Part shown: positions 1-64,000 of the stretch, one piece after another
How positions within the stretch are numbered: the first letter of the stretch is position 1
Layout: every line of letters begins with the position of its first letter
Source: a virus
Length of the DNA: 64,000 bases
Direction: 5' to 3' (one strand)
Virus record (IMG/VR): IMGVR_UViG_3300023179_000009
Location: 124,001-188,000 of that record
Made by a program: the position numbers and the translations under genes
The notes under the pieces: model-generated
What the model saw: the letters and a program-made list of their open reading frames with translations, nothing else
The model's database searches: none
Told to the model about the DNA's origin: nothing

Positions 1-37
1 GAACAATTATTTTAAAATAAAAACAGAATACAATAAA

Positions 38-2065
38 ATGCCAAAAACTTTACAGGGAATTGATGATTTAGGAGATTATGATAATACTTCTATTTCAACA
101 TATGTACATTGGACAACAGATGATTATAGGGTTTTTGTTCCTGCTGCGCCCACTATTAAAAGTTTAATACCGGGCGTTTATGAAATGCACAAGAGCGATA
201 ACATTGGTTTATATTTTGAAAAAATACCAGTACGTTCAGAAGGTCTCCTAAGATTCCCTGACACCAATTCAGAGCGTGTTGTAAAAGAGATTCAAAAATT
301 TTGGGAAAGAGAAGATGTTTTTGAATCGTATAGTTTAACGTATAAGCGGGGAATCCTGCTATACGGCCCCCCAGGTTGCCATGCCAAGGGAACGAAAATT
401 TTGATGTACAACGGCGATCTTAAAAAAGTTGAAGACATAGTTGTCGGTGACGAGGTTATGGGACCAGACAGTCGGCCTAGGCGTGTTTTGGAACTTATAA
501 GAGGCCAAGATCAAATGTATAAAATTACTCCAAATCGTGGCGAACCTTTTGTTGTGAACGGTCATCACATTTTGAGTTTACAAAGAAGCAGCAAAAGAGA
601 CTGCGCAACGCCAGAAATATTAAATATTTCTTTAAATAATTACAAAAAATTATCTAAGCCATCTCAAGTCAAATATAAATTACGTCGTTGTGCTGTAGAT
701 TTTTCGAATCTATCAAATGAAGTAATCGTAGATCCTTATTTTTTAGGTGTTTGGTTAGGAGACGGCTCAGAGAATAAAACCGAAATCAACACCGCTGATA
801 AAGAGATAAAAGATTATTTATATCAAATAGCAAGTAGTTATAATCTACACGTAACAGAGAGAAGGAAAACGGATTCTATTTGTTGCAGTTATACACTCTC
901 TAGTAATGGAGGCATTGGCGAAAATGGCTTGCGTAATGATTTGAAAAAAATCGGGGTATTTAATTCAAAACACATTCCAAATGAATATTTTGTGGCTTCA
1001 AGAGAAGTCCGCTTGCAACTTCTAGCAGGGATAATTGACACAGACGGTGGTTATTCAACGGCTTCTTGGAGGAAGAATCAAAAATTTAAAAATAAAGGCT
1101 ATAAAGGTTATTTTGAAATAATTCAAAAGAGGGTCGATCTATCCAATCAAATTGTAAAATTGGCAAGAAGTCTTGGATTTGGAGTTACTATTCGTAGTTG
1201 TAAAAAAACAATTAAAAAAACCGGGTTTGTAGGAGAATATCAAAGAATTAGTATTTTTGGAGACATTTCCATTATTCCTACAAAAATTCTTAGAAAGAAT
1301 GCTCTTAAAGGTCGTGCAAATAAAGACCCACTTCGCACGGGAATATCTTTAATAGAATCTTTGGGCTTTGGTGATTTTTATGGCTTCACGCTGTCGGGAG
1401 ATCATCTATACCTCACAGATGATTTTATTGTTCACCACAACTCTGGTAAATCGTGTACAATTCAATTAATTATGGAAGATGTGGTGAACAGAGAAGGAAT
1501 TGTCATAAAGTTCACAGATCCTTTTTTGTTTACCCAAGGCATGCGAGTTCTTAGACAGATACAAGAAGATACACCTGTGGTTGTCATAATTGAAGATATA
1601 GATTCTTTTTTAGAAATTTATAACGAATCTGAGATACTAAATGTTTTAGACGGAGTAAACGAAGTCAATAAAGTTGTTTTTTTGGCTACCACTAATTACC
1701 CAGAAAAACTCGGAGCAAGAATAGTAAACAGACCCAGTCGTTTCGATAAAAGGTTTAGAATAGGTTACCCTTCAAAGACTTCAAGAAGAATGTATTTCGA
1801 ACACTTGATTGGCGAAGGAGATGAAAATAAACTTAAACAAAAAATATCAGATTTAAATTTGGATTTGGATCGCTGGGTCGAAGACACAGACGAGATGTCG
1901 GTTGCCCATCTCAAGGAGTTGTTTATACAAGTTGTTATTATAGGTGACACTTATGAAGAATCAATAGAAACTTTAAAAAGTATGAAAGAAAACCTTGAAG
2001 ATAAAGAGTTCGACAGTGAGATAGGGTTTAGTGGTCCAAAAAAATCCAAGAACTACTACGGTTAA
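38..2065 (+). CDS. AAA+ ATPase interrupted by an intein in its Walker A motif
   Basis: The 675-residue precursor encodes an AAA+ ATPase of about 320 residues once the intein (residues 114-468) is removed. Joining the exteins restores GPPG-SGKS, a perfect Walker A. A Walker B-like VVIIEDIDSF follows, then a sensor-1-like FLATTNYPE and a NRPSRFDKR arginine region, an order typical of BCS1-like AAA proteins. The substrate is unknown. The gene sits 15 bp upstream of the DNA polymerase, so a replication role is possible. The ATPase at 56906-57970 has the same domain order without an intein. The ATG has no obvious Shine-Dalgarno site and only 37 bp lie upstream in the window. Family call is firm, role is not. 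Confidence 0.88.
   Translation: MPKTLQGIDDLGDYDNTSISTYVHWTTDDYRVFVPAAPTIKSLIPGVYEMHKSDNIGLYFEKIPVRSEGLLRFPDTNSERVVKEIQKFWEREDVFESYSLTYKRGILLYGPPGCHAKGTKILMYNGDLKKVEDIVVGDEVMGPDSRPRRVLELIRGQDQMYKITPNRGEPFVVNGHHILSLQRSSKRDCATPEILNISLNNYKKLSKPSQVKYKLRRCAVDFSNLSNEVIVDPYFLGVWLGDGSENKTEINTADKEIKDYLYQIASSYNLHVTERRKTDSICCSYTLSSNGGIGENGLRNDLKKIGVFNSKHIPNEYFVASREVRLQLLAGIIDTDGGYSTASWRKNQKFKNKGYKGYFEIIQKRVDLSNQIVKLARSLGFGVTIRSCKKTIKKTGFVGEYQRISIFGDISIIPTKILRKNALKGRANKDPLRTGISLIESLGFGDFYGFTLSGDHLYLTDDFIVHHNSGKSCTIQLIMEDVVNREGIVIKFTDPFLFTQGMRVLRQIQEDTPVVVIIEDIDSFLEIYNESEILNVLDGVNEVNKVVFLATTNYPEKLGARIVNRPSRFDKRFRIGYPSKTSRRMYFEHLIGEGDENKLKQKISDLNLDLDRWVEDTDEMSVAHLKELFIQVVIIGDTYEESIETLKSMKENLEDKEFDSEIGFSGPKKSKNYYG
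377..1441 (+). mobile_element. Intein with LAGLIDADG endonuclease, inserted in the AAA+ Walker A
   Basis: This in-frame element runs from Cys114 to Asn468 (355 residues). It starts with a C-H-A-K-G block, has a block-B-like NGHHIL around residues 174-179, and ends HHN followed by extein Ser, as expected for a class 1 intein. Two LAGLIDADG-type motifs, FLGVWLGDG (235-243) and LLAGIIDTDG (328-337), indicate a homing endonuclease. Excision rebuilds GPPGSGKS exactly, which fixes both boundaries. Insertion in a nucleotide-binding loop is the usual choice of homing elements. Activity cannot be judged here, but no key splicing residue is missing. Confidence 0.9.
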
Positions 2066-2080
2066 TTTGGAGTATTAATT

Positions 2081-5000
2081 GTGCTACAAGAACGCCAGCA
2101 ACTTTTAAAACTGTGTGTTTCCTCTTTGGAAAAAAAAGGTTTTTCCGAGGATCAGAGATACAAAGACAGGCTCAAGAGAGAATTGAAAGAAATAGATGCC
2201 CAAGGAGAGCATGAGTATCTATTAAATTTACAAAATCAATTTCAATCAAAGGGATTGATTTTGCCTTATAATCAACATAATCTTCTTGTTTATTATCTTT
2301 TAGATTTGTGTAAAGATTTTGATATTGAAAAAGAATATGCTTGGTATCAAGGTGAGTTTCCAGATATTGATATCGATTATTTAAAAGATGTTCGTGATTA
2401 CATTAAACGTACTTGGGCCGCAGAAAATTTTGGTCAAGATAAAATTTGCGAGATTGGAACATATGGAACAAGTGGTATTAAATCGGCCATTTTAGATATG
2501 GCACGAGTCCATGACGCTGAAAAAGATAGAATTCAGGCTATTACAACAAAGATGTCCGACAAGGACGAAGATGGGCATGATTTAGAGTGGGAAAAAGCTT
2601 TAGAGACATACCCGGAATTTAAATCTTATTGTGAAGATCACTCAGAAGTTGCCGATGCAGCCAAAGCATTATTAGACAGAATACGCACAGGGGGCGTTCA
2701 CGCTGGTGGCTTAATTGTTGCTGATCGTCGTTTAGATGGATTTGTTCCACTTGAAGTTAGAATGGTGAACAAAGAAAATCCAAATGGGGTTATTTGCTCG
2801 GCTTGGACAGAAGGTTTGAACCGTCAAGATCTTGGCCCTGTGGGTTTGATTAAATTTGACTTGTTGGTAATTAGCAATTTAATGCAAATAGCCTTGGCTT
2901 GTGACCTTATAAAAAAAAGACACAGTATTGAAAAAATATGCGCCGCACCTAATCAATGGGATTTCTCCGATTTAAATTATCTCAATGACCCAAAAGCATT
3001 GGCCATGGCAGACAAGGGTGATTTAAAATGTATTTTTCAATTTGATAGCGAAGGCATAAGGAATCTGGTTAAACGTGGTGGGGTTTCTAGTTTTGATGAT
3101 TTAGCAGCTTACTCAGCCATTTACCGCCCAGGGCCTTTAAATATGTCGATGGACGTTCATTATTGTAAAAGAAAAAGAGGCGAAGAGCCTTATGAAATTC
3201 ACCCTTTAATGCAAAAGTCTCTTGCTAAGACTTACGGAATTTTGGTTTTTCAAGAACAAGTTATGGACATCTTGCGTGTTGTTGGTGAAATCCCAGACAT
3301 GCACACAGAGAAGGTCCGAAAAGCTATCTCTAAAAAGAAAATTAAAGATTTTATAAAATACAAAGAAATGTTTATTAAAAATGGACAAAAAAATTTAGGA
3401 GAAAGCGAAGAATATGTTGAGAATTTGTGGAGTACTATAGAAAGTTTTGCAGAATATGGTTTTAATAAAACTTTGACCGAAGATACTATAATAGATTGTG
3501 TTGATGGCTCTAAACAAATTAAACACATAGGTGTTGGCGACAAGGTTTATTGCATAAACGAAAAAGGAGAACGAGCAGAAACAGAAGTTGTAGCAGTTCA
3601 CGATCATGGCGTAATTGATGTTGTTGAAGTCACATTTGATGACGGGTACTCGGTGAAATGCACATTAGATCATAAATTTTTAACCGAAGAAGGGCAAATT
3701 CCACTTTGGAAAATTATTCAAGATAATTTGGTTGTGCTTAGTTCTCCGTTGGGAGAACAAAATGCCACAGAGAAAAAATTGGGAAGCAATTTGCGGAGAG
3801 ATTCTCGGCAACAGAAAAAAAATTATAGAACATCGCAAGAATTGTACAAAATGCAGAGAGATGTATTTGCAAAAGAGAACAGAAAAATACAATCACAAAT
3901 CTCATTGCGGAAAGAAATTTCCAACAAAACACAAACTAGCAGATCACTTGAAAGAATGTCAGGACTGTATTTATTTGAAATGGCGAGAGACAGGAAAGAA
4001 ACACATATCTCGATGCGGGATAGAATTTTTGAGATACAGTTTGTTGGCGGAACACCATCGTCATTGTGCGAAATGCACGGAAATAAAAAAAGAGAACATT
4101 CAAAATCGGATGGACAAGTTAAACAAAGACAACCTGTCTCCAGATCGCAAGGCTATATTTTCTGCAACTGCCAAGAAAACTTCGGCAAGGAAAGATGTTC
4201 AAGAAGCAAGATCTGCACAATTAAAAAGATGGAGGGACAACAACCCAGAAGAGTTTGCGAGATCTATAGAAAAGGCACAACATGCTCCCAAAAAATCAAA
4301 AATGGAAACGTGGTTGAGAAAATATCTGGGATGGAAGCCGAAGAAAATATGTTGTGGGAAAGACAGGAAATTTGTGGATTTAGTAAAGAAAAATATTTGG
4401 ATAGAGGTGGACGGACCGTTCCACTTTTGGCAGGTCGGATCAAAATCGAACAAAAGAGGTCACAATTTAAACTATGTTCAACTCAGAGACCAGATGCTCA
4501 AAGAGGAGTGTTTGAGGAGACAAGATATAATGCTTTTGAGATTGAGCATGACTTGTTTTCACAAAAAAACAGGAGAAATGAAGAAGGAAAGTTTGGATTT
4601 GTTCCAGACTATGCTCCGATCTCCAATACCGGGGATTTGGTGCATAGGAAAGTTCTACGAATTGTGCCCGTGGGCAAAAGACAATGTTACGATCTTGAAG
4701 TTGCTGTAAGCACACATAACTTTATTTTGCCAAATGGGGTTGTCACATCGAATAGCCACTCTTATGCATACACTTATATATCGGCAAGGCTTCTTTGGCT
4801 AAAGGCGCATTATCCTCTTGAGTTCTACGCTGCTATTTTGATGTGTGAAACCGATACGGATAAAATAAAAGATTACAAGATCGATGCCGAGAAGCATGGA
4901 ATTGAAGTTTTGCCTATTCATATAAATTATTCTAAAGAAAATTTTACTATTCACGATAACAAAATATATTTTGGTTTTTCCAATATTAAATCTATAGGAG

Positions 5001-6124
5001 AAGAAGTTGCAAAAAGAATAGTGACCAATCAGCCATATAAAAACGTAACAGACTTCCTTGATAGGTTCGGCACAGATTTAACTTGCATCAAAGCTCTTGT
5101 TTCTCTTGGTGTTTTTGGTGATAATCGTGTCAAGATTAGAAAATTTACAGAGTACTATAAGGGAAAAATAAACTCAAGAAAAGATAGAAAAAAAAGATTC
5201 GAGCAATCTTTAGAAAAAAAATTACAAGAATTAAAAGATTTGTTGTTGGAAGAAATTAATGAAAACGATCCTGATTTTCAATCTCTTTGCACATTTACAC
5301 CGGAATCTCAGTCTTTATGGGTGTCTCGATTTGAAAAAATTACAAGAGAAGTTGATTACAATTATCAAGGCAATAAAAGAAAAAAACAAGTTACTTTTTT
5401 AAAACAATTAGAAGATTTGGCAAAAAAAAGATCTAGTATAATTGAAAACTTTCATCTTAAAGAAAAAGAAGATGATGGTGTGGATTCTTATGAATTTTTT
5501 AATACTTCATCTATCAAAATAGACGATAAAGAAATTGATATCTTGAATGATGAGTTAATTATTGATGGCAAAAAGTTTTTTCCAAAAGCCGAATCTAATT
5601 ATTATGGTTTTCAATGGAAGCACATTTTAGAAACTTGTGATCAATACTCCGGAAAAACTATTGATAATTTTTTACAAGAAATTGAAAATCAAAACGACAA
5701 GTCCGGAGTTATACAAATTCAAGTTTTAGCCGTGAAGAAGAAAACCAGCAAAAGAGGCACAGATTTTTATAGCATGGAAGTTGAGGATGCAAACGGGAAA
5801 AAGGTTTTTGTCAATGTTTGGAAAGATGATTATCTAAGGTTTAAAGATAGGTTCGTATCTGGCGAGTTGTTGTCTATAAAAGTAACGCCGCCATCTGGTG
5901 GTTTTAGCACATTCACCTTCTGCTCTATTCCAAGACACAAACGCAAAGAAATTCCTGATAAGGAGTGTGACCAAAGATGTATTGTTCTTGAGCCTCCAAA
6001 ATTTGAAAATTTAAAGCCCGACACTGAAGAAAGAATCATGAAATTTAATACGGAGATTCTCAAGAAGCAATCTTCAAAAAACACCACAATTAAAACTGGT
6101 GGTTTTGAAATTTTTCAAAATTAA
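2081..6124 (+). CDS. dnaE: DNA polymerase III alpha subunit (C family), intein-containing
   Basis: Replicative C-family polymerase of phage type. The first catalytic aspartates lie in PDIDIDY (residues 94-100) and the third in GLIKFDLL. RTGGVHAGG, YRPGPLN and FAEYGFNK/SHSYAY match conserved DnaE blocks, and an OB-fold-like segment (VIQIQVLAVKKKTS) lies near the C-terminus. The PHP domain expected at the N-terminus is absent, so the mature protein (about 919 residues without the intein) is shorter than bacterial DnaE, near 1160. The GTG start has GGAG ten bases upstream. The intein at residues 464-891 splits FNK from SHS, a conserved site. No separate proofreading exonuclease was seen in the window. 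Confidence 0.92.
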   Translation: MLQERQQLLKLCVSSLEKKGFSEDQRYKDRLKRELKEIDAQGEHEYLLNLQNQFQSKGLILPYNQHNLLVYYLLDLCKDFDIEKEYAWYQGEFPDIDIDYLKDVRDYIKRTWAAENFGQDKICEIGTYGTSGIKSAILDMARVHDAEKDRIQAITTKMSDKDEDGHDLEWEKALETYPEFKSYCEDHSEVADAAKALLDRIRTGGVHAGGLIVADRRLDGFVPLEVRMVNKENPNGVICSAWTEGLNRQDLGPVGLIKFDLLVISNLMQIALACDLIKKRHSIEKICAAPNQWDFSDLNYLNDPKALAMADKGDLKCIFQFDSEGIRNLVKRGGVSSFDDLAAYSAIYRPGPLNMSMDVHYCKRKRGEEPYEIHPLMQKSLAKTYGILVFQEQVMDILRVVGEIPDMHTEKVRKAISKKKIKDFIKYKEMFIKNGQKNLGESEEYVENLWSTIESFAEYGFNKTLTEDTIIDCVDGSKQIKHIGVGDKVYCINEKGERAETEVVAVHDHGVIDVVEVTFDDGYSVKCTLDHKFLTEEGQIPLWKIIQDNLVVLSSPLGEQNATEKKLGSNLRRDSRQQKKNYRTSQELYKMQRDVFAKENRKIQSQISLRKEISNKTQTSRSLERMSGLYLFEMARDRKETHISMRDRIFEIQFVGGTPSSLCEMHGNKKREHSKSDGQVKQRQPVSRSQGYIFCNCQENFGKERCSRSKICTIKKMEGQQPRRVCEIYRKGTTCSQKIKNGNVVEKISGMEAEENMLWERQEICGFSKEKYLDRGGRTVPLLAGRIKIEQKRSQFKLCSTQRPDAQRGVFEETRYNAFEIEHDLFSQKNRRNEEGKFGFVPDYAPISNTGDLVHRKVLRIVPVGKRQCYDLEVAVSTHNFILPNGVVTSNSHSYAYTYISARLLWLKAHYPLEFYAAILMCETDTDKIKDYKIDAEKHGIEVLPIHINYSKENFTIHDNKIYFGFSNIKSIGEEVAKRIVTNQPYKNVTDFLDRFGTDLTCIKALVSLGVFGDNRVKIRKFTEYYKGKINSRKDRKKRFEQSLEKKLQELKDLLLEEINENDPDFQSLCTFTPESQSLWVSRFEKITREVDYNYQGNKRKKQVTFLKQLEDLAKKRSSIIENFHLKEKEDDGVDSYEFFNTSSIKIDDKEIDILNDELIIDGKKFFPKAESNYYGFQWKHILETCDQYSGKTIDNFLQEIENQNDKSGVIQIQVLAVKKKTSKRGTDFYSMEVEDANGKKVFVNVWKDDYLRFKDRFVSGELLSIKVTPPSGGFSTFTFCSIPRHKRKEIPDKECDQRCIVLEPPKFENLKPDTEERIMKFNTEILKKQSSKNTTIKTGGFEIFQN
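3470..4753 (+). mobile_element. DnaE intein whose middle carries a gene in another frame
   Basis: The intein covers DnaE residues 464-891 (428 aa). The N-terminal splicing part has TLTEDTIIDC and the block-B motif CTLDHKF. The C-terminal part has CYDLEV, THNFILPNG and a final TSN before extein Ser. The middle 300 or so residues look like random translation in this frame, yet contain no stop codon, because a homing endonuclease is encoded in the +1 frame there (3762-4709). Two atypical residues are visible: Thr at position 1 instead of Cys or Ser, and Ser instead of His as the penultimate residue. Splicing competence is therefore uncertain. Confidence 0.85.
3762..4709 (+). CDS. Zinc-finger, Vsr-like (EDxHD) homing endonuclease nested in the intein in the +1 frame
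   Basis: A 315-residue protein is read in the +1 frame relative to DnaE. Three tandem modules follow C-x12-H-x3-C-x2-C exactly (C11/H24/C28/C31, C49/H62/C66/C69, C85/H98/C102/C105), so this frame is under coding selection. The C-terminal half has KFVDLV, IEVDGPFH and LRDQMLKEE (D206, E215, D217, H221, D243), like the Vsr/EDxHD homing nucleases of the I-Bth0305I type. ATG 3762 has GGGAG six bases upstream; TTG 3732 is the longer alternative. The stop falls inside the intein's block F coding region, so both frames share essential sequence. Confidence 0.82.
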   Translation: MPQRKNWEAICGEILGNRKKIIEHRKNCTKCREMYLQKRTEKYNHKSHCGKKFPTKHKLADHLKECQDCIYLKWRETGKKHISRCGIEFLRYSLLAEHHRHCAKCTEIKKENIQNRMDKLNKDNLSPDRKAIFSATAKKTSARKDVQEARSAQLKRWRDNNPEEFARSIEKAQHAPKKSKMETWLRKYLGWKPKKICCGKDRKFVDLVKKNIWIEVDGPFHFWQVGSKSNKRGHNLNYVQLRDQMLKEECLRRQDIMLLRLSMTCFHKKTGEMKKESLDLFQTMLRSPIPGIWCIGKFYELCPWAKDNVTILKLL

Positions 6125-6140
6125 ACTCTTCTATTTTAGT

Positions 6141-6593
6141 ATGGAAAATAAAAAAGAAGACACAGAATTGGTGATAGATCAAAATAATTTTAACGATTAT
6201 TTTTTTGATGTGAGAAAATTTGGCCCAAAACAAGGGCAAATTTTGGCAAAGTTTTCAGCGGTTGCTATTTTTGGAGATGGTCCAGAAAAAAGAGATTTAA
6301 TAAAAGTTTTAAAACGAGACAAAGCAGAAGCCGCTGCTATGGTTATGAAAAAAATACACTGCTGTAAAGAGCCTGATTGTTATAAAATTTGTAGAGAAAT
6401 GTGCGAGGATCTTATATCCGGTATGTCAGAAGATGATGTTGCCAAAAAAGAACATGAGTTTATTATAGAAGCTTTTTATTATGCTAATCGTGAATATGTT
6501 CCAAAAAATGATCCCCACTGGGAAACTATAGAACTTATTAAATATGACCCAGAGACTAAAACTTTTAAATCTAATATTGAATTAAAAATTTAA
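6141..6593 (+). CDS. Cysteine-containing hypothetical protein
   Basis: I do not recognise this 150-residue acidic protein. A central cluster, HCCKEPDCYKICREMC, has five cysteines and a histidine in a short span and could bind a metal. I prefer the ATG at 6141 because it starts a hydrophilic MENKKEDTE sequence after the polymerase stop. An in-frame start at 6099 would overlap the polymerase gene by 26 bp and add a lysine/phenylalanine-rich leader. It is in the same direction as the polymerase and the next genes, probably one operon. Confidence 0.7.
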   Translation: MENKKEDTELVIDQNNFNDYFFDVRKFGPKQGQILAKFSAVAIFGDGPEKRDLIKVLKRDKAEAAAMVMKKIHCCKEPDCYKICREMCEDLISGMSEDDVAKKEHEFIIEAFYYANREYVPKNDPHWETIELIKYDPETKTFKSNIELKI

Positions 6594-6616
6594 TTAAAAA
6601 TGCTACATATACTAAT

Positions 6617-7114
6617 ATGAGCGATAATAATTATCAAGATTACAAATCTCAAATTGACGTTTGGGCTTCTATGTGGGACGAAATGGAAGGAGAAAAAGTT
6701 CATCCTTCTTTGCAAAAACCCGAGAGGTCAGAGTTTGCATCAAAAATTTTTGGTGACCAAGATTTCGAAAATGACGACCAAGAAGAAGACCCAGGTTTAA
6801 TTCAAGAGTCAGAATCAATCACACAAAACCCTGTGAGAGTTCACACTGCCGGAAGAGACGATCAACATCCAGAACCTTGTTGGGTTAAAGAAGATCTTTT
6901 GTCGGAAATCGAAAAACTAAAAAATAGTTTGTTCGATATGGAAAATAAATTAGCCAGAATGAACCAACCTGAAAAAAAATCTCAAAAAAGCAAAAATCAA
7001 AAAGATCAAGATGTTCTTAAAAAGATAGAATCTATTAGAAAAGATATTGATGATTTAAGTGACAAACTGGGGATTGGCAAACAAGACGTTAGTTTGTTTG
7101 CAGTAAAAAAATAA
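6617..7114 (+). CDS. Acidic coiled-coil hypothetical protein
   Basis: This 165-residue protein has a Gln/Glu/Asp-rich first half and a Lys/Glu-rich second half with heptad-like segments (EIEKLKNSLFDMENKLARM and IRKDIDDLSDKLG). A coiled coil is likely from about residue 90 onward. No catalytic motif is visible. It lies between the polymerase group and the DHH phosphoesterase in the same direction. Confidence 0.7.
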   Translation: MSDNNYQDYKSQIDVWASMWDEMEGEKVHPSLQKPERSEFASKIFGDQDFENDDQEEDPGLIQESESITQNPVRVHTAGRDDQHPEPCWVKEDLLSEIEKLKNSLFDMENKLARMNQPEKKSQKSKNQKDQDVLKKIESIRKDIDDLSDKLGIGKQDVSLFAVKK

Positions 7115-7153
7115 TTTGGTAATATAGTTGAAAACCCAGAGTACTCTGTTTTG

Positions 7154-8206
7154 ATGATTTACGAAGATTTTTATAATAAAATTAAATCTTTAGAAAATCC
7201 TAAAGTAGCCATATTTACTCATCGTTACCCTGATCCCGATGCTATGGCATCCATGATGGGGGTTGCTTGGATTCTTAAAAAAAATTTTGGAATAGAACCA
7301 AATTTGTTTTACTCCGGAGAAATTTCACATCCTCAAAATGGAGTGATGTTGAACTTATTAAATCCAGATTCATTGAAAAAATTAGATGATAGTTTCAATA
7401 GTAAAAATTATAATTTATTTATATTAGTGGACACTGTTCCAGAAAATGCTGGATCTGATTCTTTCAATTTGAATTTTGATATAGTTATAGATCATCATAG
7501 AGAAGCACCTGTTAATTTTGATGGTGTTTTAATTCATAAAAAAGTTGGAGCTTGTGCTTCAATTGTTTATGATATGATGATTAATCTTGTTGATAAAAAT
7601 AATTGGCTAGACGAGGACTCAGACAGTGACCAAAAACTAGCGACTGCATTGATTGCCGCTATAGTTACCGACACAGAATACTTAATGTCAGATGACAGTA
7701 CAGAACATGAATTTAAAGCCTTCTCAGAACTTTTCCCTTTTAGAAATTCTAATCTTTTAAAGCAAATAGTTTTTTTCAAAAGACCAAAATTTTGGATAGA
7801 CAAAAAAGCACTCGGATCTGCCGAAGCAGAAATAACAGACGATGGTTATGCTATAGTTGGTTTGGGCATCATACCAGAGAAACATCGTGATTTAATTGCT
7901 GATATGGCAGAGGAGATGATCCACTGGACAAGCGTAGAGACAGCTATTGCTTTTGGGGTTGTCGGCGGAGACCGCATAGAAGGATCTGTTAGATCATTGA
8001 ACCCTAGCCTAACAGTTTCAGATTTTTGTAAAAAACTTGGCGGCAAGCATGGCTCTGGCGGCGGCAAACATGGGAAAGGAGCCTATAGATTAATTCTTGG
8101 CGGCATGAGTATAGATCCAGATGAGGAAGAAGAAGATGTTGAAGAGTTTTATAAATCCATAGATAAAAGAGAAATAAAAAGAATAATGAGAACAATAAAA
8201 AAATAA
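7154..8206 (+). CDS. DHH/DHHA1 family phosphoesterase (NrnA/RecJ-like)
   Basis: Probable Mn-dependent phosphoesterase that degrades short oligonucleotides or cyclic dinucleotide products. Visible motifs are the N-terminal THRYPDPDA (DxD), FILVDT, the signature VIDHH, IVTDTEYL, and a C-terminal DHHA1 substrate motif with GGKHGSGGGKHGKGAYRL. Length of 350 residues is normal for NrnA-type enzymes. ATG 7154 is preceded directly by an in-frame TTG, and ATG is preferred. In a phage the enzyme could recycle nucleotides from host nucleic acid or remove signalling nucleotides. Which of these applies cannot be told from the sequence. Confidence 0.87.
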   Translation: MIYEDFYNKIKSLENPKVAIFTHRYPDPDAMASMMGVAWILKKNFGIEPNLFYSGEISHPQNGVMLNLLNPDSLKKLDDSFNSKNYNLFILVDTVPENAGSDSFNLNFDIVIDHHREAPVNFDGVLIHKKVGACASIVYDMMINLVDKNNWLDEDSDSDQKLATALIAAIVTDTEYLMSDDSTEHEFKAFSELFPFRNSNLLKQIVFFKRPKFWIDKKALGSAEAEITDDGYAIVGLGIIPEKHRDLIADMAEEMIHWTSVETAIAFGVVGGDRIEGSVRSLNPSLTVSDFCKKLGGKHGSGGGKHGKGAYRLILGGMSIDPDEEEEDVEEFYKSIDKREIKRIMRTIKK

Positions 8207-8229
8207 ATTATAATGGCTCTCTTATTGTC

Positions 8230-8430
8230 ATGGATGAAAATGTTCCAAAAAATTTTGTTTTAATGTGCCAAAAATGTAAGTGGTCTAAAAAATCTACTGG
8301 ACTAAAGGAAGACCTCGCTGATCTAACCAGACTAAACGCAGGTTGTTCATCTTGTGGCAAAATAAAAAAGTATAAATGCCCGAAGTGTGGCGGAGTTTGT
8401 GTTTTAAAAAGAACTAAAGGCAACGCTTAA
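8230..8430 (+). CDS. Small zinc-ribbon protein
   Basis: A 66-residue basic protein with three CxxC pairs: CQKC near residue 16, CSSC near 41 and CPKC near 53, with GGVCVLKR after the last. The arrangement fits one or two zinc ribbons, as in small nucleic-acid-binding phage proteins. It sits 23 bp after the DHH phosphoesterase and 3 bp before a GT-like gene. No precise role can be assigned. Confidence 0.75.
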   Translation: MDENVPKNFVLMCQKCKWSKKSTGLKEDLADLTRLNAGCSSCGKIKKYKCPKCGGVCVLKRTKGNA

Positions 8431-8433
8431 AAA

Positions 8434-9639
8434 ATGATAAATTCACTCAAAACCCCAGTTGATTTTAGCCCTCCTTTGGCTTTTTTTAAAAAAAAACAAA
8501 CTAAAGATGAAATTAATCTTGAAGAAGTTAATTTTAAAATATACAAATTCAACAACAGACCCAGGCCATCAAAAACTGATAGGATCATCATAGTATCCTG
8601 TTTCTCCGAATTTGGATGCGAAACTTTGGGTTGCATGTATTGTATACCTCGATTGTTAAAGCAATTTCCTGGGAAATATGTCATCGCTATGGGTTGGTAC
8701 GGTAGAGAATATCTGTACAGACATCTTGTGGATGAGTTTTGGGAAATAGATGAAAAATTTATGTTTCTTAGGGATTACACCAAAGCTTTTCATCATGTTT
8801 CAGACAACTTAAAAAGAATAGAACACTCGGCATCAAAATTTGGATCGGTGGTCCCCTCGGCCACCTTGGGTAAATACGTTGTTTCTAATCTTTGTAGAAC
8901 TTGTGGTAAAGTTTGGCACGAGTGGAGAAAAAAAACAGACAACTGTCCAAATTGTCAAAGTACAGTTTTGGTAAGATCTGTTTTTACTGATATAAATTCT
9001 TATAAGCCTTTTGCAAAAAAGATACCTAGGCCAAAACAACCTTTGTTAGATTGGGCCAAATCGATTGTGGGCGAAAACTGTGTGGGTGTTTTTGCAAGAA
9101 AAAGAAAGACTTACGGAAGAAATTTACCAAAAGAATTTTATTTAAAATTAATAGATTTAATTAAATCAAAAGGCTTCAATATAATTTGGCTTGGGGAAAA
9201 ATATAACACCCTACCCTGCCCAGATCCAAGTGTTTTTGACTTTTCGGCAACTTACGAATCTAGAGATCTTGAAAAAACTTTGGCAATTATATGTAATTTA
9301 AAATTTACGATTCAATTTTGGACGGCTTCCACAAGATTATCCGGCATGATGGGCGTTCCCTTTTTGCTTTTTGAAAGCCCAGAACAAATTTACTCCTCAT
9401 ATTCGGGTCTTATGGCCGCTCAAGAAGGAAAAAGATTAGAATTAACTACCTTTGGAAATAAAAAAATTGTAATTTCACATTATCATAATGTGGTGGAAAA
9501 CCAAGAAGAGTGCTTGAATTTAGTTCATAGAGCCATAGATGAGATGGGCAACAATAATTGGCAAGACATAATTGGTTTGGTTGAAGATAATGACTTCTCA
9601 GAAGTTTTGAAAAAAGAATTTTATGAAATGTTAACATGA
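8434..9639 (+). CDS. GT9-like glycosyltransferase with an inserted zinc knuckle
   Basis: The 401-residue protein resembles ADP-heptose-type (GT9, GT-B fold) transferases. The C-terminal half has VGVFARKRKTYGRNLPKEF, a GFNIIWLGE segment, and a TASTRLSGMMGVP segment like the loop where GT9 enzymes recognise the nucleotide-sugar. A CRTC/CPNC pair around residues 150-170 suggests a zinc-binding insertion not usual in GT9. It overlaps the next, related gene by 4 bp (ATGA). The substrate is unknown. Modification of host surface or virion glycans is the likely setting. Confidence 0.6.
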   Translation: MINSLKTPVDFSPPLAFFKKKQTKDEINLEEVNFKIYKFNNRPRPSKTDRIIIVSCFSEFGCETLGCMYCIPRLLKQFPGKYVIAMGWYGREYLYRHLVDEFWEIDEKFMFLRDYTKAFHHVSDNLKRIEHSASKFGSVVPSATLGKYVVSNLCRTCGKVWHEWRKKTDNCPNCQSTVLVRSVFTDINSYKPFAKKIPRPKQPLLDWAKSIVGENCVGVFARKRKTYGRNLPKEFYLKLIDLIKSKGFNIIWLGEKYNTLPCPDPSVFDFSATYESRDLEKTLAIICNLKFTIQFWTASTRLSGMMGVPFLLFESPEQIYSSYSGLMAAQEGKRLELTTFGNKKIVISHYHNVVENQEECLNLVHRAIDEMGNNNWQDIIGLVEDNDFSEVLKKEFYEMLT

Positions 9640-10772
9640 GCGATACATCAGATTTTTTAAAAAGAGTTTCCAAAAGAACCGGGTTTAAAAGGGAATTTTA
9701 TATAGAAAAAAACATTCCCACAGAGCCCAGTAACATTTTAGCCATACCATTTTTTGGCGATTTTGAGTCATTGTTTATTTTATCTTCTTTGATATTAAAA
9801 CCTTTTAAAGAAAAAAATTATGAAAAGTATATTGTTCTTTGTTCCTGGCCAGGGATGCAGGCACTTTTTCCTTGCGTTGATGAATATTGGACAATAGATG
9901 ATCCTTCTTTGTTATCTAATCTTTCTTTAGGATCAAATGGTTTTTTCAATAACTCCAATATATCAGCAGAATTAACAAAAGGCTTGTCAGAGGTTTTAAA
10001 TATTTTCACGCCAAGAGACCTCCAAAAAATTTACAACAAGGGATTTACATCAATTTTTTGGCAAGAATTTAAAGAAATAAAAAGATTCCTTCCGGAAATA
10101 AATTCTTTTTCTTCTTTGCAAGAAGATATTAAAAGACAATTTTTAAAGAAGGAAGGAAGAAAAGTAGTTATTTATCCTTCTTTGAAAATGAATTCTTGGC
10201 AAAGGGGTGCTAGTGTTTCTTTGCCAATTATAAAAGATTTTTGGGTATATTTGGTTGAAAAATTAATTAAAAATAATTTTGATGTTGTTGTTTATCAAAA
10301 CTACTTCACGCATGACCTTTCTAAAGAATTTGCTGATAGGTGCGTTTATTTAAATTTTAATGAAATTTCTAAAATCCTAAGTTGCATAAGGGAGTCCGGT
10401 TTGTTACTGGATATACATTCAGGAATATCAAGATTTGCGGTGGCAGCACGTTGCCCATATCTTGCTGTTGTAGAAAGACAATTATTTGTTTATAATAAAG
10501 TTTATGAGGTGGATGATTTGTGTGCCAAAGATTTGCAGAAAAAATATATCTTTTCTTTTGCCTCTCAAACGACAACCTGTTCTAAGGAAGAGTGGGATGT
10601 AACGGTATTGGATAATGTTTTTAATAAATTAAATTCTTTTTTACCTGAGATTGACTATAAAAAAATTCCTAGCACCGCTAGTTCTTATGATGTAGTGTCT
10701 CATGATAATATAAGAAATATAGTTTCTAAAAGATTAGGCACTCATTTTATAAAAACTTCAAAAAATAAATAA
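9636..10772 (+). CDS. GT9-like protein, distant paralogue of the preceding gene
   Basis: 378 residues, translationally coupled to the previous gene through an ATGA overlap. The shared layout includes an N-terminal IPFFGDFESLFILSSL, a middle VVIYPSLKMNSWQRG and a C-terminal segment with a small-residue loop (LLLDIHSGISRFAVAARCPYL). It lacks the zinc knuckle of its neighbour. I infer a GT-B fold and glycosyltransferase or related activity, with low certainty. Confidence 0.55.
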   Translation: MSDTSDFLKRVSKRTGFKREFYIEKNIPTEPSNILAIPFFGDFESLFILSSLILKPFKEKNYEKYIVLCSWPGMQALFPCVDEYWTIDDPSLLSNLSLGSNGFFNNSNISAELTKGLSEVLNIFTPRDLQKIYNKGFTSIFWQEFKEIKRFLPEINSFSSLQEDIKRQFLKKEGRKVVIYPSLKMNSWQRGASVSLPIIKDFWVYLVEKLIKNNFDVVVYQNYFTHDLSKEFADRCVYLNFNEISKILSCIRESGLLLDIHSGISRFAVAARCPYLAVVERQLFVYNKVYEVDDLCAKDLQKKYIFSFASQTTTCSKEEWDVTVLDNVFNKLNSFLPEIDYKKIPSTASSYDVVSHDNIRNIVSKRLGTHFIKTSKNK

Positions 10773-10786
10773 TTAAGGAGATTTAA

Positions 10787-11113
10787 ATGTCAAATGTAAC
10801 AAGAGTTAAAGTAGAATTGAAAAAGAAGCACAATGATCCTCAAAGAAACTTTAAGGATATGCTTCAAGAATTTAAAAAAAGAGTAAGCAACGCAGGAATA
10901 TTGCACGATTATAAAGACCATCAATTTTATGAAACCAAGTCTCAAAAGAAGAGAAAAAAAAGAATTGCTATGGAAAAGAAATTGCAGATGGAGAACTTAG
11001 AAAAAAGAATACTTGGCGGAGAACAAGTGAGAGCCTCGGCTGGACTTTTAAAAAAGGTTTTAGCTCATATGAACAAAAATAGCAAGAAGAAGAATTATAA
11101 TCACGAGGATTAA
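10787..11113 (+). CDS. rpsU: Ribosomal protein bS21, phage-encoded
   Basis: The N-terminal half matches bS21. It has FKDMLQEFKKRVSNAGIL, then a YKDHQFYETKSQKKRKKR segment equivalent to the REFYEKPT..RKRAK block, then a lysine-rich tail. At 108 residues it is longer than cellular bS21 (about 57-71), with a basic C-terminal extension. bS21 binds the 30S subunit near the anti-Shine-Dalgarno region and affects initiation. Phage bS21 genes are known from marine and huge phages. A strong AAGGAG lies six bases before the ATG. IF3, PDF and Pth2 elsewhere in the window support a translation-takeover role. Confidence 0.88.
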   Translation: MSNVTRVKVELKKKHNDPQRNFKDMLQEFKKRVSNAGILHDYKDHQFYETKSQKKRKKRIAMEKKLQMENLEKRILGGEQVRASAGLLKKVLAHMNKNSKKKNYNHED

Positions 11114-11137
11114 TAATATATAATAAAGAGGTTTAAT

Positions 11138-11437
11138 ATGTCGAAAAACAAAAAAGTAATGAGTATAGCTATTCTTCCAGAGATGCACGAAGATCTAAAA
11201 AGAGCGGCAAAAAGAAAAGGTGTTTCTTCTTCTACTTACGTTGGTGATTTGGTAGAAAAAGCTTTAAAAGTTAATCCCGATGAGGATGTTGTTGTTATTG
11301 GCAAACCAATAGAAGATGACATTCAACCAATTATATTAAAAATACCGGTTTCAATTACTTCTAATCATGAAAAGTTAAAAGATTGGTTGGATTTACAACT
11401 TAAAGGTATCCTACAAGCCATGACTGGTCAAGATTGA
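11138..11437 (+). CDS. Ribbon-helix-helix-like DNA-binding protein
   Basis: 99 residues. The N-terminal 45 residues (VMSIAILPEMHEDLKRAA then KGVSSSTYVGDLVEKAL) have a beta strand followed by two helices, as in CopG/Arc-type ribbon-helix-helix domains. The C-terminal half has no recognised domain. A GAGG site lies eight bases before the ATG, and the stop overlaps the ATG of peptide deformylase by one base. A transcriptional regulator of the neighbouring genes is plausible but unproven. Confidence 0.65.
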   Translation: MSKNKKVMSIAILPEMHEDLKRAAKRKGVSSSTYVGDLVEKALKVNPDEDVVVIGKPIEDDIQPIILKIPVSITSNHEKLKDWLDLQLKGILQAMTGQD

Positions 11438-11955
11438 TGTTTATTGTAAAACCAGAAGACATACCTGAATATAATAATATTTTAGATGTAAATTTTGAAA
11501 ATTTGATTGAAAAATATAAAATTTTCCAAGATTTACAATTTATTTGCGAGAAAGAAAAAGGGATAGGCATATCAGCCGTACAAGTTGGTTTGCCTATTAA
11601 ATTATTTTTAATAAAAGGAGATGGAAGTTGTCCTTTTATTAAAAATAATGAATACGCTTGTTTCGTCAACTGTAACTATGAACCTTTAGATGATTCTAAA
11701 AATATAATTACAATAGAAGGCTGCTTGTCTTTAAAAAATAAAAATAACCAAATTCGTCACTTCAAGGTTGAAAGATACAGCGGTGTTAGAATTCATGGTT
11801 ATCGATTTTTATTTGATAAAAAATTAGAATTTGTTAAGATAAATGAAAATTTAAACTTTGATCAACAAGGTATAGTTTTTCAACATGAAATTGATCATCA
11901 AATGGGAAAAGATGGATTAATTTCAAAAAAAGGTCAAGAAATATTCATCTGGTGA
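11437..11955 (+). CDS. def: Peptide deformylase
   Basis: Removes the N-formyl group from nascent proteins. All three motifs are present: GIGISAVQVG (motif 1, GxGxAAxQ), EGCLS (motif 2, metal-binding Cys) and HEIDH (motif 3, two metal His and the catalytic Glu). The 172-residue length is typical. The ATG at 11437 shares its A with the previous stop codon. A TTG three bases earlier is the only alternative. Phage deformylases are known in marine phages. It belongs with bS21 and IF3 in a translation-related set. Confidence 0.92.
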   Translation: MFIVKPEDIPEYNNILDVNFENLIEKYKIFQDLQFICEKEKGIGISAVQVGLPIKLFLIKGDGSCPFIKNNEYACFVNCNYEPLDDSKNIITIEGCLSLKNKNNQIRHFKVERYSGVRIHGYRFLFDKKLEFVKINENLNFDQQGIVFQHEIDHQMGKDGLISKKGQEIFIW

Positions 11956-11958
11956 ATC

Positions 11959-12243
11959 ATGTCTTTAAGTAAAAAACAATTAAAAGATGTTTGTTGTTTG
12001 GGCCTCAAAAGTCTGCAATGCAGATATTTGGATGAGGACACCAGCGATTCTGGTGGTCTTGTTTATATTTGCAAAAAAAAGTCGCCGGATAAAAAAATTA
12101 TAGACTCGGAGATTACGGATTTTTTGAATATGTTGAAAATGAGAGGGCAAGACCCCAAACAACAAACAGTGGCTTTAAGCGATAATTGTGAAGGCTTTAT
12201 GCCTTTTAAAAACAAAGTTCAAGGGTATGACATTAAAAATTGA
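11959..12243 (+). CDS. Hypothetical protein with conserved-looking cysteines
   Basis: 94 residues starting three bases after peptide deformylase. Cysteines are spaced as CC...QCRYL...YICKKK...DNCEGF, which suggests metal binding or disulfides, but I recognise no family. It ends just before a bidirectional terminator and is the last gene of its transcription unit. Confidence 0.68.
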   Translation: MSLSKKQLKDVCCLGLKSLQCRYLDEDTSDSGGLVYICKKKSPDKKIIDSEITDFLNMLKMRGQDPKQQTVALSDNCEGFMPFKNKVQGYDIKN

Positions 12244-12265
12244 ATGAAAATAATCCAAAATTTTA

Positions 12266-12302
12266 AAAATTAAGAATTTTAGAATCAAAAATTCTTAATT
12301 TT
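12266..12302. terminator. Bidirectional intrinsic terminator between convergent genes
   Basis: A perfect 15-bp inverted repeat (arms 12266-12280 and 12288-12302) with a 7-base loop carries A and T runs at both ends. It lies between the plus-strand unit ending at 12243 and the minus-strand lipoprotein gene ending at 12322, so it can end transcription from both sides. Confidence 0.75.
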
Positions 12303-12321
12303 GGTTTGAAAAATATTTTAA

Positions 12322-12825
12322 TTATTTTTGCATTGCCTTTAGTGATTTTTGTTTTTTAATCAAATTAAGAATTTTTTCTTCGCAATTTGTGTTCAAAGCT
12401 TTTTCAAAAACAGCATTTTCGATTTCTTGATTGTCGGAAAAAACTATTTCTTTGGCAAGAATATTTGCTGTTTTTTCGTATTTTTTAGACTCAGATCTGT
12501 AGTGCAACACCATTATTGTTAAGCAACCTATCCCAATTATGGCCACCATCGTTCCGCCCGGACCAGATAAAACTTGAATTCCGCTATTTTCATAGACACT
12601 TTGCAAATTTATGATCCCTTGTTGAATCTTGTCCAGGCGACTGTTTTGGATGCTTTGCTGGTTTTTTAAAGCCTCCAAGTCTGCAATAATTCCGTTTTGA
12701 TTATTCTTTAATTCCTCTATTTTTCCATTTTGGTTATTGATTTTAGGAGATCTAGGTGAGAAATTTCCACAACCTGATAAAACCAGGACTAAAAAAGTGA
12801 AGATTAAAAAATATGCAGTTTTCAT
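12322..12825 (-). CDS. Lipoprotein with distal TM segment, possible unimolecular spanin
   Basis: The 167-residue protein has an N-terminal signal with lipobox LSGC (Cys19), a coiled-coil-like stretch of about 50 residues (IEELKNNQNG, LEALKNQQS, LDKIQQGIINL), a transmembrane segment at about residues 92-109 and a charged tail of some 55 residues. Lipid anchor plus C-proximal membrane span is the layout of u-spanins such as T1 gp11, which fuse inner and outer membranes at lysis. The long tail is unusual. AGGAGG precedes the ATG. No holin or endolysin lies next to it, so the call is tentative. Confidence 0.55.
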   Translation of the reverse strand: MKTAYFLIFTFLVLVLSGCGNFSPRSPKINNQNGKIEELKNNQNGIIADLEALKNQQSIQNSRLDKIQQGIINLQSVYENSGIQVLSGPGGTMVAIIGIGCLTIMVLHYRSESKKYEKTANILAKEIVFSDNQEIENAVFEKALNTNCEEKILNLIKKQKSLKAMQK

Positions 12826-12898
12826 AAAGCCTCCTTGATTACAAAATTATTTATTATTGATAAGAGGAAATCTTAATGAATTTCTTATTTAAGGGGTC

Positions 12899-12927
12899 TT
12901 GATTTATTTTAAGAACTTGTGCATAAT
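12899..12927 (+). promoter_or_regulatory. Sigma-70-like promoter upstream of 12954
   Basis: TTGATT and CATAAT are separated by 17 bases and lie 27 bases before the GTG start of the next gene, which has AAGGAG. It faces away from the lipoprotein gene, in the divergent spacer. Confidence 0.5.
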
Positions 12928-12953
12928 CCTGACTTCCCCCAAGGAGATAACTT

Positions 12954-13370
12954 GTGTCGAGAAGACCAAAGAGAACCTATGAAGAACCTTTTTTTGAAAA
13001 AGGTCGTCATATAAAAGATCTTAGAATTATCATAAAGGAGGGAATTAAGATTTTCTTTGAAAATAAAAAGTGGTTTGCTGGAGGAAAAATTCCTCAATGC
13101 GAACTGCTCTCGGATAGTAGTGTTGATGTAGTTCTTAAAACTCCATTTAACGAAAGTTCTTTTGGTTTTTTTCATGATTGTTGTTTGTCAAAAATTTCTT
13201 GTCCAAAAGATTTTGTAGACGAAGGTGTCCCTTGGGAGGTTTGTTATCTCATAAGTCTTTTGAGAGAAATGAAAATCTACGGCTTGCCAAAAGATTTCCA
13301 GCCTGGATTTTTAATGTTGTTTTTCAAATTCTGTAAGGGAATAAATATCCCTCAACCGCCTGTTTTTTGA
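12954..13370 (+). CDS. Hypothetical protein
   Basis: 138 residues beginning at GTG with AAGGAG seven bases upstream. The N-terminus is basic (MSRRPKRTYEEPF) and the rest is rich in Phe and Cys (FHDCCLSKISCP). No family recognised. It begins a run of four tightly spaced or overlapping small genes that ends with the repeat protein at 13924. Confidence 0.65.
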   Translation: MSRRPKRTYEEPFFEKGRHIKDLRIIIKEGIKIFFENKKWFAGGKIPQCELLSDSSVDVVLKTPFNESSFGFFHDCCLSKISCPKDFVDEGVPWEVCYLISLLREMKIYGLPKDFQPGFLMLFFKFCKGINIPQPPVF

Positions 13371-13371
13371 G

Positions 13372-13707
13372 ATGGAATCCAAAGATCTAGAACTTATATC
13401 CGGTAGATTTTTAGAGATGGAAATACCTAAAGAAAAAAAGTTTCTTCTTAAGTATTTTACCGGAAAAGTTCAGGTTGCTTTTTTGAGATTTTATTTGGTC
13501 TTTGGAACAATTCGAAATTTTACAAACCACACAGGTCTTTACTGTAGTCACACTTTGCTGAAAAGATTTCGTAAAAGATATTTGGACATAACTTTTTTGT
13601 ATGAAAAATCAAAAAAAGAAATGACCGAAGAAAGTTTGCGAATTTTGAATTTAATTGAATCGGGTAAATTAAACTTAGCCAAATTAAAAAAAGGAGAAAT
13701 AAAATGA
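13372..13707 (+). CDS. Hypothetical protein, possible helix-turn-helix
   Basis: 111 mostly helical, basic residues. The segment TIRNFTNHTGLYCSHTLLKRFRKRY resembles a helix-turn-helix recognition region (turn near THTGLY), but this is weak. It starts one base after the previous stop and overlaps the next gene by 4 bp (ATGA). Confidence 0.62.
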   Translation: MESKDLELISGRFLEMEIPKEKKFLLKYFTGKVQVAFLRFYLVFGTIRNFTNHTGLYCSHTLLKRFRKRYLDITFLYEKSKKEMTEESLRILNLIESGKLNLAKLKKGEIK

Positions 13708-13940
13708 GTGATTTCTTAAAAATTCAAAGTTTGATCCAAGAAGGTTTTTCTTGCTTGGGTATGCTTAATGAAGCTCAATCTAAGTGTTGTTTAATAAAAA
13801 ATAAAATTGAAAATGATTTTTTTAATGAAGATTTTGACCCATCCACCGAAATTAATCAAATATCAGCCGACATCGATACATATTCCAATAAGTTGTTTTT
13901 GCTTAAAAAGGAATTAAAATCTTATGGGGCAATTTGTTAA
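13704..13940 (+). CDS. Small helical hypothetical protein
   Basis: 78 residues with heptad-like Leu/Ile spacing. AAAGGAG lies nine bases before the ATG. Both ends overlap its neighbours (4 bp upstream, 17 bp downstream), so translation is probably coupled. No function recognised. Confidence 0.62.
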   Translation: MSDFLKIQSLIQEGFSCLGMLNEAQSKCCLIKNKIENDFFNEDFDPSTEINQISADIDTYSNKLFLLKKELKSYGAIC

Positions 13941-14331
13941 TTGGAAAGAATGGCTTCTTTTTAAAGAATCAAAATCTAAGAAAAGAAAAAATAAAAAGAA
14001 AACGCTTGCGGTAAATTTTTTAAATTATTATCATCCCTATTATAGTGATGACAATAGTGGAGAAGAAATAACAGGAGCAGATCATCAAGGAGACTCAGGA
14101 TCTGAGATATCAGAGTCCAAAAAAAGTATAAGAACACCAAATTATTTTTTTGATAAATGGCTGGAAAAAATTGAAGATTTACAGAAGGAAGTCAAAAATT
14201 TAATCAACAAGCCAGAGACAAAGAAGCCAGAGACAAAGAAGCCAGAGACAAAGAAGCCAGAGACAAAGAAGCCAGAGACAAAGAAGCCAGAGACAAAGAA
14301 GCCAGAGACAAAGAAGCCAGAGACAGACTGA
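13924..14331 (+). CDS. Protein with WKEWL-type N-terminal tag and PETKK repeat tail
   Basis: 135 residues. The N-terminus (MGQFVNWKEWLLFKESK) resembles the short amphipathic tags found on several other proteins in this window and the T4 internal-protein targeting sequence. A basic segment, an acidic Ser-rich linker and a coiled-coil-like EKIEDLQKEVKNL follow. The protein ends in eight KPETK units encoded by a 15-bp tandem repeat. The low-complexity tail probably varies in length by replication slippage. A packaged DNA-binding internal protein is possible. Confidence 0.6.
   Translation: MGQFVNWKEWLLFKESKSKKRKNKKKTLAVNFLNYYHPYYSDDNSGEEITGADHQGDSGSEISESKKSIRTPNYFFDKWLEKIEDLQKEVKNLINKPETKKPETKKPETKKPETKKPETKKPETKKPETKKPETD
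14211..14325 (+). repeat. 15-bp tandem repeat, about 7.7 copies, coding KPETK units
   Basis: The unit GCCAGAGACAAAGAA repeats head to tail with no substitutions, starting at 14211 and every 15 bases to the partial last copy. Perfect identity indicates recent expansion by slippage. The unit length is a multiple of three, so copy-number change keeps the frame. Confidence 0.95.
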
Positions 14332-14347
14332 GTTGGTAGATATTTTT

Positions 14348-14800
14348 ATGCAAAATGATTTTTGTTTTGTGTTCGATACAAATGAACATCTTAAATATAC
14401 AAAGTTTATTTCTAGAGATTCAAAAGAAATTAAGAAATCCTTACACGTTCAGCAAAATATTGTTGGTACTTTTGTGTACGCTCTTTGTGTTCACGAAAGT
14501 TTAAATAAAAACAAAAAAATAGAAATCAAAAATAGTTTTGGAAACTGTTTAACGCCAGAAGTTTACGATACGGTCAGAGATTTGTTTTGCTTTGAGGGCG
14601 TTGATGTTTCCTATATAGGATTTGTTCCAATAAGTTACAGGATAATATCTCCCGAGTCAGATTGGGATTCATATGTTCCTTTGCCTTTTTCTTTAATTAA
14701 AAAATACTTAAATAAAGAAGAAATTACTAATTTTTCTAAATGGTCAAGTCAATATAAAGATCAACATTTTAAAATACAATTAATTCAATTTGTTGGGTAA
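14348..14800 (+). CDS. Hypothetical protein
   Basis: 150 residues from ATG 14348; a TTG at 14333 in the same frame would add five. Composition is that of a soluble alpha/beta protein (FCFVFDTNEHLKY at the start, YVPLPFSLIKKYL later). No motif recognised. It lies 3 bp upstream of dCMP deaminase, so the two are probably co-transcribed. Confidence 0.6.
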   Translation: MQNDFCFVFDTNEHLKYTKFISRDSKEIKKSLHVQQNIVGTFVYALCVHESLNKNKKIEIKNSFGNCLTPEVYDTVRDLFCFEGVDVSYIGFVPISYRIISPESDWDSYVPLPFSLIKKYLNKEEITNFSKWSSQYKDQHFKIQLIQFVG

Positions 14801-14803
14801 AAT

Positions 14804-15334
14804 ATGGCAAAATTTAGACAGACCGCAGATAGAGATTCTAGATACATGGGCCTTGCTTGGATGATGGCATATTGTTCAAAAGACCCCAATACGCAAGTCG
14901 GGGCTTACATAGTGTCTGAAGATAATTATGTTTTAGGAGGAGGATATAATGGCCCGCCGAGAAACATTAAAGATGAAGACGTTAACTGGGATAGGTTTCC
15001 TAACGAAGAAAATAATTTATGTAAGTATGATGTAATTATTCACGCAGAGATTAATGCGATGAGTAACATGTATTTACAAAATATAAATTTATTAAATGCA
15101 ACACTTTATGTAACCGCTTTGCCTTGCCCAACTTGCATGAAGCAAATTGTCGGTAGAGGTATAGGCAGAGTTGTTTATTTGGATTTTCAATCCAGTCCAG
15201 AATCAAGTCTAAGAAACACAGAATGGTGTGAAAAAACTTTTAAAATAGCTAATCTTGGCAACACAAAAGTTGAAAAATTCATAGGCAACATCGATTGGGT
15301 GGAAGATTGGGCCTCAAAACGTCCAAAAAATTAG
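14804..15334 (+). CDS. Deoxycytidylate (dCMP) deaminase
   Basis: Converts dCMP to dUMP for dTTP synthesis. Zinc and catalytic motifs are clear: HAEINAM (HxE) and PCPTCMKQIV (PCxxC). DPNTQVGAYIV and GGGYNGPPRN match substrate-binding parts of the ComEB/dCMP deaminase family. Length (176) is typical. Such enzymes are common in large phages that adjust nucleotide pools. In this AT-rich genome a supply of dTTP precursor makes sense. Confidence 0.9.
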   Translation: MAKFRQTADRDSRYMGLAWMMAYCSKDPNTQVGAYIVSEDNYVLGGGYNGPPRNIKDEDVNWDRFPNEENNLCKYDVIIHAEINAMSNMYLQNINLLNATLYVTALPCPTCMKQIVGRGIGRVVYLDFQSSPESSLRNTEWCEKTFKIANLGNTKVEKFIGNIDWVEDWASKRPKN

Positions 15335-15344
15335 AAATATTTGG

Positions 15345-16424
15345 ATGGAGTTTTCTGGCAGTAAACATATAAATAATATCATGGCTTTAAAATATAACCT
15401 AAAAACAGGAAGTTGCAATCATAATTGCAGAAACATTGAATCGGAAATCAATCCAGATTTTTCTATAAAAAGACACGATACAAGGCCCTCTTTTCGTGTT
15501 TCAATAGAGGATTGCAATGGACCTTTTGATTTTCGTGGATTAATTGTTGAAATCAATATGTGGTCCGCTGCAAAATTGAAGACAGACCTGAGCGAATCTG
15601 CTGATTATTTTTCTGTTGCCGATAATATAGGGTTCAATCAGATTATGGTGGGAGACATCATCATAGTGGATCAGGTAAGATCACCAGAAAAGATGTTGGT
15701 TCTTGGTTTTGATGAAAAAAATAAATTTATTAAGGTCCAAAGATCTTATCACGGAACAGATGCCAATTCTTATAAAAAAGGAACCAAGATAAGAATTTTT
15801 AGAATAATGAATGAACAAGCTAGAGTAGAAATGGATTTTAAAGATGTTGAAAATGTTGATGGCACACTTGATAATGATGTCATTCAATCTTCTTTTTTAA
15901 CATATGATTGGAAGCCAGAGGACACATGTCTCCCAGGAATCTATTACTTGGAATTCAAGGTTTTAAAAATGATAGATGTTGTTTATTTTATTCCTGATGG
16001 TGCTTGGGTTGGCGAAGTGTTTAAAAATAATGAAGACGGATTCTATTACACAGGTTCCACCGAATCCAACTCATCCGTTAGATTAGAATACAATCAAGTG
16101 GATAATAAGTATTTCTTAAAACAAATTCCTTGGAACGGCGAGATCCACCTCCACTCAGATAATCAACACTACACTGGAGAAAATCACAATGACGGCTCTG
16201 TGTTGTTGATAAAAGATAAATCAGATAAAAGTAATTCCTATAACAATAATGGAATTTTAAATTCTCAAAACGTCTCGGTTATACCGAGTTTTACAAGCCC
16301 CAGTTTAACACCCGAAGATTTTGGTTGTTTTATAGGGGAAGGCGTTGAGTGGGTCAGAAGATTTCCTTCTAATAACGAAGGATTCATTGTGCAAATAGTC
16401 GATAGTTTTACAACAGAAATCTAA
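15345..16424 (+). CDS. Putative virion structural protein (baseplate/fibre-like)
   Basis: 359 residues, beta-rich. It contains DFRGLIVEINMW, a turn-rich DIIIVDQVRSPEKML segment, and TCLPGIYYLEFKVLK, the last resembling the immunoglobulin-like turn seen in phage upper-baseplate (BppU-type) proteins. The C-terminal half is Asn/Ser-rich. No enzyme motif. The assignment is by style only. Confidence 0.45.
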   Translation: MEFSGSKHINNIMALKYNLKTGSCNHNCRNIESEINPDFSIKRHDTRPSFRVSIEDCNGPFDFRGLIVEINMWSAAKLKTDLSESADYFSVADNIGFNQIMVGDIIIVDQVRSPEKMLVLGFDEKNKFIKVQRSYHGTDANSYKKGTKIRIFRIMNEQARVEMDFKDVENVDGTLDNDVIQSSFLTYDWKPEDTCLPGIYYLEFKVLKMIDVVYFIPDGAWVGEVFKNNEDGFYYTGSTESNSSVRLEYNQVDNKYFLKQIPWNGEIHLHSDNQHYTGENHNDGSVLLIKDKSDKSNSYNNNGILNSQNVSVIPSFTSPSLTPEDFGCFIGEGVEWVRRFPSNNEGFIVQIVDSFTTEI

Positions 16425-16443
16425 GAAAGGATATAAAGCCCTA

Positions 16444-17019
16444 ATGGCTATAAATGGTAATTTTGGAAGGTATTCAAAGTTTGATGATAATTCAAAAAAG
16501 GATCGAGTCAGGTGCAACGAACAAATCAGAATACCTCAGGTTTTAGTGATTCATGATGGGAAAAATTTAGGGGTGATGCAAAGCAGATCAGCCCTACAGT
16601 TGGCTAGAAGTTTTGATTTAGATTTGGTTGAAGTTGCTCCCAACGCCAGACCTCCAGTTTGTCATATTATAGATTACGGAAAATACATGTATGACAAGCA
16701 AAAGAAGCAAAAAGAATCCAATAGTAAACAAAACCAAGTTAAAGAAAAAGAAATAGACTTCAGGTACGTTATAGCTGATGGGGATCTTAATACAAAATCT
16801 AATCAAATAAGAGTTTTCTTAACAAAAGGCTACAAAGTAAAGTGTGTTTGTAAATTTAGGCAGCGTGAAAATGCTCATAAAAATCAAGGCTTTGAGGTTT
16901 TCAAAAAGTTATTGGATTCTTTAAATGATATCGCAGCCGTTGAATCTCCGCCAAAACTTGATGGAACTAATATAGTTTGTCGTTTAGAACCAATTAAAAA
17001 TAAGTCAAAAGTATTATGA
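16444..17019 (+). CDS. infC: Translation initiation factor IF-3
   Basis: The 191-residue protein carries both IF3 domains. The N-terminal domain has RCNEQIRIPQVLVI, GVMQSRSAL, LDLVEVAPNARPPVC and IIDYGKYMYDKQKK (cellular: P.a.PPVCrimdygky.y). The C-terminal domain has the IADGDLNTKSNQIRVFLTKG and CKFRQRE segments. IF3 binds 30S next to the bS21 and anti-Shine-Dalgarno region and proofreads start codon selection. An AAAGGAT site lies upstream and the gene overlaps the epimerase by 4 bp. A phage IF3 with a phage bS21 points to altered initiation during infection. Confidence 0.93.
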   Translation: MAINGNFGRYSKFDDNSKKDRVRCNEQIRIPQVLVIHDGKNLGVMQSRSALQLARSFDLDLVEVAPNARPPVCHIIDYGKYMYDKQKKQKESNSKQNQVKEKEIDFRYVIADGDLNTKSNQIRVFLTKGYKVKCVCKFRQRENAHKNQGFEVFKKLLDSLNDIAAVESPPKLDGTNIVCRLEPIKNKSKVL

Positions 17020-17843
17020 GATGTTTAGTTACCGGAGGGTCGGGATTTATCGGCTCTCATCTTGTTGATAAATTGGTTTCTTTGAATTATGAAGTTGTTT
17101 CTTTAGATTGTGCTTTGTGCAAGTACGAAAATCCAAAAGCAACATACAAGTATGGTTTTGTTCAAAATATAGAATCTTTTCATTTTTTAAATTTTGATTT
17201 TATTTTTCATTTGGCGGCTTTGCCAAGAATTCAGCCTAGTTTTAAAGATACAACAAATGTTCATGATTCAAACACCACGGGGACTTTTAAAATTTTAGAG
17301 TTTGCAAAAAAATCAAAATCTAGAGTAATTTTTGCTGGATCCAGTTCTGTTTTGCATGACATTTATGCTAATCCTTATTCTTTTAGCAAAAGCATAGGCG
17401 AACAATATTGTGTTCTTTACAATAAAATTTTTCAAGTTCCTGTGGCTATTGCTAGGTTCTTTAATGTTTATGGGCCTAGACAAATTGAAGAAGGAGAGTA
17501 TGCCACCGTTGTGGGAATTTTCGAAAAGCAAAAAAAGCAAAATAAAAATCTTACAATAACAGGAGATGGCGAACAAAGGCGTGATTTCACCCACGTAGAT
17601 GATATAATATCTGGCCTCGTTTGTATAATGAAAACAAATTGGAATTTCGAAATTTTTAATTTAGGATCAGGTAAAAATTATTCTATTAATGAAATAGCTT
17701 CTTTTTTTAATTCGCCTGTTGAGTATATTGAATCTAGAAAAGGTGAGGCAAAAACAACGCTTGCCGATATTGAGTACACTTGTGCAAAAACTCAATGGAG
17801 TCCTGTAGTTGATATAAAAGACTATATTGAAAAAATTATTTGA
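17016..17843 (+). CDS. NAD-dependent nucleotide-sugar epimerase/dehydratase
   Basis: Extended SDR enzyme of 275 residues. It has the Rossmann motif TGGSGFIGSHL at the N-terminus, FHLAALPR (active-site region), Ser in AGSSSV, catalytic YSFSK, FFNVYGPRQ, and RRDFTHVDDI near the substrate domain. These fit the GalE/WbpP group. It probably makes a UDP-sugar for the many glycosyltransferases nearby. It overlaps IF3 by 4 bp. Confidence 0.88.
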   Translation: MRCLVTGGSGFIGSHLVDKLVSLNYEVVSLDCALCKYENPKATYKYGFVQNIESFHFLNFDFIFHLAALPRIQPSFKDTTNVHDSNTTGTFKILEFAKKSKSRVIFAGSSSVLHDIYANPYSFSKSIGEQYCVLYNKIFQVPVAIARFFNVYGPRQIEEGEYATVVGIFEKQKKQNKNLTITGDGEQRRDFTHVDDIISGLVCIMKTNWNFEIFNLGSGKNYSINEIASFFNSPVEYIESRKGEAKTTLADIEYTCAKTQWSPVVDIKDYIEKII

Positions 17844-17848
17844 AAACA

Positions 17849-18451
17849 ATGTACAATCATAAAGACGGTGTAGTGTTAAGAAAAATTGAAAGAAGTGACC
17901 TCCAGTATCTTTTGAATTTAAAAAAAGAAAGTTGGTGGGGAACTCATTCTACACAAATAATTAACTTAGATGATCAAAATTATTGGTTTGATAACATTCC
18001 CAAAAATCAATTGTTTTTAATTGGAGAAGTTGAATGTGAAAGAATAGGTGTTGCCTCTTTAACCAATATAGATACCACAAACGGATCCCTCAACATATCA
18101 GGATCTGTTTTTAAAAATTATAGATCAAAATGGGCTTTTCCTTCTTTCTGTGCGGGTCTGGATTTTGCTTTTGAGATGTTTAACGTTCATCGTGTGGAAG
18201 CAGAAGTTCTGGAGTACCATGTGACAGCTCAGAAATTAGAAATTGAAAAGTTGGGATTTGTTGTAGAGGGCAAAAAAAGAAAATCTGTATTTAAATGTGG
18301 AAATTATTACGATTCAATCATATTAGGTATGCTTAGAGAAGATTGGTTAAAAAGCGAACGTGTAAAGCAATACGGAGATAGTTGCAATTTAAATTTTAGT
18401 CCAAATAGATTTAAAAAATTATCTAATTACTTTTCTAGAAAACTACCCTGA
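17849..18451 (+). CDS. GNAT N-acetyltransferase, RimJ/RimL-like
   Basis: 200 residues. LRKIERSDLQYLL, a middle LIGEVECERIGVASL strand, LDFAFEMFNVHRVEAEVLEYH and EKLGFVVEGKKRKSVF follow the RimJ/L order. Neighbouring sugar genes suggest an amino-sugar substrate, as in WecD/PseH-type acetyltransferases, but a protein substrate is possible. ATG 17849 is chosen; TTG 17840 overlaps the previous stop. The 3' end overlaps the convergent gene by 9 bp. Confidence 0.82.
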   Translation: MYNHKDGVVLRKIERSDLQYLLNLKKESWWGTHSTQIINLDDQNYWFDNIPKNQLFLIGEVECERIGVASLTNIDTTNGSLNISGSVFKNYRSKWAFPSFCAGLDFAFEMFNVHRVEAEVLEYHVTAQKLEIEKLGFVVEGKKRKSVFKCGNYYDSIILGMLREDWLKSERVKQYGDSCNLNFSPNRFKKLSNYFSRKLP

Positions 18452-19315
18452 TCTTCCTTCCTTCTTTATTATTTTTTTTGGCCACTCTCCTATGTTTGGC
18501 AAAAGATTTTTCCCAATAATATAACTAATGGTCTCTGGTGTTGACCAAAATTCTAATAAATTTGCTAAATCTTCTTTATTTGGTTTCTTAATCATGTTTG
18601 ACCAAGATTGACATACTTTCTTATAAAGATCTTCTAATAAACCAAAATTATACAAGTCGTACCATTTTTTCCAACGATCACAAATAGCACTTCTTTTTAG
18701 TAAAGATTCGTGACCCTCCACCGCTTTTTTAACAAATTGAGAATATGACCTAATTGGATAGTGATGTCTCCATATTGTGTTTGCGTAGTGTACATTATTT
18801 ATTCCATCAAAACTATGATTTCCGTGTTTGATTACAATGTCGGGATCGGGTCTGTGTGCCACCTTGCATTCTCCTGGTAAATCGTGAAAATTTTCAAAAT
18901 CCAAATAATATCTCATCTTAATTTGGTCAAATTCACAACCAACGGGAGGGTGCAGGAACATTCTTGGAGAACTCACATACTTAACAGGTATATTTTTTAA
19001 ATTATTTAATCCACACCAAAATTCATCGGCATCTAGGTGAATAATCCAGTCGGGCTTCAATTTGCAAGCCACTCTTGCCATTTTTGTAACCCACTCTGAT
19101 TGATTATGATCTTCTCCTTGTTCTTCTATAATTTCACAAACTTCAGGATATGATTCTATTATATTTTTAGTTTTATCTTTTGATCTATTGTTTGTAACAA
19201 TAAAATACTTTACTCCCTGATTAATATGATGTTCTATATTTTTTCCTATAATATCTTCTTCGTCTTTTGCCAAAATTGTTGCGACTATTTTTAAATTAGA
19301 ATTTAATTGAAACAT
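18443..19315 (-). CDS. Glycosyltransferase family 2-like (GT-A) protein
   Basis: 290 residues. The N-terminus, VATILAKDEEDIIGKNIEHH followed by IVTNNRSKDKT, and the DxD-type WIIHLDADEFW are typical of the GT2 subgroup represented by Glyco_tranf_2_4. Its start codon overlaps that of the divergent GT at 19314. Substrate unknown. Confidence 0.85.
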   Translation of the reverse strand: MFQLNSNLKIVATILAKDEEDIIGKNIEHHINQGVKYFIVTNNRSKDKTKNIIESYPEVCEIIEEQGEDHNQSEWVTKMARVACKLKPDWIIHLDADEFWCGLNNLKNIPVKYVSSPRMFLHPPVGCEFDQIKMRYYLDFENFHDLPGECKVAHRPDPDIVIKHGNHSFDGINNVHYANTIWRHHYPIRSYSQFVKKAVEGHESLLKRSAICDRWKKWYDLYNFGLLEDLYKKVCQSWSNMIKKPNKEDLANLLEFWSTPETISYIIGKNLLPNIGEWPKKIIKKEGRSG

Positions 19316-20096
19316 GAAAAATAAGTTAAAAATTTTAATATTGATGGTTTATTATAATAGACCTATTTTGGTAAAAAATGCTTTAAGAAGTATTATAAAA
19401 TGCAATAATCATCATCAAAATTGGGTTCTTTTCTTTGGCGACGACGGCAGTCCCAATCCAGGAAAACCAATAGCAGAGGAAATCCTAGCAGATTTTAAAA
19501 ATCAAATTATTTTTGCTAATTCAAACGCCTCCCCAGAACAAAAAATACAGGAAGGTTTGGCGATAGGCAAATATGCAAATCAAGCCATAAAAAACTCCGA
19601 TGCTGATTTGGTTGTGACTCTTTGTGATGACGATGAGTTTTATCCTAATTATTTTTATAATTTAAATAATTTTTTTTTAAAAAATCAAGAAGTTCTTTAT
19701 TGTTATTCAAATATTATAACGTATAATCCTTTGTTCCAAAAAAGTGAAGACTCGGATTTTTTGTCGCACAAATACAATCAATATAAAAATCCTATAAATC
19801 CAGTTGGAAAATTAGATGCAACTCAAGTCGCCTGGAGGTCCGATTGTTGTAAAAAATTTGATGCTTGGTTCGCAGAAACTACAAAATTTATACAAGGCAA
19901 ACCATTAATTAAAGACACAGATCGCTCTTTTTTTGAAAATTTATATGATAAATGTGGGTTATGTCACCCAACTCATTTTATTTCTCAATATAAAGGCATT
20001 CATGACTATCAATTGTTATGGCACAAGAATGCACACAAAGAATCTCTTTTATCTTATTACAATAATTGCCAAAGACTGGCTGGAGAACTATTTTGA
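19314..20096 (+). CDS. Glycosyltransferase family 2
   Basis: 260 residues. It starts with [21 protein letters not shown] and has FFGDDGS and the metal-binding [28 protein letters not shown] and the [10 protein letters not shown] region fit acceptor-binding parts. It is divergent from the GT at 18443, with the two ATGs overlapping as CATG, so each promoter must lie inside the other gene. It overlaps dnaJ by 4 bp. Confidence 0.87.
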
Positions 20097-21175
20097 AAAA
20101 CTTGTATGAAATCTTGGGTCTTGAAAAAAGTGCCTCAGAAGAAGATATTCGTAAGGCTTATCGTGATTTGGCAAAAAAATACCACCCTGATTTAAACCCT
20201 AACGATCCAGATGCAGCAGAAAATTTTAAACAAGTTTCTCGTGCTTTTGAAGTTTTAAGTAATAAAAATTCAAGATTTAATTATGACAACTATGGATCAA
20301 TTGAAGGAAATGATTTTTTTGAAAAACGCAAACCGTTTTCCTCGGCTTTTGAAGATATGTTTGCTCAATTTTTTAATAATAGACCTCAACAAGTTTCCAA
20401 AGGTGATGACATATTTTTGGAAGCCAACATAACATTAAATCAGGTTTTAAGTGGTGATGAAATAGATCTTTTTTATCAGAGAAAAAATATTTGTGATAAG
20501 TGCAATGGTTTTGGTGGTGATAGGATAAAGTGCAAACACTGTAACGGCACCGGTTCAAGAGTAATTCAGGGGAGAGCGATGACCGTTAGAACCGGCTGTC
20601 AAGCGTGCGGTGGCACCGGCAGCGTTATAGGTGAATCTTGTTCCAATTGTGAAGGAGGATACACCAACTCAGAGGAACAAAAAATAAAATTCAAAATTTT
20701 CCCTGGAGTAGACAATCGAATGAGATTTGTTCAAAAAGGTCTGGGAAACCCTCCAGTTGATTCTGATGGTGTTTTTGGCGATTTGTTTATATCAATAAAT
20801 GTGCAGAAGCATGAATATTTTGAAAGATTACCAAAAGGAGACATTTTAATAAATTGGCCTGTTGGATATTCTGAACTTGTTTTGGGAACTCAAATAGAAG
20901 TTCCTACGTTGGAAGGACGAGCCATGGTTGTTATTCCTCCAAAATCGAATCCGAATCAAAAGCTAAGACTGAGGAACTTGGGATTGCCCATATTTAATAC
21001 CAGTGACACTATATACCAACGTGGCGATCAATACGTTAACCTTTCGCTCTACACACCAAATGATTTGGGTGACAAAGAAAAAGAAATTTTTACTAAACTA
21101 ATGGAGTTAGAAAACTCTTGTTTAAATACAAATAGACAAGAAATTTTTAAAAAAATAGGAGAAAAAAATGGATGA
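20093..21175 (+). CDS. dnaJ: DnaJ (Hsp40) co-chaperone
   Basis: Full class A Hsp40. The J domain ([23 protein letters not shown] with HPD) is followed by a short Phe-rich linker in place of a long Gly/Phe region, four zinc repeats ([32 protein letters not shown]) and a C-terminal substrate domain with [17 protein letters not shown]. DnaJ recruits host DnaK for folding, replication or assembly. TTG 20093 is preferred as start because GGAG lies nine bases upstream and [12 protein letters not shown] is a canonical DnaJ beginning. A start at 20066 would add nine unusual residues. Confidence 0.92.
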
Positions 21176-21497
21176 TTTAAAAAATAATAAAATATTTTTA
21201 ATAGTTGTTTTTTTAATTACAAGCAATCTGCTAGGTTTTGCTTTTAGTAAATTTATAATCAACGCCACAACAGATTGCGTTATTGAAAAATTAAAACAAA
21301 ATTATTCTCCATCTCCATATGGTCCAGGTTTCGACCCAGATAAAGTGAACCCTGAGAGTTTGCAGGTTGACACTCAGGGCGACGAATTATACTCAAAAAT
21401 TTCTTTTAAAAATGATCTCGCCCATGGATCTTATAATGGATTTGAATCTTGGCAAAAAGATTGGGAACAAGATCGTGGCTTCAATCCAGTACGATAG
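21168..21497 (+). CDS. Small membrane-anchored hypothetical protein
   Basis: 109 residues with one N-terminal hydrophobic segment ([19 protein letters not shown]), either a signal anchor or an uncleaved signal, followed by a Pro/Asp-rich soluble part. It overlaps dnaJ by 8 bp and its 3' end overlaps the convergent gene at 21481. AAAATAGGAG sits before the ATG. Function unknown. Confidence 0.65.
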
Positions 21498-21900
21498 CTT
21501 TTTCTATTTTTGAAAAATTTTTTGAAAAATCATTGGGGTTTCTTTGAAACACCAAAGTTATAGTTTTGTTTATTTCAGGAATTCCTTTTATCTTTCTAAA
21601 CTCAACCTCAGAAAACAAGCACTCGGTTCCATCCGACAAAAGCATTCTTATTGGGGTCTTTTTAACGTCTAAAAATATTATTTTTGCAGTTTTTTCTATA
21701 TTTGGAATCACTAAATCAACAGGCTCTTTTTGATTATTTATGCTATCGTTTCCTCTCCATGGAGAATAATCATAAGTGTTATTTGTTGCCGATGATAAAA
21801 AATTTGAATAATTTTTGTTGTCAAAAATTTTATTTATTTTCTGTTCTATGTCTCCTAATCCAAACTCTTCTTTAATTAAAAATTGTTTAAATTTGGACAT
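21481..21900 (-). CDS. Hypothetical protein with capsid-targeting-like N-terminus
   Basis: 139 residues. The start MSKFKQFLIKEEFG fits the M-x-x-F-x-x-[FW]-[LIF]-x-x-x pattern found on several proteins here and resembles the T4 internal-protein tag (MKTYQEFIAEA). The C-terminal part is beta-rich (AKIIFLDVKKTPIRMLLSDG). No catalytic motif. A virion-packaged protein is inferred. Confidence 0.62.
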   Translation of the reverse strand: MSKFKQFLIKEEFGLGDIEQKINKIFDNKNYSNFLSSATNNTYDYSPWRGNDSINNQKEPVDLVIPNIEKTAKIIFLDVKKTPIRMLLSDGTECLFSEVEFRKIKGIPEINKTITLVFQRNPNDFSKNFSKIEKAIVLD

Positions 21901-21937
21901 ATATTACTCTTATAAAATATAGGCAGCCCCAATATCT

Positions 21938-22231
21938 ATGTCTGAAAAAATAGAAATAAAAGAGTTAGTTTTCTTAACACCAGCAAAATTGAAAATGGTT
22001 GTTGATGGTCAAGAAAAAACTATGATGGTCAATGTGGATTTGGTTAATAAAAAAGTTTACTCCCAAACCGGTGATTCTTTTTATAGTGATCATATTTTTT
22101 CTTATTTAGATTCGATGTATATTCTTCCAGAAGACTTTTTCTCGTCCTCTGAAGAAGTTAATGAAGAGGTGGCCGAAGCAGAGAAAACTGTTGACGAGAT
22201 AATGAACCAAGACATAGGAGAAATAATATGA
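21938..22231 (+). CDS. Hypothetical protein
   Basis: 97 residues, acidic C-terminus. The first half looks like a small beta domain (LKMVVDGQEKTMMVNVDL). It overlaps the next gene by 4 bp, and the three genes from here to 22727 are chained by ATGA overlaps as one unit. No family recognised. Confidence 0.62.
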   Translation: MSEKIEIKELVFLTPAKLKMVVDGQEKTMMVNVDLVNKKVYSQTGDSFYSDHIFSYLDSMYILPEDFFSSSEEVNEEVAEAEKTVDEIMNQDIGEII

Positions 22232-22524
22232 GTGAAGCCGGTTCTATAAAAGCCCAAGTTTACGTCCCAGGCAAGTCTGGTGGAAAATTACAGAGGCAGT
22301 TAACCCTGGATACCATCGTAAGTTGGATCAAGGTGCAAGGTTTGGACGAATATACAACAAATGGACTCATAGAATTAGCAAAAAGATATCCCACACAAGC
22401 TTTTCCTAGTTTTAGAAAAAATTTCAACTTAATGATCGAAAGAGTAAGGTCAAAAAGAAAAAAAGAAATTAATGCTAATTGCGATTCAAAAGAAGAAAAA
22501 TCTAAAGAATTGGATGATGTATGA
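22228..22524 (+). CDS. Hypothetical protein
   Basis: 98 residues, mostly helical and basic at the end. YVPGKSGGKLQRQLTLD near the start and LIELAKRYP in the middle show no known motif. Coupled by ATGA overlaps to both neighbours. Confidence 0.6.
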   Translation: MSEAGSIKAQVYVPGKSGGKLQRQLTLDTIVSWIKVQGLDEYTTNGLIELAKRYPTQAFPSFRKNFNLMIERVRSKRKKEINANCDSKEEKSKELDDV

Positions 22525-22727
22525 GCGTATCTATTCTGGTTAGTATAGCTCGCCAAGTTATGGGTGAGTATGTTTTTGTTCGTGTTGTAAAAGCCGACAA
22601 AAATAGTGAAAATTTATTTAAATTTTTAAGAGAAAATGAACTTCCAAGAACAACCAAAATAGGAGAAATAGAGTGTTTTATAGAATATGGTGTTATAGAG
22701 AATGTAGAAGTTGAAGGTTTGAATTGA
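22521..22727 (+). CDS. Small hypothetical protein
   Basis: 68 residues, last gene of the three-gene chain. An alpha/beta pattern (ILVSIARQVMGEYVFVRVVKA) is visible. It ends 5 bp before the convergent lectin-like gene. Function unknown. Confidence 0.55.
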   Translation: MSVSILVSIARQVMGEYVFVRVVKADKNSENLFKFLRENELPRTTKIGEIECFIEYGVIENVEVEGLN

Positions 22728-22732
22728 CTATT

Positions 22733-23395
22733 CTATTCTATTTCTAATAGTAAATTTTTAATAGAATGTTTATCGGATAAACCTCCAGTAACCCCATAAA
22801 ATCTTAATCGGTATAAGTCTAGATTGCTTGCCGCTGTATCAAAAAAATTACAAGATGTACTCGATAAATCTATTATTGTTTTGGATACCAACCCATCTAT
22901 GCTAAAGTTTATTTGTTTTTTTGACTTATCTGCCTCAAAATTTAATCTTCTATAAGAGTTATTTCTTAGACCACTATTGCTGTAGAAAAATCTATTTGAT
23001 ACATCTCTATAAAATTTTATCCCAACCCCATCGCCGCTATTATTATATGTGTCTATAAAAAATCTTAGTCCCTGCGACCTGTACCTGTTTCCCCCCAACA
23101 ATGGTTGAGCGGCTATCACGGATAATTCAAAACCAAGACCATCCGCCCCGCCGCCATCAAATATCCTATAATCAAAAGACATTTTAAAATAACGTTTTTC
23201 TTTAAATTTTATATTAGAAAATTCAGCCGATCCTGTGCTGTTGCTTATATTTGGAGTTAAAATTAATTCATTATTTAATATGGAAGCGCTATTAGATAAT
23301 ATAATTCCTGTTGAGTTTGAAAAATCAAAAAAATATCGAAATAATGACGAAGTCGATCCTCTAGAAACTATTTTGTGTATCAAACCACCAAACAT
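22733..23395 (-). CDS. L-type (legume-lectin-like) domain protein
   Basis: 220 residues. FKMSFDYRIFDGGGADGLGFEL is typical of the L-type lectin fold (the DGGGADGL carbohydrate loop). A later GLRFFIDTYNNSGDGVGI strand with Asp/Asn calcium-type residues and INFSIDGLVSKTI also fit. It probably binds host glycans as part of a tail fibre. ATG 23395 overlaps the stop of the upstream gene by one base (TAATG). An ATG 33 bases further upstream is less likely. Confidence 0.75.
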   Translation of the reverse strand: MFGGLIHKIVSRGSTSSLFRYFFDFSNSTGIILSNSASILNNELILTPNISNSTGSAEFSNIKFKEKRYFKMSFDYRIFDGGGADGLGFELSVIAAQPLLGGNRYRSQGLRFFIDTYNNSGDGVGIKFYRDVSNRFFYSNSGLRNNSYRRLNFEADKSKKQINFSIDGLVSKTIIDLSSTSCNFFDTAASNLDLYRLRFYGVTGGLSDKHSIKNLLLEIE

Positions 23396-23790
23396 TAGTA
23401 GTTTTGCCCTCCAATAAAACCAAACCAATTAACGCCTTTATCCATTGTAATAAAACTAAAAAAATCCTTTTTACCATCCGTCTGAGTGACGACAGCCGAT
23501 GCACTATTTTGCCATTTTACGTTACTAGGCCAAGAAACCACCCTACCTGACCCTGATATTGTCAACACTAAAGTAAAAGCAACTATAATGTTGTCTAAAT
23601 TAGGTACATTTAAAATGTTTATTGTGGTTATATTTTCATTAAGTGTTATTAAAAAAACATTACCTTGATTTAAATCTATATTTAAAATTCCACTTGTTAT
23701 AGTCGAATTTGTATAAATTTCTTTATATTTTGATAAAATTAAATCAGTAACATTATAGTCTGTTAGTTTTAGTTTGTTTTTAATTGGCAT
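23395..23790 (-). CDS. Beta-rich virion-like protein paired with the lectin
   Basis: 131 residues. ITLNENITTINILNV, VAFTLVLTISGSGRVVSWPSNV and the C-terminal WFGFIGGQNY resemble C-terminal modules of tail-fibre-type proteins, where short parallel beta repeats end in a Gly-Gln-Asn tail. It sits upstream of and coupled to the lectin gene, so both may belong to one adhesin. Confidence 0.55.
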   Translation of the reverse strand: MPIKNKLKLTDYNVTDLILSKYKEIYTNSTITSGILNIDLNQGNVFLITLNENITTINILNVPNLDNIIVAFTLVLTISGSGRVVSWPSNVKWQNSASAVVTQTDGKKDFFSFITMDKGVNWFGFIGGQNY

Positions 23791-23794
23791 TTTA

Positions 23795-24124
23795 TTACTT
23801 AGATTCTCTCCACTTTAACCACTCTTGAAAAGTTGGAAGTGATTTATGGTATTTTTGACTCTCTTCTTTTTTGCAATCGCATCCCTCTTCACAATCACAA
23901 TCTTTTTCTTTTATTGCTTTTTGTATTGCTTCTCCTCTCTTCTTTTCATATGAAGAAAGTTTCCCATCTTTATCCAAGTCCGCTTTTTCTTTGTTTATTT
24001 CATGATCATCATGATTATCTTTGTTTTTTGTTTTTTTGTTTTTTTTGCTATTTAAAATAGCGTCTTGTAATTTTTGGGGTAATTTTTCTTGTGCCGGTGT
24101 GAGTTTGCTGCTTGATTTTTTCAC
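23795..24124 (-). CDS. EF-hand-like protein with C-terminal FQEWL tag
   Basis: 109 residues, highly charged. DLDKDGKLSSYE fits the EF-hand calcium loop (DxDxDGxxxxxE). A Cys-rich CDCEEGCDC follows and may bind metal. The C-terminus LPTFQEWLKWRESK closely matches tags at the N-terminus of other proteins in the window (for example WKEWLLFKES at 13924). A capsid-packaged protein is possible. Confidence 0.62.
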   Translation of the reverse strand: MKKSSSKLTPAQEKLPQKLQDAILNSKKNKKTKNKDNHDDHEINKEKADLDKDGKLSSYEKKRGEAIQKAIKEKDCDCEEGCDCKKEESQKYHKSLPTFQEWLKWRESK

Positions 24125-24204
24125 AATAAATCTCCTTTTCTTAATTTATCTAGTTTTTTTTGAAAAATTTTTTATACAAACTATCTTAAAAAGAGGTAAA
24201 CTTT

Positions 24205-24936
24205 ATGAATCAACCGTTTAATCCACTAGAATCACCATCGGACAAGCCCACTCTTAGTTTTAATTTAAATGATGGATCCAATGAGCAAGTTTCTATTATC
24301 GTGGTTCACCACAATAGACCCGAATATTTGAATATATGTCTTCAATCTATTCATGCAATGAGTAATCTTAATAATTATGAGGTCATAGTTGTTGACAACG
24401 CTTCGGATCAAGAGACTCAAGAATATTTAGAGGTTCTTCAACAAGAGGGAATTAAGGTAATTAAAAATAAAACTAATGAGTATTGGTCAAAGGCCGCAAA
24501 TCAAGGTGTTGCTGTTGCTGATCCAAATTCAAAGTATTTTATTTTTATGCACGCAGATACGGTTGTTTTAGACCCTGCTTGGATTGATGTTATGGTTAAC
24601 CTGTCAGAAAGTAGATCTGCTGGTGTTGTTGGAACAAGTCTTCACGCATATTATATTCAAAAACAGCAGGTTAATTTTGTTCAAGAATACTGTATGTTGG
24701 TGAGTCGTCGTTGTTGGGATGATATCGGCCCTTGGCCAGAGGAATTGCCTCTTGTGGGAATGTCATTTATTATGACTCTAAGGGCACAATATAAAGGACA
24801 CACTCCACAAGCAATAGGCAATAATATTGTGCATCACTATAAGGCTTTTGGGATGGACCCAAGCGAATACGAGAGAATGTGCGAACAAGCCATGGGAATA
24901 GTTGGCAAGTTGATGGCTGCGGCACAAAAGAAATAA
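24205..24936 (+). CDS. Glycosyltransferase family 2
   Basis: 243 residues with a clear GT-A domain: VSIIVVHHNRPEYLNICLQSI, VVDNASDQETQEYL, and FIFMHADTVVLDPAW (metal-binding HAD). Acceptor-side WDDIGPWPEELP follows. GAGG lies nine bases upstream of the ATG. Substrate unknown. Confidence 0.88.
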   Translation: MNQPFNPLESPSDKPTLSFNLNDGSNEQVSIIVVHHNRPEYLNICLQSIHAMSNLNNYEVIVVDNASDQETQEYLEVLQQEGIKVIKNKTNEYWSKAANQGVAVADPNSKYFIFMHADTVVLDPAWIDVMVNLSESRSAGVVGTSLHAYYIQKQQVNFVQEYCMLVSRRCWDDIGPWPEELPLVGMSFIMTLRAQYKGHTPQAIGNNIVHHYKAFGMDPSEYERMCEQAMGIVGKLMAAAQKK

Positions 24937-24937
24937 T

Positions 24938-26089
24938 TCACACGCTTGTTACTCTCAAAGGCGTTATTTGACGACCAGATTTGCCCACGATCCCAATTTG
25001 GTCATTGATTTTTATTTTTGTTGGCGAAGATAACAATGTTCCATTTAAAATAGTTTTATTCACCGCTGTCGCAACGGGAGTAATATACCAACCATCTTTT
25101 GATTTTTTAAATAGCATTTGTGGGTTTGAGAAATATTGAGACACCTCCTGCCCCAAATATTGTTTTAGCCGTATTGCTCCTATAGTTGCGTCAATGTTTA
25201 TATTTATTGGCCCCCCGTTCGTTGCTATAGTTAAGGTTTTTGGAGAATATTCTTGTGAAGTTGATTGTGGATTTTGGCTTGTTTTCGATTGACCATGCCC
25301 GCTTAAATAAGGAGAAGCGACAGGGTCAGACATTAAAAATTCTAGTTCTGTATCTTTCCATAACCGTAACTTTGTAGTTACAAAATTAGGTCTGGGAATA
25401 CCAGGTTTACTTAATAATATTGCAGATAATCTTAGACTTACAAGCTCGGTCTGACTAAGTTTATTACCAGTGCTACCTGTAAAATCTTCTCCTGTGTCTG
25501 TCGCCAATCCTAAAACATTGATTCCTTTTGTGAGTTCGCCTATTTTGCTTTCGCCTTGTTTCGATAAATAAATTACAAAATTATCCCTCCTGGATTCAAA
25601 ACTGCCCCCTTTGGCTGCAAATTTGAACTTGCGGAAGTTTGCTGAATTTTGTTTTATAAATTCAGCAAGATTCACAGCATACTCTAAATTACTTGGTGGT
25701 ATTTTTACATGTATCTTTTTTTTCGCATCATCGGGTTTATATCCCTCGATTTCAAAAAAGTACCAAGATCCCTCAGTGTCATTTGTGACATCAAAACCCA
25801 TAGATTTAATTCTATTAGCAATTGTGTATAATTTAGACGCCAACTCTGGATTTGTTTCTGGCATGAACATTCCTCTACTCGTATCACCAGATATTAAATT
25901 ATAAAAAGCATCCTTCCAATTGTGTCCTAGTTGAGTATATTGGTCCGTCTTAAAATTAGGAATCACCCCCGCACTGGACAAATTTTTTATTGCATCTTGA
26001 TATGTGGGTGCGGATAAAATCAATGAAGACAATCTCTTAAAGATATCTTCGGCACTTTCCATGTTTTCTAGCCAAATTTTAAATCGCAT
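24938..26089 (-). CDS. Putative internal protein with FHA-like C-terminal domain
   Basis: 383 residues. The N-terminus MRFKIWLENMESAED has the candidate capsid-targeting pattern. The last 90 residues (QMLFKKSKDGWYITPV, NKTILNGTLL, KINDQIGIVG) follow the FHA order of beta strands with NxTxxNGxxL, as in phosphothreonine-binding FHA domains. The middle is unrecognised. It overlaps the metallopeptidase gene by 11 bp, and both carry the tag, so the two may be co-packaged. Confidence 0.6.
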   Translation of the reverse strand: MRFKIWLENMESAEDIFKRLSSLILSAPTYQDAIKNLSSAGVIPNFKTDQYTQLGHNWKDAFYNLISGDTSRGMFMPETNPELASKLYTIANRIKSMGFDVTNDTEGSWYFFEIEGYKPDDAKKKIHVKIPPSNLEYAVNLAEFIKQNSANFRKFKFAAKGGSFESRRDNFVIYLSKQGESKIGELTKGINVLGLATDTGEDFTGSTGNKLSQTELVSLRLSAILLSKPGIPRPNFVTTKLRLWKDTELEFLMSDPVASPYLSGHGQSKTSQNPQSTSQEYSPKTLTIATNGGPININIDATIGAIRLKQYLGQEVSQYFSNPQMLFKKSKDGWYITPVATAVNKTILNGTLLSSPTKIKINDQIGIVGKSGRQITPLRVTSV

Positions 26090-26561
26090 TGTGCAAAGTC
26101 CTTATAAATCCCATCCACTCAGGGTTGTTGTAGGTTGCATTTTTGTGTTTGGAATAAAAATTGGCATAGCAATGACAAAAAATTTCTTCGGGTATTTGTT
26201 TTAAAGAATCCTTTGCCTCAGGATTTTCTTGTGTTTGTTTTTCAAAGTTTTTTTTAACAACACTAGACCATTGATTTTTTATTTCTTTTGATAATCTTTC
26301 ATATACAAGATGAGCTATTTCGTGGAGAATTGTAAATTCTCTTGAAAAATTCCAAGGTGCCGCTATTGCTATTTCTTTTGAGTATTTGTCCATATAGCCA
26401 ACGTGCTTATCATCTCCATTTAGTGTGTTTCCGGCATGAAACTTCCATTTGTACCCTCTAACAAGATCTGAGTGTGCTTTTGGTAACTTGGAAAGAGTTT
26501 TTTGAATATCTTCTTTTTCTTCTTCCATGTTATCTTGAAGAAATTTTTTAAAGTTTAACAT
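26079..26561 (-). CDS. HExxH zinc metallopeptidase-like protein with targeting-like N-terminus
   Basis: 160 residues. HEIAH (80-84) supplies two zinc ligands and the catalytic Glu, and EE at 125-126 in IPEEIFCHCYANFY is the likely third ligand (gluzincin order). The N-terminus MLNFKKFLQDN fits the shared tag. A peptidase placed in the head could be injected with the DNA or act in maturation. The residues suggest an active enzyme. Confidence 0.68.
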   Translation of the reverse strand: MLNFKKFLQDNMEEEKEDIQKTLSKLPKAHSDLVRGYKWKFHAGNTLNGDDKHVGYMDKYSKEIAIAAPWNFSREFTILHEIAHLVYERLSKEIKNQWSSVVKKNFEKQTQENPEAKDSLKQIPEEIFCHCYANFYSKHKNATYNNPEWMGFIRTLHNAI

Positions 26562-26677
26562 AAAAGTATTTAGTTTTTTCTATTATATTTTGTACAAACA
26601 AGTCTACTTTGGACTTTAAATTTAGCATTATCTTTTTTGTCGAAAAGAGGTTCATGTGATTTCCCATAAAATTACAC

Positions 26678-26981
26678 ATACCACCAATGTTTGGTGCGAG
26701 GTTGCGAACCTAACCTAATGGGCGGAAAGTCCGGAAAGAACAGTAATCTTTTCAAGTTTGTATTAAAAAAATCATTGAAAAAGTAAAGATTTAAGGGTGG
26801 GGTGACAAAAATTGTCAATAAATATTATTAAAAGTTTCAATAATTAAATACTTTTTAGTTGTAAAGTATTTAATACAAATCCAAATTGGTTGAGATTCTT
26901 TTAAAAACAACTATCTTCTTTTCAATTGTCAAGGTTATGAAGACAGGGTTGAATTTAGGTTGTTAGATTAGCACTTGGTAT
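26678..26981 (+). ncRNA. rnpB: Probable RNase P RNA (M1-like)
   Basis: The 528-bp spacer 26562-27089 holds no gene but a structured RNA. CGGAAAGTCCGG (26723-26734) matches the conserved 5' strand of P4 (GGAAAGUCCGG). TTAAGGGTGGGGTGA matches the AAGGGUG block of the specificity domain. GAAGACAGGG near 26939 is a weak match to the 3' conserved region. Long-range helices close it: ATACCA with TGGTAT (26678-26683/26976-26981, P1-like) and AACCTAA with TTAGGTT (P2-like, near 26707 and 26955). A strong terminator follows. It matures tRNA 5' ends in bacteria. The host strand's 3' motif is degenerate, so certainty is moderate. Confidence 0.6.
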
Positions 26982-27009
26982 CTTTTCAAATGAATTGTGA
27001 TATTTTTTA

Positions 27010-27038
27010 CCTTGCCAATTAATATTGGCAAGGTTTTT
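27010..27038 (+). terminator. Intrinsic terminator after the RNase P-like RNA
   Basis: A 10-bp perfect hairpin (CCTTGCCAAT with ATTGGCAAGG, loop TAAT) is followed directly by five or more T residues. It marks the 3' end of the structured RNA and precedes phoH. Confidence 0.88.
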
Positions 27039-27089
27039 TATTATTAATGTTGGATTCTAAATATAGTATGCATTTTTGAAAGGACATAG

Positions 27090-27803
27090 ATGGGATTTAA
27101 AAAAAGAAAATCTGCAAATTTAAAAAACGAAAAAAATAAAAACGCAAAAAACACCAAACCGATTAAAGTTCCTCAATCCAATTCAAATTTTCATATTGAA
27201 TTTAAGAATAAAATTCAAAACGAAGCTTGGGCGGCTTTTCAAAAATTTGATGTTCTTTTTTTGCTAGGATCAGCAGGTACAGGCAAAACTTTTTTAGCTA
27301 GCGCTTTTGCAATAGAACAAATATTAAATAATAAAAGAAATAAAATTATTTTGACTAGACCCATTGTAGAAGCCGGTGAGTCTTTAGGTTTTTTACCTGG
27401 AGAGTTTTCTGAAAAGGTGCATCCTTATATGATACCTCTTTATGATTGCATGGATCAAATGGTTGGATCTCATGGGCCTTGGAGAGAAAAAATAGACCAA
27501 GCCGTTGAGGTGGCTCCTATAGCTTTTATGCGTGGTCGTTCATTTTTAAATTCTATTTGTATTTTTGATGAAGCACAAAATGCTTCTCTTTTGCAATTAA
27601 AATTATTTCTTACTCGCTTTGGGGAAAATAGTAAAATTATCATCACAGGAGATCCGACTCAAAGCGATATTGGTAACAAAGTTGCTTTGGTAGATGTTGT
27701 TCAAAAATTAAGAGGACTAGATGGTGTTGGTGTTATAGAATTTAATAATGATTGTATAGTTAGACATCCTTTAGTTGGTAAAATAATTGATAGATTAGGT
27801 TAA
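27090..27803 (+). CDS. phoH: PhoH-like P-loop ATPase
   Basis: 237 residues. A basic N-terminal tail of 40 residues precedes the RecA/helicase-like ATPase: Walker A GSAGTGKT (60-67), TRPIVEAGESLGFLPG, Walker B CIFDEAQN, and ITGDPTQSD. These are diagnostic for PhoH, which is common in marine and large phages and probably acts on RNA. AAAGGA lies seven bases before the ATG. It is 2 bp upstream of the giant repeat protein. Confidence 0.93.
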   Translation: MGFKKRKSANLKNEKNKNAKNTKPIKVPQSNSNFHIEFKNKIQNEAWAAFQKFDVLFLLGSAGTGKTFLASAFAIEQILNNKRNKIILTRPIVEAGESLGFLPGEFSEKVHPYMIPLYDCMDQMVGSHGPWREKIDQAVEVAPIAFMRGRSFLNSICIFDEAQNASLLQLKLFLTRFGENSKIIITGDPTQSDIGNKVALVDVVQKLRGLDGVGVIEFNNDCIVRHPLVGKIIDRLG

Positions 27804-27805
27804 GA

Positions 27806-30800
27806 ATGAATATTTACGACGAAATATCTTTTGGCGGCATGAATTTAGGCGGTCAAGCGAGCGTTTTTCTCATTAGAAGTTCTTATGGGGTTGATTTTTT
27901 TGAATCTCGAACCTCCCTTGGCGGCGTGAATAATGGCGGCTCCGGATCAGAGTCTTTGATTTATGATATTGTTTCGCAAGGTGTAACACGGATTGGCGGC
28001 TCCGGATCAGATTCATTGATTAATGTGATCGTCGCCGTTGTTGAAATAAACTTATCAGGGGATGCAATCGCCACCGACGCCATTATCGCCGCTGGTGGAA
28101 TTACAATTTCGCCTTCCTCTTCATCGTTTTTTGTTTATAATTGTATTTCATTTGGTGGAGTTAAATTCTATGTTGATTTCAATAACACACACTCCACAGA
28201 ATTCTTTGTAGAAAGTGGTGGCTTACTATTTCAAGGCACGGCTTTGATTAGGGCTCGCTATCGGAACAATTTCGAAGGATTTTGTTTAGTTTCTGGTGAT
28301 TTTTTTGTGTCCGAAGGTTTTGTTTCTCTTGGAGGTGCCGTTTGTTCTTCATCTTCTAATTTTAATTTAGCAATGAAGGAAGTCAGAGGGTTTGTTGTTG
28401 GTGGTTTGAAACTATCGGGGAAAAATTCACTAAATGTAAACAATAATTTTTTTGTCACAGCCTCCGGATCTTTATCCACCGAGGGATCTGGTTTTTATTT
28501 TATAAATGACACGCTGTTCGTTTCAGACGGTGGCCTATCCCTTAAATCAGACGGTACTTTAATAAATTTTAAATTTAATAAAGATATAGAATTTAAATGG
28601 AACACAGATCTTAAATTAGAGAAAAAAGTTGATTTTTATTGGAATTTAGGTCAACAAACAATGTATTGGTATCGTGTTGTTGGTAAAGGAATTATAGACC
28701 CCTGTATTCCACAAGACGTTTGTTGCGGCAAAATCATAGTTAACTTGCACGCAAGATCATTATCTGAGTTGTGTCAAAAATTAAGTAAAAGAAAATATAA
28801 ATTTCCAATAGACACAGTTGAGAGATTTAGTAGACCTGCCGAAACTGTCGTTGTTGAAGAACAGGAATCAAATGGCGTCAATTTAGATTGCAATAATCTT
28901 GTTAATGTTGAGTTGTGTTCAATTCCAGAGTGTGCAGATTTTTGCGTCGATCAAGACATTAATTTAAAAACTGGCTTTTATTTTAAAGCTTGGTTGGTTT
29001 TTCAATCCACGGCATCAGGAAGTTTGCAAACATCAGGCGAATCTAGTTATGTTTTTGTTAAAAAATTACCCAATATTAAATTCAAGTCTGAGGGAGAGTT
29101 GTTTTTTGATGGCAATTTTATAATTGGAACAAATTCTTTTAGAGGTCGTGGTGGTTGTGTGGTTGGCGGCAAGTCTAGGCTTAGACACAATCGTTGGTCT
29201 TATAGTGGAGGCGTTTGGCCAAACAAAACTCCAAAAATTTATGCAAAAAAATCAATTAGCCTTAAGCATGTCTCAACGCATTCCCCTTGGCTTTTACCGG
29301 AAAGAGCAATTTCGGAAGACAATCTCTTTTCATCATCGGACATTAGTTTCAAAAAAACATCCGAACTTTTAGTTTTGACAAATTTTTCTTTTGATATACC
29401 TGAAAATAGCAAAGTTTTAAAATTAATTGTTAATGTTGATAGGGTTGCAACAAAAAGTGGCGTTCGAGACAAAGATTTGTTTTTGGTTATAAACAACAAA
29501 GTAATAACAAGCAATCTGGCCGTGACAAATATAGATTGGCCTTTACTACAAACTACAAAATCTTATGGATTGGATGTTTGGAGAAAAGAAGATTTTGATA
29601 AGTATGTGGACGATTCTTATTTGATTAATTTAAATATTAACAACCAACCAGGAGAAATTTCGACAGTTCCATCTCTTGAGGAAATAAAAAATTCTTCTTT
29701 CGGGGTGGCTATTAGAGTCCAATCTGTTTTAAATATAAATCAAACTATTGCTAGAGTTAATTCAATAAACATTGAGATTGAGTATGAGGATCCAAATGGT
29801 TCCACCATAAGAGTTTCTTCAAATAGCGGGGCTTTGGCTAAATCCCCGGCTTATACATCTAAGTCCACAGGAAAAATTTACTCCTACGGCTCTGCTAATG
29901 CCCGATACACAAAAAGAACGTTATTTAAAGTTTTTTCTTTTGGAGCCAAAATAGGTGGTGATTCGCTTAAAACCGTTGTTGAAGACACCAGCGGAGGTTG
30001 TCTATTATCTTCTTCTTCAAAAGTAACTCCTTATTTGGAAAATCCAATTATAAATTTGAATTTTGGTGGGGAGGCTTTTGTTTTGCCTTGGTGGCACTCG
30101 ATGAGTGGCGGATTGAAAACACGAGGATCAGCATCTAGATTTGAAAGATTTAAATATCAAGTTGTTGGCGGTATAAATGTCACCGGAGAGTCTTTTGTAC
30201 CAAGAAAATTTTCTGAATATTTTGCCGCTGGTGGAGTAAGTCTCCTAGGTTCAGCCAGATCGAAAAAGCAAAATTGGAAATGGATATCAGATGGTAATGC
30301 TGTGTTTGTTATAGGACAGGCCGTAAACAAATCGGGAAATGTTAGTGTGCCAGACCAGATTTTTGATTTTTCTATGAATTTATTAAAGATGGATGTGTAT
30401 TTTGCTGGCATAGACAAACAAGACGCCGAAGGCAATGTTGATTTTTTCAACAAATGTGGTTGTTTTGATCTTTCTTCAACAATGACTTTAACTCATAATT
30501 TTGCAATTGATAATGTTTTTGCTAAATTTTTAACGAGAAATAATTTTGCTATTTCTAAAAATTTAGAATTAAGGTATAATAAAGTTAATGATTCTTGGCA
30601 AAATAATTTACACTACAAAGGAATATCGGGTCTAGGCAATTACCACGAATCCTGGAATGTAGTCTCTGAAATTTCTTGTTCTAATAATATCGGAGGAACC
30701 ATACTGGGATCTAGACTCTGGAAAGTTGCTCTTCAATTTTCCAGAAACAACCTACTTACGGGCGATAGCTATGAAACTAGGATTGTGATCGCTGTTCTAC

Positions 30801-31045
30801 CAGACAACTATTGTTTAACATCATCCAACAGGCTTGAATTTGAAATAAATTATGACACTCAAAGCGATCTCGCTGTTTCAAACCCCTCCGCTACAATTTA
30901 TCAAAATACAATCTATGATAATATTGGAATTTTTAAGAACAGAGCTTGGATAGAATCTCCCGATTTAATTTTAAAGGTCACTCAATCTTTGGCAGAAACT
31001 AGTAGAAAAAGAGTTAGAATGCCAACTTCAACCCTCACTGAATGA
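27806..31045 (+). CDS. Giant Gly-rich beta-repeat virion protein (tail-fibre/adhesin type)
   Basis: 1079 residues built from repeats of about 35-45 residues with a GG-[VIL]-x-[LIV]-x-G-x-[AS] core (for example GGMNLGGQAS, GGVNNGGSGS, GGVSLLGSAR). Two non-repeat regions lie between them, one with several cysteines near residues 300-390. No enzyme motif. The same style is found in the 922-residue protein at 42756, so the two are distant paralogues. Repeats of this sort form long beta structures in tail fibres or head decorations. It is too divergent to name. Confidence 0.6.
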   Translation: MNIYDEISFGGMNLGGQASVFLIRSSYGVDFFESRTSLGGVNNGGSGSESLIYDIVSQGVTRIGGSGSDSLINVIVAVVEINLSGDAIATDAIIAAGGITISPSSSSFFVYNCISFGGVKFYVDFNNTHSTEFFVESGGLLFQGTALIRARYRNNFEGFCLVSGDFFVSEGFVSLGGAVCSSSSNFNLAMKEVRGFVVGGLKLSGKNSLNVNNNFFVTASGSLSTEGSGFYFINDTLFVSDGGLSLKSDGTLINFKFNKDIEFKWNTDLKLEKKVDFYWNLGQQTMYWYRVVGKGIIDPCIPQDVCCGKIIVNLHARSLSELCQKLSKRKYKFPIDTVERFSRPAETVVVEEQESNGVNLDCNNLVNVELCSIPECADFCVDQDINLKTGFYFKAWLVFQSTASGSLQTSGESSYVFVKKLPNIKFKSEGELFFDGNFIIGTNSFRGRGGCVVGGKSRLRHNRWSYSGGVWPNKTPKIYAKKSISLKHVSTHSPWLLPERAISEDNLFSSSDISFKKTSELLVLTNFSFDIPENSKVLKLIVNVDRVATKSGVRDKDLFLVINNKVITSNLAVTNIDWPLLQTTKSYGLDVWRKEDFDKYVDDSYLINLNINNQPGEISTVPSLEEIKNSSFGVAIRVQSVLNINQTIARVNSINIEIEYEDPNGSTIRVSSNSGALAKSPAYTSKSTGKIYSYGSANARYTKRTLFKVFSFGAKIGGDSLKTVVEDTSGGCLLSSSSKVTPYLENPIINLNFGGEAFVLPWWHSMSGGLKTRGSASRFERFKYQVVGGINVTGESFVPRKFSEYFAAGGVSLLGSARSKKQNWKWISDGNAVFVIGQAVNKSGNVSVPDQIFDFSMNLLKMDVYFAGIDKQDAEGNVDFFNKCGCFDLSSTMTLTHNFAIDNVFAKFLTRNNFAISKNLELRYNKVNDSWQNNLHYKGISGLGNYHESWNVVSEISCSNNIGGTILGSRLWKVALQFSRNNLLTGDSYETRIVIAVLPDNYCLTSSNRLEFEINYDTQSDLAVSNPSATIYQNTIYDNIGIFKNRAWIESPDLILKVTQSLAETSRKRVRMPTSTLTE

Positions 31046-31055
31046 TGGACTCACT

Positions 31056-31268
31056 ATGATCAACTATGTTTGTCTTTTTTTGTCTTTTTTAAATTTACTT
31101 TTTTTAATAGCCATAGCTGGCTCTTTATCAAAAATTATTTCTTATTTTAGAGATAATAATTTTAATCAAACAAAAATAAATAGTAAAAATTTTGAAATAA
31201 ATGATAGACAAAATTGGGATGGAGTTAAAAATTCTCAAAATTGGGATGGAGTTAAAAATCTAAAATAA
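31056..31268 (+). CDS. Small membrane protein with QNWDGVKN repeat tail
   Basis: 70 residues. A single hydrophobic segment (VCLFLSFLNLLFLIAIAGS) is followed by a soluble tail ending in two copies of the nine-residue unit QNWDGVKN(S/L). Function unknown. It follows the giant repeat protein by 10 bp. Confidence 0.62.
   Translation: MINYVCLFLSFLNLLFLIAIAGSLSKIISYFRDNNFNQTKINSKNFEINDRQNWDGVKNSQNWDGVKNLK
31209..31262 (+). repeat. Two 27-bp direct repeats at the 3' end of a small gene
   Basis: Units 31209-31235 and 31236-31262 differ only at their last few bases and encode QNWDGVKN twice. The short perfect copies suggest recent duplication by slippage. Confidence 0.85.
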
Positions 31269-31317
31269 AGACTATACTATAATTGGATAATTAAACTTCA
31301 CAATTTTTGGTGTTTAA

Positions 31318-32241
31318 ATGATTTTAAAAATTTTTTTGTCTGTTATGTTAGCTTTTTTATTCACGGCCAACTCCTTGGCGGATGAAAAAATTACTAGGGT
31401 GTCTAGCCCAAGTGAAGTTTCTACGGAAGTTTCAAAATATCGTGGTGTTCCCAAAGAATTGGAAAATCTTGTTTGGAACAGATGGACTAGCAAGAACTTT
31501 GTGGTGTGCAGCCTGAACGATTCCCAAGCCCAATATTTGCACAAACACTTAGAACTTGTTAAATCTTGGATGTTTTTACGTTGGGGCATGAAGGACATAG
31601 ACTTTTCAACAACATGCAAATTGATATGTGTTGACGACAAAGAGTTGTTTAAAAAGTTGTTTAATATCGAAAATACAAAAGTTGAAATTCGTCGAGATGA
31701 AAACAAAAAAATAACCGAGACCGTTATTTTTTTGTTGATAGATGGAACCCCATCTCAAACAATACCAGTCCCTTTGACCCAAATTTGTTTGGCTGAATTT
31801 TCTCAAAAATTTCGAGTTGATTTTAAAACTTGGATTTACAAGGGTTTTTCTCATTTAAATGATTCTCTTATAAAAATTAGAGAAAATTTAAACAAATTAG
31901 AAGATTACAAAAATAATAATTCCTTTGTCGTCAAAGATTTAGTTGATTTTGATAATGAAAAATATAAACAATTAAAAGATGAAGATAAAAAAATATTTGA
32001 TTGTTATTCTATGTACCTTTGTCTCATGATCAGAAAAGAATTTGGCGAAGATGTATTTCTAAATTTTATTCAAGAATCTTCAAAAGAAAATTTTGAATAC
32101 GCTGTTAAAAATGTTTTAAAATTTGATAGTTTGGAACATTTTGATAAATCTTTTCAAAGATATTTAAAAGATTTATCAAATGATGTAAAATTAGGAAAAA
32201 CTCCAAATTATTATTTGCAAATTAATTCTAAAGATAATTAG
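31318..32241 (+). CDS. Exported protein, degenerate peptidase-MA-like
   Basis: 307 residues with a clear signal peptide (ILKIFLSVMLAFLFTANSLADE). The middle has LTQICLAEFSQKFRV followed by WIYKGFSHLNDS, in the place where gluzincin peptidases have HExxH and W..EG.A.y. The catalytic residues are missing, so I call it a degenerate or non-catalytic relative with low certainty. It may act in the periplasm of the infected cell. Confidence 0.55.
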   Translation: MILKIFLSVMLAFLFTANSLADEKITRVSSPSEVSTEVSKYRGVPKELENLVWNRWTSKNFVVCSLNDSQAQYLHKHLELVKSWMFLRWGMKDIDFSTTCKLICVDDKELFKKLFNIENTKVEIRRDENKKITETVIFLLIDGTPSQTIPVPLTQICLAEFSQKFRVDFKTWIYKGFSHLNDSLIKIRENLNKLEDYKNNNSFVVKDLVDFDNEKYKQLKDEDKKIFDCYSMYLCLMIRKEFGEDVFLNFIQESSKENFEYAVKNVLKFDSLEHFDKSFQRYLKDLSNDVKLGKTPNYYLQINSKDN

Positions 32242-32453
32242 TTCTTTTTCATGGATTTTTTCATCATGGAAGCATTTGTTGGATTTGAATTTCCAGACGA
32301 GGATCTCGGTGTAGAACCACCCACAGATCTTAAATTTTTAAAAGGCAATCCATCAGACGGCTTTCGGGCAAATAAAGATACAGGAAAACCCATCAGCCCC
32401 TTGTCAGACGCACTTTGTTCTTCCTGAAAATCAATAAATTTCTTAAATCTCAT
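32238..32453 (-). CDS. Small protein with capsid-targeting-like N-terminus
   Basis: 71 residues. The N-terminus MRFKKFIDFQEEQSAS fits the shared F-x-x-[FW]-[LIF] tag. The rest is Ser/Pro/Lys-rich and ends with a basic KKSMKKN. It overlaps the stop of the convergent exported-protein gene by 4 bp. A small packaged protein is inferred. Confidence 0.55.
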   Translation of the reverse strand: MRFKKFIDFQEEQSASDKGLMGFPVSLFARKPSDGLPFKNLRSVGGSTPRSSSGNSNPTNASMMKKSMKKN

Positions 32454-32467
32454 AATTATTATATACT

Positions 32468-32704
32468 ATGGACGAAACACAATTAGCTTTAAAAAAACGA
32501 TATGATCAATTCGGGTCTCTTATCTTTTACAGATCTTTGGATAAATCTTTGACAAATGGAGATCTTTTTGACATATTAGAGGATATGCCAAAAAAATTTC
32601 CTGTTGTTTGGGACAATAAAAAAAGACGATGGGTTCACACCAATGATTTATTGCAAGGTGATTTTTCAAAAAACACAAGCACAATTGAAAAAGACAACAC
32701 ATGA
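32468..32704 (+). CDS. Small hypothetical protein
   Basis: 78 residues, hydrophilic, with LFDILEDMPKKFPVVWDNKKRRW. It overlaps the next gene by 4 bp, so the two are translationally coupled. Not recognised. Confidence 0.58.
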   Translation: MDETQLALKKRYDQFGSLIFYRSLDKSLTNGDLFDILEDMPKKFPVVWDNKKRRWVHTNDLLQGDFSKNTSTIEKDNT

Positions 32705-33285
32705 AAACTTCCATAATTAAAGAATATATTTTAAGAAATAAAATAAAAGTTCCGGTGGTTTGTTTTAAAAAAAAGTCTTGTGTTGTCTTAAAAAATAAAA
32801 AAAATGAAAATTATCGGATTTTATCGATAACTTGGAGAAATCAAGACTACCACCCAGGTTTTTATGATATAAATTATTACGAACCAATTAAAAGCGGAAT
32901 AGACACAACAAAATTATTCCACAGCCTACTATCAGATATTTGGCATTATGAAGAATACGAAGATAATCTATTAGATTTTTGCCAAATAATTAAACAAGAA
33001 AATTTTTATTGCGGACCTTATTCTCAACAAATTTTTGATGCTTGGAAAATATTTTTAGATCTAGCCGGTGACGATTTATCTAGAACTTATAATTTTGACT
33101 TTCGCCAACAATTTTTTGTTCTTCAATCAATAAGATTTCTAAAGGATAAAAAACATCACTTTAATTATTTGCAGAGTGTGTTAAGGTCAACAAAGAACCA
33201 GTATTCCGATCTCTGGTTTTATAGAATAAAGAGTGTATTTCTAACGTCTAATTCAAAATGGCTAACAGACTTGCTTAAAAACTAG
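32701..33285 (+). CDS. Hypothetical protein
   Basis: 194 residues, rich in Phe, Tyr and Trp, starting at ATG 32701 in an ATGA overlap. There is a basic strand-rich N-terminus (VPVVCFKKKSCVVLKN) and a helical C-terminus. No known motif. It ends 11 bp inside the convergent virion-like gene at 33275. Confidence 0.6.
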   Translation: MKTSIIKEYILRNKIKVPVVCFKKKSCVVLKNKKNENYRILSITWRNQDYHPGFYDINYYEPIKSGIDTTKLFHSLLSDIWHYEEYEDNLLDFCQIIKQENFYCGPYSQQIFDAWKIFLDLAGDDLSRTYNFDFRQQFFVLQSIRFLKDKKHHFNYLQSVLRSTKNQYSDLWFYRIKSVFLTSNSKWLTDLLKN

Positions 33286-34123
33286 ATTGGGTTGAATCTA
33301 CAACACAAATCCATTTTATTTGTTTACTGGCAACGCCGTTAACTACAACGTCCACGGAACCAGTCGAGTTGTTTGCAACTATATCGACATTTGTGTTTTC
33401 TAAAGTTGCATCATACCAACTTTCTATAGACAAATTTCCAACCCTGCTTATAACACCGGAGTTATTTCTTTTAAAAACACCCTTTACAATAAAACCAGCA
33501 GATTCGTTATCGGTGTTGTTGTATAAACTAATTTGTGCTTTTATTGTCCAAGTATTTTTAGTAGAAATTTGCAAAATATTCAAATTACTTGGCTCATTGC
33601 CGTCTAAAGTTAATAAAGATTGGGCAGAGTTTGTTGTTGTTCTTTGAAGAATATATTGTTTAGAATAAAGATTATCGATCCCCGATTGAATTGTTTTATA
33701 TCTATATGGAACTATTTTAAGTGTATTGTTGTTAGGAGGTAAGTCGGCCCCAGTTTTGTTTATTATTAAATATTTGTATTTGCAAGGAGGAATAGTTATT
33801 TGTTTCAGTGTTTGTCTTTGAGAGTTAACCGATGGCATTATGTTAAAAACGCCAACCAAAGATGATGGAGAAGGATTTATTGTAGCACTTCCATCTTCAA
33901 AATTGGCGTTATTTATCGCAGATAGCAAATATAACTCCACGACTGATCCATATTTTGGCGTTTGATTGTTAGCGTTTAAAAATAACTCTACGTCATTAAA
34001 CAAGTACAAACCAGACGAGTTGTTTATTTCTTGGCTAACACACCGGAACTCTGGTTGAAGTGAGTTCATCTCTGTACTCATCACTGTAGAAACATCTGCT
34101 GAATCCCACAAAATTGAAGCCAT
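33275..34123 (-). CDS. Virion-like beta protein A, paralogue of 34133
   Basis: 282 residues. The first 140 residues align by eye with the adjacent gene: SSGLYLFNDVELFLN against GSYLFNDIELSLN, VELYLL against VELYLI, PPCKYKYLIINKTG against PPRKYKYAIKNKTG. The C-terminal half has an extra beta-rich domain. Virion attachment or fibre-type proteins are likely. The two are tandem duplicates that diverged. Confidence 0.6.
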   Translation of the reverse strand: MASILWDSADVSTVMSTEMNSLQPEFRCVSQEINNSSGLYLFNDVELFLNANNQTPKYGSVVELYLLSAINNANFEDGSATINPSPSSLVGVFNIMPSVNSQRQTLKQITIPPCKYKYLIINKTGADLPPNNNTLKIVPYRYKTIQSGIDNLYSKQYILQRTTTNSAQSLLTLDGNEPSNLNILQISTKNTWTIKAQISLYNNTDNESAGFIVKGVFKRNNSGVISRVGNLSIESWYDATLENTNVDIVANNSTGSVDVVVNGVASKQIKWICVVDSTQSSF

Positions 34124-34132
34124 TTTTAATCC

Positions 34133-34573
34133 TTAATTTTTGTATCTATATCCTAATATTTTAAGCGTATTTCCACTATTTGCCCAATTAACCCCAGTTT
34201 TATTTTTTATTGCATATTTGTATTTTCTAGGAGGAACTATAAATTTTCTCAAACTATATCTTTGAGCAACCACCGATTGTTTAAAACTAAAAATTCCTAT
34301 TAGATTGTTGGTAGAAATATCTAAGCCGTCCGAAACTCCGCTTTCATAATTAATCCCGTCTATTGATTGAATTAAATAAAGTTCTACTTTTGCGTCTTCA
34401 ATTGGTTGTGTGTCTAAATCGTTCAGTGACAACTCAATATCATTGAATAAATACGAACCCAAACTATTGTCTATTTCTAAACTTAAAACGGTTTGTTCTG
34501 CGGCAAAATTGTTTAATTCGCTAGATAAAATCGTTATCGGATCAGAAGTTTCCCATTGAACGTTGTTGTTCAT
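34133..34573 (-). CDS. Virion-like beta protein B, paralogue of 33275
   Basis: 146 residues equal in layout to the N-terminal half of the next gene downstream. GGAG lies nine bases upstream of the ATG. The absence of the second domain suggests that it is the shorter member of a duplicated pair. Confidence 0.58.
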   Translation of the reverse strand: MNNNVQWETSDPITILSSELNNFAAEQTVLSLEIDNSLGSYLFNDIELSLNDLDTQPIEDAKVELYLIQSIDGINYESGVSDGLDISTNNLIGIFSFKQSVVAQRYSLRKFIVPPRKYKYAIKNKTGVNWANSGNTLKILGYRYKN

Positions 34574-34614
34574 TTTTTCTCCAAGTATAGTTATTATTTT
34601 GGGAAAATTTTTTC

Positions 34615-34642
34615 TTTACCAATTGTTTTTTAGTTGTAGAAT
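34615..34642 (+). promoter_or_regulatory. Candidate sigma-70 promoter of the sigma-factor gene
   Basis: TTTACC and TAGAAT are 16 bases apart and lie 30 bases before the sigma-factor ATG, which has AAGGAGG. It faces away from the virion-like gene at 34133. Confidence 0.5.
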
Positions 34643-34672
34643 GACCTAAGACTCATTTTTCAAGGAGGTTTT

Positions 34673-35566
34673 ATGGTTTCTGCAACTTTAAAATTCAATA
34701 AATTAAAGAAAAATCAAAAACATGCTGTTTTGACTGAAGCCGAACAGCGTCTAAAAAGAATATTTTTTCACGAAGACTTTGAAAAACCCGCAGAGATCAA
34801 AAAAATTCTTGGACCCATGCCAGATTCCTCAATCTTCGCAGAAGAATTAAGATCAGTAAGATCAAAATATTGTTTTGGCGGCAACAATTTTCAATCTCGT
34901 ATTTTTTATGAAAGTCCTTTGTTAACGAAGGAACAAGAAACTCATTTGTTTAAAAAATACAATTTTTACAAGTACAGAGCAAAAAAAAGATTACACAGAA
35001 AAGAAATCACGGACTCTCTCAGAGATCTTGTTTTGGCTGAAGACGTTAGAAACACTATAGCCGCAGCAAACCTGAGATTGTGTGTTCCCGTTGTCAAAAA
35101 GATGGGAGAAACCCAAAGACTTGATGATTTATTTTCAGAAGGCTGCGATTTGATCCTGAAGTCTGTTGACTACTTTGACCCAAACAGGGGTTTTAAGTTT
35201 TCTACTTACGCAACTTGGGTTCTAAAAAGAAATCTCTACAGAGCCTTAAAATCGTGGCGCAACTTTGAAGAAAGAAACTCTACTTGTTTGAACGAATCTG
35301 GCACCCAAGAAGCCGTTTTTAATCATGATTTTGAAGTAGTTTTTGAACAAACAGATAGGCTTTTAGTTATTAAAAAATTGTTGAATCTTTGCAACGAAAG
35401 AGAAAAAAAAGTTATAGAAAGACGATTTTTTGAGTCTAAAAAACTAATTGATATAGCCTCGGAGTTTGGGCTTTCTAAAGAAAGAATTCGCCAAATTGAA
35501 ACAAGGGCTTTGGAAAAAATGCACCGACAATGTGAACGGATTGGGATTTCTTTTGATTGCTTTTGA
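34673..35566 (+). CDS. RNA polymerase sigma-70 family factor
   Basis: 297 residues. Region 2 has ANLRLCVPVVKKM, DLFSEGCDLILKSVDYFDP and the DNA-melting GFKFSTYATWVLKRNLYRA. Region 4 has ERRFFESKKLIDIASEFGLSKERIRQIETRALEKM, the -35 recognition helix. Region 1.1 and a long spacer are absent. Phage sigma factors redirect host polymerase, as T4 gp55 does for late genes. This one has a real region 4, so it resembles bacterial sigma factors more than gp55 does. AAGGAGG precedes the ATG. Confidence 0.92.
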   Translation: MVSATLKFNKLKKNQKHAVLTEAEQRLKRIFFHEDFEKPAEIKKILGPMPDSSIFAEELRSVRSKYCFGGNNFQSRIFYESPLLTKEQETHLFKKYNFYKYRAKKRLHRKEITDSLRDLVLAEDVRNTIAAANLRLCVPVVKKMGETQRLDDLFSEGCDLILKSVDYFDPNRGFKFSTYATWVLKRNLYRALKSWRNFEERNSTCLNESGTQEAVFNHDFEVVFEQTDRLLVIKKLLNLCNEREKKVIERRFFESKKLIDIASEFGLSKERIRQIETRALEKMHRQCERIGISFDCF

Positions 35567-35589
35567 GTATTAGGAGACATGTTGCCAAA

Positions 35590-35853
35590 ATGAGTATTCC
35601 AAGTGATTTGTTTAAATGTTTAAAGATACTCCCATCTGACTACCAAGAATATGGTGGAGATATCAAAAGATGGGAGCATAATGACAAAAATTACCCCGAC
35701 TGCTCTAGTGGTTGTAAGCACTTTGTCGCACTTCAAGAACCTTTTAATTTTGATTGGGGTGTTTGTTCAAATCCAAAATCACCAAGATCTGGTTTGTTAA
35801 CTTGGGAACATCAAGCTGGTTTCGAATGTTTTGAGCAACAAAAAGACAATTAA
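35590..35853 (+). CDS. Conserved Cys-containing hypothetical protein
   Basis: 87 residues from the ATG at 35590. Motifs YPDCSSGCKHF, DWGVCSNPKSPRSGLLT and HQAGFECFE are strongly patterned, and I recall the same motif layout in uncharacterised bacterial and phage proteins. Four cysteines may bind metal. A TTG at 35557 would add eleven residues. It lies between the sigma factor and the Ro60 promoter. Confidence 0.7.
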   Translation: MSIPSDLFKCLKILPSDYQEYGGDIKRWEHNDKNYPDCSSGCKHFVALQEPFNFDWGVCSNPKSPRSGLLTWEHQAGFECFEQQKDN

Positions 35854-35863
35854 TTATTCCATA

Positions 35864-35890
35864 TTGACATTTTGAAAAAAATTATACAAT
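35864..35890 (+). promoter_or_regulatory. Candidate promoter of the Ro60 gene
   Basis: A perfect TTGACA is 15 bases from TACAAT, and the Ro60 start follows 25 bases later. The spacer is short of the ideal 17. Confidence 0.5.
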
Positions 35891-35915
35891 ACAACCAACT
35901 GTGGAGAAAAAACTA

Positions 35916-37511
35916 ATGTCCAATAGTAATATTTTTTCAACTAAAACCAAAAAAACTGGGTTTTCTACAAATACAAAAAACAATGCTGGAGGCGATGCTT
36001 ATGAATTTGATCCAAAACATTGTTTGGCTCAAATCGCTGCCACAAACACATTTAGTGGAACTTTTTATGCAACCGCAGAGCAAAATTTTAATTTAGCCAA
36101 AGAATCTGCATTGCGTTTGAAACACGACCCAGAATTCATTGCAAAAGTTGCAATTTATTCTCGTGATAAGTCCTACATGAAAGACATGCCTTGCTTCCTG
36201 ACGGTGTTGCTCTCGGATATTAGCAAGCCTTTGTTTCGCAAAGTTTTTCGTCGTGTGGTTGATAATGGGAAAATGCTTCGAAATGTTATTCAAATGGCTC
36301 GAAGTGGAGTTGTAACCGGAAAAAAAGTTAATGTATCGGCAGGAAGTTGGAGGCACGCCATACAAGAGTGGTTTAATACTCAAAGTTCTTCTAGTATTTT
36401 TAAAGCTTCTATAGGCAACAATCCAACCATGCACGACATTTTAAGAATGTCGCACCCAAAACCAAATTCAATTGAAAAACAATCTTTGTTCGCTTACCTC
36501 TCAGGCAAAGAATTCGATTTTGAAAAACTTCCAGATCAAGTTAAAAAACTTCAAGAATTTAAATCAGGCAAATCAAAAGATATCCCTGATGTCGATTTTA
36601 GATTTTTAGACTCTTTGAATCTTGGTCAAAAAGAGTGGGAAACAATCGCTATTCAATCTCCTTGGCAAATGACAAGGATGAATCTTTTAACTTTTGCTAG
36701 ACATAATGTTTTTGCAAATGAAGATGTTATTCAAATCGTGGCAAATAAATTAAAAGACAAAAAATTAATTAAAAAGTCTCGTGCGTTTCCATACCAATTA
36801 TTCGCTGCTTGGAGACAAGTTGAGAATCAAGTTAATTATTGGATACCTGAAATAATTAAATCATCACTCGAAGAGGCTATGGAAGTTGCCATCGACAATG
36901 TCCCAGAAATCCCTGGAAAGGGTCTGGTCTGTGTGGACTGCTCTGGATCCATGACTTCACCAATAACCGGTTTTAGAAACCACAGGAGTAACTCTAGTGT
37001 ATCTTGCAGCGACGTTGCTGGACTTTTAGCTTCAGCCATACATCGAAAAAACAAATCTGTTGAGGTTTGGACTTTTTCGGATAGTGCCAACATGGTTGAA
37101 TTAGACCTTAAAGACAATGTGCTAAAAAACACAGAAAAATTAAATCGTGCTGGCGGGGGAACCAATATATCGGCACCAATGCACCGTTTCAATTCAGACT
37201 TCAAAAACGCTGATTGGATTTTATATGTATCAGACTATGAGTCTTGGATTGACTCGCCATCTGCTGGTTACGGTTATAACTCAACGGGTCTGTCCTATGA
37301 ATGGGACATTTTTAAGAAAAGAAACAATCACGCTAAATTAATTTGTTGTGATTTGACCCCTAGAGATAACTCTCAAATTTCTGTTAGAAAAGATGTTCTT
37401 CAAGTCGGAGGATTCTCAGATCAAGTTTTTGATGTCGTTTCTTCTTTTGTTTCTCAATCTAAAAGCAAAGATTTTTGGGTTGAAGAAATAAATAAAATAT
37501 CTTTGGACTAA
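35916..37511 (+). CDS. rsr: Ro60/TROVE-domain RNA-binding protein
   Basis: 531 residues. The TROVE module spans about residues 1-330: FYATAEQNFNLA, FIAKVAIYSRDKSYMKDMPCFLTVLLS, RSGVVTGKKVNVSAGSWRHA. A VWA domain follows with a complete MIDAS: DCSGSM, GGGTNIS and VSDYESW. Ro60 holds Y RNAs and misfolded RNAs and can hand RNA to nucleases. Known phage homologues occur in mycobacteriophages. GGAG lies nine bases before ATG 35916. Immediately downstream are a promoter, an abnormal tRNA and two covarying small RNAs, candidate Y RNA partners. Confidence 0.93.
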   Translation: MSNSNIFSTKTKKTGFSTNTKNNAGGDAYEFDPKHCLAQIAATNTFSGTFYATAEQNFNLAKESALRLKHDPEFIAKVAIYSRDKSYMKDMPCFLTVLLSDISKPLFRKVFRRVVDNGKMLRNVIQMARSGVVTGKKVNVSAGSWRHAIQEWFNTQSSSSIFKASIGNNPTMHDILRMSHPKPNSIEKQSLFAYLSGKEFDFEKLPDQVKKLQEFKSGKSKDIPDVDFRFLDSLNLGQKEWETIAIQSPWQMTRMNLLTFARHNVFANEDVIQIVANKLKDKKLIKKSRAFPYQLFAAWRQVENQVNYWIPEIIKSSLEEAMEVAIDNVPEIPGKGLVCVDCSGSMTSPITGFRNHRSNSSVSCSDVAGLLASAIHRKNKSVEVWTFSDSANMVELDLKDNVLKNTEKLNRAGGGTNISAPMHRFNSDFKNADWILYVSDYESWIDSPSAGYGYNSTGLSYEWDIFKKRNNHAKLICCDLTPRDNSQISVRKDVLQVGGFSDQVFDVVSSFVSQSKSKDFWVEEINKISLD

Positions 37512-37512
37512 T

Positions 37513-37540
37513 TTGACAATTCGAAAATTTACCGTAAAAT
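37513..37540 (+). promoter_or_regulatory. Strong sigma-70 promoter of the small-RNA locus
   Basis: TTGACA (37513-37518), 16-base spacer, TAAAAT (37535-37540). The tRNA begins seven bases after the -10, which places the start site at its 5' end. It is the best consensus promoter seen in the window and drives only RNA genes before the next start codon. Confidence 0.75.
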
Positions 37541-37546
37541 AAATTT

Positions 37547-37634
37547 AGACAAGTAGCTCAATGGCAGAGTCCGTCATTGTAAGAAGGTTTGCACCTTTGG
37601 ACGGAGGTTGCAGGTTCAATTCCTGTCTTGTCTT
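37547..37634 (+). tRNA. tRNA-like gene with 17-base extended anticodon arm, best read as Thr(TGT)
   Basis: Acceptor AGACAAG/CTTGTCT is perfect, the D arm has GCTC/GAGT with GG in the loop, and the T arm is GCAGG/CCTGT with loop TTCAATT. Between them lie 34 bases instead of 17. One reading keeps CCGTC/GACGG and inserts a small hairpin after loop ATTGTAA (anticodon TGT, then A37). Another pairs CCGTC with GAAGG and gives a long variable arm. The inner hairpin has a loop TTTGCAC that would read TGC. It could be a real tRNA, a processed precursor or a Y RNA tRNA-like module. CCA is not encoded. Confidence 0.65.
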
Positions 37635-37636
37635 TT

Positions 37637-37702
37637 TAGCGGAATGCCGTTGTGGTCCACATCACTACTGGAAAGATGACTATAACAATAAGTTGTCCGC
37701 TA
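37637..37702 (+). ncRNA. Structured RNA element A, candidate Y RNA or aptamer
   Basis: 66 bases: P1 TAGCGGA/TCCGCTA, internal loop ATGCC facing AATAAGTTG, P2 GTTGTGGTC/GACTATAAC, and a terminal region beginning CACATCA. Element B has the same plan with compensatory changes in both helices. A run of eight Ts follows, so the RNA could end here. The Ro60 gene ends 126 bases upstream. No known riboswitch or ribozyme consensus matched by eye. Confidence 0.7.
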
Positions 37703-37718
37703 TTTTTTTTGTTTAATT

Positions 37719-37781
37719 TGAGGAATGCCGAACAGGTCTACATCAAAAGGTTTAATGAACTTGTTCAAAATTTTGTCCTCA
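37719..37781 (+). ncRNA. Structured RNA element B, homologue of element A
   Basis: 63 bases: P1 TGAGGA/TCCTCA, identical internal loop ATGCC, nine-base 3' loop AAAATTTTG, P2 GAACAGGTC/GAACTTGTTC, then TACATCA. P1 keeps pairing with a C-G to A-U change relative to A. P2 changes at four or more positions while staying paired. A T-run follows, then GGAG and the GTG start of the next gene, so a role in that gene's translation is an alternative to a Y RNA role. Confidence 0.7.
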
Positions 37782-37797
37782 TTTTTGGAGAAAAATT

Positions 37798-38214
37798 GTG
37801 AAAAATAAAATTTATCTTGTTGTTTCTTTAATTCTGGGCTTATTTTTTGTTTTCTTTATTTCTAATTTAGAAAACAAAAAATCTAATTCTAATTCATTGA
37901 TTAATAAAAAAACTCAGCAAGAAAATAATTTTGTTGTTGAAATAAACAATAAAATAGATGAATCAAAAATTTATGAGATTGCCTATCAAAGAGGATACAA
38001 TTCTTTTATGAGACAAGTGGGAAGACCAGATCTTGTTCACAACGGCAACAATAATGAAAAAATTGAGATGTATACATCAAATATAATTGAAGAGATGTCA
38101 GAGGAAGAAAAACAAAAAATAGAAAAAATATCTGCCAAAGCTTATGTCGATGGATATCATAAAGCAGGCGATTCCACCGTTTGTCCTAGATTCAAAGAAG
38201 CAAGACACAATTAA
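37798..38214 (+). CDS. Membrane-anchored hypothetical protein
   Basis: 138 residues starting at GTG with GGAG eight bases upstream. One N-terminal membrane segment (IYLVVSLILGLFFVFFISNL) is followed by a charged, helical, probably periplasmic part. It lies directly behind structured RNA element B. Its end overlaps the convergent lipoprotein gene by 4 bp. Function unknown. Confidence 0.65.
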   Translation: MKNKIYLVVSLILGLFFVFFISNLENKKSNSNSLINKKTQQENNFVVEINNKIDESKIYEIAYQRGYNSFMRQVGRPDLVHNGNNNEKIEMYTSNIIEEMSEEEKQKIEKISAKAYVDGYHKAGDSTVCPRFKEARHN

Positions 38215-38927
38215 TTATCCAGCGGTCTTGGAATATAATTTTTTGGGTAAACGCCTTGTGGGTTGTTTTTGTCTACTATTGGTATTTTTCCTAGTAAACC
38301 TTCAACCTTATCGGGGAAAATATCTTTTTTTCCATAAATTACCAATATCCAGCCTCCCCATAATTTATTAAACTTGTCCATGCTCCAAGTTTGTATCCTT
38401 AGACTTCTGTCAGAGTTGTCTATAATTTTTACAATTTTATTTTTTTCGTCGTAGTGGCAAATCACTATGGCATGACCAGGAACGTCCATTAGGGCACCAC
38501 GACCCTCAGCCATTGCACGTTTTAATAATTCTATAGCTTTGATTTTGTTATTATAAACATTTTCAAATTTCACCCCAAAAGTGCTTAATTTAGAAGAAGC
38601 GTCTTTGGGGCCAGAATAACTTTTGCAACCCGGCCTGCTAGTCAAAGGATCTGGCTCTAAAAGTTCTTTTATCTCTCCCCAACGAGCCAAACACTCTAAA
38701 GATGAAAAAACACATTGTATACCTGTGTAATTTTTAACTCTGCAATCCATAGGTATAGGACACTGTACATCTTTTAACTCATCTTCATCCGGGGTTCCAG
38801 AGTCGTATTCTTGTGTGTAAGTTGTGCTATAGTTTGAATCCCAAACAGGTAGTTGGGAAAAATTTTTTTCTTTTTGTGTACAACCAGAGACAAAAAGAAA
38901 AAAGATTACAATTAAAATTTTTCTCAT
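38211..38927 (-). CDS. Lipoprotein with papain/C39-like cysteine peptidase fold
   Basis: 238 residues. Signal and lipobox VSGC (Cys16) with AAGGAGG before the ATG at 38927. QCVFSSLECLARW (Cys72 after Gln), GHAIVICHYD (His152) and IIDNSD supply a Cys-His-Asn/Asp triad in the order of C39 or transglutaminase-type folds. It would face the periplasm. A role in altering the host envelope or blocking a second infection is possible. A longer start at 38969 lacks a good ribosome site. Confidence 0.65.
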   Translation of the reverse strand: MRKILIVIFFLFVSGCTQKEKNFSQLPVWDSNYSTTYTQEYDSGTPDEDELKDVQCPIPMDCRVKNYTGIQCVFSSLECLARWGEIKELLEPDPLTSRPGCKSYSGPKDASSKLSTFGVKFENVYNNKIKAIELLKRAMAEGRGALMDVPGHAIVICHYDEKNKIVKIIDNSDRSLRIQTWSMDKFNKLWGGWILVIYGKKDIFPDKVEGLLGKIPIVDKNNPQGVYPKNYIPRPLDN

Positions 38928-38998
38928 TACAGCCTCCTTGTGTAATACTCTAATATTTAGTATTATCAACTAATCATATTCCACAGCGGTACACGATT

Positions 38999-39976
38999 AT
39001 GTTTAAGTCAATTACAAAAGAACAAGCAAAAAACCTTGTCTTGGAAATACTCAAAAAATCTGGGAAGAGATTGAGTCAAGAATTACAAGGCGATAACGAA
39101 GAGTTCCTAGATCGTTTGCTGAGACAGTTCAAAACAAAAATTGCACGTTGTTCTTGGAAGAAATCACAACATTGGTGCAAGTGGGATAATGATGGACCAA
39201 TTCTTATGCCGGATTTTACTAGAATATATTACACAAAAGGAACCACCGAGGTGCTTGTGCAAGAGTTTGCTCCTCAAATTAGACTTCTAAAGTTTAAAAG
39301 TGATTTAGTTCTTAAGTCAAATAATTTTGATTTAATTGAAAACAAAACTGACTTAGCTAAAGTTTTTAATTATTCTTTATCTCTTCCCTATGTTGTTTTT
39401 ATTTTTAAATTTGTTGATGGCTTTTTTGTAGAGGTTAAGTGTTCTTTTTTAGACAAACCTCTTAAAAATTTACAAGAAAAACCACTAAAACCTTATTTGC
39501 CAAATATAGATTCTAATTTAAATGTTTGCCTGGGATCTGGCTTTGATAAATCTATGTTAGAAAAGGGAAATGTGACCCAACAATCAGCTTTGGTTTTAAA
39601 TTATTTTTGGAACTCTGTTTTTTCAAATGAATGGGCGGATCACTATTGGTATTATCGTTCTTATTTTCAGAAAGGTGATATTCGTTTGTCAAATTTGGAT
39701 TCTTGGCAGTCCAATTCTATGAACGATCCACTTTTCGTGATAGATGGCGTTAACTGGACGCACAATTCAGATTTTAACTATGGTGACACTATAGTGAAAA
39801 TGTTTGACAACGATAAAAAAAATATAGTACTACAAGAAGAACTATACCAAGAACTATCTGAAGATTTTTTGAAAGAAGTTGTTAAAATAATCAATGAAAA
39901 TATAGAAAATCTCAACAACAGACCTCCAGAAAATTTAGTTGATCAATTGGCAGACTACCTCGTTTCAAATATTTGA
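38999..39976 (+). CDS. E2-like (ubiquitin-conjugating fold) protein, PRTRC-B-like
   Basis: 325 residues. The central part FIFKFVDGFFVEVKC, LPNIDSNLNVCLGSG (Cys177) and the later FWNSVF segment resemble the E2-like PRTRC system protein B, where a conserved VCLG cysteine follows a proline-containing loop. An E2 carries a thioester-linked ubiquitin-like protein and passes it to a target. It is the first of four genes that together encode E2-, JAB-, E1- and Ubl-like proteins. The fold call rests mainly on this context and on the Cys motif. Confidence 0.68.
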   Translation: MFKSITKEQAKNLVLEILKKSGKRLSQELQGDNEEFLDRLLRQFKTKIARCSWKKSQHWCKWDNDGPILMPDFTRIYYTKGTTEVLVQEFAPQIRLLKFKSDLVLKSNNFDLIENKTDLAKVFNYSLSLPYVVFIFKFVDGFFVEVKCSFLDKPLKNLQEKPLKPYLPNIDSNLNVCLGSGFDKSMLEKGNVTQQSALVLNYFWNSVFSNEWADHYWYYRSYFQKGDIRLSNLDSWQSNSMNDPLFVIDGVNWTHNSDFNYGDTIVKMFDNDKKNIVLQEELYQELSEDFLKEVVKIINENIENLNNRPPENLVDQLADYLVSNI

Positions 39977-39982
39977 GAAAAA

Positions 39983-40897
39983 ATGAACACTGAATGGACT
40001 CCAGATTTTCCAGTTTATGTTTATTATAAAGACATGAAACTTCCGGATAGTGGCAATTATTTTGTGATTGCTGGCAATGGTTGCTGGATGCACAAAGACA
40101 CAGGTTTGTGTAAGTGTTTTATACCAGTCGATAGAATTAGTTTTTTAGACGATCTTAAAACTGACCTAAGATTAGAGTTTAACTTGCCAAAAATACCACC
40201 AGATTTGGTTTGGCAAGTTAAACAATTTTTCAAAATTGTTTTCGATAATTTTTCGTCAGAGGCAGAGGTTAATTTATTATTTAATAAAAAAGAAAATAAG
40301 TTTAAGATCCATGTGCCAGAGCAAATTGTTAGCCACACTAGTGTGAAATATAAACGTTGGAGTTCAAACCAATCAGAGGATTTAAAAGATTATTTATTTG
40401 TTGGAACTTTTCATTCACATAGTGACTTTGATTCATTTCATAGTCACACGGATGTTCAAGATGAGACACATCTGGATGGTGTTCATTTTACTTTTGGCAA
40501 TAACGATAAAAAAGAGTTTAGTATAACTGCAAGTATAGTTATAAATGGATTTAGAAAAGAAGTAGATCCTTTAAATTTCTTACAAGGAATTCAAAATTCG
40601 GACCTTGAAGAAAGATTCATTTTTATTAATCATAAAAATGAAAAACAGGATGAACTGTTGCAAGAAGTTAACGATTGGTTAGAAAATGTAAAACCTTTAA
40701 ATAATAAGTATCTAAAAAAACAATACGCACACTGGAAAGACGGTATGTTTTCTTCCACCCTCAGGAACCATTTTGGCAATGGTCCTTTTGAGGTTTTGTC
40801 AAAAAAAGAAGACAAAATATCACTTAAATCATTGAATGGTGGTGCATTTGAATTATCAAATAAACTTTTTGAAATAAGGTCAAAAGATGGAAAATAA
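39983..40897 (+). CDS. JAB/MPN-type (JAMM) isopeptidase-like protein, PRTRC-A-like
   Basis: 304 residues. A full JAMM motif is visible: Glu93 or Glu95 in SSEAEVNLLF, then H144-S-H146, S154 and D157 in FHSHSDFDSFHSHTDVQ. This zinc protease family trims ubiquitin-like precursors or removes them from targets. The N-terminal 90 residues and C-terminal 110 are extra domains. It starts 6 bp after the E2-like gene and overlaps the E1-like gene by 11 bp. Confidence 0.82.
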   Translation: MNTEWTPDFPVYVYYKDMKLPDSGNYFVIAGNGCWMHKDTGLCKCFIPVDRISFLDDLKTDLRLEFNLPKIPPDLVWQVKQFFKIVFDNFSSEAEVNLLFNKKENKFKIHVPEQIVSHTSVKYKRWSSNQSEDLKDYLFVGTFHSHSDFDSFHSHTDVQDETHLDGVHFTFGNNDKKEFSITASIVINGFRKEVDPLNFLQGIQNSDLEERFIFINHKNEKQDELLQEVNDWLENVKPLNNKYLKKQYAHWKDGMFSSTLRNHFGNGPFEVLSKKEDKISLKSLNGGAFELSNKLFEIRSKDGK

Positions 40898-41597
40898 TAT
40901 AGAAAAAATTAAAATCATAGGTCTGGGCGGAATTGGCTCCTATCTTTTAGATCCAATCTCTAGGTATCTGTCTTGCTCCGAAAAACAATATGAGATAACT
41001 TTTATCGATGGTGATTTTTATGAAGAAAAAAATTTAAATAGACAAAACTTTAGTTTATTTCAAAATAAAGCAAAGGATGCATTCGAGAGAATGCAAAGCG
41101 TTTTTAAAAACATTCACTTTAAATACAAGCCAGAATATGTAAACGAAGACAATGTGGTGTCTTTAATAAGAAATAATGATATAATATTTTTATGTGTAGA
41201 TAATCACTCCACCAGAAAAACTGTATCGGATAGGTGCAAAGAATTAGATAATGTTGTTTTGATAAGTGGAGGAAATGATTTAATAGATGGGAATGTTATA
41301 ATTTATATTAGAAAAAACTCAGTAGATATCACACGATCCTTAACGGATTTGGATCCAAGAATACACAACCCAAAAGACAGCAATCCTTCAACTTTGAAAA
41401 ATAATAGTGGTTGCCAAAATTCTACCCAATCCGAACCTCAATTGCTTTTCACAAATTTTGCCGTTGCCTCCACTATGCTGAACTGTTTTAGAAGATACGA
41501 AAATAACGATGTGAATTTTCATCAAGTTTATATTGATATACAAACTCTAAGAACTAGACCTTCACCAGAGGTAGAAATTGAAAAGAGGAATTTTTAA
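40887..41597 (+). CDS. E1/ThiF-like adenylyltransferase
   Basis: 236 residues. The nucleotide-binding IIGLGGIGSYLL (G12xG14xxG17), FIDGDFYEEKNLNRQNF (Asp41/Asp43, Arg52) and CVDNHSTR match the ThiF/MoeB/Uba core. Cys176 in NNSGCQ is a candidate acceptor cysteine. The enzyme would adenylate the C-terminus of the ubiquitin-like protein encoded next. No CxxC zinc pair is present. It ends immediately before the Ubl ATG. Confidence 0.85.
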   Translation: MENNIEKIKIIGLGGIGSYLLDPISRYLSCSEKQYEITFIDGDFYEEKNLNRQNFSLFQNKAKDAFERMQSVFKNIHFKYKPEYVNEDNVVSLIRNNDIIFLCVDNHSTRKTVSDRCKELDNVVLISGGNDLIDGNVIIYIRKNSVDITRSLTDLDPRIHNPKDSNPSTLKNNSGCQNSTQSEPQLLFTNFAVASTMLNCFRRYENNDVNFHQVYIDIQTLRTRPSPEVEIEKRNF

Positions 41598-41942
41598 ATG
41601 TCGCAAGAAAGAAGAACAGATCAAGGCGATCTAACAAACAAAAAAGATACCCTAGACTCCACCAAAGACAAAACCGAGATTGTTTTTTCTCAAGCAACAA
41701 AAACTGATTCTAAGGTAAGAGTTGTTCATGGGGCCAATCAAGAATATTTCAATTTAGCAGGAAAGACCGTGGGATCAGTTAGAAAAAATTTAAGAGAAAT
41801 TTTTAATATACCTAGCGATGCAGAGGCCCTCATCTCAGGAAACGCTGTTCCTGATGATTTTGTTCTTGAGGGCGGTCAATCTCTTGAATTTTTAAAAGAA
41901 AGTGGAGTAAAGGGTTTTGAAAAAATGTGCTTCTTTTATTGA
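41598..41942 (+). CDS. Ubiquitin-like protein with processable C-terminus, PRTRC-C-like
   Basis: 114 residues. The first 38 are a charged linker. Residues 39-106 show the beta-grasp order (VRVVHGANQEYFNLAGKTVG, VRKNLREIF, ALISGNAVP, SLEFLKESGVKG). It ends GVKG followed by an eight-residue tail, FEKMCFFY. Removal of the tail by the neighbouring JAB protein would expose a terminal Gly for E1. Identification relies on context as well as on the fold. The GT gene starts inside its tail. Confidence 0.7.
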   Translation: MSQERRTDQGDLTNKKDTLDSTKDKTEIVFSQATKTDSKVRVVHGANQEYFNLAGKTVGSVRKNLREIFNIPSDAEALISGNAVPDDFVLEGGQSLEFLKESGVKGFEKMCFFY

Positions 41943-42549
41943 AACTAGGATTGGTAATAATTATATTGATTCTATAAATAATCACCTTAGACACTTGTGT
42001 GGTTGGGATTTTTTTGTTTTAACTACAAAAAAATCTTGGAATAGTTTTTACAATTGCTTAAATTTAAAATTTAAATACATTAACGAAATAAAAGATTCAA
42101 ATGATTACAACAAAATGCTTACTAGTTTTGATTTTTGGAATTTTTTTGTGAAAAAAAAATATGATAGAGTTTTAATATGTCAACACGACTCTGGCTTGCT
42201 CTTAAATAACATTGATGATTATTTAGAGTATGATTATGTTGGATCCCCCTGGGATTTTCAAGAACATGGTGGCAATGGCGGCTTGTCTTTAAGGAATCCC
42301 AAAGTTATGAGGGATATATGTTCCAATTTTTTATTTGATACAAGTTATTTTAACGAAGACATCTTCTTCTGTGATATTATGTACAAACAAAAAATAGGAA
42401 ATATGGCCCCTAGAGAAGTTTGTAGAAAATTTTCTATGGAGGTAATACTAGAATTAAACACAACAGGATATCACGGTATTGAAAAATATCATCATCCAAA
42501 TGTGGTTGATACGATAAAGTCTCAAGAAATTATTTCTTCAAAACTTTAA
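41917..42549 (+). CDS. DUF5672-like glycosyltransferase
   Basis: 210 residues. YDRVLICQHDSGLLLN, YDYVGSPWDF and GNGGLSLRNPKVM match the DUF5672 group of predicted glycosyltransferases. The only reasonable start is TTG 41917, which overlaps the Ubl gene by 26 bp. GGAG lies upstream inside that gene. Substrate unknown. Confidence 0.75.
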   Translation: MKKCASFIETRIGNNYIDSINNHLRHLCGWDFFVLTTKKSWNSFYNCLNLKFKYINEIKDSNDYNKMLTSFDFWNFFVKKKYDRVLICQHDSGLLLNNIDDYLEYDYVGSPWDFQEHGGNGGLSLRNPKVMRDICSNFLFDTSYFNEDIFFCDIMYKQKIGNMAPREVCRKFSMEVILELNTTGYHGIEKYHHPNVVDTIKSQEIISSKL

Positions 42550-42751
42550 TTCCAAAAAATATTAACACAATTGAAATTAGAGAAATTGGCACAGGAGCAA
42601 ATATCAACCAATATATTGATATAATTAAGCCCATAACAGCAAAAATTTTTGATAAAATTTTAAATTTTAAGTAATCAAACAAAAAAGCCAAAGGAACAAA
42701 AGTTAAAACACTAAGAAAAATTAAACAAACAAGGAGTGCTAAAGAAAACAT
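42530..42751 (-). CDS. Small two-TM membrane protein
   Basis: 73 residues with two or three hydrophobic stretches (ALLVCLIFLSVLTFVPLAFL and IFAVMGLIISIYWLIFAPV). It ends inside the convergent GT gene and starts 4 bp from the end of the giant protein gene upstream. A holin cannot be excluded. Confidence 0.6.
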   Translation of the reverse strand: MFSLALLVCLIFLSVLTFVPLAFLFDYLKFKILSKIFAVMGLIISIYWLIFAPVPISLISIVLIFFGIKVLKK

Positions 42752-42755
42752 TTTT

Positions 42756-45524
42756 TCAACTCGTTGTTAAGGTTGCTATTTGACGACTCATTTTTCCGAT
42801 TGGTTGTTTTTTTGGAACAATGCCTTTTTGTCTATTTTTTATAATTTTTGGCACATAAGCAAAATCACAAGGATCTCCTACGTCACACCAACCGCCATCA
42901 ATTTGAGATCTTAAATTGTTAACTTCTTGCGGTTGCTCTTCTTTAAATTCTATTAATTTGGATTTTTTAATTACTTGTGTTTTTAGGATATTATCGCTGG
43001 CTAAAGCATAGCCATAACTTGTTGTTCTTTTCAAGAAAGGTTTTAAGTTTTCACTTCTAGCCTTCCCGCCAGTTTTTGCAAATCCCGTAATTGGAGGAGG
43101 CCCGTAAAATTGCGTTAAAGAATGAAAGCCCTTGCAAGCAACGCCTTTTGTTGGGAATGTATTGAAATGTATATTTTCCTTATTTTCTCCATTTAAGCTT
43201 ATTCCTCCTTCAATATAGGGTTGAATTCCTATGACAAAATTGCCCCCGATAATAGAAGATCCAAAGATGCTTTGATTGTATATTAGTTTTATATCAAGCA
43301 AGCCGCTGGCAATTAGTCCAAAAGAGTCTATGGCAACATTGTTCGACTTAATATTTTCCGATTTGGGCGAAACAAAAGAACCGCCAATCATGCCGAGAGA
43401 TAAGGATTTTTCAGACTCTCCGGATGTTGTTGCCCCTCCGCTTACATCAGAATTATTATAGATCAGTTGCTCAAGGGCCGATCCACTAATTGACGCCCCG
43501 CCGGAGGACACTTCATTGTTGAACATTCCCGTATTCGATGTTCCACCCAACACCGCATCGGTATTATTTTTTGCCGATCCGCTTACCCAGACTAATTTTC
43601 TTTCTCCTCCCAAGAAACCATTATTCAACGAACTGTAGCTTAAAGGACCAGGAGTTGAGAAGTTGGCACTAGGTGTGTTCCCACCAGAAACTGTTAGTGT
43701 GATCGGCCCAAAACCAAATAAAGTTGAGAGGCCATTTTGTGGAGGCGTGCTTATAGATCGGAATATTCTAAAACCAGGGTTGGCACTATAGGTTAATCTT
43801 CCGGGAAATTGTCCATTGAAAAAAGCAATCGGATAAGATTCGGGTACATTTAAAATGTATGTTCCAGATTGCAGTCCGTAGAAATTAGATTCACGATCAT
43901 TGTTAAAAACATATTCAAGTTGACCATCTATTCCGGTTGGTCTTACACGAACTTCATTGATCACAGGGTTGTTGGGATTTAGTGACGGTCTTAGTAACGA
44001 TACATTTTGCCAATTGCCATTTAAAACCCTTCCACCAACGGCAGATCCTCCCAAAATTAAATTGCCGCTACCTGTCGATACTTCTAAACCCAATACCGCC
44101 GATCCAGACAAGCCAACTCCATTTGTTGGCTCAAATTTCGGGTAAGATACAAGTGACGCACCTGAAGCAATAATTGATTTAGAAACATCAACAGATACGT
44201 TGTTTACTTGCTCACCCTTAGTATCTCCGTTTAAAACCAAACCACCATTTCCAAATTCGAAAATATTTTGAGTGTAAAAAACTGATATTTCTGCATAATC
44301 AACCAAGCCAACTGAGTTAAGTGCTGGGTCTCCTAAAACTTCTAAAACTACACCAAAGTCTTCGTTGTTAACCTCGTTATAATCCCAAACTTTCCCCCAT
44401 GTATCTGTATTGCCGCCATATGAATATGGCGGCAATACAGATGACGATGTCCAATTTCCATTTAATTTTTTATTTGTTGGTACTATCTCTTTGATTCCAT
44501 TATTGCTCCAAACCAATCCAACAAACGAATCTGATATTTCTCCTGCGGGGGCATATTTTTTAACTTTAAGCGATATTCCAAGTACCACACTAAACTCTGG
44601 AATTTCTAATTTGAAATTAGATAAATATAAAAATGTACTTGATCCAACCGATGAATTGAATGTCACTATCGCTGTCTGGAGGTCATTTGGTAAAAGTGAT
44701 CCATTTAAGTTATTCCAACTAACAGCCCCACTCACCCCTGTTGGTAAATTGTTTGCTGTATTTGCAAAATTTTTGATTGGGTTTGATAATCTTCCAACAA
44801 CGTCAGACCTGCCGCCTGCTTTTAATCCATAACCCTCTACAATAAAATTGTTCAAACGAACTGCTGACCCACCTAAAGCAACGCCCCCTGTTGCCGGAAT
44901 GTCTCTTAGAACTCTAACTCCTGCTTCTCCTGTGGCGAAGAACAAATTATCAGGAACAATAAATCTTGTTATTTTTCTTATTGTCGAATTCCCACTCAGC
45001 ACCACATCTGTGTTTGCTCCAAGACAAGATGTTGAATAAACAAGATTATTTAAACCTCCCAAATAACCATCATTGTATGACTGGTAACTTAAAGGTGATG
45101 TTCCTATGTTGGCTGTTATTGTTAAAGTTACCGTTCCCCAGAAAAAGTCATATTTGTTACCATCTAAAGCAGTCTTGTTTCCTTTAAAATTTGATCCTAT
45201 ATAATTAACTCTTAATCTTCCAACATTCAAAAAAGCAATAGGGTGCGACTCTGGTATATTGAATATGTAAGTTCCTATGGCCAACCCATATATTCCGAAT
45301 TCTCCACCAAAAACATAAACATTTTCTCCATTTATATTTTTTATCTCAACATTATTTACAACAACATTTGGCCCGGTAGTTGCGAGGGTCTGCCTCAAAC
45401 AGATTAACGTTGCGGATTCGGTGTTGTAAATTGTTGAAACGCCTGAAAAGCCACCGTTAAATAAACCTCCGGAGGATTCTTCCAAGTACTCTGATTGTGC
45501 GGACAGGTTGATTTCTTTGGCCAT
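42756..45524 (-). CDS. Giant Gly-rich beta-repeat virion protein, second member
   Basis: 922 residues. Repeats share the GG-[VL]-x-L-x-G-[SD] core with 27806 (GGVALGGSAVRL, NLILGGSAVGG, NGGLVLNGD). Two copies of a longer unit, each with a YVFNIPESHPIAFLN-like and YILNVPESYPIAFFN-like segment, show internal duplication. No signal or enzyme motif. A fibre- or decoration-type structural role is inferred. Confidence 0.6.
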   Translation of the reverse strand: MAKEINLSAQSEYLEESSGGLFNGGFSGVSTIYNTESATLICLRQTLATTGPNVVVNNVEIKNINGENVYVFGGEFGIYGLAIGTYIFNIPESHPIAFLNVGRLRVNYIGSNFKGNKTALDGNKYDFFWGTVTLTITANIGTSPLSYQSYNDGYLGGLNNLVYSTSCLGANTDVVLSGNSTIRKITRFIVPDNLFFATGEAGVRVLRDIPATGGVALGGSAVRLNNFIVEGYGLKAGGRSDVVGRLSNPIKNFANTANNLPTGVSGAVSWNNLNGSLLPNDLQTAIVTFNSSVGSSTFLYLSNFKLEIPEFSVVLGISLKVKKYAPAGEISDSFVGLVWSNNGIKEIVPTNKKLNGNWTSSSVLPPYSYGGNTDTWGKVWDYNEVNNEDFGVVLEVLGDPALNSVGLVDYAEISVFYTQNIFEFGNGGLVLNGDTKGEQVNNVSVDVSKSIIASGASLVSYPKFEPTNGVGLSGSAVLGLEVSTGSGNLILGGSAVGGRVLNGNWQNVSLLRPSLNPNNPVINEVRVRPTGIDGQLEYVFNNDRESNFYGLQSGTYILNVPESYPIAFFNGQFPGRLTYSANPGFRIFRSISTPPQNGLSTLFGFGPITLTVSGGNTPSANFSTPGPLSYSSLNNGFLGGERKLVWVSGSAKNNTDAVLGGTSNTGMFNNEVSSGGASISGSALEQLIYNNSDVSGGATTSGESEKSLSLGMIGGSFVSPKSENIKSNNVAIDSFGLIASGLLDIKLIYNQSIFGSSIIGGNFVIGIQPYIEGGISLNGENKENIHFNTFPTKGVACKGFHSLTQFYGPPPITGFAKTGGKARSENLKPFLKRTTSYGYALASDNILKTQVIKKSKLIEFKEEQPQEVNNLRSQIDGGWCDVGDPCDFAYVPKIIKNRQKGIVPKKQPIGKMSRQIATLTTS

Positions 45525-45577
45525 AAATATTATTTAGATTATTTTTTATAAAAAACTATTATAATTTAAGAAAACAA

Positions 45578-45650
45578 CAGGGCGTAGCGCAATTGGTAGC
45601 GTCCTTGCTTTGGGAGCAAGTGGTTGGAAGTTCGAGTCTTCTCGCCCTGA
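45578..45650 (+). tRNA. tRNA-Pro (TGG)
   Basis: 73 bases: acceptor CAGGGCG/CGCCCTG, D arm GCGC/GCGT with GG in the loop, anticodon arm CTTGC-TTTGGGA-GCAAG, T arm GGAAG/CTTCT with loop TTCGAGT and discriminator A. Standard class I. CCA is not encoded. Confidence 0.93.
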
Positions 45651-45657
45651 TGAAACT

Positions 45658-45690
45658 AAAACGGCTAGTGTTTTAAAACACTAGCCGTTT
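45658..45690. terminator. Bidirectional intrinsic terminator
   Basis: AAACGGCTAGTG pairs with CACTAGCCGTTT around TTTTAAAA, giving a long perfect hairpin flanked by A and T runs. It can end the tRNA-Pro transcript and the minus-strand gene 45715-45939. Confidence 0.88.
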
Positions 45691-45714
45691 GTTTTTAAAA
45701 ATTTAAGAATTTAA

Positions 45715-45939
45715 TTAACGAATGTTGGGATATGAGGACAATCCACCAATATCATCGGTGAATGTGCCGCCATCTTTTACATTTCCAACCATTTTTCTTC
45801 CGCTATTGGTTACAACGTGAACTCCGAACATGGTTCTTTGGAGCGAATTGCCGTTAGCGTCTCTGACGGTATCTAAAGATCCCTCAGAAGCCATTCCCAC
45901 AGCGGTTGCGGGGGTCAGATCTACTGTATAAGTTGCCAT
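45715..45939 (-). CDS. Small, probably highly expressed hypothetical protein
   Basis: 74 residues with an AAAGGAG site eight bases before ATG 45939 and its own terminator behind it. The sequence (MATYTVDLTPATAVGM, VHVVTNSGRKMVGNVKDG) is a small beta-type protein, richer in Gly and Ala than its neighbours, like phage minor virion or decoration proteins. The longer ORF start at 45957 is less likely. Confidence 0.62.
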   Translation of the reverse strand: MATYTVDLTPATAVGMASEGSLDTVRDANGNSLQRTMFGVHVVTNSGRKMVGNVKDGGTFTDDIGGLSSYPNIR

Positions 45940-46005
45940 AGTTTTTCTCCTTTGCAAAGAATGAAATCTACATATATTTATAATTTATAATTCAAAATTT
46001 ATTGG

Positions 46006-46593
46006 ATGTATTTAATGATTATATCGTGTAGTTGGGATGATGGTACACGCTCAGACAAAAAATTAGTTAGATTATTAAACGAACTTGGTATTAAATCAAC
46101 TTTTTTCTTAGTTGGGAGACACTTTAATAAAGATTGGAAACAACTTTATCAAGGCCACGAAGTTGGCAACCACACGATGAATCATGTCAATCTTTTGAAA
46201 TGTAATTTTAAGGAAATTAAAAAAGAAATATCAGACTGTCAAAAATTGTTGGAAGACACCTTTCAGAAGAGAATAGTTGGTTTTTGTTATCCTTATGGCC
46301 ATCGATCCAACTATATTGATGATATTGTTTTTGAGCAAAATTTTCTTTACACTAGAACAACAAGAATTATTGATGAATTTAACCCAAAAAGAATAGATAG
46401 CCAATCTTGTTTTGATAATAAAAATAAATTTTGGCAAACTTATTATAATAAAAATAAATATTTTGTTTTTCACGGTCATTCGCAGAGAATTGTCAATGAA
46501 CCAAATTTAAGAGATAATTTTAAAAAGTTAGTTGAAGATAAAAATATTTTTGTCACACATGATAAAATTATTCAACTTAGAAATACAATTTAA
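46006..46593 (+). CDS. Polysaccharide deacetylase (NodB-type)
   Basis: 195 residues. NodB motif 1 appears as SWDDG (usually TFDDG), motif 2 as HEVGNHTMNH with the two metal His, and motif 3 as FCYPYGH. FFLVGRHF lies between. It would remove acetyl groups from N-acetylated sugars and could act on host glycan or in synthesis of a nucleotide sugar. It ends 5 bp before tRNA-Gly. The first Asp and metal ligands are intact. Confidence 0.85.
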   Translation: MYLMIISCSWDDGTRSDKKLVRLLNELGIKSTFFLVGRHFNKDWKQLYQGHEVGNHTMNHVNLLKCNFKEIKKEISDCQKLLEDTFQKRIVGFCYPYGHRSNYIDDIVFEQNFLYTRTTRIIDEFNPKRIDSQSCFDNKNKFWQTYYNKNKYFVFHGHSQRIVNEPNLRDNFKKLVEDKNIFVTHDKIIQLRNTI

Positions 46594-46597
46594 TAAT

Positions 46598-46668
46598 GCG
46601 GGTGTGGTGTAGTAGTAACACGAAAGTCTTCCAAACTTTAGATTTCGGAGCATAACCGAATACCCGCT
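46598..46668 (+). tRNA. tRNA-Gly (TCC) without canonical D-loop GG and T-loop
   Basis: 71 bases: acceptor GCGGGTG/TACCCGC (one G-T), D stem GTGT/ACAC, anticodon arm AAAGT-CTTCCAA-ACTTT, T stem TTCGG/CCGAA, discriminator T. The D loop AGTAGTA lacks G18-G19 and the T loop AGCATAA lacks T54-T55-C56, so the normal elbow contact cannot form. All stems pair well, which argues against simple decay. CCA is not encoded. Confidence 0.82.
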
Positions 46669-46686
46669 CTTTGGAGTTAATTAATA

Positions 46687-47517
46687 TTGATTAAAATCGA
46701 TAAATTTGTTTATTGTGTTGCTAATGGAGGTTTAAACGATGTTTTAAATCAAATAATTTTGTGTTATGAATATTGCAAAAAACACAAAAGGCTATTAGTT
46801 GTCAATTGTGGCCACTCAAAAGTAAAAGAAGATATTGATAATTTTTTTGAATTTAAAAAAAACAAATTTATTTACAAAAAAGATTTAGATACATTCTTTA
46901 AAATTTCCGAAAAATTAACCAAATTTCCCGATTATAAAATTGATGAAAAATTGAAAAAAGAAATTTTTTTTGATATAAAAAAAAAATATAATGAAGATAT
47001 TTTAATATTTTCTTTTTCTTCTTTTAAAAGACATTACTTTACTCACTCCAATGATTTTTTTAAAAATTTTGAATTAAAAGAAGAAATTCTAAATGAACTA
47101 AAAAATAGACTTCTAAAACTTCCAAAAGATTATATATCGGTACACATAAGAGACACAGATTTAGAATCTGATGTTTTTTCTTTTTTAAACAACAATATAA
47201 ATAATTTTATTGATAAAAACATATTTCTATCATCAGATAATTTTGACACTATAGAATTTTTTAAAAATAGTGTAAAAGCAAAAATTTTTACATTTTCAAA
47301 CATTCCTAAATTAGACAAACAAAAATCCAAGATGGGTCTTCATAGATTAAATTTTTTAAATAAAAGACAGATCATAACAGATAGCATCCTGGATTTAATA
47401 CTTTTATCTTTGGGAAAGCAACTATACTGTTCTTGCCATCACTCAGGTTTTTCAAGAAACGCCGCCGTTATGATGAAAGATAAAAATTTTACATCCAAAT
47501 TCAGTAACCTAGAATAG
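46687..47517 (+). CDS. Fucosyltransferase-like (GT-B, HIRDTD) protein
   Basis: 276 residues from TTG 46687. FSFSSFKRHYFTHSNDF, YISVHIRDTD, IFLSSDNFDTIEFF and LLSLGKQLYCSCHHSGFSRNA match the motif order of alpha-1,2/1,6- and O-fucosyltransferases (HxRxxD, then a nucleotide-binding S-rich loop). A GDP-fucose-synthase-like gene lies at 61363, which would supply the donor. Acceptor unknown. Confidence 0.72.
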   Translation: MIKIDKFVYCVANGGLNDVLNQIILCYEYCKKHKRLLVVNCGHSKVKEDIDNFFEFKKNKFIYKKDLDTFFKISEKLTKFPDYKIDEKLKKEIFFDIKKKYNEDILIFSFSSFKRHYFTHSNDFFKNFELKEEILNELKNRLLKLPKDYISVHIRDTDLESDVFSFLNNNINNFIDKNIFLSSDNFDTIEFFKNSVKAKIFTFSNIPKLDKQKSKMGLHRLNFLNKRQIITDSILDLILLSLGKQLYCSCHHSGFSRNAAVMMKDKNFTSKFSNLE

Positions 47518-47558
47518 AAAAAACATCGGCAGGTAGTATTTTCTTAATATGCTCTAAA

Positions 47559-47785
47559 TTATTTTTTGTCATATCTTGTTCCCGACATTATTATTTCATA
47601 AGGATGACGAATAATAGACAAACTTTTTCTTTCTTTTAAATCTTCTTGCTTTAAAGAATGAAAATTATTTGTGAATTGAATTTCATAACCAGTTTCTTCA
47701 CAACACTTTTCAAAAATACTCTTAACCAAACAGGTTCCAGTTTTGTGATAACTTCAACAATTGGGCATTTTTCGATTTTAATCAT
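47559..47785 (-). pseudogene. Frameshifted remnant of a sulfotransferase-like gene
   Basis: Reading the minus strand from ATG 47785 gives MIKIEKCPIVEVIT, then the frame is lost. In another frame the text continues as KTGTCLVKSIFEKC and ends with SIIRHPYEIIMSGTRY and a stop at 47559. KTGT and RHPYEIIMSG resemble the two PAPS-binding motifs of sulfotransferases. No single frame spans it, and the C-terminal part seems missing. The gap region 47518-47558 shows nothing else. Confidence 0.55.
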
Positions 47786-47788
47786 AAT

Positions 47789-48190
47789 TTAATAGTAATG
47801 CGACAAATTCATAAAGTTTGTTGGGTGACCTGTTGGTCTTATCCCCACATCGCTTTCATAAAGTCCGGTATTGTGACCAGTTGGTCGTATGCCTTTTTGT
47901 TTTTCTCCTACCACATTAAAGTTTTTTATTTGTTCTTTGTTTGAAAAATTTTTCAACACTTGTTTTTGATTTAAAATTTCTTTTATTTGTTTTTGTTGTT
48001 GTTTTAAAGGTAAAACTTGATTGTGATAAATCGGAGGAGAGAAAGGATCAGGAACCCCAGATAAGGCGATGAAAGGGCTTACGACTGGCCTCCTGTAGAT
48101 ATCCGAAAATGGAGGCAATCCTGGTGATTGAGCAAAAATTTTTGTTTCAAATATGAAAAAAATCAAAAATATTTTCGCTATTTTTTTCAT
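47789..48190 (-). CDS. Exported protein with GIRPTGH repeats
   Basis: 133 residues with a signal peptide (IAKIFLIFFIFETKIFAQS) and Pro-rich mature part. A Gln/Lys stretch and two copies of GIRPTGH (near the C-terminus) suggest a low-complexity periplasmic or surface protein. Function unknown. Confidence 0.62.
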   Translation of the reverse strand: MKKIAKIFLIFFIFETKIFAQSPGLPPFSDIYRRPVVSPFIALSGVPDPFSPPIYHNQVLPLKQQQKQIKEILNQKQVLKNFSNKEQIKNFNVVGEKQKGIRPTGHNTGLYESDVGIRPTGHPTNFMNLSHYY

Positions 48191-48251
48191 GCGTCAATCC
48201 TTTGACTTAAGTTTAAATTTATTTATAATTATTAAAATCAAAGAGGATTTT

Positions 48252-48461
48252 ATGTGGTGCTTAGAAACAATTATTGAATTAAATCAAAAAGCTATGGAGG
48301 CTTATATAGATGGTCGTCATTTGGCGGAGGCATACAAAGACGTAGGTATAAATTCAGATATTCAGAATTCAAATTATATTTTTGATGAAAGTGAATTAAA
48401 TGAAATTGCTTATAGTTTGAAAGGAGATCAAGCTAATGTTACTTCAAGCCGATGGATTTGA
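48252..48461 (+). CDS. Small hypothetical protein
   Basis: 69 residues from ATG 48252, which has AGAGG nine bases upstream. A longer frame from 48153 has no ribosome site. LNQKAMEAYIDGRHLAEAYKDVG is helical. Overlaps the next gene by 26 bp. Confidence 0.6.
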   Translation: MWCLETIIELNQKAMEAYIDGRHLAEAYKDVGINSDIQNSNYIFDESELNEIAYSLKGDQANVTSSRWI

Positions 48462-48699
48462 AGATGCTCTTCTCGGCATCGGAACCAAAAAAGGATCGGA
48501 AGATTCTTTGGTCTATGATTATGATAAATGTGTAGAAATATTAATCGAGCGAGAAGGCATGTCGCACGAAGAAGCAATTGAGTGGATGGAATTTAATGTT
48601 GTAGACGCTTATGTTGGCCCGACTACCCCAATATTCGTTCACACGGACCCAGAATATACAATTCAATATATTCAATCTAATAGTGACGACATTGCCTAG
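48436..48699 (+). CDS. Conserved phage hypothetical protein ending inside tRNA-Cys
   Basis: 87 residues. LLQADGFEDALLGIG, YDYDKCVEILIEREGMSHEEAIEWMEFNVVDAYVGPTTPIF is a motif layout I have seen in uncharacterised phage and plasmid proteins. AAGGAG lies ten bases before the ATG. Its last five codons and stop (48685-48699) are the first 15 bases of tRNA-Cys. Confidence 0.75.
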   Translation: MLLQADGFEDALLGIGTKKGSEDSLVYDYDKCVEILIEREGMSHEEAIEWMEFNVVDAYVGPTTPIFVHTDPEYTIQYIQSNSDDIA

Positions 48700-48767
48700 T
48701 GGCGACGGCAACAGTCTGCAAAACTGTCGAGGAAACTCCATCGTGGGTTCGAGTCCCACTGTCGTCT
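48685..48767 (+). tRNA. tRNA-Cys (GCA) with a long, class II-like variable arm
   Basis: 83 bases: acceptor GACGACA/TGTCGTC, D arm GCC/GGC with GTGG in the loop, anticodon arm ACAGT-CTGCAAA-ACTGT (GCA), T arm GTGGG/CCCAC with loop TTCGAGT, discriminator T (Cys identity). The variable region CGAGGAAACTCCATC is 15 bases and can fold GAG/CTC, where cellular tRNA-Cys has about five. It overlaps the previous CDS by 15 bp. Confidence 0.9.
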
Positions 48768-48821
48768 TTTTTTCTAACAAAATCATATATATAATTTCAA
48801 AATTTAACAAGTGAAATTTAT

Positions 48822-49091
48822 ATGAAAACTTTTCAGCAATTTTTAGAAATGCAAACACCCGTTGTTGGCGGCAGTCAACCAATACCAAGCCCTTTATCTT
48901 CATATGATTCAACGGGTGCAAGGTACACACCTGACCAAATGCCAGAAAAATACCAACAATACAAAAAAGACATCATAAGAGTTTGGGATTTTATACAAGC
49001 CCAGTCGGTTTCTTTAAACAAACCAGAACTTCAAAAAATATTCCACGAATTTATCAATTCTCTAAAGTCAGCCGGATTCACCGGTGCTTAG
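48822..49091 (+). CDS. Small protein with T4-like capsid-targeting N-terminus
   Basis: 89 residues. MKTFQQFLEMQTP is the closest match in the window to T4 internal-protein tags (MKTYQEFIAEA). A Pro/Gly/Ser-rich linker and a helical domain (DFIQAQSVSLNKPELQKIFHEFI) follow. A packaged protein is inferred. It starts 55 bases after tRNA-Cys. Confidence 0.62.
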   Translation: MKTFQQFLEMQTPVVGGSQPIPSPLSSYDSTGARYTPDQMPEKYQQYKKDIIRVWDFIQAQSVSLNKPELQKIFHEFINSLKSAGFTGA

Positions 49092-49118
49092 TTTTTTTGC
49101 AAAAAAAAATTGAATTTG

Positions 49119-49147
49119 TTGACCAGACTGCTTACTTGTTTTAGAAT
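49119..49147 (+). promoter_or_regulatory. Sigma-70-like promoter
   Basis: TTGACC, 17-base spacer, TAGAAT, then an ATG at 49173 with a purine-rich leader. It agrees with 49173 rather than the longer frame from 49110 as the start of the next gene. Confidence 0.6.
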
Positions 49148-49172
49148 ACAAACTCAACCCAGGGGGCAAGGC

Positions 49173-49376
49173 ATGAACAATTTGCAAAAATTGAGAAATC
49201 AAATGGCCGAATGTGGCTATGAATGCACGATTGAAGAAACAAAGGGCTTGTTTAAAATAGCAAAAAGACTTAAATCTATGGCAAAAATTTCTAACGAAGA
49301 ATTGGCCGTTATTTTGGATTTAGAAAATCCTCAACAACGACATATTTTTAACACAATTCAAACGATGAAAAGGTGA
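49173..49376 (+). CDS. Small hypothetical protein
   Basis: 67 residues, helical (LQKLRNQMAECGYECTIEE, LFKIAKRLKSMAK, ELAVILDLE). A DNA-binding role is possible but there is no clear motif. It ends 4 bp before the next gene. Confidence 0.58.
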   Translation: MNNLQKLRNQMAECGYECTIEETKGLFKIAKRLKSMAKISNEELAVILDLENPQQRHIFNTIQTMKR

Positions 49377-49380
49377 TTTT

Positions 49381-50022
49381 GTGACCAAAAAATGGAAATT
49401 TTTAATTCTAATCGCTATTTTTTTATTTGTTTTTGCTTTTTCAAGTTTTAATATTTTTTTGGAAAAACACACCTTTAACGTTAACCAACAAAACGAATAT
49501 GTTTTAGATTGTGAGTTTGAAAAAGTTAAAAAAATTTTAGTAAGAATTGATGTTCTTGAAGAAATCATATCTTATGAGCAAGGCCGGTTATTAGATAAAA
49601 AATGGAATAAGTTAGTATTCTCATCTAACCGTCCTTTGATAGACGGCGTAGACATAGATGCTCGCTGTGAGTTTTTAGTTTTAAAAAATGACCACTATTT
49701 GGGTGATTTAAAATTAAGATTTAAACAAGATACGCATATTGATAAGTCTAAAATAATATCCCGCACAGAGTTAATGGAACCTGTTGGTTTTATGAAAAAA
49801 CTACAGACTGAGATGCTTGTTTCAAAAAAAGAAAAACAAACTCAATTTTTTGTAAAAAATTACATAGAGTACGAAAGAACCGTACCCAAAAAAATGGTAA
49901 AAGAAATTTATAACAATATTGAAAATTCTCTTAAAACTATGCTGGACAACAATCAAAAAGTAATCACAGATTTGGTTTCCAAATACTCTAACAAATCTTT
50001 TATCATATCAACTGAAAAATGA
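49381..50022 (+). CDS. Membrane-anchored hypothetical protein
   Basis: 213 residues from a GTG start with AAAAGG upstream. One N-terminal membrane segment (FLILIAIFLFVFAFSSFNIFL) and a long soluble part rich in Lys/Glu. The end overlaps the methyltransferase gene by 4 bp. Function unknown. Confidence 0.65.
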   Translation: MTKKWKFLILIAIFLFVFAFSSFNIFLEKHTFNVNQQNEYVLDCEFEKVKKILVRIDVLEEIISYEQGRLLDKKWNKLVFSSNRPLIDGVDIDARCEFLVLKNDHYLGDLKLRFKQDTHIDKSKIISRTELMEPVGFMKKLQTEMLVSKKEKQTQFFVKNYIEYERTVPKKMVKEIYNNIENSLKTMLDNNQKVITDLVSKYSNKSFIISTEK

Positions 50023-50618
50023 ACGGCGAAGAAGTCAATTTATTGATGACCCCAGAGTCTCGTGCTTCTTTGGATGAAAACAAATCCAAGGAGCAATTGT
50101 TGGTAAAACTTCATGTTTTCGATGTTGCTTTTCATAATTTCGAAGCACTCCAGGTGGCTTCGGGGGATATAATCGAAGGAGACAATTTTGCTTTTGTTCC
50201 CTTTCCTTGTGGTGCATTTGCCGATTTGTTGATCGAGGCTTTTTTTGTTTTAGGACAAGACCGTTCAAAAAAATTTTTAGATGTTGGTTGTGGGATTGGC
50301 ACAAAGGTGGTTTTGGCTTGTTCTTTTTTTGATGCTTATGGGATTGATTATGATCAAAAATATGTAGATAAAGCCCACCAAATAGGAATAAATCGTGTTG
50401 GATTTTGCGATGCTTTAAAATTTGATAAATATAAAAATTATGATTTAATATATTACTATAGACCAATATTTAACCCCGAAATTTATTTTAATTTTGAATC
50501 TTTAGTTCACAAAAGTATGAAGAAAGGAAGTTTAGTTGCTCCAATGTTCACAAATTATCCTTGGGATAAACAAGAAGACATGGAAAGATTAACTAAATTT
50601 TTATATAGAAAAAAATGA
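50019..50618 (+). CDS. Class I SAM-dependent methyltransferase
   Basis: 199 residues. KKFLDVGCGIGTKVVLA is the SAM-binding motif I, YGIDYDQKYVDKA contains the acidic residue of motif II, and DLIYYYRPIF stands at motif IV. The target (DNA, RNA, protein or small molecule) cannot be told. Flanked by ATGA overlaps with 49381 and Pth2. Confidence 0.8.
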   Translation: MNGEEVNLLMTPESRASLDENKSKEQLLVKLHVFDVAFHNFEALQVASGDIIEGDNFAFVPFPCGAFADLLIEAFFVLGQDRSKKFLDVGCGIGTKVVLACSFFDAYGIDYDQKYVDKAHQIGINRVGFCDALKFDKYKNYDLIYYYRPIFNPEIYFNFESLVHKSMKKGSLVAPMFTNYPWDKQEDMERLTKFLYRKK

Positions 50619-51001
50619 CAAAACAAGTAATTGTTATGAGGTGCAAATACCCTGACGGCAAAGGCGGCACCACCGGGTTGAGAAAAGGCAAAATGATTGC
50701 CCAAGCGTGCCATGCTTCAATGGCATTTATTACAAGAAGATTAGATAAAAATGAACCAATTACACAAGTTCAAAAAGATTGGCTTGATAATAGTTTCACT
50801 AAAATATGTGTTGGCGTAGATACAGAACAAGAATTATTAGACGTTGCCGAAAAAGCAAAAAAAATGAATGTAGAATGTCATGTAATAACCGACAATGGCA
50901 AGACAGAGTTTGGCGGCATTCCAACAAAAACGTGCTTAGCCCTCGGACCAGACCTGTCTGAAAAAATAGATGAAGTAACTGGCGATTTGAAACTATTATA
51001 A
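50615..51001 (+). CDS. pth2: Peptidyl-tRNA hydrolase, Pth2 type
   Basis: 128 residues. LRKGKMIAQACHASMAF, FTKICVGVDTEQELLDVAEKA, ECHVITDNGKTEFGGIPTKTCLALGP and IDEVTGDLKLL match Pth2, the type usual in archaea and eukaryotes and found only sometimes in bacteria. It frees tRNA from stalled peptidyl-tRNA. It is the fifth translation-linked function in the window. It overlaps the methyltransferase gene by 4 bp. Confidence 0.93.
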   Translation: MTKQVIVMRCKYPDGKGGTTGLRKGKMIAQACHASMAFITRRLDKNEPITQVQKDWLDNSFTKICVGVDTEQELLDVAEKAKKMNVECHVITDNGKTEFGGIPTKTCLALGPDLSEKIDEVTGDLKLL

Positions 51002-51004
51002 TTC

Positions 51005-53236
51005 ATGTCTCCGCAGAACAAGAGTTGGGTAAATTTCGCCGGCCAGTCTATAGCAAAATTACTAAATGAAGATTTTGATCTCTCTGTTTTTTTGGATCAA
51101 TTTAGAAAGTGTTCTAAAAATTTAAAAATAGAGTTGGAGGATTCGTTTATAAAAGCAATTTTGCTCAAGCCCGACAAACCTTGGCCCTATTTTTTTTTGG
51201 CAGAGATAGCCGATAGTGTAGATGATAAATTATATCTTTATCGTGAATCGCTCAAGATCACCAAGACAGACTATGCCAAAAAAATGATAGAGAGTCTGTC
51301 TGATCTGAATTTTGTTAATTTGCCAAATAAAGATATAAGTTATGAGAAATTTCCTTTATGCAAGAACGTTTTATATTTTTCCCCAGAGGCACCAGATTTT
51401 GATTGCAGCAGCGGCGGTAATAGACTTTATGAAATTTTAAAAATACTAGCAGAGTCTGATTTTAATGTTTACTTTTTGTGCAATAATTCAAAAAATATTA
51501 AACATATAAATTGTTTAAAAGATTTGAAAATTAATTGTTTTGAGGCGGATTTTTCTAAAAGAATTTTCATTCAAGATTATATTAAACAATTTAAGGAAGA
51601 AGGTTTAGTTTTTGAAGTTGCTATTTTTTCTTGGTACGATTCGGCTCATCAATACTTTGATTTTGCAAAAGAACAATACCCTGACATAAAAACAATAATA
51701 GACACTGTTGATGTCCACTGGAAAAGAGAATTTAGAGGATTTGAAAAAGGATTTTTTCAACAAAAGCAGGTTATTGAAAGAAAAAATATTGAAATTGAGG
51801 TCTATTCCAAAGCAGATGTGTTGTTGGCTGTGACTCAAGAAGATAGTTTAGAATTAAAAAAAGAACTAGGAGAAGACGCCAATGTTAAGATATTATCTAA
51901 TATTCACAAATTAAAAAACAATGAAAAACTTGGGCAAGACATTGTTTTTATAGGTAATTATAATCACACTCCCAATGTTGATGCAGTAATTGATTGTATC
52001 GATATATTTCAACAATTCTCTAACACAGATTTTTATAAAAATCTTTCTTATAAACCCAAACTAAGAATAGCTGGTCCAAACTTAGAATTTGGTATTTTAG
52101 AAAAAGCACAAAATATTGAAGATATTGTGGTTGAAGGACACGTTCACAACTTAAATGATTTTTATAAAAATGCAAAAGTTCTAATGGCTCCTATAAATTG
52201 GGGAGCAGGAATTAAAGGAAAAATTTGCGACTCATGCATCAGAGGAGTTCCAGCTATAACCACGGATATTGGCAACGAAGGAATAAATTTAATAGATAAT
52301 GAAAGTGGTTTTGTTGCCAATACGAAAGATGAGTTTTTAGAAAAATTAAAAAATGTTTATTTAATGCCCTTAGATCAACTAAAAACAATAGCTAAAAATG
52401 GACAAAATTTAATTGATTCTTTAGTTTCTCCAAGTAAAGCCAAAAATGTTCTTGTGTCTAATCTAATCCCAAAAAACATAATAATAAGCATTGTTATGTT
52501 TAACAAATTAGACATAATAAAAAATTGTTTAAATTCAATACTAAAAAAAACACAATACTCAAATTATAAAATAGCACTGACCGACAATACCCTTAATCCA
52601 GATGTAGAGAATTATGTTTTGGATATTCAAAAATTACATAAAGAAAAAATAGTATATTTTAAAAATCAATCAAATGATTATTTTGTAGAATCTAATAACA
52701 AAATATTTAATCACCCAGATTTTATCTCATCAGATGTAGTTTTGATAAATGACGATATAGAAATAGTAAGTGAATGTTGGTTATCCTACCTGTACTCAGC
52801 CGCCTATTCCGAATACGATATTTGTGCTGTTGGGGGTAAGATACTCCACCCTGATAATAAAGTCGCTGAGTGCGGTTCCGAACTAAACAATCAAGGTTTT
52901 GGTGGCCACCATGGTTATGGGTTAGATCCAAATATAGACTTTTTAAATAAACGGAGATACGTAGGATATTGTTCTGGTTGTTTGTTGTACATGAGAAGAG
53001 ATGCTTTGGATATATTTGGCGTTTTCGATAAAGATTTTGCTCCTATGTACTTTGAAGATAGTGAGTGGCAATACCGGTGTCACATTGGAGGATACAAGAC
53101 AATTTATGAACCGAAGTGTGTGGCCATCCACCATGAAGAAAAGCAAGAAAATAAACCCATGAAGAAACATCAAGAAACAAACAGAAATAAATTTTTAGAA
53201 AAATATAAAGATATAGATATAGAAAAATATAATTAA
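51005..53236 (+). CDS. Two-domain glycosyltransferase (GT4-like plus GT2)
   Basis: 743 residues. The first 100 residues are helical and may hold TPR-like repeats. Residues about 115-490 form a GT-B domain (IVFIGNYNHTPNVDAV, LRIAGPNLEFG, APINWGAGIKGKICDSCIRGVPAITT). Residues about 495-735 form a GT2 GT-A domain (IISIVMFNKLDIIKNCLNSIL, VVLINDDIEI, YFEDSEWQYR). Two linked enzymes suggest making of a defined glycan. It starts 3 bp after Pth2. Confidence 0.82.
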   Translation: MSPQNKSWVNFAGQSIAKLLNEDFDLSVFLDQFRKCSKNLKIELEDSFIKAILLKPDKPWPYFFLAEIADSVDDKLYLYRESLKITKTDYAKKMIESLSDLNFVNLPNKDISYEKFPLCKNVLYFSPEAPDFDCSSGGNRLYEILKILAESDFNVYFLCNNSKNIKHINCLKDLKINCFEADFSKRIFIQDYIKQFKEEGLVFEVAIFSWYDSAHQYFDFAKEQYPDIKTIIDTVDVHWKREFRGFEKGFFQQKQVIERKNIEIEVYSKADVLLAVTQEDSLELKKELGEDANVKILSNIHKLKNNEKLGQDIVFIGNYNHTPNVDAVIDCIDIFQQFSNTDFYKNLSYKPKLRIAGPNLEFGILEKAQNIEDIVVEGHVHNLNDFYKNAKVLMAPINWGAGIKGKICDSCIRGVPAITTDIGNEGINLIDNESGFVANTKDEFLEKLKNVYLMPLDQLKTIAKNGQNLIDSLVSPSKAKNVLVSNLIPKNIIISIVMFNKLDIIKNCLNSILKKTQYSNYKIALTDNTLNPDVENYVLDIQKLHKEKIVYFKNQSNDYFVESNNKIFNHPDFISSDVVLINDDIEIVSECWLSYLYSAAYSEYDICAVGGKILHPDNKVAECGSELNNQGFGGHHGYGLDPNIDFLNKRRYVGYCSGCLLYMRRDALDIFGVFDKDFAPMYFEDSEWQYRCHIGGYKTIYEPKCVAIHHEEKQENKPMKKHQETNRNKFLEKYKDIDIEKYN

Positions 53237-53237
53237 T

Positions 53238-54518
53238 ATGAAATCTTGTATATTAACAACATTTTACAATCCAACAAAATCAAAGAATAAAATAAAAAAT
53301 TTTCATTCTTTTTATAATTCTTTAAAAAAACAAAAACTCAACGATTTGCTTTATGTTTGCGAAATTTCTCATGATGGACAATTTGAAATAAGTGATATAG
53401 ACAATTACTATCAAATAACCAACCCAGATTTTTTGTGGCACAAAGAATCAGCTATCAATTATCTTTTAACTAAAGTTAAAAATGATTTTGATGGAATAAT
53501 TTTAGCTGATTGTGATATAAAAATAGATAATAATAATTGGTATGATAAAACAAATTTTTTTTTAAATGATTATATTTGTTTGCAACCTTTTGAAAAAATA
53601 AATTACTTAAATTGGGACAAATCATTTGTAGAATACACAGATAGTTCTATTTTTAATTTTTTGAGTTCAAGTTCTATTGTTGATCGTGGTAATCCCGGCA
53701 CTCTAATAGCTTATAGAAGAGACTACTTAGAAACTGTCGGAGGTTTGTTTTCTAAATGTTTAATTGGGGGCGGAGACACCATTAACATAATTCCATTGTG
53801 TTATGATAAATTTTTTCAATTAAAATTTCTTGATAGAGTTTGTAAAGATATTAGATTTGAAATATTTGATTATTTTGATAAATGCTTGTTGGCTATTCAA
53901 AAATTAAATAAAAAAAATTATACTTTTTTAGAAAATATTAATATTTTTCATATGTTTCATGGATTAATTAAAAAAAGAAGTTATGAAGAAAGATACAAAA
54001 TAATAAACGATTTGAATTTCAATGATTATTTTTTAATAAATTTTGATGGATTTTTTAACATAATTAAAAATTCAAAAAATTTAAATCATCAAATTTTAGA
54101 TTTTTATAAATCTAGAGATGATGATTTTTTTGTAGAAAAAAATACCCCAATTATTGTTTCAACTTTAAACAAGTTAAAAAAAGAACAAGAAGGATCTTGG
54201 TTGTGTGGTTGTGATAGTTTTTATTTGTCTAATATTAAAAAAATAAAAATTAATTTAAATAAATGTCATTTAAGATTAAATTACTTTGAAGTTTATTTAA
54301 ATAATCAAAAATTTCTTTTTGATTTTAATAATCAAAAAGAAATAGAACTAGAATTTGAAGATCCTAAAACTATACAAATCAAATCCGACAGTTACGTTCC
54401 ATTTTTAATAAAAGAAAGTGAAGATATAAGAAATCTTTCTTTTCTTATAAAAGATATAAAAATACAAACTAGAAAAGATAACTCATACATAAATTATCCA
54501 TTGGAAGAAATTTTTTGA
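53238..54518 (+). CDS. GT2/GT-A-like glycosyltransferase
   Basis: 426 residues. CILTTFYNPTKSKNKIKNFHSF at the start, FDGIILADCDIKIDNNNWY (metal-binding DCD) and NPGTLIAYRRDYLETVGGLF fit a GT-A domain in the first 250 residues. The C-terminal 170 residues are unrecognised. It is adjacent on both sides to sugar-related genes. Confidence 0.68.
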   Translation: MKSCILTTFYNPTKSKNKIKNFHSFYNSLKKQKLNDLLYVCEISHDGQFEISDIDNYYQITNPDFLWHKESAINYLLTKVKNDFDGIILADCDIKIDNNNWYDKTNFFLNDYICLQPFEKINYLNWDKSFVEYTDSSIFNFLSSSSIVDRGNPGTLIAYRRDYLETVGGLFSKCLIGGGDTINIIPLCYDKFFQLKFLDRVCKDIRFEIFDYFDKCLLAIQKLNKKNYTFLENINIFHMFHGLIKKRSYEERYKIINDLNFNDYFLINFDGFFNIIKNSKNLNHQILDFYKSRDDDFFVEKNTPIIVSTLNKLKKEQEGSWLCGCDSFYLSNIKKIKINLNKCHLRLNYFEVYLNNQKFLFDFNNQKEIELEFEDPKTIQIKSDSYVPFLIKESEDIRNLSFLIKDIKIQTRKDNSYINYPLEEIF

Positions 54519-54521
54519 AAA

Positions 54522-55769
54522 ATGATTGGTAAATTAATATACGAAGCGGAGAAATTCTTAGACTCAACAGAAACTGGCCCCGAGTTAGTTGAAAAATATG
54601 CATCCACTATATGCACAGATTTACTTTTCTTGAATGAAAAATTAGTTCGCTCTATCGTTGACAAAATGAAACAAAATGTTATAGATTTTGCTGTAAAAAA
54701 TAGTAAATTGTATTTTAATTTTGATAATAGTAAAATTTACACAAGAGAAGATTTAAAGTTTAATGTAAATTGGCTTGTGCCACAATTAAAAAATGAAGTT
54801 GCAAATTTTAATACCAGCGGTAGCACATCGGGCAAACAATTTTTTTATTATGTTTGGAAAAAATATATTGATTTTATTGAAGACAAAAATCAATACGGTA
54901 TGATACTAGATGAATACGAAATAAATAGATCTATTGATAATAAATTGAATATTTTAATTCTAATCAACCTGCATTATAATCCAAAATTTAAAGATTTTTA
55001 TATTCAAGACGATAGTGGTCATCCTTACACCATGCATACTCATCAATCTTTGAAAAGCAATAGATTCTTTGTTAATTTTGAAAATTACTCGCATGAACCA
55101 GAGGAGTGGCACAGAAATTTATTTCAATTATTTGACACATTTAATTTTGACGTAATATTAATAAGTTCACCAATTTTACACAACATGGTTTACTATATTA
55201 AAAATTTTAATTATAAGAAAAAATTGTCAAAATTAATTAGCCAAACTGGGCAGTTTTTAATAGAAAGTGATAAAAATTTTTTATTGTCCAATAATTTTGT
55301 TGAAAATTTTTGCGATCATATGCGATGTTGGGACGGTGGCGCTACTTTTTTTAATTGCAAACATGGCAACTATCATTTAATGGACAATCTTAGCTTTGTT
55401 GAAAGTTTTGATAAAAAAATGATTTCAACCGATTATTTTTCTTTACCTTCTCCATTTATAAATTATTGGAATGGAGATCTTTGTCTGGTTTCAGACGATT
55501 ATAAAAGATGTGATTGTGGAAGATTATTTAGAGAATTTAAAATGTTAGAAAATAGACCTTTTGCATTAAAAGGCACCGAAAAGCTTACAAACATAAAAAA
55601 ACAAATAAGTAAATTAGATTTTAAATCTCAAATTAAACAAGTTCAGTTTGAAAATTTTAATGCTAAAATACATGTATCCAAAGATATGGATTGTGAACAA
55701 ATAAAATTATTAGAAGAAATATTAAAAGATTATAAAATAAACATTTATAAAATGGACTCAGAACAATGA
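54522..55769 (+). CDS. Adenylate-forming enzyme, PaaK/CapK-like
   Basis: 415 residues. The ATP-binding NTSGSTSGKQFFY corresponds to the SxTTGxP-type loop, and the C-terminal part has INYWNGDLCLVSDDYKRCDCGR, as in PaaK-like ligases (tGDL and CxCGR). Such proteins activate carboxylates or act in capsule synthesis (CapK). A partner for the glycosyltransferases is likely. It ends by overlapping a Cys-rich small gene. Confidence 0.75.
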   Translation: MIGKLIYEAEKFLDSTETGPELVEKYASTICTDLLFLNEKLVRSIVDKMKQNVIDFAVKNSKLYFNFDNSKIYTREDLKFNVNWLVPQLKNEVANFNTSGSTSGKQFFYYVWKKYIDFIEDKNQYGMILDEYEINRSIDNKLNILILINLHYNPKFKDFYIQDDSGHPYTMHTHQSLKSNRFFVNFENYSHEPEEWHRNLFQLFDTFNFDVILISSPILHNMVYYIKNFNYKKKLSKLISQTGQFLIESDKNFLLSNNFVENFCDHMRCWDGGATFFNCKHGNYHLMDNLSFVESFDKKMISTDYFSLPSPFINYWNGDLCLVSDDYKRCDCGRLFREFKMLENRPFALKGTEKLTNIKKQISKLDFKSQIKQVQFENFNAKIHVSKDMDCEQIKLLEEILKDYKINIYKMDSEQ

Positions 55770-55945
55770 CAGACTATGAAAGCAATGATGATTATTTTGA
55801 TCAAGACGGTCCTATATACAGTATTTTAGAAGACAAAGGTTGCTGTTGTCCCGATGAAACCGGCGACCGCTGCGGAAGTGACTGTTGTTGTTGCGGACTT
55901 GGCTTTGCCCCAATCGGCCCAGGTTGTGCATGTGCGCCAGCTTAA
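55766..55945 (+). CDS. 59-residue Cys-rich small protein
   Basis: The ATG overlaps the previous stop (ATGA), which supports a real gene. The first 25 residues are acidic (MTDYESNDDYFDQDG), then 11 cysteines in 31 residues include CCC, CGSDCCCC and CACAPA. This could bind zinc or an iron-sulfur centre, or be cross-linked. No family recognised. The AT-rich background makes this Cys/Gly-rich stretch stand out. Confidence 0.65.
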   Translation: MTDYESNDDYFDQDGPIYSILEDKGCCCPDETGDRCGSDCCCCGLGFAPIGPGCACAPA

Positions 55946-55977
55946 AAATTCTTAACAAAAATTGAAAGATTATAAAA

Positions 55978-56241
55978 ATGGAAATTGAAAAATTATCAAA
56001 AATAATTTACGCTTTGACACTAAGAGACAGGAAGGATAAACAAAGTTTTTGGTTTGAAAAAGGCTTTAGAAGAATGCACGAAATGGGAATAAACTTACTA
56101 GATTATTGGCAGAAGAAAATACAGTCCAACCCAGAATATTATGAAAAATTAGCTGAGGAAGTTTTTAAAAAATATGAATTTTTAGAAAACAACCCAGAAT
56201 TAAAAAATATTCCTAAACCACCAAAAAATTATGATAAATAA
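55978..56241 (+). CDS. Hypothetical helical protein
   Basis: 87 charged residues (KIIYALTLRDRKDKQSFWFEKGFRRM, YEKLAEEVFKKYEFL). Overlaps the next gene by 11 bp. No family recognised. Confidence 0.55.
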   Translation: MEIEKLSKIIYALTLRDRKDKQSFWFEKGFRRMHEMGINLLDYWQKKIQSNPEYYEKLAEEVFKKYEFLENNPELKNIPKPPKNYDK

Positions 56242-56632
56242 TGCAAACATTTTAGATTGTTTAATTTTGCTTTCAAAAAATGTAGAATCCTTCAATTTAT
56301 TAAAAAAAGAATTTCCCGATATTCTAGCAGATTTGGTTAGTTTTCAAAATAACAATAACTGTAGTTGTAAAAATAAATTGATTAATTTTTTTATAGAAAA
56401 AATTAATAGTGATTCAAATTTTTTTGATAAATATATAAAAGATAATGATTTTTTTACAAAATTAGATAATTTATCAAAAGAAAAATTAGAAAAAAATTAC
56501 GCCGGTAGGGTTTTTGTTATTGAAAAAAATGAATCTTCTTGGAAACAATTTACTCAAAGTTTAGTTGGTAAAAATTTTAAAATGTTTAGTGTCGCAGAAA
56601 GAGAAGACACAGTAGCTGTTTATTTTTTATGA
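56231..56632 (+). CDS. Hypothetical protein
   Basis: 133 residues, helical and Asn/Lys-rich with CSCKNKLINFFIEK. Linked by an ATGA overlap to the membrane protein downstream. No family recognised. Confidence 0.55.
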   Translation: MINNANILDCLILLSKNVESFNLLKKEFPDILADLVSFQNNNNCSCKNKLINFFIEKINSDSNFFDKYIKDNDFFTKLDNLSKEKLEKNYAGRVFVIEKNESSWKQFTQSLVGKNFKMFSVAEREDTVAVYFL

Positions 56633-56913
56633 TTTTTGTAATTTATCTAATGTCTACTTTGGGAATTTGCTACGCTTGGAGCGACACAGAGGTTAGTGTT
56701 CCTCTGAGAAATTATGTGGCCAGATTTCCTTTTCTAAGAAAGGTTTTACTTTGTCACGAGTGTTCTAGTTTTTGGATAAGTTTAGCAATTAGTTTTTTTA
56801 TTAATCCAGCAGAAGGGTATTGTTTTCCGATAATAAGTAATTTTTTAAGCGCTTTTTGTGGATTTTTTATTAATTTATTTTTTGTTAGAAACAATAAAAT
56901 ACCTTCTAATTAG
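56629..56913 (+). CDS. Small membrane protein, DUF1360-like
   Basis: 94 residues. FIVYLMSTLGICYAWSD, FPFLRKVLLCHECSSFWISLAISFF and the last FLSAFCGFFINLFFV give three membrane segments. The LCHEC pair before SFW resembles DUF1360-type membrane proteins. It ends by overlapping the convergent ATPase gene by 8 bp. Confidence 0.62.
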   Translation: MIFVIYLMSTLGICYAWSDTEVSVPLRNYVARFPFLRKVLLCHECSSFWISLAISFFINPAEGYCFPIISNFLSAFCGFFINLFFVRNNKIPSN

Positions 56914-57970
56914 ATATTTTTTGAATTAATTTTATGGATTCTTTCAAAGATATATTTTTTATTTGACATTCCCTTAATCTAAATATTTGATCCAAGTTGT
57001 AATCTTTTGCTTCTTGTGCCCAATCCTCCGATAATATTTTTTTTCTTATATCAATGTCGGGATTATCAAAGCATCTTGTGAATTTAAAACGACTTGGACG
57101 ATTTTTAAGTGCATCATCTACTTTGTTTATGTCATTCACTGTCATGATAAAAACAACATTTTCATATGTGTTGTACACACCATCTAATCCATTTAGTATG
57201 ATATCAAATGTAAACTTGATTTGTTTGTTTTCTCCTCCTCCAAGGATACACTTTCGACCATCAAAATAATTATCAAAATCTTCAAATAAAACTATACATT
57301 TTTTTGGAATTTGCGCAAACAAAAGAAGCAAATCATGATTGGTCCAATCAGGATTTAGTGTAAATATCATGATCGGCAATCTGTATGTTGTTGCCAGATA
57401 TTTTACTAAAGAAGTTTTTCCGTTCCCTGGAGGGCCATATAAAAGTGCCGATGTTTTTTTTCTATCACCAGCAACAACCTCTATGACTTCTTTTTCAAAA
57501 TCTTTCCAAAGAAATTCATTCACTATTGGTGGTGGCGGTGTTTCTTTTAAAGATCCTATTTTGTCAACACCGTATGGCATCATCAACTCCACAGGGATGC
57601 CAAGGTTAATTAGTTGTAGTTCTTTTAACTTTTCTTTTAGAAATTTTTTTATGTTCTTGTATTGCCATCTTAAACAATAAATTGTTGTTATATAATCTTT
57701 GCTACTAAAACCAGCTTGCATCAGCCGTTCGTTGTGATAAATATAGAACCAAGGAGCGTCTTTAAAAAAGCAAAAAGAAGAATATTCAATCGGATGGCGT
57801 TCATCGGACACAAATTCTTCACTTAAAACTATTTGTCTTTGATTTTTAAATAAATCGAATAAAGTTTTAAATGTATTTTCTTCTATCCTTATTTCTATCA
57901 ATATTAAGTACTTAAAAACAGCCCAAACTCCAAATCCTGATGCGATTATTGCTAAAATATTTGATAACAT
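56906..57970 (-). CDS. BCS1-like AAA ATPase
   Basis: 354 residues. An N-terminal membrane segment (ILAIIASGFGVWAVFKYLILIEI) is followed by a middle domain, then Walker A GPPGNGKT, Walker B CIVLFEDFD and VFIMTVNDINKVDDALKNRPSRFKF. This is the order of BCS1-type membrane AAA ATPases. The extein of the ATPase at 38 resembles it, so two copies of the family are present. Substrate unknown. Confidence 0.85.
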   Translation of the reverse strand: MLSNILAIIASGFGVWAVFKYLILIEIRIEENTFKTLFDLFKNQRQIVLSEEFVSDERHPIEYSSFCFFKDAPWFYIYHNERLMQAGFSSKDYITTIYCLRWQYKNIKKFLKEKLKELQLINLGIPVELMMPYGVDKIGSLKETPPPPIVNEFLWKDFEKEVIEVVAGDRKKTSALLYGPPGNGKTSLVKYLATTYRLPIMIFTLNPDWTNHDLLLLFAQIPKKCIVLFEDFDNYFDGRKCILGGGENKQIKFTFDIILNGLDGVYNTYENVVFIMTVNDINKVDDALKNRPSRFKFTRCFDNPDIDIRKKILSEDWAQEAKDYNLDQIFRLRECQIKNISLKESIKLIQKISN

Positions 57971-58005
57971 TATTATATTTTAGCAATATTTTAAACTTTT
58001 GTAAA

Positions 58006-59496
58006 CTATTTCCAACTTATTGGCTCGCTGCTCTTTTTACGTTTTGTTCCCTTTTTGTTGCAAGCAGATAGAGTTGGCCTACATGCCGGATAACTTCTTT
58101 CGGCTCCCTTGCCTGTTTTTTTTCTTCCACATGGTACCAAATGACCTTTACGGCTTTTTTTACAATCTATCCAGCCCTTTCCATTATTTCTATCAAACCA
58201 CCCTTTAAGTCCACGTTCTTTTTCTAAATCAAATGCTCCTTCTCTGAAGTCTTCAGGTTTTACGGTTCCCTTCGCCACAGATCGTATTCTTGCTGCGAAC
58301 AACCCTGGCCCCACACCCTCAGGTATTTGTTTTCCTAAAGATTGCATTGATTGAATTATTTGTTCGCTAGACATTTGAGATACATCCATGCCTTGATACA
58401 TTAAAGCCATAGCAACGCTCATGGCATCACTGTATTGCTTTGGTTCTTTTAGTTTTTCATCAAGATGAAAAACTTGTTCTTGCATGTGCTTTTTTTTCTT
58501 TTTAGAATTGCCCCAATTTTTAGCACCAACTTTGCGGCACTTTACAAGTGCCCCCGAGTTGCCAGTTATAGTAATCAGCCCGTTGCCATCCGTTTCCTGC
58601 ATCATGACCCAAGTGCCGTTCTCTGTTTGAGGACACCAAACATCCGCTTTTCTTTTTTCTATTAATTTAAAATTTTCTAAATGTTTGGTGCCATTATAAG
58701 CAACATAATGGCAACCATAAACGTTGGTAGTTTTGTGTTTTTTAAATGTTACCAATCCCTTATTTAGAAAAGCAGATATTAGGAATGCATCCCTGTGATT
58801 TATATCTTTTTGTTTAAATCCGAAAGATTGTTTTCCATGTGGTGAACCATACATGTACTCATGATTACTCTCATTCTTCTGCACAGTTAATCTTTGTGTT
58901 TTGATTTGATTTCCATCATAAACTATGGCACTATAAAGCCAACTTTCACGTTGCTCTGGCGAGCAATTCAAAAGATACTCAATCCAATTTGTTTGATATT
59001 TATAAATTTTATCTAAGCTGATTGGATTACCCCCATGGTATTTTGAACTTATGACCAACGCTCTGTTGCTCCCAGATCCCGATACAATTTCTTCAGTTGT
59101 TAACAACCTCATATCATTTACAAGGTCGGTGTGTCTTTTTCTTCCTCTGTTGCCTTTGCATTTAGGGTATTTTACAACCCATTTATGATTTGGGGTGCAT
59201 TCAAATTTCCAACCAGTATTGCCATTTTTAATCACATAAGTTTCAGCATCTTTGTAATTAAACAAATTTAATATTGGCTTAAACTCAAGGCTGTCTTTTT
59301 CAAGATTAAATGTTAGAATTTCTTCTCCAATTTGAAGCTGTTCGTGTGTCTTCCAGCCCTCTCTTGTAAGAGCTTTGGAAGTCTCTACCGGAACACAGGC
59401 ATAAGCTGAAGGCCAAACGGAATACCTGCTTTTTACCTTGTGATAACAAGCATCCTTTTCTTCATTTAACTCAAACCATTCTTTAAAACTTTTCAA
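58006..59496 (-). CDS. DUF5872-type protein with intein and targeting-like N-terminus
   Basis: 496 residues from TTG 59496, with AAGGTGG upstream and a 4-bp overlap with 59493. The N-terminus MKSFKEWFELNEEKD fits the shared tag. Exteins join as KSRYSVWPSAYA/SGALVKCRKVGAKNWGN, a known DUF5872-type motif. A later GWIDCKKSRKGHLVPCG with SYPACRPTLSAC is a Cys-rich basic repeat. The protein is probably a virion or packaged component. An ATG start at 59658 would run through the small membrane gene and is unlikely. Confidence 0.72.
   Translation of the reverse strand: MKSFKEWFELNEEKDACYHKVKSRYSVWPSAYACVPVETSKALTREGWKTHEQLQIGEEILTFNLEKDSLEFKPILNLFNYKDAETYVIKNGNTGWKFECTPNHKWVVKYPKCKGNRGRKRHTDLVNDMRLLTTEEIVSGSGSNRALVISSKYHGGNPISLDKIYKYQTNWIEYLLNCSPEQRESWLYSAIVYDGNQIKTQRLTVQKNESNHEYMYGSPHGKQSFGFKQKDINHRDAFLISAFLNKGLVTFKKHKTTNVYGCHYVAYNGTKHLENFKLIEKRKADVWCPQTENGTWVMMQETDGNGLITITGNSGALVKCRKVGAKNWGNSKKKKKHMQEQVFHLDEKLKEPKQYSDAMSVAMALMYQGMDVSQMSSEQIIQSMQSLGKQIPEGVGPGLFAARIRSVAKGTVKPEDFREGAFDLEKERGLKGWFDRNNGKGWIDCKKSRKGHLVPCGRKKTGKGAERSYPACRPTLSACNKKGTKRKKSSEPISWK
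58558..59397 (-). mobile_element. Intein in the DUF5872-type gene
   Basis: 280 residues between YA and SGALV. It begins CVPVETSKALTREGWKTHEQLQIGEEIL, has block B CTPNHKW, and ends VWCPQTENGTWVMM then LITITGN before Ser, a style common in phage inteins. The penultimate residue is Gly, not His. Weak LAGLIDADG-like segments (LYSAIVYDGN and FLISAFLNKG) suggest a decayed or divergent homing endonuclease. Confidence 0.85.
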
Positions 59497-59708
59497 AATA
59501 CCCACCTTAAAAACAAAAATGCAAACAAAACTATTCCAACAATCATCAAAGTAGTTCCACCAAAAAACCAGAAGGCCAGGAGACCGAGTGCTATTATGGT
59601 AAAAGATTTTTGTTGCTTTGCCTTGTAGTCGAGATAAAGATATCTTCCTATAAAACAAGCACCAACAAGTAAAGATACGATTGCTGCTATTAAAAGATAG
59701 TTTTCCAT
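59493..59708 (-). CDS. Small three-TM membrane protein
   Basis: 71 residues with three hydrophobic stretches (LLIAAIVSLLVGACFIGRYLYL, SFTIIALGLLAFWFFGG, LMIVGIVLFAFLFL). AGGGC lies before the ATG. It overlaps the DUF5872 gene start by 4 bp. Holin is one possible role. Confidence 0.62.
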   Translation of the reverse strand: MENYLLIAAIVSLLVGACFIGRYLYLDYKAKQQKSFTIIALGLLAFWFFGGTTLMIVGIVLFAFLFLRWVF

Positions 59709-59717
59709 TTTTGCCCT

Positions 59718-59981
59718 CTATAATTTTTTGATTTTTACCACTAAGTCTCCATCACCTTTGATGACACGATGCCATTCATTTGCTTTTATTTTTATTGGTT
59801 TTTGAATACTCTCAGGGAGTTGATTGTCTCTTTGAAACAACCAATTTGTTTGTTTTAAAGGAATCACTAGGCGATCTTCCTTATCTTTGTGCCATTTTAA
59901 TTCATGTGAATGAACGTCCCCAGAAAATGTTCTTACATATTCTTTTGTTGATACTTTTTTTTCTTTAAATGGCAGACTCAT
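59718..59981 (-). CDS. Conserved-looking hypothetical protein
   Basis: 87 residues. STKEYVRTFSGDVHSHELKWHKDKEDR and KIKANEWHRVIKGDGDLVVKI look like a small cupin-type or beta-barrel protein with Trp/His. I cannot name it. Located 9 bp before the small membrane gene. Confidence 0.58.
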   Translation of the reverse strand: MSLPFKEKKVSTKEYVRTFSGDVHSHELKWHKDKEDRLVIPLKQTNWLFQRDNQLPESIQKPIKIKANEWHRVIKGDGDLVVKIKKL

Positions 59982-60137
59982 ATAAATATATATATTGATT
60001 GGTTCATTTTCGCTGCCTTTTAATTTGTAAATCGAAGAAGAATGGTGTCAGAATTTAAAGGGTTGCGTAAGTCAATGACTATTTGGTTTTCACCATTTCT
60101 CAAATACGAGATAACGAAATGAACCGTATATACCATT

Positions 60138-60635
60138 ATGCAAACTTTTGAAGAGTGGTTGGTTAAAAACTACCCAGAATCATTGGACGAAAACTGGCGA
60201 AGGACATTGGGTTCTTTTGCTCTTGGTGCCGCTTCTTTTTTGCCCATGGCTAATGCTCAAGCGGCCCCGCCATCTGCCCTCCAAGCAGCCGCAACACAAC
60301 CAGTGTCTCAAAATCAAAAAACAAGATTAGACGCAATGAAAAGAGTCTCCACCGTTCACAAATTCAAGAAGAACTGGGGATCTGAATTCGGATCACAACA
60401 AGAGCAAAAACTTTTTGACACCATACTAAAATTGCAAACAGAGAAGGAACATGATGACCTCTTGAGTAAAATAGAAAAAGATAAAGAAGATTTATTTCGT
60501 TATCAAATGCAAGGACGATATCACCCAGATAAGAACGTCCAACAATCTGAGGTGCGACAAATAAATAATTCAAGAGATTTCCAATATATGGATTACCTCA
60601 AGACACTTGTGATTGCAAGTAAAATTAATCTTTGA
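60138..60635 (+). CDS. Protein with capsid-targeting-like N-terminus and Ala-rich segment
   Basis: 165 residues. MQTFEEWLVKNYPESLDEN fits the shared tag. A hydrophobic Ala-rich stretch (SFALGAASFLPMANAQAAP) looks like a signal sequence with an AQA cut site, so it may be a processing region. The rest is helical and charged. A packaged protein is inferred. The gap before it (59982-60137) contains only a 26-codon ORF at 60042, which I do not call. Confidence 0.6.
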   Translation: MQTFEEWLVKNYPESLDENWRRTLGSFALGAASFLPMANAQAAPPSALQAAATQPVSQNQKTRLDAMKRVSTVHKFKKNWGSEFGSQQEQKLFDTILKLQTEKEHDDLLSKIEKDKEDLFRYQMQGRYHPDKNVQQSEVRQINNSRDFQYMDYLKTLVIASKINL

Positions 60636-60637
60636 AT

Positions 60638-61282
60638 TTACCAAGGGCGACTACTCTTGAGGCCCAAAGATTTTGAATATCGTGCCACGTTGCACGACCA
60701 GTAACCGGGTGTTGTGCGATCTTTCTTTTCGTGACATTTGTGCCTTGCACGAAAACTTTTTGCACGAGCGGGACTATTATTTTTAATGCTAAGACCTGAT
60801 GCCTTTGAGTCTCCAAAACGAACCATTTTAATTCTTCCACTTGGTGTTTTTACGTACACCTTGAATTTTTTAGGACCGCCTGGAGTTCTCATGGGTTTGT
60901 TTAATGGAGGATTCTTTTTTGATTTTGATTTTTTAGATTCATTTAAATTTTTTGATTTATCCAAGAATGGAGCATCCAAATAAATTGTTTTTCCGTTATG
61001 CTCAACCACCATCCCTACATCTGTTTCTAACAAATCGGCATCTTGATCGTTAACTTCTATTAAATTTTTATTATAAAGTTCTCGGGTTTCATTTATTAAA
61101 TCAAAATATGCTTTACTATAAACACGAAATATGTTTTCGCACAAGGATAAATTATTATCTAAATGATATTTTAAATTTTCACTTATTTTTATATTACTCA
61201 GCAGTCTCATTGGGCTGATAATGTTTTGTTCTTTTAGTTTTACAAAATTTGCAAAAGAATAATCTTTGTTTGAATTTATCAT
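60638..61282 (-). CDS. DUF5754-type protein
   Basis: 214 residues. The C-terminal part has TPSGRIKMVRFGDSKASG, SFRARHKCHEKKDRTTPGYWSC and RYSKSLGL, matching DUF5754-type proteins known from phages and giant viruses. The N-terminus (NSNKDYSFANFVKLKEQN) has a weaker version of the shared F-x-x-F tag. A basic virion or packaged protein is likely. Confidence 0.7.
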   Translation of the reverse strand: MINSNKDYSFANFVKLKEQNIISPMRLLSNIKISENLKYHLDNNLSLCENIFRVYSKAYFDLINETRELYNKNLIEVNDQDADLLETDVGMVVEHNGKTIYLDAPFLDKSKNLNESKKSKSKKNPPLNKPMRTPGGPKKFKVYVKTPSGRIKMVRFGDSKASGLSIKNNSPARAKSFRARHKCHEKKDRTTPGYWSCNVARYSKSLGLKSSRPW

Positions 61283-61362
61283 TGTTTATTCATCCGGTTG
61301 AGTTTTGATTAAATAAATGGTATAATTTTTTTTGTATTATTAACTTATTTATGCGGCTTAAA

Positions 61363-62265
61363 ATGAAAATAATAGTCACAGGAAGTTCAGGTTTGGTTGG
61401 AAGTGCATTTAAAAAAATTCAACACGAATATGATCATGATTTTATTTTTTTTTCTAGAAAAGATTGCGATTTACTTAAATTTGACGATTCTATAGATAAA
61501 ATTGCACAACAAAAACCTGACTGCGTAATACATTTGGCAGCAGATGTTGGCGGTTTGTATAAAAATATTCAAAACAATGTTTCTATATTTGAAAATAATA
61601 TTCTAATAAACACAAATATAGTTCGTATATGTTATATTCTTAAATTAAAGTTTGTAGGATGTTTGTCAACATGTGTTTTTCCAGATAACGTGGATTACCC
61701 CATCACAGAAGAATCTTTATTTAACGGACCTCCTCATAATTCTAATTATGGGTATTCTTATGCCAAAAGAATGTTAGAAATTCACTGTAAAGCTTATAGA
61801 GAAAATTATAATTGTGATTTTCGTTGTTTTATACCTACAAACATGTATGGGCCAAATGATAATTTTAACTTAGAACAAGCTCATGTTATACCTTCTCTTG
61901 TTCATCGTTGTTTTGTTGCTAAAAAAAATAACCAAAAATTTGTTGTTTTCGGCACAGGTAAACCATTGAGACAATTTATGTATGCAGAAGATTTTGCTAG
62001 AATTATATTAAATGAGTTTAACAAAGATGACAAAAGATCTAAAATAATTTGCCCAAAAACCGAAAACAGCATTCGAGAAGTTGCACAAATAATATCTGAT
62101 AACTTTAATTATAAAGATAAAATTGTTTTTGATTCAACAAAATCAGATGGGCAATTCAAAAAAACGGCCGCATGTGATATAAATTATAATTTTACAAAAA
62201 TTGAAGATGGGATAAAAGAAACCGTAGATTGGTTTAATAAAAATTATTTACAAGCTCGAAAGTGA
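61363..62265 (+). CDS. GDP-L-fucose synthase-like SDR enzyme
   Basis: 300 residues from ATG 61363 (ATG 61351 would add four). TGSSGLVGSAF, HLAADVGGLYKN (AAKVGG in Fcl), LSTCVFPDNVDYPITEE, catalytic YSYAKRM, IPTNMYGPNDNFNLEQAHVIPSL and RQFMYAEDFA closely match WcaG/Fcl. It converts GDP-4-keto-6-deoxymannose to GDP-fucose. A fucosyltransferase-like gene lies at 46687. Confidence 0.87.
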   Translation: MKIIVTGSSGLVGSAFKKIQHEYDHDFIFFSRKDCDLLKFDDSIDKIAQQKPDCVIHLAADVGGLYKNIQNNVSIFENNILINTNIVRICYILKLKFVGCLSTCVFPDNVDYPITEESLFNGPPHNSNYGYSYAKRMLEIHCKAYRENYNCDFRCFIPTNMYGPNDNFNLEQAHVIPSLVHRCFVAKKNNQKFVVFGTGKPLRQFMYAEDFARIILNEFNKDDKRSKIICPKTENSIREVAQIISDNFNYKDKIVFDSTKSDGQFKKTAACDINYNFTKIEDGIKETVDWFNKNYLQARK

Positions 62266-62270
62266 ACCGC

Positions 62271-62789
62271 ATGAAAAAAACATTGATTAAAGAAATTAAA
62301 GATGCTTTCATTTTAGAAATAGAAAAGCACGAAGATAATCGTGGGTATTTTCAAGAGACATTCTCTGTATACAAATACATCACGGAGTGTTGGCGTCCAG
62401 CACAAGTAAACGTAAGTTCTTCTAAAAAAAATGTAGTAAGAGGTTTGCACATTGCTCCTTTTAGTAAATTATGCACGTGCATTCGTGGAAAATTATTTGA
62501 TGTGGTTGCGGATTGTAGAAGAAATTCTTCAACATTTGGTAGTTGGTTTGGGATTTGGTTAGATGAAAATTGCAATAAACAAATATATGTGCCAGCGGGA
62601 TGCGCTCACGGCTTTTACTCAGCAGAGGACGATACTATTTTGCTTTATCAGCAAGATTTTCCTTATACTCCAAGCATTGAAAAGCAAATACACTGGAAAG
62701 ATCCTCTGTTTTCTATAGAATGGCCAAACGCAGACAATTATATATTATCTGATAAAGATGCCAACGCTGGAGTTTATGATGTTAATTAG
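62271..62789 (+). CDS. dTDP-4-dehydrorhamnose 3,5-epimerase-like (RfbC) protein
   Basis: 172 residues. EDNRGYFQETF, KNVVRGLHI (catalytic His), VADCRRNS, and IYVPAGCAHGF match the RmlC cupin motifs. Its substrate might be another keto-sugar, given the fucose-type neighbour. ATG 62271 gives a normal N-terminus; GTG 62262 overlaps the preceding stop. It overlaps the acetyltransferase gene. Confidence 0.82.
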   Translation: MKKTLIKEIKDAFILEIEKHEDNRGYFQETFSVYKYITECWRPAQVNVSSSKKNVVRGLHIAPFSKLCTCIRGKLFDVVADCRRNSSTFGSWFGIWLDENCNKQIYVPAGCAHGFYSAEDDTILLYQQDFPYTPSIEKQIHWKDPLFSIEWPNADNYILSDKDANAGVYDVN

Positions 62790-63240
62790 AAAAATTGATC
62801 ATATTGATTTAAAAGAAATTGAAGAATTGGCAAATAACACCTATCCGGATAATTTTTTTGAATCAGCCGAATCTTTTAGTTCTAAAATTCTAGGATTTCC
62901 AGACGGTTGTTTTGTTTGTGAAGTTGACAAAAAATTAGTTGGATACGTTGTTAGTTTCCCGTCTCGAATAAATTTCGTTGAACCTTTGAACAAGATTTAC
63001 AAAAAGTGCGAAAACGCAAATTGCCACTATATTCACGACGTTTGTGTTAATTCAAATTTTAGAAAAATGGGCGTAGCGAATAACTTATTGAAAAAAATAT
63101 TTGATAAATTTTTTGTTGATTTTGCTCTTGTGGCCGTAATGGGATCAGCAAGTTTTTGGCAAAAATTTGGATTTGAAGTTGTCCAGCAGATCGATTATTA
63201 TAATTCACAGGCCCACTATATGGTTAAAAAACATGGCTAA
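62779..63240 (+). CDS. GNAT acetyltransferase
   Basis: 153 residues. CFVCEVDKKLVGYVVSFP, HDVCVNSNFRKMGVANNLLKK (acetyl-CoA motif A) and SASFWQKFGFEVV are standard GNAT elements. GGAG is spaced six bases from ATG 62779; the gene starts inside the RfbC-like gene's end. Substrate unknown. Confidence 0.82.
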   Translation: MLIRKIDHIDLKEIEELANNTYPDNFFESAESFSSKILGFPDGCFVCEVDKKLVGYVVSFPSRINFVEPLNKIYKKCENANCHYIHDVCVNSNFRKMGVANNLLKKIFDKFFVDFALVAVMGSASFWQKFGFEVVQQIDYYNSQAHYMVKKHG

Positions 63241-63604
63241 AAATAATTGTGTTTGCTCTATATGCGGACAGCAAATGGATTTAATTGTATTAAGCCACAA
63301 AAATAAGCCTTTTGTGGATGGAAATTGTTATCCAAAAATTTGCTTTGGTTGTTTTCAAGTTCCAAAACAATTTATAGATTCTTATGACCAAGAGGGATTT
63401 TTAACCTCCCAAGAAGGTCCATTTTATAGTTATAAAGTTTTACACTCTCCGCAAGAACTTGTTGATATCGGATCTGCCGACAATTTGAAACAAGCAAAAA
63501 TTTGTGTTCGTGCGGTAAAAGAAGCAATCAAAAAATCTGATTTGAGCAAACTCAAAAAAACACAATTAAAAAAACCACAACCCGATTTTGAATTAAATGA
63601 TTGA
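63233..63604 (+). CDS. Zinc-binding hypothetical protein
   Basis: 123 residues. CVCSICG and KICFGCF give two CxxC pairs. The middle (GPFYSYKVLHSPQELVD) is unrecognised, and a Lys-rich tail ends it. It overlaps the preceding gene by 8 bp. A longer frame from 63167 lacks support. Confidence 0.65.
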   Translation: MAKNNCVCSICGQQMDLIVLSHKNKPFVDGNCYPKICFGCFQVPKQFIDSYDQEGFLTSQEGPFYSYKVLHSPQELVDIGSADNLKQAKICVRAVKEAIKKSDLSKLKKTQLKKPQPDFELND

Positions 63605-63605
63605 C

Positions 63606-63613
63606 TATAAATA
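63606..63613 (+). promoter_or_regulatory. TATAAATA site, candidate T4-type late promoter
   Basis: TATAAATA is the T4 late promoter consensus and lies 22 bases before the ATG of the small gene at 63636. Only a single other copy (59981) was noted, and no family was established, so this is weak. Confidence 0.3.
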
Positions 63614-63635
63614 TTTTTGTTATTAAAATAGAATT

Positions 63636-63791
63636 ATGCATAATTTTGTTTTTTTAATCTTCTTACTTTTACTTATTTTTGTTTTTCTTATTGCTGTTCT
63701 TTTTTGGGGGTTTTTATTTTTTGAATCGTTAAAGAATTTTTGTGAGCAAAATGAAAATAGAAAAAACAAAAAAAGTAAAAACAGTCGATGA
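63636..63791 (+). CDS. 51-residue membrane protein
   Basis: One hydrophobic N-terminal segment (FVFLIFLLLLIFVFLIAVLFWG) and a basic tail (NRKNKKSKNSR). It overlaps the next gene by 41 bp in another frame. Short but with a likely promoter-like site in front. Confidence 0.5.
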   Translation: MHNFVFLIFLLLLIFVFLIAVLFWGFLFFESLKNFCEQNENRKNKKSKNSR

Positions 63792-64000
63792 AATAATTTG
63801 TGATATTTGCGGCTGTTCTTGCAAAGATATAAATTGCGGAAACGAATATGCTTTTTTAATGGCCGACTGGGGCTATGCATCTAAAAAAGATGGAGCAAAA
63901 TATGATATTCATTTTTGCGAAAATTGCTTTGATGAAACAATAAGATTTTTAAAAAATAAAAGAACAAGCCAACACAAACCCGATCCGCTAGAACCAAATT
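63751..64000 (+). CDS. Partial zinc-type conserved protein, runs off the window
   Basis: ATG 63751, 83 residues visible with no stop. CDICGCSCKDINCGNEYAFLMADWGYASKKDGAKYDIHFCENCFDE resembles a widespread small phage protein with paired Cys and a GYxSxKDG motif. The end is missing. Two CxxC-type pairs suggest zinc. Confidence 0.68.
   Translation, partial: MKIEKTKKVKTVDEIICDICGCSCKDINCGNEYAFLMADWGYASKKDGAKYDIHFCENCFDETIRFLKNKRTSQHKPDPLEPN

Follow-up and report, generated by a model that had tools for sequence, protein, structure and literature searches.

Four tightly packed genes of a tailed phage are likely to constitute one operon for a complete, reversible pathway that conjugates a ubiquitin-like protein (Ubl) to other proteins. 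We place the probability of this reading at about 0.83, with the reactions themselves being inferred. The genes lie in a 64,000-nt window of virus record IMGVR_UViG_3300023179_000009 (positions 124,001 to 188,000) and encode, in this order, an E2-like protein, a JAB/JAMM protein, a ThiF-type E1-like protein and the Ubl.

Ubl conjugation in bacteria is known chiefly from anti-phage defense (CBASS Cap2/Cap3 and Bil). A complete pathway in the phages themselves, kept across dozens of large viral genomes, reverses this picture and makes the question of what viruses tag testable. Furthermore, the uncharacterized PRTRC and type 6d families gain a compact four-gene form that can be reconstituted in E. 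coli, and a connection is made between the phage cassettes and those of CPR and PVC bacteria. The general kind, type 6d, was already described in 2006 (PMC1779556). In a text search of a jumbo-phage comparative survey (PMC7824862), which has authors in common with the 2006 description, JAB, ThiF, E1-like and E2-like proteins were unmentioned and ubiquitin occurred only in passing.

The cassette and its setting

The record that hosts the cassette is a tailed phage of 458,813 bp, which encodes a large terminase (PF03237, 2e-10) and a portal protein of the T4 type (PF07230, 3e-74). The cassette spans positions 38999-41942 (Table 1). The E2 and JAB genes are separated by 6 nt, the JAB and E1 genes overlap by 11 nt, and the E1 and Ubl genes abut with 0 nt between them. 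The gene upstream of the cassette is encoded on the other strand, and a DUF5672 gene follows downstream. An earlier note, made from the sequence alone, had proposed a four-gene Ubl-conjugation cassette in a phage; its ORF coordinates, the close spacing and all four assignments held, and the phage is a tailed one.

Table 1. Coordinates of the cassette genes and their key features within the window.
Feature	Position	Strand	Remarks
E2-like conjugating enzyme, Prok-E2_D/PRTRC_B-related	38999..39976	+	325 aa; family profile match
Cys177 codon, predicted E2 catalytic cysteine (NVCLG)	39527..39529	+	Cys in 95/95 non-redundant relatives
JAB/JAMM metallo-isopeptidase, PRTRC_A-related	39983..40897	+	304 aa; PRTRC_A and Prok-JAB matches
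Catalytic Glu93 codon of JAB	40259-40261	+	E93 in 80/82 non-redundant relatives
JAMM core HSH-x7-S-x2-D (H144, H146, S154, D157)	40412..40453	+	82/82 non-redundant relatives
ThiF-type E1-like adenylating enzyme, single domain	40887..41597	+	236 aa; ThiF and PRTRC_ThiF matches
Cys176 codon, predicted E1 thioester cysteine	41412..41414	+	Cys in 80/80 non-redundant primary E1s
Beta-grasp Ubl, 38-residue N-terminal extension of low predicted confidence	41598..41942	+	114 aa; AF2, Foldseek, profile
GVKG, predicted conjugated C-terminus of mature Ubl	41904..41915	+	K105-G106 invariant in 55 aligned Ubls
FEKMCFFY tail, lineage-specific read-through from 6-bp indel at stop	41916..41939	+	Sister-contig comparison

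Selection on the cassette was tested against a sister contig (IMGVR 3300042197_004429, L001), which has 85% DNA and 90-96% protein identity. The dN/dS ratio was 0.020 for E2, 0.068 for JAB, 0.040 for E1 and 0.109 for the Ubl. Values of 0.02-0.11 in all four genes show strong purifying selection, and the conservation of the cassette is far beyond chance.

The phage also contains tRNA genes, and a TROVE/Ro60 gene is found at positions 35901-37511 of the window. We dropped the idea of an essential link between the latter gene and the cassette, as we see no reason to assume one.

The E2-like protein

As a single sequence, the E2-like protein matched no family in hmmscan, the PRTRC profiles included. 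Since neither it nor the Ubl gave anything above noise in such a direct search, their families were built first and then compared by profile. The E2 family (63 sequences) matched PRTRC_B/Prok-E2_D in a profile-profile comparison with a probability of 97.5 and an E-value of 4.9e-12, with the active cysteines aligned; a further hhalign comparison with PRTRC_B gave an E-value of 7e-7. In a Pfam scan, 31 of the 63 members matched Prok-E2_D, and no other family was hit. N169 and P71 are conserved along with Cys177 in the non-redundant relatives, and the E2-type VCLG cysteine noted earlier is upheld.

The support from structure is weak. The AF2 model (core pLDDT about 95) consists of helices at the N-terminus, a beta-meander (residues 74-151) and helices in residues 192-226. 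A Foldseek search of the PDB with this model was not significant, its top match being UbcH8 (E-value 0.42, probability 0.23). The lack of an E2 fold had been named beforehand as a result that would refute the assignment; it was not refuted, and the structural outcome is weakly positive. The E2 family profile matched no PDB sequence, and tblastn of the window E2 found no match in 50,697 phage records. At the profile level, the family belongs to Prok-E2_D/PRTRC_B, and the E2 activity of the product is inferred.

The JAB and E1-like proteins

The JAB protein scores 34.9 bits against PRTRC_A (E-value 1.1e-8), which is under the curated cut-off of 101.8 bits, and matches Prok-JAB with an E-value of 5e-5. 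The closest PDB sequences to its family are BilC, which is the best, AMSH, AMSH-LP and Rpn11, all of them weak matches (E-values 0.007-0.7). The full set of JAMM residues claimed in the earlier note is present. Type 6d JABs are described with a JAB-N domain that bears a strictly conserved Arg and Trp; the JAB here has an N-terminal region, in which no invariant Arg or Trp is seen, as judged from only 11 aligned JABs and without the original alignment of Iyer 2006.

The E1-like protein matches ThiF with an E-value of 3.8e-20 and PRTRC_ThiF with 51.2 bits (E-value 1e-13), again under the curated cut-off, which is 144.75 bits. UBA2, UBA5 and UBA3 are among the PDB matches of its family profile, and its earlier identification as a ThiF/E1-like enzyme held. 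The GxGGxG motif and residues D41, D43, N49, R52, Q53, K61 and D105 are invariant or nearly so in the non-redundant primary E1s. Overall, a comparison of about 80 non-redundant relatives shows little or no variation at the catalytic residues of the cassette.

The Ubl and its C-terminus

The AF2 model of the Ubl contains a beta-grasp core (residues 39-99, pLDDT about 90), and its best small Foldseek matches are NEDD8, Caldiarchaeum ubiquitin, SUMO1 and MoaD, with a probability of 1.0. The absence of a beta-grasp had also been set beforehand as a refuting result, and the protein passed this check. The Ubl family is related to PRTRC_C (hhalign probability 91.8, E-value 7e-7), with the C-terminal GxKG aligned, and a Pfam scan of the relatives returned no families other than beta-grasp ones (TGS, ThiS and Ub-Mut7C). 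The family profile matched no PDB sequence, and hmmscan of the window Ubl alone detected nothing above noise, including no Rho_N/SAP domain.

The C-terminus had earlier been read as GVKG followed by an eight-residue tail that JAB could trim. Both elements are present in the window sequence, but the tail as a conserved JAB-trimmed precursor failed. In L001, the site reads AAGGGT-TAG: six extra bases, including TAG, stand straight after GVKG and there is no tail. In the window, the next ORF begins at 41917, within the tail sequence. Among 71 distinct Ubls, 46 terminate exactly at KG. A conserved pro-Ubl tail is thus ruled out, as the sister virus stops at GVKG and most relatives end at KG. For the same reasons JAB is probably mainly a deconjugase, although this role is inferred.

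Proposed mechanism and a sulfur-carrier alternative

In the proposed pathway, E1 would use ATP to adenylate the Ubl at the final glycine of GVKG and would hold it on its own Cys176 through a thioester. Transfer to Cys177 of E2 would follow, and E2 would attach the Ubl to target lysines with no known E3. JAB would cut after the glycine, its chief role being to strip the Ubl from targets; in the window phage it would also have to trim the accidental eight-residue tail to expose the glycine. These reactions, the relay from E1 to E2, the protein nature of the targets and action during infection are inferred. There is no biochemistry for the window lineage, nor any for PRTRC in the literature searched, where we found no functional study of phage Ubl systems or of PRTRC function.

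Alternatively, the Ubl could be a sulfur carrier of the ThiS/MoaD/Urm1 kind, thiocarboxylated by E1 for tRNA or cofactor thiolation, with JAB merely freeing its C-terminus. The single-domain ThiF type of the E1, the matches of Ubl relatives to the ThiS and TGS profiles and the tRNA genes of the phage would fit such a role. However, the Ubl ends in GxKG and not GG, and the E1 has no fused rhodanese or sulfurtransferase. Furthermore, most relatives have an adjacent E2-like protein with an invariant Cys and a JAMM enzyme, neither of which a sulfur carrier needs, and release of the C-terminus is usually unnecessary because most Ubls already end at KG. We consider this alternative very unlikely and retain protein conjugation.

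Relationship to PRTRC and other known systems

The cassette has in common with PRTRC (TIGR03734-TIGR03742) and type 6d (PMC1779556) a GxKG-type Ubl, a Prok-E2_D-type E2, a JAB and a ThiF-type E1, and all four of its families are related to their PRTRC counterparts by profile. As the earlier note had claimed, the E2-JAB-E1 order is that of PRTRC B, A and ThiF (compared with annotated Cupriavidus and Paraburkholderia plasmids), but this likeness is kinship and not membership. In the HMM comparison that it had suggested, the A and ThiF matches were below cut-off and B and C were related via family profiles, the window E2 and Ubl having no direct match to PRTRC_B and PRTRC_C.

The common order and related families could also mean that the phage carries a true PRTRC system, tied to plasmid-type maintenance. 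This is already contradicted and all but excluded. The scores are far under the cut-offs (35 vs 102 and 51 vs 145 bits), and none of PRTRC ParB, E, C and F adjoins the cassette. Genome-wide, ParB gave only a weak match (30.9 bits vs a cut-off of 278.6) about 80 kb away; E and F gave none, but control searches were also silent and their absence is unproven. In the E1 tree, the PRTRC E1s form a 100/100 clade and the window E1 lies outside it. Because of these low scores, the lack of adjacent partner genes and the position of the E1, we conclude that the cassette is not PRTRC but a lineage of its own within the broader class described as type 6d (Iyer 2006).

In contrast to PRTRC and type 6d, the cassette is carried by a tailed phage, its Ubl follows the E2-JAB-E1 core instead of preceding it, and its E2 lacks the downstream His that is described as absolutely conserved in type 6d E2s. 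The window has F-S-N-E where PRTRC_B has F-T-H, and most phage members show F-[NS]-x-[DE]. Two type 6d features are met, the conserved E2 Cys and a small beta-grasp protein with a highly conserved C-terminal glycine (Gly106, though the tail follows it in the window). The linked alpha-helical partner protein of type 6d was not found in the window operon.

Bil (BilABCD) likewise has a Ubl, an E2, a JAMM deubiquitinase and an E1 as separate genes. However, BilA has two Ubl domains, BilD two adenylation domains and a Cys domain, and BilB a CEHH motif (PMC11354881), whereas the window has one Ubl domain, a 236-aa E1 and no CEHH pattern after Cys177. CBASS Cap2/Cap3 resembles the cassette in bringing E1, E2 and JAB chemistry to bacteria, but Cap2 is an E1-E2 fusion and the protein conjugated is a cGAS-like enzyme, not a Ubl (PMC10097602); E1 and E2 are separate in the window, and no CD-NTase occurs among the scanned neighbors. 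Membership in either system was rejected, as the defining features tested are not met. The lambda-type tail assembly proteins TAPI/TAPK also combine a phage Ubl and a JAB domain (PMC1779556), but they are without E1 or E2 and belong to the tail assembly genes.

Recurrence and possible targets

About 60 viral loci repeat the order E2-JAB-E1-Ubl, and among 56 loci on genome contigs, 18 have exactly this order; the four genes therefore form a unit. Copies occur in uncultured bacteria, including CPR and PVC, and at least one genome-derived copy is clearly chromosomal. In a bolder reading, which we favor only by a narrow margin, several lineages of huge phages would have reversible Ubl signaling of their own. 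The complete E1-E2-Ubl-isopeptidase pathway encoded by these viruses, which differs in lineage from PRTRC and is shared with uncultured bacteria, would reprogram host or viral proteins in infection.

The targets are unidentified, and the earlier suggestion that host or virion proteins are tagged is speculative. With the same chemistry, the cassette may have its origin in bacterial conflict-type loci and serve as an inter-phage or counter-defense weapon, its targets being host immune proteins or the virion parts of rival phages. The same cassette is present in bacterial chromosomes, and bacterial Ubl conjugation of similar design is anti-phage (Cap2/Cap3, PMC10097602; Bil, which tags phage virion parts, PMC11354881). 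Of the 56 genome loci, 7 have a reverse transcriptase gene upstream of the cassette. CRISPR arrays are present as well in two of these seven, both of which are from Lentisphaerae, and one of the two has cas1. However, neither a target nor a phenotype has been identified, the copy in CPR is surrounded by ribosomal-protein genes with no defense island, and the largest viral clade has the cassette beside the phage's own RNA polymerase beta' gene, which points in another direction. We consider this reading less likely than not, although it is our first guess for the targets.

Self-regulation, in which the Ubl would be attached to phage-encoded proteins of transcription, replication or the virion and control their stability, localization or assembly, is possible but ranks just behind the weapon reading. 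In 56 related viral loci, the cassette adjoins a phage RNA polymerase beta' gene, and N-terminal nucleic-acid-binding domains of the Rho_N/SAP type are present in the Ubls tested from these loci. However, neighbors vary among viral lineages, a search of the window's own virus for Rpb1 domain 1 found no match, and the window Ubl has no Rho_N/SAP domain. An essential link to RNA polymerase was rejected, as it is true of one viral clade only.

In Salmonella phage Arash, the genes that we matched as E1, JAB and E2 are numbered Gp246-Gp248, and these numbers are listed in virion mass spectrometry (PMC10585845). This suggests expression during infection, with the caveat that gene numbering in the paper and in GenBank disagrees, and presence among particle proteins would suit self-regulation. 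However, the particle preparation held many replication enzymes, possibly carry-over according to its authors (PMC10585845).

The cultured Bacillus phage vB_BauM_KLEB27-3 (gp194-gp199) has the same four components, with gp194 as the E1 and gp196 as the E2. BLASTP with the window E2 and Ubl gave no signal in this phage, and its E1 groups with those of Bacillus plasmids and not with the window E1. Its Ubl, which is encoded upstream, differs in being a four-fold tandem, the units of which end in GVKG and are joined at GVKG-M.

The cassette and its virus

In the cassette, 6 nt separate the first gene from the second, the second and third overlap by 11 nt, and the fourth follows the third directly (0 nt), confirming the closely spaced E2-JAB-E1-Ubl order described in the earlier note. 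The gene 5' of them is on the opposite strand, and a DUF5672 ORF (3e-28) lies directly 3', its start codon within the final 26 bases of the Ubl gene. Comparison with the sister contig (85% DNA identity) gave dN/dS values of 0.020 for E2, 0.068 for JAB, 0.040 for E1 and 0.109 for Ubl, which shows that all four are maintained as proteins. As the 458,813-bp virus record, of which the window is bases 124,001-188,000, contains a large terminase (PF03237, 2e-10) and a T4-type portal (PF07230, 3e-74), it represents a jumbo-size tailed phage.

Positions of the cassette genes and of other features mentioned in the text (L-numbers, related loci)
Feature	Sequence	Positions	Strand	Remark
E2-like ORF	window	38999-39976	+	first of four
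JAB ORF	window	39983-40897	+	second of four
E1/ThiF ORF	window	40887-41597	+	third of four
Ubl ORF	window	41598-41942	+	fourth of four
AAA ATPase	window	38-2065		split by intein with homing endonuclease domain
DNA polymerase III alpha, bacterial-type	window	2081-6124		after AAA ATPase; likewise with intein-splicing domain
Sigma-70-like phage factor	window	34673-35566		regions 2 and 4
TROVE/Ro60-type protein	window	35901-37511	+	vWA domain
tRNA-Thr call	window	37547-37634	+	88 nt; 35 bases after TROVE/Ro60 gene
KLEB27-3 gp199	L005	736-1443		four Ubl units joined at GVKG-M
Bacillus velezensis plasmid protein	L103	2033-2770		likewise matches Ubl profile
ME3 JAB, apparently in two parts	L107	3736-4170, 6196-6846
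BgVeeders33 E2, JAB, E1	L109	4447-6726		33-kb record
Arash E1, JAB, E2	L106	1519-4539
Tandem E2-like genes	L020	2261-4566		527-kb virus; within cassette
Paired E2-like genes	L070-L095	near 2.3-4.3 kb and 11.2-12.7 kb		viral clade; ~7 kb apart
Polymerase-linked cassettes (examples)	L030; L007	6719-7225; 6752-7360, 9439-12213		L018-L069 clade
RT upstream of Ubl cassette	L132, L135, L139, L142, L146, L147, L154; L008			genome contigs; viral

Identity of the four proteins

The window E1 belongs to the Pfam ThiF family (3.8e-20), and its top NCBIfam model is PRTRC_ThiF (1e-13, far under the curated cut-off). The Cys176 position is Cys in 80/80 non-redundant relatives, with ATP-site residues invariant or nearly so. 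JAB matches Prok-JAB (5e-5) and PRTRC_A (1.1e-8, also far under the curated cut-off), and 80-82 of 82 non-redundant relatives keep the JAMM residues. The ThiF/E1-like enzyme and the JAB with full JAMM residues, as first proposed, are thus upheld.

Single-sequence family searches with the window E2 or Ubl alone gave no useful match. In profile-profile comparison, however, the E2 family (63 sequences) matched PRTRC_B/Prok-E2_D (probability 97.5, E 4.9e-12; PRTRC_B alone, E 7e-7), its VCLG aligned with the ICxG of PRTRC_B. Pfam Prok-E2_D, and no other Pfam family, was matched by 31/63 members. The Cys177 position is Cys in 95/95 non-redundant relatives; N169 and P71 are also invariant. The high-confidence AF2 model shows helices, a beta-meander (74-151), the loop cysteine, then helices. 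In Foldseek, UbcH8, an E2, came top in the PDB at E 0.42 and probability 0.23, which by itself is no evidence for an E2 fold; in the viral library, uncharacterised phage proteins matched at 1e-8 and Bodo saltans virus E2 ranked 10th (probability 0.60). Hence, the proposed E2-type VCLG protein is supported by sequence profile, its fold only weakly by structure. Paired E2-like genes occur in one virus (L020) and in another viral clade (L070-L095), conceivably a catalytic and a helper copy.

The Ubl family matched PRTRC_C (probability 91.8, E 7e-7), the two aligning at their AGxKG ends, and members also match TGS and ThiS. As claimed, the Ubl is predicted to be a beta-grasp (AF2, pLDDT about 90); NEDD8, Caldiarchaeum ubiquitin, SUMO1 and MoaD are its top small Foldseek matches, with probability 1.0, no E value below 1e-3 and a TM by target of mostly 0.6-0.7. 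K105-G106 is invariant in 55 aligned sequences.

The eight-residue tail after GVKG is present, as the earlier note stated, but is not conserved. The sister Ubl stops immediately after GVKG; 6 bases including the sister's TAG are missing from the window, which reads through FEKMCFFY to the next stop. Among 71 distinct Ubls, 46 terminate precisely at KG, another 16 extend one residue beyond it (mostly Cys), and just a few carry longer tails. Hence the tail is an accident of the window lineage; whether the window lost the bases or the sister gained them is inferred from the majority of relatives. By inference, JAB would need to trim it in this phage, but its conserved role is more likely to be removal of Ubl from targets.

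Comparison with PRTRC

All four families are related to PRTRC by HMM comparison, with E1 and JAB scores under the cut-offs. The proposed match of E2-JAB-E1 to PRTRC B, A and ThiF held against annotated PRTRC loci (ParB-E-C-F-B-A-ThiF), of which the window has only the B-A-ThiF part. The best ParB match is weak and ~80 kb away (30.9 bits, where the cut-off is 278.6). For E and F there was no match in this virus's genome, in searches without a positive control. In the E1 tree, PRTRC E1s form a 100/100 branch with the window E1 outside. The F-T-H position of PRTRC_B reads F-S-N-E in the window E2, so that the histidine described for type 6d E2s by Iyer et al. (PMC1779556) is missing. On these grounds and the low scores, we rejected the cassette as a PRTRC system.

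Relatives in viruses and cells

Alignment-guided scans of IMG/VR found >80 related loci, and family profiles from few seeds recover all four proteins in most of them. About 60 viral loci have the exact order, often with a second E1-like gene next; Ubl-E2-JAB-E1 and Ubl-JAB-E2-E1 also occur. A terminase matched in 24/30 tested viral records with the cassette. Bacillus phage vB_BauM_KLEB27-3, found by tblastn with the window E1, encodes PRTRC_ThiF (gp194, 8e-31), PRTRC_A (gp195), Prok-E2_D/PRTRC_B (gp196; 3e-4, 1e-3) and a polyubiquitin-like gp199 of four tandem Prok_Ub/PRTRC_C units (5e-27, 9e-17), each with a GVKG end.

The JAB gene of Acinetobacter phage ME3 appears to be divided between ...MDIH and the remaining JAMM motif by ~2 kb with tRNA-Met and small ORFs; this may be an intron or insertion within the active-site region. 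The E1 of Burkholderia phage BgVeeders33 falls inside the true PRTRC clade.

A GTDB scan gave 56 loci, 18 with the exact order. Most are MAG contigs, some of which will be misbinned viruses; L118 carries a phage RNA polymerase. The Candidatus Buchananbacteria cassette (L115) has alaS on one side and the rpsM-rpoA ribosomal cluster on the other and is therefore chromosomal; L161 is a 4.7-Mb chromosome. As the E1 tree intermixes viral and cellular rows and leaves many forks unresolved, it can be deduced only that the cassette is shared by viruses and cells, not the direction of transfer.

Proposed mechanism and function

That the cassette genes are present, homologous to known families, conserved in residues and order and under selection is shown; every reaction is inferred. 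The best-supported reading (probability roughly 0.83) is a conjugation cycle. E1 Cys176 would activate the Ubl glycine using ATP and hand the Ubl to E2 Cys177, E2 would attach it to target lysines and JAB would take it off. Each component is of a familiar kind, and phage records (ME3, KLEB27-3) already name individual PRTRC-like proteins. We found no paper on a phage that encodes a whole cassette of this kind, in literature that omits most subscription papers and all preprints, and an earlier description is not excluded; a text search of a jumbo-phage survey (PMC7824862) found no mention of JAB, ThiF, E1-like or E2-like proteins.

That host or virion proteins are tagged remains conjecture, and three hints on function disagree in direction. 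Firstly, a phage RNA polymerase beta' gene adjoins the cassette in 56 viral loci, and the Ubls tested there have N-terminal nucleic-acid-binding Rho_N/SAP domains; the window virus has no match to this polymerase. These loci belong to one viral clade (L018-L069), in which a second E1-like gene and the beta' gene come after the cassette. Secondly, an RT gene lies upstream in seven bacterial loci (Lentisphaerota, Victivallaceae, Omnitrophota, Planctomycetota), two with CRISPR arrays (L146, L154) and L146 with cas1, possibly an RT-associated defence system with Ubl conjugation. Thirdly, Salmonella phage Arash gp246c, gp247c and gp248c match E1, JAB and E2, and its paper lists Gp246, Gp247 and Gp248 among the proteins that mass spectrometry detected in particles. 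In GenBank, gp246c and gp248c alone are labelled structural, and the gene numbering is therefore uncertain; the authors note that enzymes in the preparation may be carry-over (PMC10585845).

A role in conflict is plausible by analogy, because related bacterial Ubl systems counter phages (PMC10097602, PMC11354881). Self-regulation is nearly as likely.

Upstream of the cassette, the unusually long tRNA-Thr call beside the TROVE gene may be either a tRNA or a partner resembling Y RNA; a few jumbo phages are already known to carry TROVE proteins (PMC7824862).
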